Assembly (NCBI GenBank): GCA_947626045.1
Contig: CANQQS010000010.1
Location: forward strand, 1 to 34,498
Direction: 5' to 3'
DNA: 34,498 bases
Origin: an uncultured Clostridia bacterium
Lineage (GTDB): Bacteria > Bacillota > Clostridia > UBA1381
This document shows positions 1-34,498 of the stretch, one piece after another. Made by a program: the position numbers and the translations under genes. Numbering within the stretch: position 1 is the first letter of the stretch; every line of letters starts with the position of its first letter. The notes under the pieces were generated by a model, which worked only from the letters and a program-made list of their open reading frames with translations, had not been told where the DNA came from and searched no databases.

Positions 1-167
1 CAGCCGCCCTGCTGCGGAGCGCACCAGCCTATGCCGTGCGTAAGACCGGAAATGTCCGTAATTTCCTTAGCCTGTGTCCATTTTCCTTCCTGCGGGATAG
101 GAGCCGGACCGTGATACGCGCCCTTTGCCAAGGGACACATATTCTCTACTTCACTTGAATATTTCAT
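1..167 (-). CDS. N-terminal fragment of a probable iron-sulfur scaffold-like protein
   Basis: The first 55 codons of a gene that runs off the left edge. The start ATG (167-165) has an AGGAG site about 8 bases upstream. The visible part contains MCPLAKGAYHGPAPIP near residue 10 and LTHGIGWCAPQQGG at the end. I recognise these as the conserved N-terminus of a roughly 240-aa Bacillota family usually annotated as an iron-sulfur cluster assembly scaffold-like protein, often found beside a GGGtGRT protein. The two Cys residues (in MCPLAK and GWCAPQQ) are the obvious candidate ligands. It is divergent from perR and has its own promoter at 213-241. The family name is from memory; the rest of the gene is not visible, so function is tentative. 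Confidence 0.55.
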   Translation of the reverse strand, partial: MKYSSEVENMCPLAKGAYHGPAPIPQEGKWTQAKEITDISGLTHGIGWCAPQQGG

Positions 168-212
168 ACTATATACTCCTTTCGTCATTTGCGGAATCCG
201 CTGTTTGTGATA

Positions 213-241
213 ATTATATCATAGATTTGGTAAGACTGCAA
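213..241 (-). promoter_or_regulatory. Promoter of the leftmost minus-strand gene
   Basis: On the minus strand, TTGCAG and TATAAT are separated by exactly 17 bases, about 45 bases upstream of the ATG at 167. A perfect 11-bp palindrome GCGGAATCCGC (191-201) lies just after the expected transcription start and could be an operator or a leader hairpin. Confidence 0.75.
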
Positions 242-305
242 CACAAAAATATGTAAATTTATCCCGCAAATGCAAAAATAACCTCAAAATATAATCTCCC
301 ACATC

Positions 306-334
306 TTGACAAACGGTACAATATGCATTATAAT
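306..334 (+). promoter_or_regulatory. perR promoter, perfect sigma-A type
   Basis: TTGACA (306-311), a 17-base spacer and TATAAT (329-334) form a textbook promoter about 40 bases upstream of the perR ATG. The TTG of the -35 box opens the reading frame at 306, which is why the longer 153-codon version of perR is not accepted. Confidence 0.9.
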
Positions 335-337
335 AGG

Positions 338-350
338 ATTAAGTCTTAAT
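338..350 (+). promoter_or_regulatory. Candidate PerR/Fur-type operator at the perR start site
   Basis: ATTAAG-T-CTTAAT is a perfect 6-1-6 palindrome immediately downstream of the -10 box, where a repressor would block initiation. Its size and AT-rich character resemble PerR boxes (TTATAATnATTATAA type), although it is not an exact match. Autoregulation of perR together with the downstream peroxide-defence gene is inferred. Confidence 0.5.
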
Positions 351-374
351 AGCGATAATGAGAGGGTTTTAACG

Positions 375-767
375 ATGAAGCAGACGCGCGACACAAGGCA
401 GCGGCGGCTGGTGCTGGAAGCGGTGCGGAGCCGCTTAGACCACCCCAGCGCGGACGAGATTTATATGGACGTCCGCGAAAAGGACGATAAAATCAGCCGC
501 GGCACGGTGTACCGAAATCTGAATATTCTCGCGGAAAGCGGCGAAATACTCCATGTCAAGGTTCCCGCTGCTGACAGGTACGATGTGCGGCTCGACAGGC
601 ATTATCACATGTTCTGCGTGGGCTGCGGCACCGTTATTGACGCGCCCGTAAGCTATGAGGAGAGCTTTGACGCGGCGGCGGAGCGTGAGACGGGATTTAA
701 GATAGAGCGTCACAGAACGATATTTGAGGGACTCTGCCCCGAATGCCGGAAAAAAGAAGAAATTTAA
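375..767 (+). CDS. perR: PerR, peroxide-sensing Fur-family repressor (130 aa)
   Basis: Fur-superfamily metalloregulator that in Clostridia represses oxidative-stress genes until H2O2 oxidises its metal-binding histidines. The N-terminal winged helix contains the recognition helix around SRGTVYRNLNIL (residues 41-52). PerR-type regulatory-metal ligands can be placed at His23, Asp70, His76, His78 and Asp89; the Asp in RYD (70) is the feature that separates PerR from Fur. Two CxxC pairs (Cys81/84 and Cys121/124) form the structural zinc site. The ATG at 375 is chosen because the upstream frame begins inside the -35 box and because an AGAGGG site precedes 375. The gene ends 18 bp before the rubrerythrin fusion, so the two are probably one transcript from the 306-334 promoter, matching the common perR-rubrerythrin arrangement. 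Confidence 0.9.
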   Translation: MKQTRDTRQRRLVLEAVRSRLDHPSADEIYMDVREKDDKISRGTVYRNLNILAESGEILHVKVPAADRYDVRLDRHYHMFCVGCGTVIDAPVSYEESFDAAAERETGFKIERHRTIFEGLCPECRKKEEI

Positions 768-785
768 CGTAAAGGAGGAGTGTGT

Positions 786-2867
786 ATGGCAGTTTACAGA
801 TGCAGCGTGTGCGGTGCAATTTACGACGAGGAAAAGGAAGGCAAGCCGTTTTCGGAGCTTAAAGCGTGTCCCGTGTGCGGACAGCCGCCGTCGAAGTTTG
901 TTCGTGTAGACGAGCCGAAACAGGCGGCGGACATTCCGTCATATGACGGGGAGCTTGCGTATGACGCGCGGTTCGCGCGAAGTGACACATCGGCGCGGTA
1001 CATGGCTGAAATTCATGAAATGGCAGTGACGGGGCATTACATCAGCGCGGCTATGGGTACACAGCTTCCGCTGCCGAAGTGGGAGGATATTCTTATTCTC
1101 GGCGCGCAGCTTAACCCGCCGCCGCTGAATGACGGTGACAGCGTTGACACGCGCACGGTTATAGGAAAACACGCGAGGAAGCCTATGGTTCTGGAAAGTC
1201 CCGTGTACATATCGCATATGTCGTTCGGAGCGCTTTCAAAGGAGGTCAAGACGGCTCTTGCGAAGGGTTCGGCTATGGCAAAAACGGCTATGTGCAGCGG
1301 CGAGGGCGGCATACTGCCCGAGGAAAAGGCGGCGGCGTACAAGTACATATTTGAGTACATTCCGAATAAGTACAGCGTCACCGACGAAAATCTCAAAACG
1401 TCCGACGCTATTGAAATTAAAATCGGGCAGGGTACAAAACCCGGTATGGGCGGTCATCTGCCCGGTGAGAAGGTCACGCCAGAGGTCGCCGCGATACGCG
1501 GAAGGAATCCGGGCGAGGATATTCAAAGTCCGAGCAAATTCGCGGAGATAAACTCCAAAGAGGATTTAAAGGCTATGGTCTCAATGCTGCGTGAGCGGTC
1601 GGAGGGCAGACCGATAGGAATTAAAATTGCGGCGGGGCATATTGAAGATGATTTGGAGCACTGCGTATATGCCGAGCCTGACTTTATCACGATTGACGGG
1701 CGCGGCGGCGCGACGGGTTCAAGTCCGTATTTTCTGCGTGAGGCTACGACCGTTCCGACGATTTACGCGCTTGCGCGTGCAAGGAAATATCTCGACAGCG
1801 TAAATTCCGATATTTCGCTCGTCATAACAGGCGGTCTGCGCGTCAGCGCCGATTTCGCAAAGGCGCTCGCTATGGGTGCGGACGCGGTGGCTGTGGCAAG
1901 CGGCGCGCTGATTGCGGCGGCGTGCCAGCAGTACAGAATATGCGGAAGCGGTAAATGTCCCGTCGGCGTCGCGACGCAGGATCCCGAGCTGCGCAAGCGG
2001 CTGAATGTTGACGCGGCGGCGCAGAGAACTGCGAATTATCTAAACGTGTCGCTTGCGGAATTAAAGACGTTCGCGAGAGTGACGGGACACACGTCGGTTC
2101 ACGAACTTTCGCTTGACGACCTCGTAACGACCGACGCGGATATAGCGAAATATACGGGCATAAAGCACGCGGGTGACGCGGCGGTTAATATTAAAAAGGA
2201 GCGTAAAGGTATGAAAAAGTACAGGTGCAAGGTATGCGGTGAAGTGTTTGAAGTACCCGAGGGCGAAACGGCGGTTTGTCCGCTCTGCAAGTCAACGGGA
2301 GATAAATTAGAGGAGGTAAAGGAAATGAAAACAAACAAGTACGCCGGAACACAGACGGAAAAGAACCTTGAGGCGGCGTTCGCGGGCGAGTCTCAGGCGA
2401 GGAACAAGTACACCTATTTTGCGTCGGTCGCGAAGAAGGAGGGCTACGAGCAGATGTCGGCGCTGTTTCTGAAGACCGCCGACAACGAGAAGGAACACGC
2501 GAAAATGTGGTTCAAGGAATTGAACGGTATCGGCAGCACTCCAGAAAATCTGAAGGAAGCGGCTGACGGTGAAAACTACGAGTGGACGGATATGTACGCC
2601 GGTTTCGCGGACACTGCCGAGAAGGAAGGCTTTACGGAGCTTGCGGCTAAATTCCGCGCCGTTGCCGAAATCGAGAAGCATCATGAGGAGCGTTACCGCG
2701 CGCTGCTCAAAAACATCGAGACGGCACAGGTGTTTGAAAAGAGCGAGGTTAAGGTTTGGGAGTGCCGCAACTGCGGTCACATCTGCGTCGGCACAAAAGC
2801 GCCGGAGGTTTGCCCCGTTTGCAATCACCCGCAGAGCTTCTTTGAGGTTCACGCCGAGAATTATTGA
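786..2867 (+). CDS. Rubredoxin / FMN glutamate-synthase-like / rubredoxin / rubrerythrin fusion (693 aa)
   Basis: A multidomain redox protein. Residues 1-40 are a rubredoxin-like knuckle (Cys6, Cys9, Cys28, Cys31). Residues about 80-470 match the FMN-binding domain of glutamate synthase (GltB central region): [38 protein letters not shown], and a C-x5-C-x4-C 3Fe-4S motif before PVGVATQ. Residues 476-513 are a second rubredoxin-like knuckle (Cys481, 484, 498, 501). Residues 514-693 are a rubrerythrin with a diiron four-helix bundle (Glu535 in [14 protein letters not shown] at 568-571) and a C-terminal rubredoxin (CRNC, CPVC). There is no amidotransferase domain, so it is not a complete glutamate synthase. 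ATG 786 follows AAAGGAGG at 7 bases; a GTG at 780 is also possible. Being behind perR, it probably reduces peroxide or O2, with the flavin domain feeding electrons to the diiron site (inference). Good internal ribosome sites lie before codons 476 and 514. Confidence 0.85.
2196..2213 (+). promoter_or_regulatory. Internal ribosome binding site and ATG at domain joint 1
   Basis: AAGGAG (2196-2201) lies 9 bases before an in-frame ATG (2211) that begins exactly at the second rubredoxin domain ([10 protein letters not shown]). A separate rubredoxin-rubrerythrin polypeptide of 218 aa could be initiated here. Confidence 0.5.
2311..2327 (+). promoter_or_regulatory. Internal ribosome binding site and ATG at domain joint 2
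   Basis: AGGAGG (2311-2316) lies 8 bases before an in-frame ATG (2325) that starts the rubrerythrin proper ([10 protein letters not shown]). This is as good as the ribosome site of the whole gene and suggests a fossil or active start for a 180-aa rubrerythrin. Confidence 0.6.
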
Positions 2868-2877
2868 TGATATTGTT

Positions 2878-2904
2878 AAAGCCGCGGCATTGCCGCGGCT
2901 TTTT
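2878..2904 (+). terminator. Terminator of the perR-rubrerythrin operon
   Basis: AAAGCCGCGGC and GCCGCGGCTTT form an 11-bp stem with a 3-base loop, followed by TTTT. It also folds on the minus strand and may serve the converging methyltransferase gene. Confidence 0.9.
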
Positions 2905-2928
2905 ACCATGTAAAAAAAGGAAGGTTTG

Positions 2929-3693
2929 TTAATCAGCCGTTCTGACGGCTTTCATTCTTATACGAACGTAATCCGCATACCATTTGCCGTCTTTGTACAG
3001 TGTATTTTTCAGGCTGTCACACGCCGCGTTCTTAATAAATTCTCGTTCCTCCGCATTCTCAACGACCGAAAAGGGGGTTTTTACGAACATATTTATCCAA
3101 TCTTTCAATCCGTTTTCACCTTTCAGTTCCGTCGGTCTGTCAAAAAGGACTGCATATTTCACTCTAAATCCCGAATTTTCCAGAAGCGCGGAATACTCGC
3201 CGATCGTCGGGAAATAAAAAGGCATTTTATAGCAATAGCCGTGCTCGGAGAAGATTTTTGACAAAGCTTCGTGAATAAGCGCATTATTCCCGTAACCGCC
3301 AAACTCAAACACAAACTGTCCGTTTTCTTTTAAGGCTTTATGCACACATTTCAGCATATCCCGCTGCTTATACTTATCAATCCAGTGAAACACGGCATTG
3401 GAAAATACCGCGTCAACAGGCTCTCCCAATGAAAAATTTACGGCGTCGGCTTGTATAAATTCAATATCGGGATAGTTTTTTCCCGCAATGTCCAGAAGTT
3501 CCCGCGACGCGTCAATACCTATTACGTCAAAGCCTTTATCATGCAACACCTTGGTCAGCGCGCCGTTTCCGCACCCCAAATCCAATACCCTGCAGCCTTT
3601 GTCTGCGTCAATCAATTCCGTCAAACTGTTTCCGTATTGATGCACAAAGGAAAAATCCGCGGTGTATTTATCGGCATCCCATTTTATATTCAT
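2929..3693 (-). CDS. Class I SAM-dependent methyltransferase (254 aa)
   Basis: A soluble Rossmann-fold methyltransferase. Motif I is VLDLGCGNGALTKVL near residue 40, motif II ends in the acidic GIDAS, and an acidic EFIQADAVNF and the VFSNAVFHWID segment follow, all typical of the Methyltransf_11/25 group that includes trans-aconitate 2-methyltransferase and many small-molecule enzymes. The start at 3693 (MNIKW) is preferred over a GTG five codons earlier because the GTGGAGG that includes that GTG is the ribosome binding site. It is the last gene of the minus operon, 49 bp after larE. The substrate cannot be read from the sequence. Confidence 0.8.
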   Translation of the reverse strand: MNIKWDADKYTADFSFVHQYGNSLTELIDADKGCRVLDLGCGNGALTKVLHDKGFDVIGIDASRELLDIAGKNYPDIEFIQADAVNFSLGEPVDAVFSNAVFHWIDKYKQRDMLKCVHKALKENGQFVFEFGGYGNNALIHEALSKIFSEHGYCYKMPFYFPTIGEYSALLENSGFRVKYAVLFDRPTELKGENGLKDWINMFVKTPFSVVENAEEREFIKNAACDSLKNTLYKDGKWYADYVRIRMKAVRTAD

Positions 3694-3742
3694 TTTCGCA
3701 ACCTCCACGCTTTAGCCGCCTCAAAAATCAGCGCGGCAATTT

Positions 3743-4540
3743 TTATTTTTCTATCGTTTCGTTCATACTGCCCGTTCTGTAGCCGCCGAGGTCGAGCGAC
3801 ACATACGTAAATCCGAGCGATTTAAGATATTCGTGAACCCTTGCGGACACTTCAAGCATTTCGGGGAATTGATCTTTTAAAATTTCAACGCGCGCCATGC
3901 GTCCGTGAATACGCACGCGCGACTGCGTGAAGCCCAGTCCGCGCAGAAACCGCTCCGCCTCGCCCACCATGCCGAGCTTTTCCTCGGTTATAGTCTCGCC
4001 GTATACGAACCGCGACGCGAGACAGGCATAAGAGGGTTTGTCCCACGTGTCAAGTCCCAGTTCCTTCGACAGCGCGCGTATCTCGTTTTTGGAGAGATTG
4101 GCATGGCGAAGCGGACTTTTTATGCCCAGCTCCGCGACAGCCGCAAGCCCCGGGCGGTAATCGCCCGTATCGTCGGTGTTCGAGCCTTCCGCAATGTTTT
4201 GTATGCCGAGTTTTTCCGCTTCGCCGCGCATTTTCGTAAACAGCGCGGTTTTGCAGAGATAGCAGCGGTTTTCGGGATTTTGGGCGAATCCGTCCACGGT
4301 AAACGGCTCAAAGTCAACCGTAATCTGCCTTATCCCCTCTTTTTTGCAAAACAGCGCCGCCTCGTCCGTCTCGCTTTGCGGAAAAAGACACGACCTCGCC
4401 GTTACGGCGACGCACCCGTCACCGAGCGCGTCATGCGCCGCTTTTAAAAGAAGCGTCGAGTCCACGCCGCCCGAAAACGCGACGGCGGCTGTTTTCAGGG
4501 ATTTTATGTATTCCGTGAGCGCGTTATATTTTTCGTTCAT
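3743..4540 (-). CDS. larE: LarE-like ATP-dependent sacrificial sulfur transferase (265 aa)
   Basis: PP-loop ATP pyrophosphatase related to LarE, which adenylates pyridinium dicarboxylate and donates cysteine sulfur during synthesis of the nickel-pincer cofactor of lactate racemase. The PP-loop SGGVDS is at residues 23-28. The PSYACLASRF motif holds Cys173, at the position of the sacrificial Cys176 of Lactiplantibacillus plantarum LarE. An extra NRCYLCKT pair (Cys93, Cys96) is present. The ATG at 4540 follows an AGGGGA site; a TTG eight codons earlier is less likely. The gene starts 25 bp after the GH2 gene. No larA, larB or larC lies in the window, so its client may be elsewhere, or this may be another sulfur transferase of the same family. 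Confidence 0.85.
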   Translation of the reverse strand: MNEKYNALTEYIKSLKTAAVAFSGGVDSTLLLKAAHDALGDGCVAVTARSCLFPQSETDEAALFCKKEGIRQITVDFEPFTVDGFAQNPENRCYLCKTALFTKMRGEAEKLGIQNIAEGSNTDDTGDYRPGLAAVAELGIKSPLRHANLSKNEIRALSKELGLDTWDKPSYACLASRFVYGETITEEKLGMVGEAERFLRGLGFTQSRVRIHGRMARVEILKDQFPEMLEVSARVHEYLKSLGFTYVSLDLGGYRTGSMNETIEK

Positions 4541-4565
4541 TGCAATGTCCCCTTCACGGCTCAAT

Positions 4566-6953
4566 TTATTTCGATATGACGCTGATCGCGCCTTCCTTAA
4601 GTCCGTCTGACACGGCTGTTACCGCTATTTCACCCACCGTGTCGGCTCTCACGAGCAGCTGGCATTTGCCGTTAAACGCACGGCGCGTGTTTGTTTTTTC
4701 GCTGTCGTGGTCGGCGGGGTTGCCGTTGCCCGTGCCGAGAAGCTTGCCGCCGCTTATTTCAAAGCGTATTTTATTGTCGGCGGTCGGGACGGTATCGCCA
4801 TTTTTGTCGGTTATATCCACATTTATTATAGCCGTATCACCGACGTTGATCTCATCCTTGTACGCGCTTAATTTTACCGCGCACGGCTCGCCCGTCGGCT
4901 TTATAATATCCTCGGCGGTCTTTTGTCCGTTTTTGTATCCGACAGCCTTTATTTCGCCCGTTTCGTAAGTCACGTTTTCCCACGCAAGGTACCAGTTTCT
5001 TTCCATCGGCTTTTTGCCGCAGCTTTTGCCGTTTACGAAAAGCTCGACCTCGTCGAGGTTACTGTAGCAGTAAAAGTTTACCGTTTCGCCCGTCGCAAAG
5101 CCGCTTCGCGGAAATAGGTGAAGCACAGTTTCGTCCGTCCACCATGATTTATAGTAGTAGTAATTATCCTTCTCAAAGCCGCAGTAATCGAAAATGCCGA
5201 ACTGCGAATACACCGCCGGATAGCCGAGCGGCGTAGGCTCTCCGCGATAGTCAAAGCCCGTCCAAATGAAAATTCCCGAAAGGTACGGACGCTCCGCGAA
5301 ATATTTCCACTCATTCTCGGCTATGTCCTTTTTAACCGCCTTAATGCCGCTTTTTACCTTGCTTTCGTTGTCCGCGTCAAGCACGTAATACTGACCTTTG
5401 CTCTCGTCGGTAGCGTAGCAGCCGCGCGTGCCGCTGTTCGACGACGCTTCTGTGATGATAACGGGCTGGCTCGGCACTCTCTCGTGGTAATCGTCCCACG
5501 CGAGCTTGTTATAGTTAAAGCCCATAACGTCAAGATGCTTCGTCACGCCGATATACGGTTCGGCATTGTCGTAGCGCCGCTCGCCGTCCCAGCACACGAC
5601 AGCCGACGTGACGGGGCGCGTTGGGTCGAGCTTTTTGATTTCCGCTATCATGGTACGCGTCGCGCGCGCCGTTTCGGGGCGGTGCTGCGAGAATATTTCC
5701 TCGTTGCCTATGCCCCACAGGAATATTGAGGGGTGGTTCCTGTCGCGCTTTACCATCGCCCTTATGCTTTCGATGTCCTCCGGCGCGGCGGACATGCGGC
5801 GCGTTTCCTCGAATACGAGCATACCGAGTCTGTCGCATATGTCGAGAAGCTCCGGCGGCGCGGGGTAGTGCGAGCTTCTGACCGCGTTTGATCCCATGCT
5901 CTTCATTTGCTTAACGCGGTATTCGTTCACGCTGTCGGGAACGGCGATACCCGCGCCGGCGTGGTCGTAGTGGCAGCACAAGCCCTGTATGCGGATATGT
6001 CTGCCGTTCAGGTAAAAGCCGCTGGCACAGTCGAAGCGCATATCCCTTATTCCGAAGCTTACCTCGTATTCGTCGCAAACGGTTTCTTCCAAGCACAAAC
6101 GAATGACCGCGCTGTATAGGTACGGATCGTCCAGATCCCACAGCGTAACATTATCGAGCTTGATCTCGCCCGAATACCGCGCGCCGTCCCATGCGTCAAG
6201 CGATACGCTTCCGTCGTTTCGAGCGATCGTGTTTCCGCCGCCGTCCTTTATTTCTACCTCGATGCGTACGGATTTTTCTTCAAAGCTTCTGTTTAGAATA
6301 TCGACGTTTATTTTTACGCGCGCCGTGCCGTTCGTTAAATCGGGCGGCGCTGTAACAGACACGCCCCACGGCTCTATATGTATGCTGTCAACGATTTCAA
6401 CGCGCACCGAACGGTATATGCCGCCGCCCTCGTACCACCAGCCCTCGCGCTCGGACGCGTCTACGCGCACGGCTATCATGTTTTCGCCGACATTTAAAAA
6501 ATCGGTAATGTCATAGTAAAATCCGCCGTAGCCGCTCGCGTGCGTTCCGACGTAGTACTCGTTCACGTAAAGAACGCTGCCGCGGTAAACGCCGTCGAAG
6601 AAAATATATACGCGCTTTTCGTCAAGATCGTCGGCTATCGCGAGCTTCTTCCTGTACCACGCGACGCCGCCCTCTATACAGCCGCCCGCGAACAGTCGGC
6701 TCCCGATGCTCTCCATTTCGGGAATATCGCGCATATCGGAGTTTTGGGAGCTTTTAAAGCAGTATTCCTTTTCGGGCAGGAAATCGTGCGGCAAATCGAC
6801 GCTTCGCCACGCGGAGTCGTCAAAGTTAAGTGCAGCCGCGCCCTTGAAGTGCGCCCGCGCCTTTGCGCCGCCCCAGCCGTCGGTCGGCTTTTTCGGAGCA
6901 ATATCACCCTCGAAAAATTTCCAGCCGTCGTTTAATTTAATAATTTTTCTCAT
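4566..6953 (-). CDS. Glycoside hydrolase family 2 (beta-galactosidase/glucuronidase-like), 795 aa
   Basis: Retaining exo-glycosidase. Order: jelly-roll sugar-binding domain (about 1-190, with AWYRKKL and WWYEGGGIYRSV), Ig-like domain (190-300), TIM barrel (300-600) and two C-terminal Ig-like domains (610-795, including a DUF4982-type part with VELFVNGKSCGKK). The acid/base is Glu418 in WGIGNEE and the nucleophile is Glu502 in VIITEASS; SMGSNAVRSSHYP (352-364) is a typical family 2 signature. No signal peptide is present, so it acts in the cytoplasm on imported oligosaccharides. The AAGGAG ribosome site overlaps the stop region of the upstream cupin gene 11 bp away. Sugar specificity (galactose or glucuronate) is not decidable by eye. 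Confidence 0.9.
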   Translation of the reverse strand: MRKIIKLNDGWKFFEGDIAPKKPTDGWGGAKARAHFKGAAALNFDDSAWRSVDLPHDFLPEKEYCFKSSQNSDMRDIPEMESIGSRLFAGGCIEGGVAWYRKKLAIADDLDEKRVYIFFDGVYRGSVLYVNEYYVGTHASGYGGFYYDITDFLNVGENMIAVRVDASEREGWWYEGGGIYRSVRVEIVDSIHIEPWGVSVTAPPDLTNGTARVKINVDILNRSFEEKSVRIEVEIKDGGGNTIARNDGSVSLDAWDGARYSGEIKLDNVTLWDLDDPYLYSAVIRLCLEETVCDEYEVSFGIRDMRFDCASGFYLNGRHIRIQGLCCHYDHAGAGIAVPDSVNEYRVKQMKSMGSNAVRSSHYPAPPELLDICDRLGMLVFEETRRMSAAPEDIESIRAMVKRDRNHPSIFLWGIGNEEIFSQHRPETARATRTMIAEIKKLDPTRPVTSAVVCWDGERRYDNAEPYIGVTKHLDVMGFNYNKLAWDDYHERVPSQPVIITEASSNSGTRGCYATDESKGQYYVLDADNESKVKSGIKAVKKDIAENEWKYFAERPYLSGIFIWTGFDYRGEPTPLGYPAVYSQFGIFDYCGFEKDNYYYYKSWWTDETVLHLFPRSGFATGETVNFYCYSNLDEVELFVNGKSCGKKPMERNWYLAWENVTYETGEIKAVGYKNGQKTAEDIIKPTGEPCAVKLSAYKDEINVGDTAIINVDITDKNGDTVPTADNKIRFEISGGKLLGTGNGNPADHDSEKTNTRRAFNGKCQLLVRADTVGEIAVTAVSDGLKEGAISVISK

Positions 6954-6964
6954 GCAGAGTCTCC

Positions 6965-7714
6965 TTAAAGTTTGCCGTATTCCTCATCGCTTACCGGTTC
7001 AAGCCATTCGTTTGAGCCGTTTTCGCCCGGCACTTCTATTGCGAGGTGCGAGAACCAACTGTCTTTTGCCGCGCCATGCCAGTGTTTTACGCCAACGGGA
7101 ATGTTCACGCAGTCGCCCGGCTTCATTTCTATTGCGTCCTTTCCCCATTCCTGGTAATAACCGCGTCCGCCGACGCATATAAGTATTTGACCGCCGCCTT
7201 TATCGGCATGATGAATGTGCCAGTTGTTGTGGCAGCCGGGTTCAAACGTGACGTTGAAAATTCCTACCTGCTCCGACGATACGGGCGCGAGGTAGCTTTG
7301 TCCGCTGAAATACTGCGCGAAGCCGTCGTTCGGCGCGCCTATCGGGAACAAAATCGTATTCTGGTATTTGTCCTTTTCGCTCGCTTCCTCGTCCTTCCAC
7401 ACGTCTGTTGCGAGGCGGAACACAGCCCACGCTTTGGGCCAGCCTACGTAAAAAGCAGCGTGAGTGATGATCGCCGCAATTTCCGCGCGCGTAACGCCGT
7501 GCGCCTTCGCGTTTTCGAGGTGATACGTCAGCGACGAGTCGGTAATTCCCGATGACATCAGCGCGACAACGGTAATAATGCAGCGCGTTTTTAAGTCGAT
7601 GTCCTCGTTGTTCCAGTTTTCGCCGAACAGAACATCGTCGTTAAAGTGCGCGAAATCGGGCGCAAATTTGCCGAGGCTGTCCCTGCCTGCCGTTTGTACA
7701 ATTTTCTTGCTCAT
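6965..7714 (-). CDS. Carboxymuconolactone decarboxylase-like domain fused to a cupin (249 aa)
   Basis: Residues about 15-110 resemble the carboxymuconolactone decarboxylase/AhpD fold (TRCIITVVALMSSG, HLENAKAHGVTRAEIAAIITHAAFYVGWPKA), without the AhpD CxxC pair. Residues about 150-230 are a cupin barrel with metal ligands His166 and His168 (HNNWHIHH), Gln176 and His211/213 (VGVKHWHG). Such two-domain proteins are common in bacterial sugar and aromatic catabolic clusters, but their reactions are mostly unassigned. It lies 11 bp upstream of the GH2 gene and 18 bp downstream of the YczE-like gene, in one transcript. An AGGAGG site precedes the ATG. A lactonase or isomerase-like role in sugar handling is only a guess. 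Confidence 0.8.
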   Translation of the reverse strand: MSKKIVQTAGRDSLGKFAPDFAHFNDDVLFGENWNNEDIDLKTRCIITVVALMSSGITDSSLTYHLENAKAHGVTRAEIAAIITHAAFYVGWPKAWAVFRLATDVWKDEEASEKDKYQNTILFPIGAPNDGFAQYFSGQSYLAPVSSEQVGIFNVTFEPGCHNNWHIHHADKGGGQILICVGGRGYYQEWGKDAIEMKPGDCVNIPVGVKHWHGAAKDSWFSHLAIEVPGENGSNEWLEPVSDEEYGKL

Positions 7715-7732
7715 TGTAATTCCTCCTAAATT

Positions 7733-8404
7733 TTATATTTTATTTAAAATTATCCGTATGATTTCAGCCGCGTCACGGTGCTTTATTTCGCGCGGCTCAA
7801 AATGAATGACCGAGTAAACGAGCTGCATTACCGCGCCCGCACCGAATGTGCTTATCAACGTGCCTATTCCGACAGGCCCGCCGAGCAGCCAGCCCGCGAG
7901 CAACACTACAGCCCACAATATGATTTCCACAACACCTATAGGCACCCTCGGCATACGCTTTCCAAGTCCGACAAGAAGCGAGTCTCTCGGCCCGCAGCAC
8001 TGCGCCGCCTTCATGTAAACGCACATTCCCAGCGCCATGAATACGAACCCGATAAGCATTATGACAATTCCGAGCCACATATTGTGATTTTCCGGAAAAG
8101 GATTAATATTGTTGTACAGCTGCACGAGATTTCCCGTGAGCAGCGCGTCAATAATCGTGCCGTAACCTATGCGCTCGCGAAGCAGCAAATCGATAAAAAG
8201 CGTCAGAAGCGCGATTGCGGTCATGGCGAGACCGTAATTTAAAAACGTGTGATTCGCGATGCCCATACCGAGACAGTCCCATGGTGCGAGACCGATGTTC
8301 GCGTAAATCGTGAGGTGTACTCCAAACGCAAATACCGCGAGTCCCGACGCAATTCTGAACCATTCCGATATAATCTTTTTCCTGCTCGATTTTCCCATTG
8401 TCAT
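7733..8404 (-). CDS. YczE/YyaS/YitT-family membrane protein (223 aa)
   Basis: Five or more hydrophobic segments (for example WFRIASGLAVFAFGVHLTIY, LGIVIMLIGFVFMALGMCVY, VVEIILWAVVLLAGWLLGG). The GLAPWDCLGMGI and QCCGPRDSLLVGL motifs are typical of the YczE-like family of integral membrane proteins, where APWD and GPRD recur. Function of the family is unclear; it is often found near transport and regulator genes. It begins 28 bp after the AlkZ-related gene, and a GAGG sequence precedes the ATG; a second ATG two codons later is also possible. Confidence 0.75.
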   Translation of the reverse strand: MTMGKSSRKKIISEWFRIASGLAVFAFGVHLTIYANIGLAPWDCLGMGIANHTFLNYGLAMTAIALLTLFIDLLLRERIGYGTIIDALLTGNLVQLYNNINPFPENHNMWLGIVIMLIGFVFMALGMCVYMKAAQCCGPRDSLLVGLGKRMPRVPIGVVEIILWAVVLLAGWLLGGPVGIGTLISTFGAGAVMQLVYSVIHFEPREIKHRDAAEIIRIILNKI

Positions 8405-8432
8405 TTGCCTCTGTTTTGTCCGAAAGTTTATT

Positions 8433-9107
8433 TTAATTCAAGATTCTTAAAATCTGCTTTTCCGACGCGCGCGGCAATATTTTTCGCAGATGATTTAAAA
8501 TTCTCTCCTTGGATTCAAGCGGCTTGCGGTCATAGGCTGACAGCACAAAATCAGCGCCGAATATCGATTCCGGCATGGTGTATTTCGCCACTCCCCAGCC
8601 GTACTCGCGTCCGCGCTTGTCACGCATGTACTCAAAATCCGCGACGCATACGAACGTCTGCATCTGAAGCCGCGTGATTACTGTGTCAAAGCCCTTGTTG
8701 CCGCCCTTGCGGTAATTTAAACGACGCTTCAGTTCCTTTGATAAAACCGCGCCTTGCTTTTCAATTTCATCGTACACGTCCTTGTCCTTGTAATTCGCGT
8801 GACCGTCCTCGTAAAATCCCTCGAAGTCGTAGCCGTCGCGGCGATAGTTGGCGAGGTCGGGCAGCCATTCGCGGCTTACAAATCCGGCTTTGCCACGAAA
8901 CAACTTGCCGTACACGCATTCGCCGCTTTTCGCGAGCTGTCCCTTCCACTCCCACGCGCCGTCCGTTTCGCCTGAAAACCAATATTGCGGAGCGATATTT
9001 TCCTCGATTGAAAAACCCGATATGTCGTTTGCGAAAAACGGCAGAAAACCTGTTTCCGAAATGATTTTGAGAATGTCGTCGGGACTTTTTATCGTTTTCA
9101 GCTTCAT
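8433..9107 (-). CDS. AlkZ-related protein (224 aa)
   Basis: Matches a Bacillota family annotated as AlkZ-related: GFLPFFANDISGFSIEE near residue 20, PQYWFSGETDGAWEWKGQLA, VYGKLFRGKAGFVSREWLPDLANYRRDGYDF in the middle, then GGNKGFDTVITRLQMQTFVCV. AlkZ proteins are winged-helix DNA glycosylases that unhook interstrand crosslinks, but this shorter family has no demonstrated activity and the catalytic QxQ motif of true AlkZ appears here only as RLQMQT. The ATG at 9107 is preferred to a GTG at 9116 because AGGAG lies about 8 bases before it. First gene of the six-gene minus operon. Confidence 0.7.
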   Translation of the reverse strand: MKLKTIKSPDDILKIISETGFLPFFANDISGFSIEENIAPQYWFSGETDGAWEWKGQLAKSGECVYGKLFRGKAGFVSREWLPDLANYRRDGYDFEGFYEDGHANYKDKDVYDEIEKQGAVLSKELKRRLNYRKGGNKGFDTVITRLQMQTFVCVADFEYMRDKRGREYGWGVAKYTMPESIFGADFVLSAYDRKPLESKERILNHLRKILPRASEKQILRILN

Positions 9108-9158
9108 CAATATCACTCCTTGTCTTTATTCTTTGGTGAGCAGCGCGTCTTTTTCTAT

Positions 9159-9187
9159 ATTTTAACATAGTCGGCGTGACGCGTCAA
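9159..9187 (-). promoter_or_regulatory. Promoter of the AlkZ-to-methyltransferase operon
   Basis: On the minus strand TTGACG, 17 bases, TAAAAT. A 9-bp inverted repeat, GCGTCAATA (9181-9189) and TATTGACGC (9202-9210), covers the -35 box and the sequence just upstream of it, as an operator would. Confidence 0.7.
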
Positions 9188-9210
9188 TAATTTTCAGTGG
9201 ATATTGACGC
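9181..9210. repeat. Inverted repeat over the operon -35 region
   Basis: Two perfect 9-bp arms with a 12-base centre (9190-9201). The following GGCG-TTTA-CGCC (9211-9222) is a second small hairpin. Candidate operator; it could also be an unrelated hairpin in the spacer between the tRNA and the operon. Confidence 0.45.
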
Positions 9211-9292
9211 GGCGTTTACGCCAATTTGAATGCTTTTCGCGCCGCGCTGATTGCGCAAATTAAGCGGCACGCGCGGAAATTTTGCGCGGATA

Positions 9293-9327
9293 TATAAAAA
9301 CAAACCGCATAAATACGCGGTTTGTTT
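9293..9327 (-). terminator. Terminator of tRNA-Leu
   Basis: On the minus strand AAACAAACCGC and GCGGTTTGTTT form an 11-bp stem (9317-9327 with 9298-9308) ending in TTTTTATATA, 7 bases after the tRNA 3' end. Confidence 0.85.
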
Positions 9328-9333
9328 AATTTG

Positions 9334-9417
9334 TGGTGCACCTGATAGGACTTGAACCTACACGTCTAAGACACCGGATCCTAAGTCCGGCGCGTCTGCC
9401 AATTCCGCCACAGGTGC
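9334..9417 (-). tRNA. tRNA-Leu (anticodon UAG)
   Basis: 84 nt including an encoded CCA. The acceptor arms GCACCTG and CAGGTGC pair fully. The anticodon arm CCGGA-CTTAGGA-TCCGG gives anticodon UAG, reading CUA. A long variable arm (class II tRNA) and the T-loop GGTTCAAGTCC are present. It has its own promoter and terminator, so it is a single-gene unit. Confidence 0.97.
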
Positions 9418-9428
9418 ATAACATATTG

Positions 9429-9457
9429 ATTATATCACCTGCGCCCGAAAAAGTCAA
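9429..9457 (-). promoter_or_regulatory. Promoter of tRNA-Leu
   Basis: Minus strand TTGACT, 17 bases, TATAAT, with the -10 box about 11 bases before the tRNA 5' end. Confidence 0.85.
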
Positions 9458-9482
9458 GCCGAATTAATCACGTCTGCCGGTA

Positions 9483-9511
9483 TTGCAATAAACGACAAAA
9501 TATGATACAAT
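9483..9511 (+). promoter_or_regulatory. Promoter of the 24-aa peptide mRNA
   Basis: TTGCAA (9483-9488), 17-base spacer, TACAAT (9506-9511). Transcription would start near 9518 and run through the peptide ORF. Confidence 0.75.
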
Positions 9512-9577
9512 ATCAAACGGAAGAAAGATGGCTTATTAAGGGCGGTTCGTCACTCTCTTACAAAAGGGGGTGATATT

Positions 9578-9652
9578 ATGGACATGGAAATACTTATTCA
9601 ACTGATAATGTTAATTGTCGTGTTGGAAATTATCCGTAACATAAGAAAATAG
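9578..9652 (+). CDS. 24-aa hydrophobic peptide, possible type I toxin
   Basis: ATG at 9578 follows AAAAGGGGGTGAT, a strong ribosome site at good spacing. The peptide starts MDMEILIQLIMLIVVLEII and ends with basic RNIRK: an acidic N-terminus, one membrane-length helix and a positive C-terminus, the usual make-up of type I toxin peptides. It lacks the proline and WL signature of Fst/TxpA-like toxins. It has a sense promoter (9483-9511), an opposing promoter (9736-9763) and an antisense terminator hairpin that begins in its stop codon. The arrangement is shared with the two 20-aa peptide loci near 29 kb although the sequence is not. Toxicity is inferred. Confidence 0.7.
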   Translation: MDMEILIQLIMLIVVLEIIRNIRK

Positions 9653-9729
9653 CCGCCCCACGCCCAATGTAGCGGCTATTTAGCACTATATTCGGACGAA
9701 CCGCCTTTAAAGCGGCAAGCCCTCTTTCT
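9640..9729 (-). ncRNA. Putative antisense RNA opposing the 24-aa peptide mRNA
   Basis: Starts about 7 bases after the minus-strand -10 box and carries GGCGGTTCGTCC near its 5' end, like the sense RNA. It ends at the hairpin AAATAGCCGC (9647-9656) / GCGGCTATTT (9672-9681), whose minus-strand tail TATTTTCTTATG is U-rich. It overlaps only the last codons and 3' part of the sense RNA, as in convergent par/Fst-type systems. Confidence 0.6.
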
Positions 9730-9735
9730 TCTTTT

Positions 9736-9763
9736 ATTGTAACATAAATTTATAATTTGTCAA
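9736..9763 (-). promoter_or_regulatory. Antisense promoter of the 9.5-kb small-peptide locus
   Basis: Minus strand TTGACA (9763-9758), 16-base spacer, TACAAT (9741-9736), 25 bases from the 3' end of the GltD-like gene but reading towards the peptide gene. Confidence 0.75.
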
Positions 9764-9787
9764 TAGCAAAATGATTATTTTGACCGT

Positions 9788-11023
9788 TTACTGGTCGCTC
9801 TCCTTCATAAGTCCCTGCATATATTTGTCCATCGCATCGGCGACCTGTTTTGAGTACGCCGCGGCTTCGACGACCGTTTTCGCGCCGCGTACAACATCGC
9901 CCGACGCGAATATGCCGTCGCGCGTCGTTTCGCCGAAGGTGTTCGTTACGAGCAGTCCCTTGTCGTTTACTTCAAGTCCCGACGTTGTTGACACTATTCT
10001 GTCTTTGGGACCTTGGCTTATCGCAATTATCGTGCTGTCGGCGGAATATAGACTTTCCGTGCCTTTTATAGGCGTGAGCGTACCCTTGCCGTCACATTCA
10101 AGTTCAACGAATATCGCGCCCTCGTCCACTATCTCCACAGGCTCTACGTGTACGATAAATTCAACGCCGTCAATCTTCGCGTAATCGACTTCGCGCTCGC
10201 TCGCGGCGAGGTGGTCGCTTCTTGAGAATACGCGCACCGTGCGCGCGCCGTGACGGAGTGCCGTTCTTGCGACGTCCATAGCGCTGTTGCCCGCGCCGAT
10301 TATGTTCACCGTCTCGCCGAGACGGTACACGTCGGGGTTTGTGAGGTAGTTTATCGCGTAATGCACGTTGCCGAGCGTCTCGCCCTTTATGTGGAGCGTG
10401 TTCGGTCTCCATACGCCCGTGCCGATAAATATCGCGCTGTAGCCGTCGCGGAACATGTCGTCAATGCTTATCGTCGTGCCTATGGAGGTGTTCGGGCGTA
10501 TTTTTATGCCCATTTCCCACATTTTGCGCTTATAGCGCGCAAGTATCGTTTTAGGCAGGCGGAACTCGGGTATGCCGTACTGAAGCACGCCGCCTATCTT
10601 TTCCTTCGACTCGAACACCGTTATGTCGTAGCCGCGCTGCGCAAGTATCATCGCTATCGTTATTCCGGCGGGGCCCGAGCCGATTATGCCGACGCGCATC
10701 CCGTTTTTCTCAATTTCAGGGAATTTGAGCTTGTCGAAATAGTTGTCCGATATGTAGTTTTCAATACTTGAAATATGCACCGGCGCGCCCTTATGGTTCA
10801 GCACGCAGTGTCCCTGACACTGTTTCTCGTGGTTGCATATCATTGAGCAAATCATCGAGAGCGGGTTATTATCAAAAAGCATCGCGCCCGCCTTGTTTAT
10901 GTCGCCGCCGAGGAATGTATGTATCATGTCCGGTATGGGCGTGTGTATCGGACATCCCTCGCGGCACATCGGTTTTTTGCAGTTCAAACAGCGTTTCGCT
11001 TCACTTATAACATTTATTGCCAT
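9788..11023 (-). CDS. GltD-like NAD(P)-dependent iron-sulfur flavoprotein (411 aa)
   Basis: Pyridine-nucleotide oxidoreductase of the glutamate-synthase small-subunit/NfnB group, which passes electrons between NAD(P)H, FAD and iron-sulfur partners. The N-terminal 4Fe-4S module has Cys12, 15, 20 and 24 (CLNCKKPMCREGC) and a second Cys set in CSMICNHEKQCQGHC. The FAD-binding GIIGSGPAG is near residue 113, the GGVLQYGIPEFRLPK motif follows, the NAD(P) site IIGAGNSAMD is near 240, and the C-terminal FAD motif is FASGDVVRGAKTVVEA. About 411 aa is slightly short for GltD. It stands alone between two promoters with no gltB beside it. It could supply electrons to the GltB-like fusion at 786, but that pairing is only an inference. 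Confidence 0.88.
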   Translation of the reverse strand: MAINVISEAKRCLNCKKPMCREGCPIHTPIPDMIHTFLGGDINKAGAMLFDNNPLSMICSMICNHEKQCQGHCVLNHKGAPVHISSIENYISDNYFDKLKFPEIEKNGMRVGIIGSGPAGITIAMILAQRGYDITVFESKEKIGGVLQYGIPEFRLPKTILARYKRKMWEMGIKIRPNTSIGTTISIDDMFRDGYSAIFIGTGVWRPNTLHIKGETLGNVHYAINYLTNPDVYRLGETVNIIGAGNSAMDVARTALRHGARTVRVFSRSDHLAASEREVDYAKIDGVEFIVHVEPVEIVDEGAIFVELECDGKGTLTPIKGTESLYSADSTIIAISQGPKDRIVSTTSGLEVNDKGLLVTNTFGETTRDGIFASGDVVRGAKTVVEAAAYSKQVADAMDKYMQGLMKESDQ

Positions 11024-11063
11024 TTTATCGCTTCCCTTTCATCCGAAATTTATCTTAAATTAT

Positions 11064-11092
11064 ATTTTAACATATTCTTTGTAGAATTTCAA
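11064..11092 (-). promoter_or_regulatory. Promoter of the GltD-like gene
   Basis: Minus strand TTGAAA, 17 bases, TAAAAT, about 41 bases before the ATG at 11023. Confidence 0.75.
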
Positions 11093-11141
11093 CATTTCTT
11101 TTAATAAAATTACGTTACAATTTGTTACTTTTTTCTCATGC

Positions 11142-11170
11142 TTGAAATTGCGGCGCGAAAATGGTACAAT
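11142..11170 (+). promoter_or_regulatory. Promoter of the 106-aa orphan gene
   Basis: TTGAAA (11142-11147), 17-base spacer, TACAAT (11165-11170). The start codon lies only about 16 bases after the predicted start site, leaving room for little more than the ribosome site. Confidence 0.75.
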
Positions 11171-11192
11171 GAAAGGGTAAGGGGTGATTTAG

Positions 11193-11513
11193 TTGAAAAT
11201 AACCGATGTAAAGGTTTTTCCCGAAAAGAAAACCGCGGACGTATGGGACGCGGTTACGGATACGGAGATTGTGAACGTCTCCGACAATGATATTATGGCG
11301 CATCTTGTGACGCGCCTTACGGACGCGAACGAAAACACCGTTGGCAAGACAGAGACGGATTTTACCGTTAAAGCCGGCGGCAAAGTTCTTGTAAAACAGA
11401 GCGTTCTGACGTACAGTCCGCTGCTTGACGAAGTGTACGTTATGTCGTGCGCGCTTTACGTAAACGGCGCGGAAATAAGCAGACAAAGCGCGGCTTTAAC
11501 GTTCGCGCGTTAA
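11193..11513 (+). CDS. Hypothetical beta-rich protein (106 aa)
   Basis: I do not recognise a named family. The TTG start at 11193 follows AAGGGGTGATT at a suitable distance and a clear promoter. The sequence alternates short polar and hydrophobic strands (VTDTEIVNVSDNDIMAHLVT, TETDFTVKAGGKVLVKQSV, EVYVMSCALYVNGAEISRQ), resembling an Ig-like or fibronectin-like beta sandwich such as the linker domains of family 2 glycosidases. There is no signal peptide and no membrane segment. Its last 18 bases overlap the end of the converging 70-aa gene. Function unknown. Confidence 0.7.
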   Translation: MKITDVKVFPEKKTADVWDAVTDTEIVNVSDNDIMAHLVTRLTDANENTVGKTETDFTVKAGGKVLVKQSVLTYSPLLDEVYVMSCALYVNGAEISRQSAALTFAR

Positions 11514-11708
11514 GCCGTATTTCTCGTAGTACGCGTCAATGTCCGCTTCCGTTTTTACAAGCTCCTCCCATACGAGGCGGTTCGTTTTTTTATTGTAAAA
11601 ACCTATCGTGGTTTCGCCGGTGCATATGCTTGACTCGGTTTTAATGTCACGCGCCGTGAAGCCGTCGGGTAACGGCAGCGGCGCGGCTTTTTTCTTTTTG
11701 AATATCAT
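11496..11708 (-). CDS. Hypothetical small protein (70 aa)
   Basis: Starts with [21 protein letters not shown], then ETTIGFYNKKTNRLVWEELVKTEADIDAYYEKYG. I do not know the family. Its ATG overlaps the TGA of the acetyltransferase gene (ATGA), so it is translationally coupled and is the last gene of the ABC-F/dtd operon. The middle part could be a small beta hairpin followed by a helix. There is no signal peptide despite the lysine-rich start. Confidence 0.65.
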   Translation of the reverse strand: MIFKKKKAAPLPLPDGFTARDIKTESSICTGETTIGFYNKKTNRLVWEELVKTEADIDAYYEKYGLTRER

Positions 11709-12166
11709 AATATCGTCTCCAGTGTGGTTTTGAGGGGTTTAAGCCCCTGCTTATCGTAAAACGCGCACGCTGACGGGTTGCACTCCCAGACGTTTAGCGT
11801 CAGATTGTAGCAGCCCTCATTCTTCGCGTATTTTTTTACATGCTCGTAAAGCGACTTTCCGATGTGTTTTCCGCGCGAACACTCGTCGACGCACAGGTCG
11901 TCTATGTAGAGCGTTTTCATGTCGCAGCGCACGTTGTCGCCCTTCGTTTCCTGCATCACGCAGAATGCGTAGCCTTTCACGCCGCCGTCGTCGTACACGA
12001 ATATCGGGCGTGTGTCGTCGTCGATTATTTCCGCAAGCTCATCTTCGGTGTACTTGCGGCAGTTCGGCTTAAAGTAGTCCGGTCTGCCGTTGTGGTGTAC
12101 CGTGAGTACCTGCAAAAGCAAATTCATTATGCCGTCTGTGTCTTTATGCTCCGCTCGTCTTATCAT
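11705..12166 (-). CDS. GNAT-family N-acetyltransferase (153 aa)
   Basis: Acetyl-CoA-dependent acetyltransferase fold of usual length. Motif A is [25 protein letters not shown] (about residues 87-111), with the R/QxxGxG/A acetyl-CoA pyrophosphate loop as RGKHIG. Motif B is [22 protein letters not shown] near the C-terminus. The start overlaps the dtd stop as ATGA and its stop overlaps the next start in the same way, so the three small genes are tightly coupled. The acceptor substrate is unknown. Confidence 0.88.
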
Positions 12167-12624
12167 TTTTGTTTCCTCCCTTTGTTTTCGCTTTCGAGTA
12201 TTATCGTGACCGGCCCGTCGTTCGTGAGCGTCACCTTCATGTCCGCGCCGAATTCGCCGGTTTCAGCATGTACGCCGCACGAACGGACGTACTGCACAAA
12301 TTTCTCATACATCGCGTTTGCGCCGACCGGTTCCATCGCGTTACCGAAATACGGCCGTCTGCCGTGCGAGCAGTCGCCGTACAGTGTGAACTGCGATATT
12401 ACAAGCACACTGCCGCCCACGTCGGCGAGGCTTAAATTCATTTTGCCGTCTTCGTCGCCGAATACGCGGAGATTTATTATTTTGTCGGCAATATATACCA
12501 TGTCGTCGTCGGTGTCGTCAGCGCCCACGCCGAGCAGCACGACAAAGCCGTTGTCGGTTTTACCTCTGACTTCTCCGTCTATTGCTACCTCGGAGCGCGT
12601 CACTCTCTGCACGACAGCTCTCAT
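12163..12624 (-). CDS. dtd: D-aminoacyl-tRNA deacylase (153 aa)
   Basis: DTD hydrolyses D-amino acids wrongly attached to tRNA (and glycine from tRNA-Ala), acting in the cytoplasm. The N-terminal [13 protein letters not shown], the SQFTLYGD motif around residue 87 and the TNDGPVT motif (Gly-cisPro region) around residue 134 are diagnostic, and the length is normal. The ATG overlaps the TGA of the ABC-F gene (ATGA). Confidence 0.95.
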
Positions 12625-14537
12625 TCCTCATACCCTCTTTCCTCTATCGTCACGCGCAGCTGTTCCCATTCCTCCATAAGCGCGTCCGTTTCGGCGTTTA
12701 CCGCCGCGATTTTTTCCGTTATCTCGCCAGCCTTTATATAGTCCATGGCGATTTCGGGATTTTCAAGCTCCTTCGTGAGCCGCGCCGCTTCGTCCTCTTT
12801 GGCGGTTATTTCGTCCTCGACGCGTGCGTAACGGTTCAGGATTTTGCGTTTCTCGGCTTCGGCACGTTTCTGCTCCTTGTAGTCCGCCGCGCCGCCCGTT
12901 TCCTTTTTGGCGCTTTTTTCAGCCGCGCCGCTCTTTCGCGCGGCAAGGTAATCGTCGTAGCCGCCGATATAATTCTCTATGCCGTTCGGTGTGAGGTACA
13001 GAACGCGGTCGGCAAGCTTGTTTATAAAATATCGGTCGTGCGACACCATCAGCAGCGTGCCATCATAATCCGAGAGCGCGTTTTCGAGTGCCTCGCGGGA
13101 GTAGATGTCAAGGTGATTCGTCGGCTCGTCCATGATAAGCAGGTTGACGCTTTTAAGCATAAGTTTTACCAATTCCACCCTCGCCCGTTCGCCGCCCGAC
13201 AATGTTTGTATTTCCTTAAACACATCCTCGCTGCGGAACAAAAACACCGCAAGGGCGTTTCGTATCTCGGTCTGCGTCATTTTCGGGTACTCGTCCCACA
13301 CCTCGTCTATAACGGTCTTGTCCATATGCAAACTTTCCTGCGCCTGGTCGTAGTAGCCTATATGAATGTTCGCGCCGATTTTGCAGCTTCCCTCGGTCAT
13401 GTCGTATTCGCCGATAAGGATTTTCAGAAGCGTCGTCTTGCCGCAGCCGTTGGGTCCCAAAAGAAACACCTTTTCGCCTTTTTTTATCAGCATGTCCGCG
13501 CCGCGGAAAAGCCGCGTGTCCCCGAACGTCATACCGAGGTTTTCCGTTTCTATAACGTCCTGTCCACCGCCTGCGCACGCCTTAAACGAAAAGCGCGTCC
13601 TGTCGGCCTCGCGCTGCGGGGCGGTGAGGTTTTCCTCAAGCTTTTCTATGACCTTTATTTTGCTTTCGGCGGTCTTTATGTTCTTTTCCCTGCCCCACCT
13701 GCGCTGCTGCTCGACTATGCCCTCAAGGCGGTTTATCTCCTTAACGGTGTTCTCGTAGCTGCGCCGCTCGGTCTTGCGCTCGACCTCGCGCTTCGCGGCG
13801 TACTCGCTGTAATTTCCGCTGTGCGAGTAAAACCTGCCGTTCTCTATCTCGAACGTCCTGTTCGTCACGCGGTCGAGGAAATAGCGGTCGTGCGATATGA
13901 TTATGAACGCGCCGCCGTAATTCTTCAAAAAATCCTCAAGCCACTCCACGCTGTCGATGTCGAGGTGGTTCGTCGGCTCGTCGAGCAGGAGAAGATTCGC
14001 GTCCGACAACAGTATCTTGGCAAGCGCGACACGCGTTTTCTGACCGCCCGACAGCTTGTCGGCGCAAAGGTTTATTTCGTCCTCGGTAAAGCCAAGACCG
14101 ATAAGCGCGGCTTTCGCCTTCGACTTGTAGTAAAAGCCGTCAAGCTCTGCGAACCGCTCCTGAAGATACGTCTGCTTTTTTACAAGCTCTTCAACGTTGC
14201 CGCGCCCATGCTCTATGTCAAAACGCACGTCGTCAAGCGCTTCCTCTATCTTCATGACATCGGAAAAAACCGTGAGTGTTTCCTCCCACACGGTTTTCTC
14301 ACTGCCCGCGACGCTGTACTGGTCGAGGTAGCCTATTTTCAAATCTTTGCTCTTGTATATTTCGCCGCCGTCAATGTCAATTTCGCCCGTTATCATCTTT
14401 ATGAGCGTGGACTTGCCCGCGCCGTTTACGCCGACAAAGCCTATTTTGTCCGCGCTGTCAACGCTGAACGAAACGCCCTCAAAAAGTGTCTCGTCCGCGA
14501 ATGTTTTTTTAAGGTTGCTCGCGTTTATAAGTATCAT
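12621..14537 (-). CDS. ABC-F family ATPase (638 aa)
   Basis: Two ABC domains without membrane segments, so a ribosome-associated ABC-F factor (Uup/YdiF type) rather than a transporter. First domain: Walker [10 protein letters not shown] (36-44), LSGGQ (162-166), [12 protein letters not shown] (182-193). Second: GPNGCGKTT (361-369), LSGGE near 447 and [12 protein letters not shown] near 470. The linker at about 245-310 is charged and helical, as in the P-site tRNA-interacting motif. The C-terminal 90 residues form a Lys/Glu-rich coiled coil typical of Uup/YdiF. Cellular role is probably rescue of stalled translation; antibiotic-resistance function cannot be told by eye. It heads a four-gene operon from the promoter at 14568-14596. 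Confidence 0.92.
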
Positions 14538-14567
14538 AAAACCTTTACCTTTCCGTTGCTTATACGT

Positions 14568-14596
14568 AGTATATCATATATCGGCGGAATTTGCAA
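14568..14596 (-). promoter_or_regulatory. Promoter of the ABC-F/dtd operon
   Basis: Minus strand TTGCAA, 17 bases, TATACT. The -35 box sits in the loop of an inverted repeat, GGCGGAAT (14583-14590) and ATTCCGCC (14604-14611), a possible operator or part of the sigF 3' hairpin. Confidence 0.7.
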
Positions 14597-14632
14597 TTTT
14601 TTTATTCCGCCGCGGAAAAGCGCAAGATTTTG

Positions 14633-15349
14633 TTATTTTCCGGCGTTTTGGCGTATGCGCTCTATCGCCTTTTTTTCTATTCTCGATATTTGCACCTGCG
14701 ACACGCCTATATATTTCGCTATCTCCGACTGTGTTTTGCCGCGGAAATAGTGCAGGAAAATTATTTCCTTTTCGCGTTTGGTAAGGCTCGACAGGATTTC
14801 GTCAATCATCACCTTGTTTATAACGTCCTCCTCTATCTCGTCGCCGCCGAGCATGTCGAGAAGGTGTATTTTGTTGTCGCCGCCGGAGTAAACGCTCTCG
14901 TATATGCTCCCCGGCGGTGCGGTGGCTTCAAACGCCTCTATAAGCTCCCGCGCGTCTATGCCGCACTCGGCGGATATTTCGTTTACGGTCGGCTCGCGGT
15001 TAAGGCGGCGGCGCAGAATCTCCTCGCACCGTCTGCCCTTCATCGCGTTTTCTTTGAGCGTGCGGCTTATCTTCACCGCGCCGTCGTCGCGCAAAAAGCG
15101 CTTTATCTCGCCCATAATCATCGGAACGGCGTATGTAGAAAATTTTACGTTAAATTCGGGATTGAATTTTTTTACAGCCTTTATAAGCCCTATCGCGCCT
15201 ATTTGAATCAAATCGTCAAGCTCGCACCCTCTGCCCGAAAACCTGCGCGCTATAGAGTGCACAAGTCCCATATTCTGCTCCACCATCATGCTTTCCGCCT
15301 GCTTGTCCCCCTCCAGCACGCGCTCTATCAAATCCGCGTTATCAGGCAT
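14633..15349 (-). CDS. sigF: RNA polymerase sigma factor SigF (238 aa)
   Basis: First forespore-specific sigma factor of sporulation. Region 2 contains GCELDDLIQIGAIGLIKAVKKFNPEFNVKFSTYAVPMIMGEIKRFLRD and region 4 contains SLTKREKEIIFLHYFRGKTQSEIAKYIGVSQVQISRIEKKAIERIR. Length and order behind spoIIAA and spoIIAB make SigF, rather than SigG or SigB, the best call. It starts 4 bp after the spoIIAB stop and is held inactive by SpoIIAB until SpoIIAA is dephosphorylated. Confidence 0.95.
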   Translation of the reverse strand: MPDNADLIERVLEGDKQAESMMVEQNMGLVHSIARRFSGRGCELDDLIQIGAIGLIKAVKKFNPEFNVKFSTYAVPMIMGEIKRFLRDDGAVKISRTLKENAMKGRRCEEILRRRLNREPTVNEISAECGIDARELIEAFEATAPPGSIYESVYSGGDNKIHLLDMLGGDEIEEDVINKVMIDEILSSLTKREKEIIFLHYFRGKTQSEIAKYIGVSQVQISRIEKKAIERIRQNAGK

Positions 15350-15353
15350 AACG

Positions 15354-15776
15354 TCACCCGCTTATTCTCTTGCTCATTGTCACGCGCGTGCCCTTGCCGA
15401 CCTCGCTTTCGACCTCAACGCTGTCCATAAACGCCTCCATAATCGTAAAGCCCATACCCGACCGCTCCATTTCAGGCTTGCCGGTAAAAAGCGGCTCTCG
15501 CGCGCGGCGTATGTCGGGTATGCCCGCTCCGTCGTCCGATATTACAAATTCAACGGTGTCGTCAAATATGCTGCCCTCCATTGTAACGCTGCCGTACTCG
15601 TTGTCGTAGCCGTGAATTATTGAGTTCGTCACCGCCTCGGACACAGCCGTTTTTATTTCCGAAAGCTGATCGACCGTGGGATCGAGCTCCAATATAAACG
15701 CCGCCGCGACAGTCCGCGCAAAACGCTCATTGTCGGAGCTTGCGGGAAATTCAAGGCGCATACTGTTCTTATACAT
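15354..15776 (-). CDS. spoIIAB: Anti-sigma F factor / serine kinase SpoIIAB (140 aa)
   Basis: GHKL-fold kinase that binds SigF and phosphorylates SpoIIAA. The N box is [12 protein letters not shown] (about 45-56), the G1 box is ISDDGAGI and the G2 region is [11 protein letters not shown]. The start overlaps the end of spoIIAA by 8 bases, and GGAGGCGG inside spoIIAA serves as its ribosome site. Gene order is the standard spoIIA order. Confidence 0.95.
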
Positions 15777-16116
15777 TGCACACCGCCTCCTTCAGTCCGT
15801 CCTCAAGGCTGTCCGTGACGATTACGAGCCTGTTCAGACCCGACATTGATATGATACGCTTTATATTGTCCGACGCGCCGTACACAACCACCCTGCCGCC
15901 GAGCGCGGCTGTAATCTTGCTGCGTCCCATTATCATGCCTATTCCAGATGAGTCCATAAACGTGACCGCGCCAAGGTCGAACGCGACGTTTTTCGCGCCC
16001 GTGCGCGCAAGCTCGCGGTCTACGCTCTCCCTTATTCCCGCCGCGGCGTGGTGGTCAAGCTCGCCCGTCACTCTCACGACAAGCGCGCGGTATTTGCCCG
16101 ATAAGTACAGTTCCAT
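15769..16116 (-). CDS. spoIIAA: Anti-anti-sigma factor SpoIIAA (115 aa)
   Basis: STAS-domain protein that releases SigF from SpoIIAB when unphosphorylated. The motif [13 protein letters not shown] has the phosphorylatable serine at 56/57. Full-length and first in the operon, with AGGAGGAAAG before the ATG. The upstream AT-rich stretch (16141-16200) should hold a sporulation promoter, but I could not assign a SigH or SigF consensus with confidence. Confidence 0.95.
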
Positions 16117-16261
16117 ATGCTCTTTCCTCCTGATTTATGTTTATCACAATATATTTCCATATTTTACCATATTTTCCCTTTGACGAAATATGATAACCTT
16201 TGTCGGTACCTGTCGAACAGCATTAACGCCGTTAAATTTCATAGAATTTTTACAAAAATTA

Positions 16262-16290
16262 TTGACTGTAAGGTAAATATATTGTATAAT
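16262..16290 (+). promoter_or_regulatory. Promoter of the PfkB-family sugar kinase
   Basis: TTGACT (16262-16267), 17-base spacer, TATAAT (16285-16290), 40 bases before the ATG. Confidence 0.85.
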
Positions 16291-16330
16291 AATACTATAT
16301 AACAGGTGGTTTTGATAAGGAGGTATCACT

Positions 16331-17356
16331 ATGCAGTTCAAGGAAAACACGGATTTTGATTTGATTGGATTGGGTGAGGTTATGCTCAGGCTTTCCCCGC
16401 CCGACAAGGAAAAGATTTCACAGAGTGAAACGTTTGACAAAAACGCGGGCGGCAGCGAATTGAACGTTGTTTCGGGCGCGGGTATGCTCGGGATGCGAAG
16501 CGCGATTATCACAAAGCTGCCGAAAAACAAAATGGGACATTTCATAAGGAACAAAATACGTTACGGCAATGTGTCGGACGACTACGTAATTTACGACTAC
16601 TCGCCCGAAAGGCGGCTCGGCATCTACTATTACGAGAGCGGCGCGTACCCGAGAAAGTCCTCGGTTATATACGACCGCGCGAACGCGAGCGTTTGCTCGC
16701 TCACTCCCGACGAGTTGCCCGAGGATATGTACGAAAAGACGAAGGTGTTTCACGTGTCGAGCATAACGATGGCGCTCTCCCCCGCGCTCAAGGACACGAC
16801 GTTCGAGCTTATAAAGCGGTTCAAAGCCGCGGACGCGTACATATCGTTTGACGTAAACTACCGCGCGGCGCTCTGGAGCGAGGAAGAAGCAAAAAAGGTG
16901 GTTGAGTCGGTGTTCCCGTACGTTGATTTGCTGTTCGTTTCGGAGGAAACGTCGAGAAGAATGTTACAGCGCACCGGTACGCTCGAAGAAATAATGAAGG
17001 GTTACGCCGACGATTACGGCTGCTTCCTTGTCGCGACGACGCGCCGCGAGGCTGTAAGCCCGACAAAGCACAACTTCACCTCGAAAATTTACATGGACGG
17101 CAAATTCTACGAGGAGAAGCCGTACTACAATATCGAGGTTATCGACCGTATCGGCTCGGGCGACGCGTATCTCGCGGGCGTGCTTTACGGACTTATCAAG
17201 TACGGCACACCGGAAAGGGCGCTCGAAATAGGCAACGCGCTGTCGGCTGTTAAGAATACCGTTCTCGGCGATATGTCCGCAAGCAGTATAGAGGAAATCG
17301 AGAGCGTTATTAAGTCGCATAAGTCAACAGGTCATCAGGATGAAATGGTGAGATAA
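16331..17356 (+). CDS. PfkB-family sugar kinase, probably 2-keto-3-deoxygluconate kinase (341 aa)
   Basis: Ribokinase/PfkB fold. N-terminal DLIGLGEVMLRLSPPDKEKI and NAGGSELNVVSGAGMLGM are the substrate-binding Gly-rich region; DRIGSGDAYLAGVLYG (about 273-288) is the C-terminal signature with the catalytic Asp. The EVMLRLSPP start and overall pattern fit KdgK-like enzymes that phosphorylate 2-keto-3-deoxygluconate, an intermediate of pectin and uronate breakdown, which fits the secreted pectin-type esterase further on. AAGGAGG precedes the ATG. No aldolase or isomerase lies beside it, so specificity is inferred. Confidence 0.82.
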   Translation: MQFKENTDFDLIGLGEVMLRLSPPDKEKISQSETFDKNAGGSELNVVSGAGMLGMRSAIITKLPKNKMGHFIRNKIRYGNVSDDYVIYDYSPERRLGIYYYESGAYPRKSSVIYDRANASVCSLTPDELPEDMYEKTKVFHVSSITMALSPALKDTTFELIKRFKAADAYISFDVNYRAALWSEEEAKKVVESVFPYVDLLFVSEETSRRMLQRTGTLEEIMKGYADDYGCFLVATTRREAVSPTKHNFTSKIYMDGKFYEEKPYYNIEVIDRIGSGDAYLAGVLYGLIKYGTPERALEIGNALSAVKNTVLGDMSASSIEEIESVIKSHKSTGHQDEMVR

Positions 17357-17411
17357 CAACAATAATTAATAAAATGTAATCTATTATTGATATAAATTTA
17401 CGGAGGAAAAA

Positions 17412-17981
17412 ATGAAAAAAATTATTACTTTAATCGTTTCTCTTATCACGATACTATCAATATCTGCATGTGGTTCGGGATCTGGAATGTCAAATACCAA
17501 ATTGTCTCTATTACTAAATTCAAATGATGTATCCGGTGCAGTAAATTACTATTTGGAAAACTGCAGCACCCAGTCCCAGCAAAATATGTTTGTTAATTCG
17601 CTCATTGCGTATGGAGAGGATGCGTATAGCAATTATAACCACGAAAATATTTCTTATGAACAAGCACGTGATAAATGTAATACTGTAGTAAATGTGGCGG
17701 ATCGCTTAAATTTGAATTATGATTTCCGCTCCATAACAAAGCGTCTCAGCCAGCTTAACCATTCCAAAGAAAAATTTGAAGACGCTCAGCAGTGGCTAAG
17801 CAGATTAAAGGCAAATCCAAATGGTAATGAGTATAGCTCCGCAAATGATATGGTAACATATGTTTTGGATTGTTGTAGTGCCGTGCAGGAGGACGATACA
17901 AATTATCCTCAGGTTCAAGCATTAATGGACGAAGCATTAGAGTATTATACACGAACCGGAGAAAGCGTAATTAAAAAATAA
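17412..17981 (+). CDS. AT-rich putative lipoprotein (189 aa)
   Basis: MKKIITLIVSLITILSISACGSG is a lipoprotein signal peptide with lipobox ISAC, so the mature protein begins at Cys20 and is anchored outside the membrane. The rest is polar and mainly helical with many Asn, Gln and Tyr and no recognised domain. ACGGAGGAAAA precedes the ATG. It lies 55 bp after the sugar kinase and ends at its own terminator. Codon use is clearly AT-richer than the neighbouring genes (AAT, AAA, TAT and TTA prevail), which suggests recent acquisition. Function unknown. Confidence 0.8.
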   Translation: MKKIITLIVSLITILSISACGSGSGMSNTKLSLLLNSNDVSGAVNYYLENCSTQSQQNMFVNSLIAYGEDAYSNYNHENISYEQARDKCNTVVNVADRLNLNYDFRSITKRLSQLNHSKEKFEDAQQWLSRLKANPNGNEYSSANDMVTYVLDCCSAVQEDDTNYPQVQALMDEALEYYTRTGESVIKK

Positions 17982-17990
17982 TGATATATA

Positions 17991-18030
17991 AAATAACCGC
18001 CTGTTGTTCATACTCTGGGCGGTTATTTTT
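17991..18030 (+). terminator. Terminator after the lipoprotein gene
   Basis: AAATAACCGCC (17991-18001) pairs with GGCGGTTATTT (18018-18028), followed by TT. Confidence 0.9.
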
Positions 18031-18243
18031 GAATTATGATTTATTAATACATTACTGTCACAGCTTTTTTCGTGCTTTTTCGCATTATTACACCCATATT
18101 AAACCTATGTTATAATTATGGAACAACACTTAAATTGTCCGCAAAAATGTGATACAATGTGTAGTACCTGCCGGAGGAGTAACACAATTCGGAAAATCTC
18201 GTATAATAAAGCAGTAAAATATTTTTTATGCGAGGTGTTGAAG

Positions 18244-19494
18244 GTGGGCAAATTTATTATAGACGGCGGACATAAGATAAGCGGTGAAATAGATGTTCAG
18301 GGCGCGAAAAACGCCGTGCTGCCTATACTTGCCGCAACGGTGCTTGCCGACGGGGCGAGCGAAATACACAACTGCCCCTCCCTCCGTGACGTTGATAAGA
18401 CGGATCAGGTGCTTGAAGGTCTCGGCTGCACGGTAAGCCGCGGCGACCACACCGTTACGGTGGACGCGGGCGGTATAAAGTGCTGCAGGATATGCGAAGA
18501 GCTTATGCGCGAAATGCGTTCCTCAATCGTTTTTCTCGGCGCGATTATAGCGAGATGCAAAGAGGCGGTCGTGAGTATGCCGGGAGGGTGTCCGATAGGA
18601 CTCAGACCTATCGACCTTCACTTAAAGGCGCTGCGTGCGCTCGGCATAGACATATCCGAGGAACACGGCTACATAAAGTGCCGCGCGGACAGGATAAAGG
18701 GCGCGGACATACATCTTGACTTTCCGAGCGTCGGCGCGACGGAGAATATAATGCTCGCGGCTGTTACGGCTGACGGCGTTACGACAATCCAGAACGCGGC
18801 GCGCGAGCCGGAAATAATCGATTTGGGACTGTTCCTGCGCGCTATGGGCGCGGATATACGCGGCATCGGAACGAGCGTTATAACGATAAAAGGCGCGGAT
18901 AAGCTTCACGGCGCGGCGTACACTATCATGCCCGACAGAATAGTGGCGGCAACGTATCTTGCCGCAGCAGCCGCGACGGGCGGCAGCATAACGCTTAAAA
19001 AAGCCAACCCGCGCGACATGGGCGCGATGCTCCACGTTTTGAGGGAAATGGGCGCGGATATACGCTGCGTGGGTGACACGATAACGCTCACGTCGCCCGA
19101 AAGATTAAAAAGCGTACATACAATAAAAACAATGCCCTACCCGGGCTTCCCTACAGATATACAGTCGCCGTTCATGGCGCTTGCCGCGCTTGCGGACGGC
19201 ACGAGCGTGTTTGTGGAGAATATATTTGAGAACCGTTTCCAGCACGTAGACGAGCTGACGCGTATGGGCGCGGATATAAAGGTTACGGACAGAAGCGCGG
19301 TAGTGCGCGGGGTAAAACAACTCTCGGGCGCAAATGTGGTCGCGAGAGAGCTTCGAGGCGGCGCGGCGCTCATCATCGCGGCGCTTGCCGCAAACGGAAC
19401 AACGACAATAAACGGCACCGAATTTATTGACAGAGGTTACGAAAATATTGAGTCGTATCTCTCCGCCTGCGGCGCTGTAATACGACGGGAATGA
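18244..19494 (+). CDS. murA: UDP-N-acetylglucosamine 1-carboxyvinyltransferase MurA (416 aa)
   Basis: First committed step of peptidoglycan synthesis: transfers enolpyruvate from PEP to UDP-GlcNAc in the cytoplasm. Lys22 in QGAKNAVLP and Cys116 in SMPGGCPIGLRP (the fosfomycin-alkylated cysteine) are present, so the enzyme should be fosfomycin-sensitive. GTG at 18244 is chosen because it gives the family start (GKFIIDGG) and length, with GAGGTG 6 bases upstream; the in-frame extension back to 18118 has no family similarity. ftsQ follows 4 bp later. Confidence 0.94.
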   Translation: MGKFIIDGGHKISGEIDVQGAKNAVLPILAATVLADGASEIHNCPSLRDVDKTDQVLEGLGCTVSRGDHTVTVDAGGIKCCRICEELMREMRSSIVFLGAIIARCKEAVVSMPGGCPIGLRPIDLHLKALRALGIDISEEHGYIKCRADRIKGADIHLDFPSVGATENIMLAAVTADGVTTIQNAAREPEIIDLGLFLRAMGADIRGIGTSVITIKGADKLHGAAYTIMPDRIVAATYLAAAAATGGSITLKKANPRDMGAMLHVLREMGADIRCVGDTITLTSPERLKSVHTIKTMPYPGFPTDIQSPFMALAALADGTSVFVENIFENRFQHVDELTRMGADIKVTDRSAVVRGVKQLSGANVVARELRGGAALIIAALAANGTTTINGTEFIDRGYENIESYLSACGAVIRRE

Positions 19495-19498
19495 TATT

Positions 19499-20362
19499 AT
19501 GGACGAGAAAAAAAATAATATACGTCTTGTAAAAAACGGCGGACGGCGCGTTACCGGCAGTATGCCGCCGGACGACAGCAATCTCAGCAGCAGCGAGCTG
19601 CTGAAAAGAAAGATAAGCTACCAGAAACGTCAGAAGGAGCGCAGAGTTCAAAAAAAGCGCCGCCGCACCGTTCTGGTAATTGTGGCACTCATTATAATCG
19701 TGCTAATTCTGCTGTTCCTTACGCCGATATTCAATATACGCACAATAAGTGTGGACGGCAACGAAGCGGTGTCAAACGAGCAGATTGTGGAGCGGCTTAA
19801 GCCGCTTATCGGTCAGAACCTGCTTCGGACGAGCGACGGTAAAATCGAAAATATGCTAAAGGAAATCCCGTATATAAGGGAGGTAAGTGTGCAGAAAAGG
19901 CTGTTTCCGCCGTCGGTCGATGTTGTCGTTACGGAGTACGCTCCCGCGGCTATAATACGCACAGGCGGTAAAAGCTACGTCATAAGCTCCGATTTGCGCG
20001 TACTCGGCGAGCTTCAGACATCTTCGGGGTCGCTGCCGGTTATCACCGGCGTGGAAATCGAGCGCGCCGAGATTGGTTACGACTGCGAAATTAAGTCCGA
20101 CAAGGGCGGCGTTCTGCGAACAATGCTTCAGACGCTTGAAAAGACGGAGGTTATACACGGTGTGGTTGAAATTAATCTGATGAATCTCACATCAATCACA
20201 ATGAACTACGACGACAGGCTCACGGTACAATGCGGTTCACAGCTTGACATGGAAATGAAATTACGCATGTTCCGCGAGGTGGTAATGAGCGAAGAGCTGT
20301 CTCAGAATGCGCACGGCACTGTCGATTTATCGGAGACGGGAAATGCGTTAATTATACCGTAA
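19499..20362 (+). CDS. ftsQ: Cell-division protein FtsQ/DivIB (287 aa)
   Basis: Divisome bitopic membrane protein. Basic cytoplasmic N-terminus (1-56), one membrane helix (TVLVIVALIIIVLILLFLTP, 57-76), then the POTRA domain starting FNIRTISVDGNEAVSNEQIVERL and a beta domain with YVISSDLRVLGEL and LPVITGVE. Located directly after murA and before ftsZ, the usual division cluster. ftsA is not present between ftsQ and ftsZ. Confidence 0.9.
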   Translation: MDEKKNNIRLVKNGGRRVTGSMPPDDSNLSSSELLKRKISYQKRQKERRVQKKRRRTVLVIVALIIIVLILLFLTPIFNIRTISVDGNEAVSNEQIVERLKPLIGQNLLRTSDGKIENMLKEIPYIREVSVQKRLFPPSVDVVVTEYAPAAIIRTGGKSYVISSDLRVLGELQTSSGSLPVITGVEIERAEIGYDCEIKSDKGGVLRTMLQTLEKTEVIHGVVEINLMNLTSITMNYDDRLTVQCGSQLDMEMKLRMFREVVMSEELSQNAHGTVDLSETGNALIIP

Positions 20363-20374
20363 ACAGCATATTAA

Positions 20375-20408
20375 ACAAAAATATCGTTGTTATGGCGATA
20401 TTTTTTGT
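20375..20408 (+). terminator. Terminator between ftsQ and ftsZ
   Basis: AAAAATATCG (20377-20386) pairs with CGATATTTTT (20396-20405), followed by T and GT. It separates ftsZ from the murA-ftsQ transcript. Confidence 0.8.
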
Positions 20409-20450
20409 TAAAAATTATCCTCAAATTTTAAAATTTGTTTAAAAAAACTA

Positions 20451-20479
20451 TTGAATAAGTTTAAAAAAAATAGTAAAAT
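20451..20479 (+). promoter_or_regulatory. ftsZ promoter
   Basis: TTGAAT (20451-20456), 17-base spacer, TAAAAT (20474-20479), in a very AT-rich stretch, with a leader of about 55 bases. Confidence 0.7.
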
Positions 20480-20499
20480 AAATATATATGCAGTAATTT

Positions 20500-20513
20500 C
20501 CTTATATATAAGG
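20500..20513 (+). repeat. Perfect 14-bp palindrome in the ftsZ leader
   Basis: CCTTATATATAAGG lies between the predicted start site and the AAGGAGG ribosome site of ftsZ. It could be a protein-binding site or a weak leader hairpin. Confidence 0.5.
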
Positions 20514-20541
20514 GGAAAGCTACGAAGGAGGATTATATCAG

Positions 20542-21708
20542 ATGAGCGGAATGCCTATTGATTTAGAAGAAAACACCACAATCGACGGCGCCAGAATTAA
20601 AGTCATCGGTGTGGGAGGCGGCGGAAACAACGCTGTTGACCGAATGATTGAAGCCGGTATTTCAAAAGCCGACTTTATATGCGTCAACACGGATTCCCAG
20701 CAGCTTGCCAATGTTTTGGCTCCGACCGTTCTGCAAATCGGCAGAAAGCTGACAAACGGTCTCGGCGCGGGCGCAAAGCCGGAAATCGGCAGACAGGCGG
20801 CAGAGGAAACTAAAGATGAAATAAAGAACCTCGTCAAGGATACGGACATGGTATTCGTTACAGCCGGAATGGGCGGCGGCACCGGCACAGGCGCGGCGCC
20901 GATTATCGCGGAAGCGGCAAAGTCGCTGGGCGTACTTACGGTCGCGGTCGTTACAAAGCCGTTCTACTTTGAGGGTCCTCAGAGAATGAGAAACGCCGAG
21001 GAGGGCATTAAAAATCTCGCGGAAAAGGTTGACGCTATTGTCACAATCCCGAACGATTTGCTGCTTAAAATCGCCGACAAGAAGGTTACAATCAAGGATT
21101 CCTTCAAGCTTGCCGACGACGTACTCCGTCAGGGTGTGCAGGGAATTATAGAGGTTATCACACAGCGCGGCATTATGAACTGCGACTTTGCGGACGTTCG
21201 CACGATAATGAAGGACAGCGGCGTTGCGCACATGGGTATCGGTATCGGTAAGGGTGAAAATGCCGCTTCCGACGCGGTAAGAGCCGCGATAGAAAGTCCG
21301 CTGCTCGAAACAAGCATCGAGGGTGCGGAGAACGTGCTTCTCAATATCACAGGCGGCAGCGAGTTCTCACTTGTTGATATGGGCGAGGTATCGAGCATTG
21401 TCCGTGACATGGTGAGCGAGGAAGCGAACATAATCGTCGGAACGGCTATGGATGAGACGCTTAAGGATGAAATTAAGGTAACGCTTATCGCAACGGGTCT
21501 GGACGGTTCGCTCAAGCGCGGCAAGAAGGACAGCGGCAATGATTTGAAGCGCATTACGCCGAAGTTTGTAACCGACAGAAAGTCGTCATCATCGTCTTCG
21601 TACACATCATCGGTGTCGGATCTCGGCGACGACGCGATATTCAGCAGGAAGCTGAAGCCGAGCATGGGCAATATTGATGTTCCCGATTTCTTTAAACCCG
21701 GCAGATAA
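20542..21708 (+). CDS. ftsZ: Cell-division GTPase FtsZ (388 aa)
   Basis: Tubulin-like GTPase that forms the Z ring. N-terminal IKVIGVGGGGNNAVDRM, the tubulin signature GGGTGTGAAP, the T7 region and the C-terminal conserved peptide IDVPDFFKPGR (the binding site for SepF/FtsA-type partners) are all present. A Ser-rich linker (RKSSSSSSYTSS) joins the core and the tail. AAGGAGG precedes the ATG, and a strong terminator follows. Confidence 0.97.
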   Translation: MSGMPIDLEENTTIDGARIKVIGVGGGGNNAVDRMIEAGISKADFICVNTDSQQLANVLAPTVLQIGRKLTNGLGAGAKPEIGRQAAEETKDEIKNLVKDTDMVFVTAGMGGGTGTGAAPIIAEAAKSLGVLTVAVVTKPFYFEGPQRMRNAEEGIKNLAEKVDAIVTIPNDLLLKIADKKVTIKDSFKLADDVLRQGVQGIIEVITQRGIMNCDFADVRTIMKDSGVAHMGIGIGKGENAASDAVRAAIESPLLETSIEGAENVLLNITGGSEFSLVDMGEVSSIVRDMVSEEANIIVGTAMDETLKDEIKVTLIATGLDGSLKRGKKDSGNDLKRITPKFVTDRKSSSSSSYTSSVSDLGDDAIFSRKLKPSMGNIDVPDFFKPGR

Positions 21709-21719
21709 ATTGAAAACGT

Positions 21720-21747
21720 AACCGGCGCATATGCGCCGGTTTTTTTG
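21720..21747 (+). terminator. ftsZ terminator
   Basis: AACCGGCGCAT and ATGCGCCGGTT form an 11-bp stem, followed by a run of T. Confidence 0.92.
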
Positions 21748-21748
21748 T

Positions 21749-22027
21749 GGGGTGGTTCCCCGATAATGCCGTAGGGGCGACCCTTGCGGTCGCCCGACGT
21801 TATACATAAAAACGGGCGACCGCAAGGGTCGCCCCTACATAATCGGGCTGTCGAGGGCGCCAGCCCCTACGGTGTATGGCTCCCCTATTAGGTGAATGAC
21901 GCTCTAGCGTCATAGGCATAGAGCTTTGCTCGTATGCCGTAGCAAAAGAGCTGTCGCCGTAGGCGACTGAGGGGTTTAACAAAACCCTTCCACCGCTAAC
22001 GCGGTCCCCCTCCCCTAGTAGGGGAGG
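21749..22027. repeat. Cluster of dispersed palindromic repeats
   Basis: Contains a perfect 26-bp inverted repeat (21771-21796 and 21813-21838, start GTAGGGGCGACC) with a 16-base centre, then the module GAGCTGTC (21948-21955), a small hairpin and GACTGAGGGGTTT, and the palindrome CCTCCCCTAGTAGGGGAGG (22009-22027). All three units recur at 30630-30783. No coding potential: the small reading frames here only follow the palindromes. Similar palindromes are common between genes in gut Clostridia. Confidence 0.85.
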
Positions 22028-22032
22028 CTAAC

Positions 22033-22071
22033 AAACACAAAAATACAGCGGGGATTAACCCCGCTGTATTT
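22033..22071 (-). terminator. Terminator of the large esterase gene
   Basis: On the minus strand AAATACAGCGGGG and CCCCGCTGTATTT form a 13-bp stem with a 5-base loop, followed by TTGTGTTTG. Confidence 0.88.
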
Positions 22072-22087
22072 TATTGTTTGGATTTGA

Positions 22088-25000
22088 TTATTCTGCAGAT
22101 ACCTTACATGTGATTGTATTTGCAGGATCAGCCGTATCCTGGAACGTATACTCATGCTCGGTATTAACCAGGTTTGCGTCAGGATACAGCTTGCCAAGCT
22201 CGGTTGCTACAATTGAAGCCCACTTGTTAGCCGCATTGTATGTCGAGTGGAGTCTGTCTGATACATTCCATGTCGCCAGTGCAAATTCCTGAGTAAACTT
22301 GGTGTCGGTGCCTGTGCCGTACAAGCCTGAGAGGAAATCAAAGCTGAGCTGTGACAAATCTATATACTTTGTATCAAGCTCTTTAACTAAGTCTTCCATG
22401 TAAGATGTCCATGCAACACTTCCGTTGTAGTCATGATGTGAAGCGTTCGGCGATACGAGAACAACCTCAACGCCCTTTTCGCGCGCTTCATTAACCATAT
22501 TTCTCACAGCGGTCTTCATCTTATCCTCTGTCTCATATGTCTTATCGTTGTAGCCGCTCTCAAGTACGAGGTAGTCGCCCGCCTGAGCACTCTCTCTAAC
22601 CTGTGTGAACGCGCTGCTGTAAAGACCGGGAGCCGTTACGCCGGAGTTGCCGAGGTCAACAACCTCAACATCATCCGTGATGTAGTCCTGAAGAACCTGA
22701 CCCCAACCCGTCTGAGCAAGTTTGTTATCGGGGCTGCCGCCGTTGTAATAGATACATACGAGCGAATCGCCGAGAGTGTACATCTTCGGAACTCTTGTAA
22801 CGATTGACGGAGCCTTTGTTATGCTTATATCAGCCGCTACGCCTGTATCATCGTATGTCTGGATTGTAACATAGCCTTCTTTCACAACTATATCATGAGC
22901 CGTATAAGATGTTACCGTATTACCCCCCTGGAGCAGGTTGTTGACAAGCATCTGTTCGTTTGCATAGATGTCGCCGCGCACGCCTGATGCGTTTGTTATC
23001 GCAAAGTTGTATGTGTCCGCGGGAATAGCTATAGTCTCGCCTACAACATGACCGCTTGAATTGCCGGCAATATGAGTATTGAATATCGGAGCAACTTCTA
23101 CCTTAGCCGCGCCTGTTGTGTCAACTGTAATCGTAGTCGCACCTGTAGCTTCCTCTGTCTTGGTTTCCGTCTTTAACGGTTCAACTGATGCAAGGCTCTT
23201 CCAATAGAATACCTTCGAGCCTTCGGCAGCCGTCATGTCAATCTCGTCGCCCGCAGCAACAGCTACCGGTTCCGCAACGCTCGTGAGAACGCCGTCCGTA
23301 TATGTAGCCGTAATCTTAACGCCCGCTTCGGCAGCAACTGTCTTTGACGTCGGAGGAACAATGCCCGAAGGAGCGTCAACCTCTTCCTGTTTAACAAGAT
23401 TTCCGTCAGCGTCAGCTGTCGTTACGAGATACTTATCCGCAGCAACTATACCCTTCAAATCAACTTCGGTGGAAGCCGAGTCTGCCGCAACGTCTGCAGT
23501 AATGTAATATGCGGCTACGATTACAGGAATGTCAACCTTAGACACTGCCGTGCCGTTCGTTACCGTAGCGGTTACCGTTGTTGTACCGGCAGCTACAACT
23601 GTTAGTTCACCGCTTGCCGCGTCAATCGTCGCAACGCCCTCATCAGATGAAGTCCATACAGGAGCAGGCATTACGTCCTTAACCTCGTCATCACAGCCGT
23701 CAACAGCGGATGTGATGACATACTGACCCTTATCACCCGCCTTGTTATTGTAAGCGAGAGGACCGTCTGCCTTAAGAGTAAGCTCCTGATAATCCGCGAT
23801 TGCAACTTCCAGCTCACCCTTCTTATCGTTGCTTGCAGAGCTTACAGCGATAATCTTTACTGTGCCCGGAGCTGCAGCATCCGTTATTGAAAGCACACCT
23901 TCGGCGCTGAGTGTAACACCTTCATATGTTGCGGGTTCCATTGACCAAGTGAATGTTTCACCGTCCGAGTCAACAGTGGGAACAGCTTTATATTCTCTTG
24001 TTACAGTCTTACCTTGGATCTTCGCTACCGTCGCATCGCCGTCAATGTCCATAGCGTTTTCATCTACATTTACGGAAGAAGCCGTAAGGAGATTCTTAAC
24101 TGTCATGCCGAACGCGTTTGTCTGTCTGTAATTACCTATTGTAACTCTGTTTATGCTCAGATCTGTTGCTCCCGAGAACGGAAGTGTGAAGAATTGTCCG
24201 TTAAAGTTTACAACAAGCTTGCTTCCGATTACGGAAAATTCTACAGGATATGTCGTCGCGCTGTCTACCGTTCCGATCGAAGCAAAATCCGTAAAGTTCT
24301 TCGTATCGCCGCTTCCGTTACAATCTGTGCTTATGCTGTTTGCGGTGAACGCAAACAGACCCTCCTTCGTATTCTGAAGACCGAATAATATTGCTCCATT
24401 ACTGCTCTTGAATGCTGTTGTAGCCTGGGCGTTCGAGTCCGAGCCGAGCGTACCCGGAATAAAGTCAAACGCTATGCGCAGTTTTCCCGTTTCCGGCATT
24501 GATATTACAGACGGTAATGTAAATGTCTGCGATCTGCCGCTCGGAGTGTATACCGTTGCGCTGTCATATGTAATAATATCGCTGTTTGCAATGTTGACCG
24601 TTGTTGTCGCTTCTTTGCTCTCGCCGTTAAGCGTTACCTTTGCGATAACGTCAAATACTTCAACATCTTTTCCTTCAGCAGCCTTAAAATCTTTCGAAAC
24701 GCTTACAACGCCGTCCGCGATTGTAACCGCCGGATTAGCTGTTGTTGTGCCTGTCGGGAAGATGCTCCATTCCGTTGTATAGCCGCTCTCAACGGGAATA
24801 TTCTTTTGGTCGATTACTTCCGTTGTGAACGCAGCCGAAGTGTTCGGTGTATCGCCTGCCGCAGCCGATACCGTTCCCTGACCGTCCTTAATCGTAACAG
24901 AACCCGGAACAGCCGTGTATACCTGCGGATTTATTACAGCGTCAGCCGTGCCGCCCGCAGCCGTAACCTCGATTGTTCCTTCAAAATTGTCTTCTTCGCC

Positions 25001-26581
25001 TTCTGTAGCTTCATACGCGTCCTTTGACACCGTTACTGCATACGCGTCCTTAATCGGAACGATTGCCGACGAAACACCTGTGGCATCCGTAAGCGGAAGC
25101 GTGAATGAATCAAGCTTAACCGTAGCGCCTTCAACCGCTGTGCCGTCTGTCTGCTTAACCGTAACAGTCGCGTTAGCGTAATTCGACGGGCCAACCTGCT
25201 TAACAACAAGGTTGTCTATCGAAACCGATGAAGCCGCGCCGTAAGCAGCGATTTTGCCTACTGCGTCGCCGGCAGCGGTAAAGCTCTTCGCGTCAAGAAG
25301 CTTACCGTCCTTGTCTGTAATTGAAAGATTAACATTCTTTGCACTGTTAATCTGCATATTAACATTTACCCACTGAGTCAGCGGAATGTTCGCATTGTTC
25401 GCAGCCGACAGATACGGGTCGTTTACAACCTCACCGCCGCTGCTGGTCTGGCTGCTTGTGATTCCGAAGAACTGAAGTGTTGACGCCGCGTCCGCGAAGT
25501 ACATATCAAAATCTATATCGAGCTGACCGTCAAGTGCAGCGAAAGCGGGAATTGCACATTCATCGTTAAATGTAACGCTCGCGCCTCTCTGGCTCGTAGC
25601 GGTACCGCCCGATACGAAAGTAAGATACTTCGTCTCGTTGCCGTCAAGAGCCGCCGTGCCGATTGAAAGCGTAGACGTGTTGTCGCCGCCGGAGCCTCTC
25701 GCGCCAACAGCAGTGTTGAGCTTGCCGAGCGTACCGGTTTGCTCTGCCGTACCCTGACCTGCAAGACCTGTTGAGTCATATGAATCAAAATTATCATTAT
25801 AATATTCGGTTGTCGGAACCGTCGAAGGGTCTTTTGTCGGACCCGGAGTAGCCGTCGGCTCGGGTTCTTCCGTCGGCTCTGCGGTAGCCACCGGCTCTGC
25901 CGGAGTAAGTACCGAACCCGGTGTTACCGTAAAGTTAGCGAAATATGTATCATTATGCTGTGTCGATACAAGTCTGATAGCCTTTAACGTCGTGTCAACG
26001 TCCGCAAACGCCGGAACATTCTGTGTTGTACCTACCGCCGCGCCCGTGGAATCCTTTACGGAAACCGTAATAAAGTCAGCAGCGTCCTTCTTATTATAGT
26101 CAACAACCACATTGACGTTATACCAGCCCGCCGTCGCCGTCTGGAACTGTATAGCTGCGTTGTCGTTCGCTGTTGCGCTATCGCCTCCGGCGTAAATCAA
26201 TCCGCTTGTGTTATTTGCCGCAACCTGAGCGAAAGCCTTAGCTGTGTCGTATACAACCGCGTCATCACTCTGCAGCATAATTCTGAAGGTTCTTCCGACA
26301 CTCGGATCCGTGTAAACGTCCGTATTGATTGTCACGGTACCCGATGAAACACTGCTTACCGGCGCGAAAACGTTCTTTGCCGAAACATGAAGCACGTCGT
26401 CCTTGCCCGCATATGTTATTGTTTCCATCTCTCCCGGAGTTGTGCCTTCAGCGCCGAGCTGCCACGTCGGTGTCGCAGGGTCGTCCGGCTCCGCGCTCGC
26501 CGGAATCACCATCGCCGCGAACGACGATGCTGTTATTGCCAACGCGGTGAGCATTGACAAAAGTTTTTTTGTTTTTTTCAT
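22088..26581 (-). CDS. Secreted multidomain SGNH esterase, rhamnogalacturonan-acetylesterase-like (1497 aa)
   Basis: A signal peptide (MKKTKKLL...IPASA) is probably cleaved after residue 30. Residues about 38-222 form a beta-rich, carbohydrate-binding-like domain; 224-258 is a Pro/Thr/Glu linker. A second lectin-like domain spans about 260-465, followed by Ig-like and carboxypeptidase-regulatory-like units and two bacterial Ig-like (Big_2) modules (VWTSSDEGVATIDAASGELTV). The C-terminal part, from about 1265, is an SGNH hydrolase: GDS at 1271-1273, SGYND near 1340, and DRLH with catalytic Asp and His near 1440-1443, resembling CE12 rhamnogalacturonan acetylesterases. It would deacetylate pectin outside the cell. 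There is no sortase motif or S-layer domain at the C-terminus. It is transcribed alone from the promoter at 26648-26676. Confidence 0.85.
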   Translation of the reverse strand: MKKTKKLLSMLTALAITASSFAAMVIPASAEPDDPATPTWQLGAEGTTPGEMETITYAGKDDVLHVSAKNVFAPVSSVSSGTVTINTDVYTDPSVGRTFRIMLQSDDAVVYDTAKAFAQVAANNTSGLIYAGGDSATANDNAAIQFQTATAGWYNVNVVVDYNKKDAADFITVSVKDSTGAAVGTTQNVPAFADVDTTLKAIRLVSTQHNDTYFANFTVTPGSVLTPAEPVATAEPTEEPEPTATPGPTKDPSTVPTTEYYNDNFDSYDSTGLAGQGTAEQTGTLGKLNTAVGARGSGGDNTSTLSIGTAALDGNETKYLTFVSGGTATSQRGASVTFNDECAIPAFAALDGQLDIDFDMYFADAASTLQFFGITSSQTSSGGEVVNDPYLSAANNANIPLTQWVNVNMQINSAKNVNLSITDKDGKLLDAKSFTAAGDAVGKIAAYGAASSVSIDNLVVKQVGPSNYANATVTVKQTDGTAVEGATVKLDSFTLPLTDATGVSSAIVPIKDAYAVTVSKDAYEATEGEEDNFEGTIEVTAAGGTADAVINPQVYTAVPGSVTIKDGQGTVSAAAGDTPNTSAAFTTEVIDQKNIPVESGYTTEWSIFPTGTTTANPAVTIADGVVSVSKDFKAAEGKDVEVFDVIAKVTLNGESKEATTTVNIANSDIITYDSATVYTPSGRSQTFTLPSVISMPETGKLRIAFDFIPGTLGSDSNAQATTAFKSSNGAILFGLQNTKEGLFAFTANSISTDCNGSGDTKNFTDFASIGTVDSATTYPVEFSVIGSKLVVNFNGQFFTLPFSGATDLSINRVTIGNYRQTNAFGMTVKNLLTASSVNVDENAMDIDGDATVAKIQGKTVTREYKAVPTVDSDGETFTWSMEPATYEGVTLSAEGVLSITDAAAPGTVKIIAVSSASNDKKGELEVAIADYQELTLKADGPLAYNNKAGDKGQYVITSAVDGCDDEVKDVMPAPVWTSSDEGVATIDAASGELTVVAAGTTTVTATVTNGTAVSKVDIPVIVAAYYITADVAADSASTEVDLKGIVAADKYLVTTADADGNLVKQEEVDAPSGIVPPTSKTVAAEAGVKITATYTDGVLTSVAEPVAVAAGDEIDMTAAEGSKVFYWKSLASVEPLKTETKTEEATGATTITVDTTGAAKVEVAPIFNTHIAGNSSGHVVGETIAIPADTYNFAITNASGVRGDIYANEQMLVNNLLQGGNTVTSYTAHDIVVKEGYVTIQTYDDTGVAADISITKAPSIVTRVPKMYTLGDSLVCIYYNGGSPDNKLAQTGWGQVLQDYITDDVEVVDLGNSGVTAPGLYSSAFTQVRESAQAGDYLVLESGYNDKTYETEDKMKTAVRNMVNEAREKGVEVVLVSPNASHHDYNGSVAWTSYMEDLVKELDTKYIDLSQLSFDFLSGLYGTGTDTKFTQEFALATWNVSDRLHSTYNAANKWASIVATELGKLYPDANLVNTEHEYTFQDTADPANTITCKVSAE

Positions 26582-26647
26582 AAAACCTCTCCCTTTCTCT
26601 TTTTATTCCGCGTGTTTATCGCACACCACGCAGATTATACTATATCT

Positions 26648-26676
26648 ATTATACACCTGTTACAATTTATTTACAA
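26648..26676 (-). promoter_or_regulatory. Promoter of the large esterase gene
   Basis: Minus strand TTGTAA, 17 bases, TATAAT, about 66 bases before the ATG at 26581. Confidence 0.7.
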
Positions 26677-26677
26677 T

Positions 26678-26711
26678 GTAAAAAACCGCCCTGCAAAAAG
26701 TCGGTTTTTTG
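26678..26711 (-). terminator. Terminator of the CaCA antiporter gene
   Basis: Minus strand AAAAACCG (26710-26702 region) pairs with CGGTTTTT (26688-26681), followed by TTAC. The stem also folds on the plus strand. Confidence 0.75.
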
Positions 26712-26729
26712 AACAAAATTTACAAATTT

Positions 26730-27686
26730 TTATCTTATCAGCAGGTACGCGGTGTATGCGACGTACAAAAGCAGCATTACAATGCCCTCCGCGCGGTCTA
26801 TCCGCTTGCGCGTCGCCGCGGCTATGCAGAGCAGCAGCATTATCCCCACAAGCACGCACGCGTCGATAACACCGTTCATGTCCGTGCCGATCGTGCCTAT
26901 CGTCGCCGACATGCCGAGGATAAAGAGCAGGTTGAATATGTTCGAGCCGATAACGTTGCCGACCGCGATGTCGTTCTGATTTTTGCGCGACGCGACGACC
27001 GACGTTACAAGCTCCGGCAGGCTCGTGCCGATTGCGACGACCGTCAGCGCGACGACTGTTTCCGACAGTCCCGCGATTAGCGCGAGTGATTTCGCGCCGT
27101 ATACCGTCAGTTCGCCGCCCGCGATTACGCCCGCAAGTCCCAGTATCACAAACAACGCGCATTTGAGTCCCGACATGTCCGCGTCACCGCTCGCTTCCGG
27201 CGGTTCGAGTGCAGCTTTCTTTTTGCCCGATATGACGGAGTAGGTCATGAATATTACAAAGCATACGAGCAGAATTATTCCGTCGATACGCGTCAGCGCG
27301 AGGTCGCCGTGGTTCAGCGTCAGTATGAGTATCGGTAAAAGTACGGTAACGGCGGTGCAGAACGGCAGGTCGCGGCGGAGTATGTCCTTTTTTACCATTA
27401 TCGGCGCGAAAAGTGCGCTTGCGCCGAGTACGACGAGCGTGTTGAATGTGTTTGAGCCGATTACGTTGCCGATTGCAATCTCATTGCTGCCCTGTATGGA
27501 CGCGGTTATCGATACAGCCGCCTCCGGCAGGCTTGTGCCGAATGCTACGACCGTAAGTCCGACGACGTAAGCCGGTATGCGCAGCTTCGCCGATATGGCG
27601 CACGCGCCGTCAACAAAGTAGTCCGCGCCTTTTACGAGCAGTATGAAGCCGCCGATAAGGCATATTATCATTAGCAGAATTTTCAT
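26730..27686 (-). CDS. CaCA-family cation antiporter, probably Mn2+ or Ca2+ exporter (318 aa)
   Basis: Ten-helix Na+/Ca2+-exchanger-like protein (YrbG type). Both alpha repeats carry the ion-binding GTSLPE (VVAFGTSLPEAAVS and VVAIGTSLPELVTS) and the matching NVIGSNTFN and NVIGSNIFN. Full length. An AAGGAGAG site precedes the ATG. The leader contains a yybP-ykoY-type Mn2+ riboswitch, which in other bacteria induces Mn2+ exporters (MntP, TMEM165-type and CaCA proteins). This makes Mn2+ efflux more likely than Ca2+ exchange; the leader is the only evidence for this. Confidence 0.9.
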   Translation of the reverse strand: MKILLMIICLIGGFILLVKGADYFVDGACAISAKLRIPAYVVGLTVVAFGTSLPEAAVSITASIQGSNEIAIGNVIGSNTFNTLVVLGASALFAPIMVKKDILRRDLPFCTAVTVLLPILILTLNHGDLALTRIDGIILLVCFVIFMTYSVISGKKKAALEPPEASGDADMSGLKCALFVILGLAGVIAGGELTVYGAKSLALIAGLSETVVALTVVAIGTSLPELVTSVVASRKNQNDIAVGNVIGSNIFNLLFILGMSATIGTIGTDMNGVIDACVLVGIMLLLCIAAATRKRIDRAEGIVMLLLYVAYTAYLLIR

Positions 27687-27711
27687 TTTTTTCTCTCCTT
27701 TTTCGGGTAGT

Positions 27712-27841
27712 AAATAAAAAGACCTTTACCACGCGCATAAACGTGATAAAAGTCTTGTTCCTTACAGAATGGACGGGATTTCTCCGGGTCTGTCGTCCCA
27801 TTCATCGCGCCGCAGCGCGCGAACTACTCCCCTTTATTACT
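27712..27841 (-). promoter_or_regulatory. yybP-ykoY (Mn2+) riboswitch with terminator
   Basis: Reading the minus strand from the start site, AATAAAGGGGAGTAG (27838-27824) matches the hallmark 5' sequence of the yybP-ykoY aptamer, and AACAAGACTTTTATC matches its 3' strand (GCAAGACCUUU in the Lactococcus lactis aptamer). The two paired segments are separated by two hairpins, including GAATGGGACG/CGTCCATTC. The 3' strand ACTTTTAT (about 27747-27754) also forms the 5' arm of a 15-bp terminator (27742-27756 with 27719-27733) that ends in TTTTTATTT. Aptamer closure and terminator are therefore exclusive, which predicts an ON switch by metal. Confidence 0.88.
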
Positions 27842-27846
27842 CTGTT

Positions 27847-27875
27847 ATTGTATTATATTACGCGCGGTTTGTCAA
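27847..27875 (-). promoter_or_regulatory. Promoter of the riboswitch-antiporter transcript
   Basis: Minus strand TTGACA, 17 bases, TACAAT; transcription would start near 27840, exactly at the 5' edge of the aptamer. Confidence 0.85.
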
Positions 27876-27942
27876 CAGTTTATTGACATTTGTTTACATT
27901 TTTCCCGTTTTTTTCATTTTTGATACATGGGATTTAATAACA

Positions 27943-27971
27943 TTGACGCGCGCGCGGAAAAAGTTTATAAT
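27943..27971 (+). promoter_or_regulatory. Promoter of the transglycosylase-like gene
   Basis: TTGACG (27943-27948), 17-base spacer, TATAAT (27966-27971), 36 bases before the ATG. Confidence 0.85.
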
Positions 27972-28007
27972 GTATGTGGGTATTATAATATTGTGAGGTG
28001 TGTACAT

Positions 28008-29006
28008 ATGAAAAGGCTTGCGTGTCTTTTGCTTGCCGCGGCTGTGACAGTATCGGGTGTGTGTGCGTATGCGAACGGCGTTATCCCCGACCACAGCGGC
28101 ACAAGCATGGACGGAATTGAGATCGGTACAATGCAGCTTAACAGTGCGGTCAAGTCGTATTCGGATTTGTTCCGTCAGGCGGGCGACCGGTACGGCGTTG
28201 ACCCGAATTTGCTCGCCGCAATTTGTATGCAGGAGAGTTCGGGACGTAATTTGAGCTACCGCGAGGACGGCAGCGAGTACCCCGCGTGGGGGATTATGCA
28301 GATCGAGTACACGCTCGGTGACAGCTTCGCCGAATTCGGTAAAAGGACGACCGGTGAGGAGTGGACGCTCGAGGACAGGCTTGTGCCGGAAAAGGCTGTG
28401 CCGTTCGCGGCGTATTTGATTTCGCAGTCGCTTATTCGGTACGACTGTGATTATATGAAGATGATCCAGTCGTATAATTTCGGTCAAACGGTGCTTAACA
28501 GGATCGTTGAGGCGAAGGGTGACGATTGGCTCGCGGAGCGTGCGAACGCCGCGGCGTACGCCGATAATTGGCAGTATGAAACGTACGGCGACGCGGAGTA
28601 TATAGAGCATGTGCTGAGGTATTACCACAACGATATTCCGTACGTCGGCGCGAAGGTGAGACTGAACGGCGAGCTTTTACATTTTGACGACCAGTACCCC
28701 GTGCTTGAGACGGTGAACGGTGATACATACACGCTTATTCCCATTCGCGGCATAAGTGAGGCGCTTGACGCGGACGTGAGCTGGAACGGTAAGACGCGGG
28801 CGGTCACAATTAAAAAGGACAGGCATAAGATGATTTTGTTCGTCGGCTCCGACAGCGCGCTGTTCGACGGTGAGGACGTAGAGCTCGATATTCCAGCTAT
28901 GATTAAAAATAACCGTACCATGGTGCCGCTGCGGTTCGTAATGGAGGCGTTTGACGTAAGCGTCGATTGGGACGGCAGTACACGGACGGTTGTGATTGAA
29001 AAGTAG
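28008..29006 (+). CDS. Secreted lysozyme-like transglycosylase with copper-amine-oxidase-N-like domain (332 aa)
   Basis: ATG 28008 follows GAGGTGTG and begins a signal peptide (MKRLACLLLAAAVTVSGVCAYA). Residues about 50-190 are a lysozyme-like SLT domain: RYGVDPNLLAAICMQESSGRN, with probable catalytic Glu76, and WGIMQIE. Residues about 212-332 are a Cu_amine_oxidN1-type domain (LIPIRGISEALDADVSWNGKTRAVTI and MVPLRFVMEAFDVSVDWDGSTRTVVIEK, two repeats), a wall-associated module common in Clostridia. It would cleave peptidoglycan at the cell surface. The stop codon is directly followed by the promoter of the first small-peptide cassette. Confidence 0.88.
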   Translation: MKRLACLLLAAAVTVSGVCAYANGVIPDHSGTSMDGIEIGTMQLNSAVKSYSDLFRQAGDRYGVDPNLLAAICMQESSGRNLSYREDGSEYPAWGIMQIEYTLGDSFAEFGKRTTGEEWTLEDRLVPEKAVPFAAYLISQSLIRYDCDYMKMIQSYNFGQTVLNRIVEAKGDDWLAERANAAAYADNWQYETYGDAEYIEHVLRYYHNDIPYVGAKVRLNGELLHFDDQYPVLETVNGDTYTLIPIRGISEALDADVSWNGKTRAVTIKKDRHKMILFVGSDSALFDGEDVELDIPAMIKNNRTMVPLRFVMEAFDVSVDWDGSTRTVVIEK

Positions 29007-29007
29007 C

Positions 29008-29036
29008 TTGACAAAATATGTGAAATGTGGTATAGT
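29008..29036 (+). promoter_or_regulatory. Opposing-RNA promoter, 29-kb cassette 1
   Basis: TTGACA (29008-29013), 17 bases, TATAGT (29031-29036). It starts two bases after the stop codon of the transglycosylase gene. Confidence 0.85.
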
Positions 29037-29042
29037 TTAGAT

Positions 29043-29155
29043 AACGAAGGAGCGGAAACATTCTGTTTCTATTCGTTTTAAGAGATTATTTGAGAATGAC
29101 ATCGTCATTCTACCCATAACCGTCCTATTTGCGAGATAGGGCGGTTATTTCTTTA
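29043..29155 (+). ncRNA. Putative opposing RNA of cassette 1 (about 110 nt)
   Basis: Runs from the predicted start site to the terminator ATAACCGTCCTAT / ATAGGGCGGTTAT (29116-29148) with U-rich tail TTATTTCTTT. It contains hairpin 1, GAAACA-TTC-TGTTTC (29055-29069), and hairpin 2, AGAATGAC-ATC-GTCATTCT (29093-29111). It overlaps only the last codons of the peptide ORF on the other strand. Confidence 0.7.
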
Positions 29156-29207
29156 TCCAGATTACAATTAGCAAAATTATGATTAAATCAATCGTTAATT
29201 CGCTCAT
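29145..29207 (-). CDS. 20-aa hydrophobic peptide, cassette 1
   Basis: Encodes MSELTIDLIIILLIVIWIKK. ATG at 29207 is preceded by GGAAAGGTGC, a usable ribosome site. The form is acidic N-terminus, one membrane-length helix and Lys-Lys C-terminus, typical of type I toxin peptides, but without the Fst proline or WL pattern. The same peptide is encoded in cassette 2 with one synonymous codon change (TTA to CTA), which supports translation. The final AAG AAA TAA codons also supply the U-tract of the opposing RNA terminator. The function as a toxin is inferred; it could be another small membrane protein. Confidence 0.72.
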   Translation of the reverse strand: MSELTIDLIIILLIVIWIKK

Positions 29208-29281
29208 ATAGCACCTTTCCGAAACAGACCGCCCCGCTCCGGTTATCAAGGTCTCACAGATTTCTCCGTCACCTGTCAATC

Positions 29282-29310
29282 AGTATATCATATTGGAATT
29301 TATATTTCAA
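29282..29310 (-). promoter_or_regulatory. Peptide mRNA promoter, cassette 1
   Basis: Minus strand TTGAAA (29310-29305), 17 bases, TATACT (29287-29282), giving a leader of about 68 nt before the ATG at 29207. Confidence 0.8.
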
Positions 29311-29343
29311 TATATTTGTTTTGAAATGTAAAAAGTTATATAC

Positions 29344-29372
29344 TTGACAAAATAAATGGAATGTGATATAGT
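29344..29372 (+). promoter_or_regulatory. Opposing-RNA promoter, 29-kb cassette 2
   Basis: TTGACA (29344-29349), 17 bases, TATAGT (29367-29372). Spacing and boxes are conserved with cassette 1. Confidence 0.85.
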
Positions 29373-29378
29373 TTAGAT

Positions 29379-29491
29379 AACGAAGGAGCGGAAACATTCT
29401 GTTTCTATCACTAATAGTTAATTATTTTGTAGAATTACATAAATTCTACCCATAACCGTCCTATTTGTGAGATAGGGCGGTTATTTCTTTA
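29379..29491 (+). ncRNA. Putative opposing RNA of cassette 2 (about 110 nt)
   Basis: Same layout as in cassette 1: hairpin 1 GAAACA-TTC-TGTTTC (29391-29405), hairpin 2 now GTAGAATT-ACATA-AATTCTAC (29429-29449), and the terminator at 29452-29484 with a U-rich tail. Hairpin 2 differs in both arms from copy 1 yet still pairs. Confidence 0.7.
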
Positions 29492-29543
29492 TCCAGATTA
29501 CAATTAGCAAAATTATGATTAGATCAATCGTTAATTCGCTCAT
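29481..29543 (-). CDS. 20-aa hydrophobic peptide, cassette 2
   Basis: The same 20-residue peptide as cassette 1, differing by a single synonymous base. GGAAAGGTAC precedes the ATG at 29543. Conservation of the protein next to a diverged RNA segment is evidence for selection on the peptide, or for a recent duplication in which only the RNA part has been allowed to change. Confidence 0.72.
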   Translation of the reverse strand: MSELTIDLIIILLIVIWIKK

Positions 29544-29617
29544 ACAGTACCTTTCCGAAACAGACCGCCCCGCTCCGGTTATCAAGGTCACACGGATTTT
29601 TCCGTCACCTGTCAATC

Positions 29618-29646
29618 AGTATATCATATTAAAGTGTATATTGCAA
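29618..29646 (-). promoter_or_regulatory. Peptide mRNA promoter, cassette 2
   Basis: Minus strand TTGCAA (29646-29641), 17 bases, TATACT (29623-29618). The -35 differs by one base from cassette 1. Confidence 0.78.
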
Positions 29647-29670
29647 TAGATTTGAAAATGTTAATGCGTT

Positions 29671-30522
29671 TTATGCAAACCTTTCGGCAAGGGTGATGCC
29701 TATGATTATCGCGGCGGCACCGGCGTACTGTGCAGCGCTCATGCTTTCACCGAGGAACGCCGCGCCCATAATAAGCGTCGTTATCGGCTCGAACGCCGAC
29801 ACTATCCCCGCGGTAGACGCGCCCTCGCGGCGCACGCCAATCTGGAACAGCGGCAGCGCGAACGCCGTCACGAGCAGTGAGATAAACGCCGAAAACGCCC
29901 AGCCGGTGACGTTCATGCCGGAAAACGATATTGTGTGCGTCGCCGCGCCGAACACGAGCGTGCCCGCGCTCATCATTATCATAAGGTAGAAAGTGAGTTT
30001 AATGTAGTCCATTCCGTCTATGCCGGAATAGTCCATGTACACGACGTAGAAGCTGTAAAACACGCCCGACAGAAGTGCGAGCGTCACGCCCGTTTTGTCC
30101 GCGCCGCCGAACGATGCGAACATCGCGATCCCAGCCGTCACGAGCGCGGCGGCAATAAGCTGGACGCGTTTTATATGCTCGTGGTACACAAACGCCGACG
30201 CGGATATTATTATAAGAGGATAGATAAAGTGGAGCGTTGTCGCGAGACCTGTAGAAATGTAGTCGTACGCCGTGTAAAGCGCAAGGTTCGTGAGCGTGCC
30301 GCCGATAAGTCCGAGAGCAGTTATGCGGTAAAAATCCTTCACGCTTATGCGGAACGACTGACCGCGTATCTTCATTATTATATACAGAAGCGGCAGCGTC
30401 AGAAATGTACGCAGAAATGTCAGCGTCATAACATTTGTACCGCCGCCGTACGCGATTTTTGCGAGCAGCGGCGCAACGCCGTATATGAACGCCGACAGTA
30501 TAAGGCATATTTTTCCTTTCAT
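29671..30522 (-). CDS. EamA/DMT-superfamily transporter (283 aa)
   Basis: Ten predicted membrane helices in two EamA repeats (start GKICLILSAFIYGVAPLLAKIAYGG; second half begins GVTLALLSGVFYSFYVVYMDYSG; conserved SAFEPITTLIMGAAFLGESMSAAQYAGAAAIIIGI near the end). Such proteins export metabolites or amino acids; the substrate is not predictable. ATG 30522 is chosen because the GTG three codons earlier is part of the GAGGTGAG ribosome site. It is a single gene between the terminator at 30571 and the small-peptide cassettes. Confidence 0.88.
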   Translation of the reverse strand: MKGKICLILSAFIYGVAPLLAKIAYGGGTNVMTLTFLRTFLTLPLLYIIMKIRGQSFRISVKDFYRITALGLIGGTLTNLALYTAYDYISTGLATTLHFIYPLIIISASAFVYHEHIKRVQLIAAALVTAGIAMFASFGGADKTGVTLALLSGVFYSFYVVYMDYSGIDGMDYIKLTFYLMIMMSAGTLVFGAATHTISFSGMNVTGWAFSAFISLLVTAFALPLFQIGVRREGASTAGIVSAFEPITTLIMGAAFLGESMSAAQYAGAAAIIIGITLAERFA

Positions 30523-30570
30523 CGCTCTCACCTCTATGATTTATTTTGTCACGTTCGGTGATTTGTATGC

Positions 30571-30594
30571 AAAATAAAAAGGCTCATGTGAGCC
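30571..30594 (-). terminator. Terminator upstream of the DMT transporter
   Basis: Minus strand GGCTC-ACAT-GAGCC followed by TTTTTATTTT. It probably ends the asnA-asnS-TPR transcript after the repeat region. Confidence 0.75.
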
Positions 30595-30629
30595 GAATAT
30601 TTAATCTTAGTATTAACGCATTAAACCCC

Positions 30630-30838
30630 TCCGTCGGCTTTATAAGCTATTGCTGCGCAATAGCTACACAGCCGACACCTCCCCTAGTAGGGGAGGCTTG
30701 CGATGAGGCTCCCCTGACAGGGGAGCTGTCACACGCAGTGTGACTGAGGGGTTTTTGCGGGCGACCGCAAGGGTCGCCCCTACGGTGCACATTTTCAAAA
30801 TTACGGATGTAGGGGACGGCGCCTCGACGTCCCGCATT
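30630..30838. repeat. Second cluster of dispersed palindromic repeats
   Basis: Contains a nested hairpin AGCTATTGC-TGC-GCAATAGCT (30645-30665) within TCGGCT...AGCCGA, the palindrome CCTCCCCTAGTAGGGGAGG (30678-30696), the module GAGCTGTC (30723-30730) to GACTGAGGGGTTT, and the same 26-mer as at 21813-21838 (30758-30783). No gene is visible in the 30523-30841 gap. Confidence 0.85.
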
Positions 30839-30841
30839 ATT

Positions 30842-31651
30842 TTATTTCTTACTCTCTATTTCCCTTTTTAATTCCTCTATTTGTTCCTCGCTTACCGTCG
30901 TCATTGCGGAGCGTTTACATTCGGGTAGTTTTTCAAGTATTTCCTCGGCGCGGTCGTACTTGCCGAGCGCGACGGCTATCTGTGCGCCGTGGTAGCAGCC
31001 CTCGACAAAGCTGTCACTCTTTTCAAACAGCTCGTTTGATATTCTTTCCGCGTCCTCGTACCGCTTCAGGCGGTAGTAGCACATTGCGAGGTTATCGAGT
31101 ATATCGCGGTTGTCCTTGTTGTACTCGTACGCCGCCTCGCAGATTTTAAGCGTTTCGTTCAGGTCGTCGCCGCGCAGCAGCTTGAAAAAGCCGAGCATAC
31201 CGTAAACGTTCGAGTTTATATAACCGTCGTCGAACAGCGCCTGTACCTCCTCTATCGCTTCGTCAAGCCTGCCCTGGCGGTAGTAAACCATACACCGCTG
31301 CTGCTTTGCCATATTTCTCTTCTTAGGGTCAAGGCTCTTTACGCGTATTATCGGGTCAAGCACCTTTTCCGCTTCGTCTTCACGACCCGTGCGCATAAGC
31401 ACATAGGCGTAAGACGCTTTTATATTCACCGTAGATCTGCCCGTGTCGTACGACTTCTTGTACCACCGGTACGCCGCTTCGTCGTCGCCGGCGTAGTACG
31501 CCTGATTACCCTTCGCCGCGTAGTAGCGCGGTATATAGTAGTAAATTCCCGCGCCGATTATAACGGCGACAAGCGCGACGCCTGCCCACACGTTTATATT
31601 AAACGCGAAGAATACAGCCGCGCAGGCGGCAAGAATGTAAAGTAACGTCAT
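30842..31651 (-). CDS. TPR-repeat membrane protein (269 aa)
   Basis: Two N-terminal hydrophobic segments (MTLLYILAACAAVFFAFNINVWAGVALVAVIIGAGIYYYIPRYY, with a short turn) anchor a cytoplasmic or external array of about five to six tetratricopeptide helices (for example GNQAYYAGDDEAAYRWYKKSY, VYYRQGRLDEAIEEVQALF, LAMCYYRLKRYEDAERISNELF). TPRs mediate protein contacts; the partner is unknown. The gene follows asnS by 21 bp and is probably on the same transcript. No enzymatic motif is seen. Confidence 0.8.
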   Translation of the reverse strand: MTLLYILAACAAVFFAFNINVWAGVALVAVIIGAGIYYYIPRYYAAKGNQAYYAGDDEAAYRWYKKSYDTGRSTVNIKASYAYVLMRTGREDEAEKVLDPIIRVKSLDPKKRNMAKQQRCMVYYRQGRLDEAIEEVQALFDDGYINSNVYGMLGFFKLLRGDDLNETLKICEAAYEYNKDNRDILDNLAMCYYRLKRYEDAERISNELFEKSDSFVEGCYHGAQIAVALGKYDRAEEILEKLPECKRSAMTTVSEEQIEELKREIESKK

Positions 31652-31672
31652 GGCAATAACCTCTCAATCCGT

Positions 31673-33070
31673 TTAAAATTCAGCCGTGCCGACCGTTCTC
31701 GGGAACGGCAGTACGTCGCGTATATTCTGCATGCCCGTGATGTACATTACGGCTCTCTCGAAGCCGAGACCGAAGCCCGCGTGCTTGTTCGTACCATAGC
31801 GGCGCAGGTCGGTGTAAAATTTGTAATCCTTTTCCTTAAGTCCGAGCTCGTTCATGCGGCGCAGCAACGTGTCGAGGTTTTCCTCTCTTTGGCTGCCGCC
31901 TATGATCTCGCCGACGCCCGGCACAAGAAGATCCATTGCCGCGACCGTTTTATTGTCGTCGTTCAGCTTCATGTAGAACGCCTTTATCTCCTTCGGATAA
32001 TCGGTCACGAACAGCGGACGCTTGAACACCTGCTCGGTCAAATATCTCTCGTGCTCCGTCTGCAAATCCGAACCCCACGAAACGGGGTAATCGAATTTCA
32101 CCTTGCCCGCGTCGCGGTCTTTTTCGAGGATTTCCACCGCCTCGGTGTACGTGACGTGCGCGAACTCGCTGTTTACGACATGGTTAAGACGCTCCAAAAG
32201 TCCCTTATCGACAAACTTGTTGAAAAACTCCATTTCTTCCGGCGCGTTTTCGAGGCAATAGTTTATGATATATTTGAGCATGTCCTCGGCAAGCTCCATG
32301 TCGTCCTTCAAATCCGCGAACGCGATTTCCGGCTCTATCATCCAAAATTCAGCCGCGTGGCGCGCCGTGTTTGAATTTTCGGCGCGGAACGTCGGTCCGA
32401 ATGTGTAAACGTTGCGGAACGCCATGCAGTATGTTTCAACGTTAAGCTGTCCGCTGACGGTAAGGTTCGTTTTCTTACCGAAAAAGTCGTTCGAGTAGTC
32501 CGTCTTGCCGTCCGTTTTGGGAACGTTGTCAAGATCCATTGTCGTAACCTGGAACATCTCGCCCGCGCCCTCCGCGTCGGACGCCGTTATAATCGGGGTG
32601 TGGACGTACACAAAATTTCTCTCTTGAAAGAATTTGTGTATCGCGTACGCAATCATCGAGCGGACGCGGAACACAGCCGAAAATGTGTTCGTGCGCGGTC
32701 TTAAATGCGCTATCGTGCGCAGATACTCAAAACTGTGGCGTTTCGGCTGGAGCGGGTAGTCGGGCGTTGACTCGCCCTCGGTCACAACAGTTGCCGCTTT
32801 AAGCTCGAACGGCTGCTTCGCCTCGGGCGTGAGTACGAGCGTACCCGTCACGGTAATAGCCGCGCCGATGTTGAGCTTTGAAAGCTCGGCGTAATTCGGC
32901 AGCTCCGCTTCAAGCACGATTTGAAGGTTTTTGAAAAACGAGCCGTCGTTAAGCTCTATAAAGCCGAAATTCTTTGACATTCTGCTGTTTCTTATCCAGC
33001 CCGACACGGTTATTTCCTTACCGCCGTAATTTTCCGTCTCGCGGTACAATGCTTTTATGAGTGTGTTCAT
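31673..33070 (-). CDS. asnS: Asparaginyl-tRNA synthetase (465 aa)
   Basis: Class IIb synthetase charging tRNA-Asn. The N-terminal OB fold is [27 protein letters not shown]; motif 2 is [25 protein letters not shown]; motif 3 is [27 protein letters not shown] near the C-terminus. Length is normal. It starts 13 bp after asnA, so asparagine synthesis and its charging are co-expressed. AGAGGAAAC precedes the ATG. Confidence 0.96.
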
Positions 33071-33083
33071 ATTGTTTCCTCTC

Positions 33084-34091
33084 TTACATTAACTTTATGT
33101 TGCTCTCCGCGCACGCCCTGCACATTTCCTCGGGCCATACGGACGACTGTACCTCGCCTATGTGCGCCTTGCCGAGCATGAACATGCAGAGTCTTGACTG
33201 TCCGATACCGCCGCCTATCGTGTACGGCAGCTCCTTGTTCAAAAGCTTTTTGTGGAACTCAAGCTCCAGTCTTTCGGGACAGTTCGCGATTTCAATCTGC
33301 TTTTTGAGCGACTCCTCATCAACTCTTATACCCATGCTCGAAAGCTCGAACGCGCAGTCAAGCACCGGACTGTAGAGGATTATATCGCCGTTAAGCTCCC
33401 AGTCGTCGTAGTCGGGCGCTCTGCCGTCGTGCTTCTTGCCGGACTTTAGCTCCTTGCCTATCTGCATCAGGAATACCGCCTTCTTGTCGCGGAGCAGCTT
33501 GTTTTCTCTCTCCTTCGGCTCAAGGTCGGGGTACATGTCCTCAAGCTCCTGCGTCGTTATGAAAACTATGTCGTCGGGAAAGTTGTTCGCAAGCTCGGGG
33601 TACTTTTCGCACACCTTCTCCTGCGTGCGCTTCATCGCACCGTAAATGTTCTTGACGTACTTTTTAAGCGTATCGACCGTTCTCTGGTCGTGCGTTATAA
33701 CGGCTTCCCAGTCCCACTGGTCAACGTACATCGAGTGGAGATTGTCAACCTCCTCGTCGCGGCGAATCGCGTTCATATCGGTGTAAAGTCCCTCGCCGAC
33801 GTCGAAGCCGTAGCGTCCGAGCGTCATACGCTTCCACTTCGCGAGCGAATGTACTATTTCAAGCACCTTGCCGCCTATGCACGGCGCGTCAAAGTCAACG
33901 GGACGCTCCACACCGTTTAAGTTGTCGTTAAGACCCGTTTCGGGGCGCACAAACAGCGGCGCGGATATTCTCTGAAGATTTAACGCCTCCATTATTTCTT
34001 TCTGGAAGGTGTCCTTTATGAATTTTACGGCTCTCTCCGTCTCTCTGCCGCTGAGCTTCGGACTGTAATTTTCGGGAATTTGTAATGACAT
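33084..34091 (-). CDS. asnA: Aspartate--ammonia ligase AsnA (335 aa)
   Basis: Ammonia-dependent asparagine synthetase with a class II synthetase-like fold. The family motifs [33 protein letters not shown] and the C-terminal [28 protein letters not shown] are visible, with normal length. The ribosome site AAAGGAG is encoded by the last codons of the DUF896 gene, whose TGA is 3 bases before this ATG. Confidence 0.96.
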
Positions 34092-34094
34092 GGT

Positions 34095-34271
34095 TCATTC
34101 TCCTTTATTTTTTATTTCGATGCTGTCAAGCGTGCTTTTAAGATTTGCGCGCACGGCAGCAAGATATTCTTTCCTTAACGCGTCTCTCTCAACGATTTCA
34201 TCGTCGGTGAGACCTTCCTCCCTCGCCTTTTTCGCGAGGGCGTTTATCCTGTCTATTTTAGCTTTTTCCAT
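34095..34271 (-). CDS. DUF896 (YnzC-like) small protein (58 aa)
   Basis: Starts MEKAKIDRINALAKKAREEG and continues LTDDEIVERDALRKEYLAAVRANLKSTLDS, which is the short two-helix DUF896 pattern of Bacillota (YnzC in Bacillus subtilis, SOS-linked in that species). AGGAGATG precedes the ATG. It is first in the operon with asnA and asnS, sharing its 3' end with the asnA ribosome site. Exact function unknown. Confidence 0.88.
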   Translation of the reverse strand: MEKAKIDRINALAKKAREEGLTDDEIVERDALRKEYLAAVRANLKSTLDSIEIKNKGE

Positions 34272-34302
34272 ATTTTAGCATCTCCTGTGCATAGATAAGA
34301 GT

Positions 34303-34331
34303 ATTATACATCAACTCGGATGAATTTTCAA
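34303..34331 (-). promoter_or_regulatory. Promoter of the DUF896-asnA-asnS-TPR operon
   Basis: Minus strand TTGAAA (34331-34326), 17 bases, TATAAT (34308-34303), about 32 bases before the DUF896 ATG. Confidence 0.85.
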
Positions 34332-34409
34332 GTAAAATGTGCGGACAATCTGCGTTTTTCGGAAAATTGCATAGTATATACTACAAAACCTTGAAAGGAG
34401 GACCTTGAA

Positions 34410-34498
34410 ATGAATTGCAACAATCATTGCGGATTTGATTTTGATATGATTTTGTGGGTTCTTATCATCATCATTATCGTAAGCTTTACATGCGGCTG
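34410..34498 (+). CDS. Start of a small Cys-containing membrane peptide
   Basis: ATG 34410 follows AAGGAGG by 8 bases. The visible 29 codons read MNCNNHCGFDF, then a hydrophobic stretch (DMILWVLIIIIIVSF) and TCG at the window end. It resembles the cysteine-rich short membrane proteins of Clostridia that carry Asn/Cys motifs around one membrane segment, sometimes annotated chorion-class high-cysteine proteins. A perfect palindrome TAGTATATACTA (34372-34383) lies upstream. The 3' end is cut off, so length and final Cys content are unknown. Confidence 0.55.
   Translation, partial: MNCNNHCGFDFDMILWVLIIIIIVSFTCG

What the first reader, a model, noticed from the sequence alone, without database searches (positions are those of the whole stretch)
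29008..29646. Tandem 336-bp cassettes, each with a 20-aa membrane peptide facing an opposing RNA
Seen: two direct copies at an exact +336 offset. Each has a plus-strand promoter and a minus-strand promoter facing each other, a terminator between them that reads the plus RNA, and a 20-codon minus ORF for MSELTIDLIIILLIVIWIKK with a ribosome site. The only ORF difference is a synonymous TTA/CTA change. Known: type I toxin-antitoxin loci combine a tiny hydrophobic toxin and a convergent or antisense RNA, and tandem copies occur. Inference: a type I-like system distinct from Fst/TxpA by peptide sequence and by its inverted-repeat ends.
Basis: partly seen in the sequence, partly recalled or inferred. 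Interest (0 to 1): 0.85.

Follow-up and report, generated by a model that had tools for sequence, protein, structure and literature searches.

The report
Tandem peptide toxin and antisense RNA pair
Two side-by-side copies of a tiny gene cassette, each coding for a 20-residue membrane peptide and an opposing regulatory RNA, look like a self-silenced bacterial toxin system of a general kind already known, but belong to an unnamed and highly diversified branch found in up to ten copies per genome in gut Clostridia.

Summary
Two 336-bp tandem copies (window 29007-29342 and 29343-29654) each carry convergent promoters, a terminator on the plus RNA and a 20-codon minus ORF; the ORFs differ by one synonymous base. 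It is far more than chance. The same cassette occurs about 10 times in this genome, in 35 of 70 genomes of its family (10 of 17 genera), and in diverged form in other Clostridia. Some 72 distinct peptides (18-34 aa, one hydrophobic stretch, 71 of 72 ending in two K/R/N residues) share the architecture. Peptides are under purifying selection (dN/dS 0.12-0.30). All 28 base pairs of the plus RNA model show two-sided changes. Each RNA folds best in its own sense. The peptide's basic tail and stop codon are, in nearly all copies, the antisense of the plus RNA's U-tract and terminator base. Best reading: a type I toxin-antitoxin family that works like txpA/RatA or bsrG/SR4 (3'-overlapping antisense RNA). 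Peptides and RNA match no library family, but the RNA model also finds the antisense partner of 20-22 of 29 Hol_Tox loci. So it is a new variant of a known kind. Transcription, translation and toxicity are untested.

The parts
29008..29036 (+). promoter of the antisense (antitoxin) RNA, copy 1 (TTGACA-17-TATAGT)
   Evidence: same element in 38 cassettes
29043..29155 (+). antisense (antitoxin) RNA, copy 1; start inferred from the promoter
   Evidence: covariance models R1 and R3
29040..29055 (+). left inverted-repeat end GATAACGAAGGAGCGG, copy 1
29049..29070 (+). 5' hairpin of the antisense RNA, copy 1
   Evidence: helix 1: all 8 pairs with two-sided changes; folds better in this sense in 36 of 36
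29079..29102 (+). copy-specific middle segment of antisense RNA 1 (11 of 24 identical to copy 2, 23-24 of 24 to its orthologue)
29116..29155 (+). intrinsic terminator of antisense RNA 1; its U-tract and stem base are the antisense of the peptide's KK-stop
29145..29207 (-). 20-aa peptide gene (putative toxin), copy 1: MSELTIDLIIILLIVIWIKK
   Evidence: dN/dS 0.30 in its subgroup
29214..29220 (-). ribosome site GGAAAGG, copy 1
29219..29247 (-). toxin mRNA leader hairpin with right inverted-repeat end GATAACCGGAGCGG, copy 1
29250..29273 (-). 5' stem-loop of the toxin mRNA (ACGGA-GAAA-TCTGT), copy 1
   Evidence: compensatory changes at 3 pairs, 13 cells, 0 of 500 shuffles
29282..29310 (-). promoter of the toxin mRNA, copy 1 (TTGAAA-17-TATACT)
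29344..29372 (+). promoter of the antisense RNA, copy 2
29379..29491 (+). antisense (antitoxin) RNA, copy 2
29452..29491 (+). intrinsic terminator of antisense RNA 2
29481..29543 (-). 20-aa peptide gene, copy 2 (identical protein)
29550..29556 (-). ribosome site, copy 2
29555..29609 (-). toxin mRNA leader with both hairpins, copy 2
29618..29646 (-). promoter of the toxin mRNA, copy 2 (TTGCAA-17-TATACT)

Best explanation
Each cassette is a type I toxin-antitoxin module. The minus strand makes a leader mRNA of about 70 nt plus a 20-codon ORF for a single-pass membrane peptide with a Lys-Lys tail. A stem-loop protects its 5' end, and in much of the family another hairpin holds the ribosome site. 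The plus strand makes an antisense RNA of about 115 nt (5' hairpin, middle hairpin, terminator) that runs head-on into the 3' end of the peptide gene. The two RNAs pair from the terminator inwards, and the duplex is probably cut by RNase III, so the peptide stays silent while the short RNA is made. If antisense transcription stops, for example after loss or stress, the peptide is translated and disturbs the membrane. Shown here: conserved parts, two covarying structured RNAs in the stated senses, a selected peptide. Inferred: transcription, pairing outcome, RNase III, toxicity.
For: 38 cassettes extracted by the architecture alone. Family-wide search: 35 of 70 genomes, 10 of 17 genera. Peptide dN/dS 0.30, 0.12 and 0.15 in three subgroups. 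Antisense RNA: 28 of 28 pairs changed on both sides, covariation 0.421 against 0.192 shuffled and under 0.1 slid. Toxin 5' stem compensatory. Antisense 5' hairpin and terminator fold better in plus sense, leader in minus sense, each 36 of 36 and beyond composition. Stop codon at one fixed place relative to the terminator in 45 of 50 distant members. 72 distinct peptides, 71 with two K/R/N residues at the end, all with a strongly hydrophobic stretch. Antisense RNA kept where the peptide gene is lost (L020, L055). The RNA model finds the partner of 20 of 29 Hol_Tox loci at E below 0.02, all convergent at the 3' side.
Against: No RNA-seq, ribosome profiling or toxicity data. The toxin mRNA has no recognisable terminator of its own. 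In the window's own subgroup the ribosome site is only partly paired (about 0.6). Base pairing between the two 5' regions is not better for cognate than for other pairs. The peptide matches no known toxin family. Absent from the phage and plasmid collections, so no sign of plasmid addiction.
Confidence: 0.82

Rival explanations
1. The peptide is not a toxin but a small regulatory membrane protein (for example one that modulates a transporter or kinase), whose level is set by the antisense RNA.
For: Toxicity is untested. Many small single-pass membrane peptides are regulators, and weak sub-threshold matches include ComI and RinB.
Against: Up to ten paralogues per genome with unrelated peptide sequences but one RNA architecture, presence/absence between close species, tandem arrays and solitary antisense RNAs fit toxin-antitoxin turnover better than a dedicated partner protein.
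Confidence: 0.13
2. A true member of the Fst/par family: convergent RNAs with a shared bidirectional terminator, and direct repeats that pair at the toxin start site.
For: Convergent promoters, a 5' stem on the toxin mRNA and, in two subgroups, a hairpin holding the ribosome site match the features listed for par in PMC7472228.
Against: No Fst hit in Pfam or NCBIfam, no PXXXG motif, ends are inverted rather than direct repeats, no U-tract on the toxin side of the terminator, and no cognate-specific pairing of the two 5' regions.
Confidence: 0.03
3. A small mobile or repetitive element (MITE-like) with terminal inverted repeats, spread without function as toxin-antitoxin.
For: Inverted-repeat ends, many dispersed copies, and a site occupied in one species and empty in others.
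Against: Promoters lie outside the inverted repeats. No target-site duplications were seen at the one occupied/empty comparison. Peptide reading frame and both RNA folds are under selection, and copies differ widely in sequence rather than being recent clones.
Confidence: 0.02

Closest known systems
txpA/RatA, bsrG/SR4, bsrE/SR5 (Bacillus subtilis; Pfam Hol_Tox PF16935 by my own knowledge)
   Same: Tiny hydrophobic peptide with charged C-terminus; convergent antisense RNA pairing with the toxin mRNA at the 3' ends (PMC6562991); antisense RNA of stem-loops ending in a terminator. Model R3 finds such an RNA beside 20-22 of 29 clostridial Hol_Tox loci.
   Different: No Hol_Tox match of the window peptide or its close relatives; peptides shorter (18-34 against 28-60 aa); toxin stop codon lies inside the antisense terminator; inverted-repeat leader hairpins.
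par/Fst of pAD1
   Same: Convergent promoters, protected 5' end of toxin mRNA, ribosome site held in a stem (part of the family).
   Different: Unrelated peptide, no direct repeats DRa/DRb, no bidirectional terminator.
SprG1/SprF1 (PepG1) of Staphylococcus aureus
   Same: Convergent layout (from memory); two distant clostridial relatives give weak PepG1 matches (E 0.03 and 7e-4, far below the cut-off).
   Different: Window peptide and its subgroup do not match; PepG1 is longer.
C. difficile type I modules (CD0956.2-RCd10, CD2907.1-RCd9 and others)
   Same: Clostridial type I pairs, often several per genome.
   Different: Toxins 34-59 aa, mostly prophage-linked (PMC6563280); the window region holds housekeeping genes.
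Ibs/Sib of Escherichia coli
   Same: Toxin of the same size class (IbsC 19 aa, PMC8309996), several repeated copies per genome.
   Different: By my knowledge the Sib RNA is antisense to the whole toxin gene including its start, and IbsC has no positively charged tail (PMC8309996).

Membership tests
type I toxin-antitoxin (general) | small hydrophobic peptide under selection as protein | tested here: met
   dN/dS 0.12-0.30, 72 distinct hydrophobic peptides
type I toxin-antitoxin (general) | structured antisense RNA overlapping the toxin gene | tested here: met
   covariation in 28 of 28 pairs; terminator antisense to last codons. Transcription itself not shown.
type I toxin-antitoxin (general) | peptide toxic, antisense RNA represses it | not testable with these tools
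   needs expression experiment
Hol_Tox (PF16935; TxpA/BsrG type) | toxin sequence matches the profile | tested here: not met
   no match at E up to 10 for the window peptide and its subgroups; best distant relative E 0.045, below cut-off
Hol_Tox (PF16935; TxpA/BsrG type) | convergent antisense RNA pairing at the 3' ends, of the same RNA family | tested here: met
   R3 hits convergent at the 3' side of 20 of 29 Hol_Tox loci at E<0.02; common origin likely, not proven
Fst/par | Fst peptide with PXXXG motif | tested here: not met
   sequence
Fst/par | bidirectional intrinsic terminator | tested here: not met
   no terminator on the minus strand
Fst/par | direct repeats giving 5' complementarity | tested here: not met
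   ends are inverted repeats; cognate 5' pairing -24.7 against -25.2 for non-cognate
Fst/par | 5' helix and ribosome-site stem in toxin mRNA | tested here: met
   5' stem covaries; ribosome site paired 0.7-0.96 in many D and W members, about 0.6 in the window
PepG1 (SprG1) | match to NF041589 | tested here: not met
   no match for window peptide; distant members below cut-off
any Rfam RNA family | match above gathering score | tested here: not met

The most novel reading that the evidence does not exclude
A clade-wide set of diversifying toxin-antitoxin cassettes in which one RNA chassis carries dozens of unrelated membrane peptides. The antitoxin terminator doubles as antisense code for the toxin's basic tail and stop codon. 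Tandem copies keep the same toxin but hold separate antitoxin recognition segments, each conserved between species, so that neighbouring copies are only partly cross-neutralised and loss of one copy is punished.
Probability: 0.3. Interest if true: 0.75.

Novelty: new variant of a known kind. Interest (0 to 1): 0.56.

Why it matters
It gives a testable, annotation-invisible family of 18-34 aa peptides and about 115-nt RNAs in gut Clostridia, with up to about ten copies per genome and no entry in the family libraries searched. The shared RNA chassis offers a sequence-based way to find type I systems whose toxins are too short to be found by homology. The tandem copies and solitary antitoxins give natural material for asking how such systems diversify and are lost.

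Tried and rejected
Rfam on the window and on relatives: nothing above threshold. Pfam, NCBIfam, PADLOC and PHROGs with about 26 peptides in the first two and 5-6 in the last two: nothing above cut-off. Viral contigs, phage and plasmid collections: no match. Pairing of the two 5' hairpins as the recognition step: not cognate-specific. A hok-like 5'-3' fold-back of the toxin mRNA (leader with the reverse complement of the antisense RNA's 5' end) pairs better for cognate ends (-40.2 against -36.4 within group and -29.9 between groups), but folding does not predict a change at the ribosome site (0.62 against 0.66 paired) and needs a transcript end that is unknown; kept only as a possibility. A U-rich terminator for the toxin mRNA was looked for and not found. 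A first pair count on one subgroup alone was uninformative because few columns vary; the wider alignment settled it.

Full report
OBSERVATION. The two cassettes are real: 29007-29342 and 29343-29654, 89% identical at an exact offset of 336. Each has a plus promoter TTGACA-17-TATAGT, a minus promoter facing it, an intrinsic terminator on the plus RNA, and a minus ORF of 20 codons with a GGAAAGG ribosome site. The two ORFs differ by one synonymous base. The minus strand has no terminator-like site.

RELATIVES. A DNA search of the window's own genome found four more cassettes with different peptides. Across the genus, BLAST alone found matches in 15 of 16 genomes. Extraction by architecture gave 38 cassettes in three close subgroups: MSELTIDLIIILLIVIWIKK-like (20 aa), MDLDILIRIVELIIILEIIRNIKK-like (24 aa) and MVHADWTWFIIQVLVIAMIIKWIKK-like (25 aa). 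Two covariance models of the plus RNA extended this. R1 hits 35 of 70 genomes of the family in 10 of 17 genera. R2 hits 22 of 95 genomes of the order, all in the window's family. The window's genome has about ten cassettes. Further tandem arrays occur: three copies about 310 bp apart in G020, two in each of G031, G012 and G007. Named records with the diagnostic sequence are rabbit-gut Clostridia MAGs, Oscillospiraceae HAN068 and Lachnospiraceae MD329.

THE PEPTIDE IS CODING. Nei-Gojobori dN/dS, start codon and the last four codons excluded, is 0.30, 0.12 and 0.15 in the three subgroups. In all, 72 distinct peptides of 18-34 aa have a hydrophobic core, and 71 end in two K/R/N residues. In 45 of 50 distant members the stop codon lies at the same place relative to the plus RNA model: the TTA at the base of the terminator stem is the stop, and the U-tract is the antisense of the lysine codons. 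At random positions an ORF meeting these criteria is found in 0.25% of trials.

BOTH RNAS ARE STRUCTURED. In 87 plus-RNA sequences all 28 pairs of three stems have changes on both sides; the covariation score is 0.421 against 0.192 in shuffles and under 0.1 when slid (the alignment was fitted to the structure and contains a few antisense matches). The 5' stem of the toxin mRNA keeps pairing through compensatory changes, and other subgroups put a different hairpin at the same place. The plus RNA's 5' hairpin and terminator fold better in plus sense and the toxin leader better in minus sense, in 36 of 36 cassettes each; a control region upstream does not. Part of the leader's difference is composition, but 31 of 36 exceed their own shuffles. 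Ribosome sites are 0.7-0.96 paired in many members of the other subgroups, about 0.6 in the window.

EVOLUTION OF THE TANDEM PAIR. G008 has the orthologous pair beside the same upstream gene. G009 and G005 have the same two flanking genes with only a 33-bp terminator between upstream gene and downstream region. Between the two tandem copies, antisense-RNA positions 29079-29102 are only 11 of 24 identical, yet each matches its orthologue 23-24 of 24. Predicted duplexes are -215 and -204 kcal/mol for cognate and -156 to -158 for crossed pairs, so separation would be partial. Two loci in one related genome (G011) keep the antisense RNA with the peptide gene deleted (L020, L055).

WHAT IT IS LIKE. 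The window peptide matches no family, and the RNA no Rfam family. A general model R3 hits 59 of 391 genomes of the class; 31 of 43 inspected class-level sites have a hydrophobic ORF by loose criteria. Independently found Hol_Tox loci have an R3 hit convergent at the toxin's 3' side in 20 of 29 cases at E below 0.02 (22 at E below 0.3). Two such pairs were found from both directions (G173, G266). In B. subtilis, txpA/RatA and bsrG/SR4 pair at their 3' ends, with RNase III cleavage and, for SR4, extended sequestering of the ribosome site (PMC6562991). I propose the same working principle here. Fst-type loci share the convergent promoters and leader stems but have direct repeats, a bidirectional terminator and the PXXXG peptide motif (PMC7472228), which this family lacks.

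LIMITS. No expression data, no toxicity test, unknown toxin mRNA 3' end. E-values of the in-session models are rough. Genomes are mostly MAGs. Shared RNA architecture with Hol_Tox loci could be common descent or strong convergence.

VERDICT. A type I toxin-antitoxin family in design, new in peptide sequences and in its compact overlap, widespread and diversified in gut Clostridia: a new variant of a known kind.

Noticed in passing
L020 (G011:C23, near 15774-15903) and L055 (G011:C15, near 10064-10189): Antisense RNA with intact promoter and terminator but the peptide gene deleted just past the terminator: solitary antitoxins.
   Followed up: partly
window 30620-30760: GC-rich intergenic repeat (AAACCCCTC..GTCACAC..GTGTGAC..AGGGGAG) that also stands in relatives next to cassette sites (L092 1230-1360, L020); looks like a dispersed genus-wide repeat.
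   Followed up: no
L009 1-130 (G000:C7, about 13300-13430): A second, different cassette (MEIIEMIVTLLIIIALIELIKYIKK) directly beside the C7 cassette, a mixed tandem.
   Followed up: partly
window 780-2867: Single ORF with glutamate-synthase, rubrerythrin and rubredoxin-like domains, an unusual fusion.
   Followed up: no
L056 (G005:C50) and L077: Peptide like the window's (MSDVQIMLILILLIIIYIKK) under a leader and antisense RNA of the other subgroup: peptides and RNA parts recombine.
   Followed up: partly
L092 1190-1225 and L093 1263-1295: At the cassette-free site a terminator 97-100% identical to the cassette terminator follows the upstream gene; it may be a remnant or the ancestral gene terminator.
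   Followed up: partly
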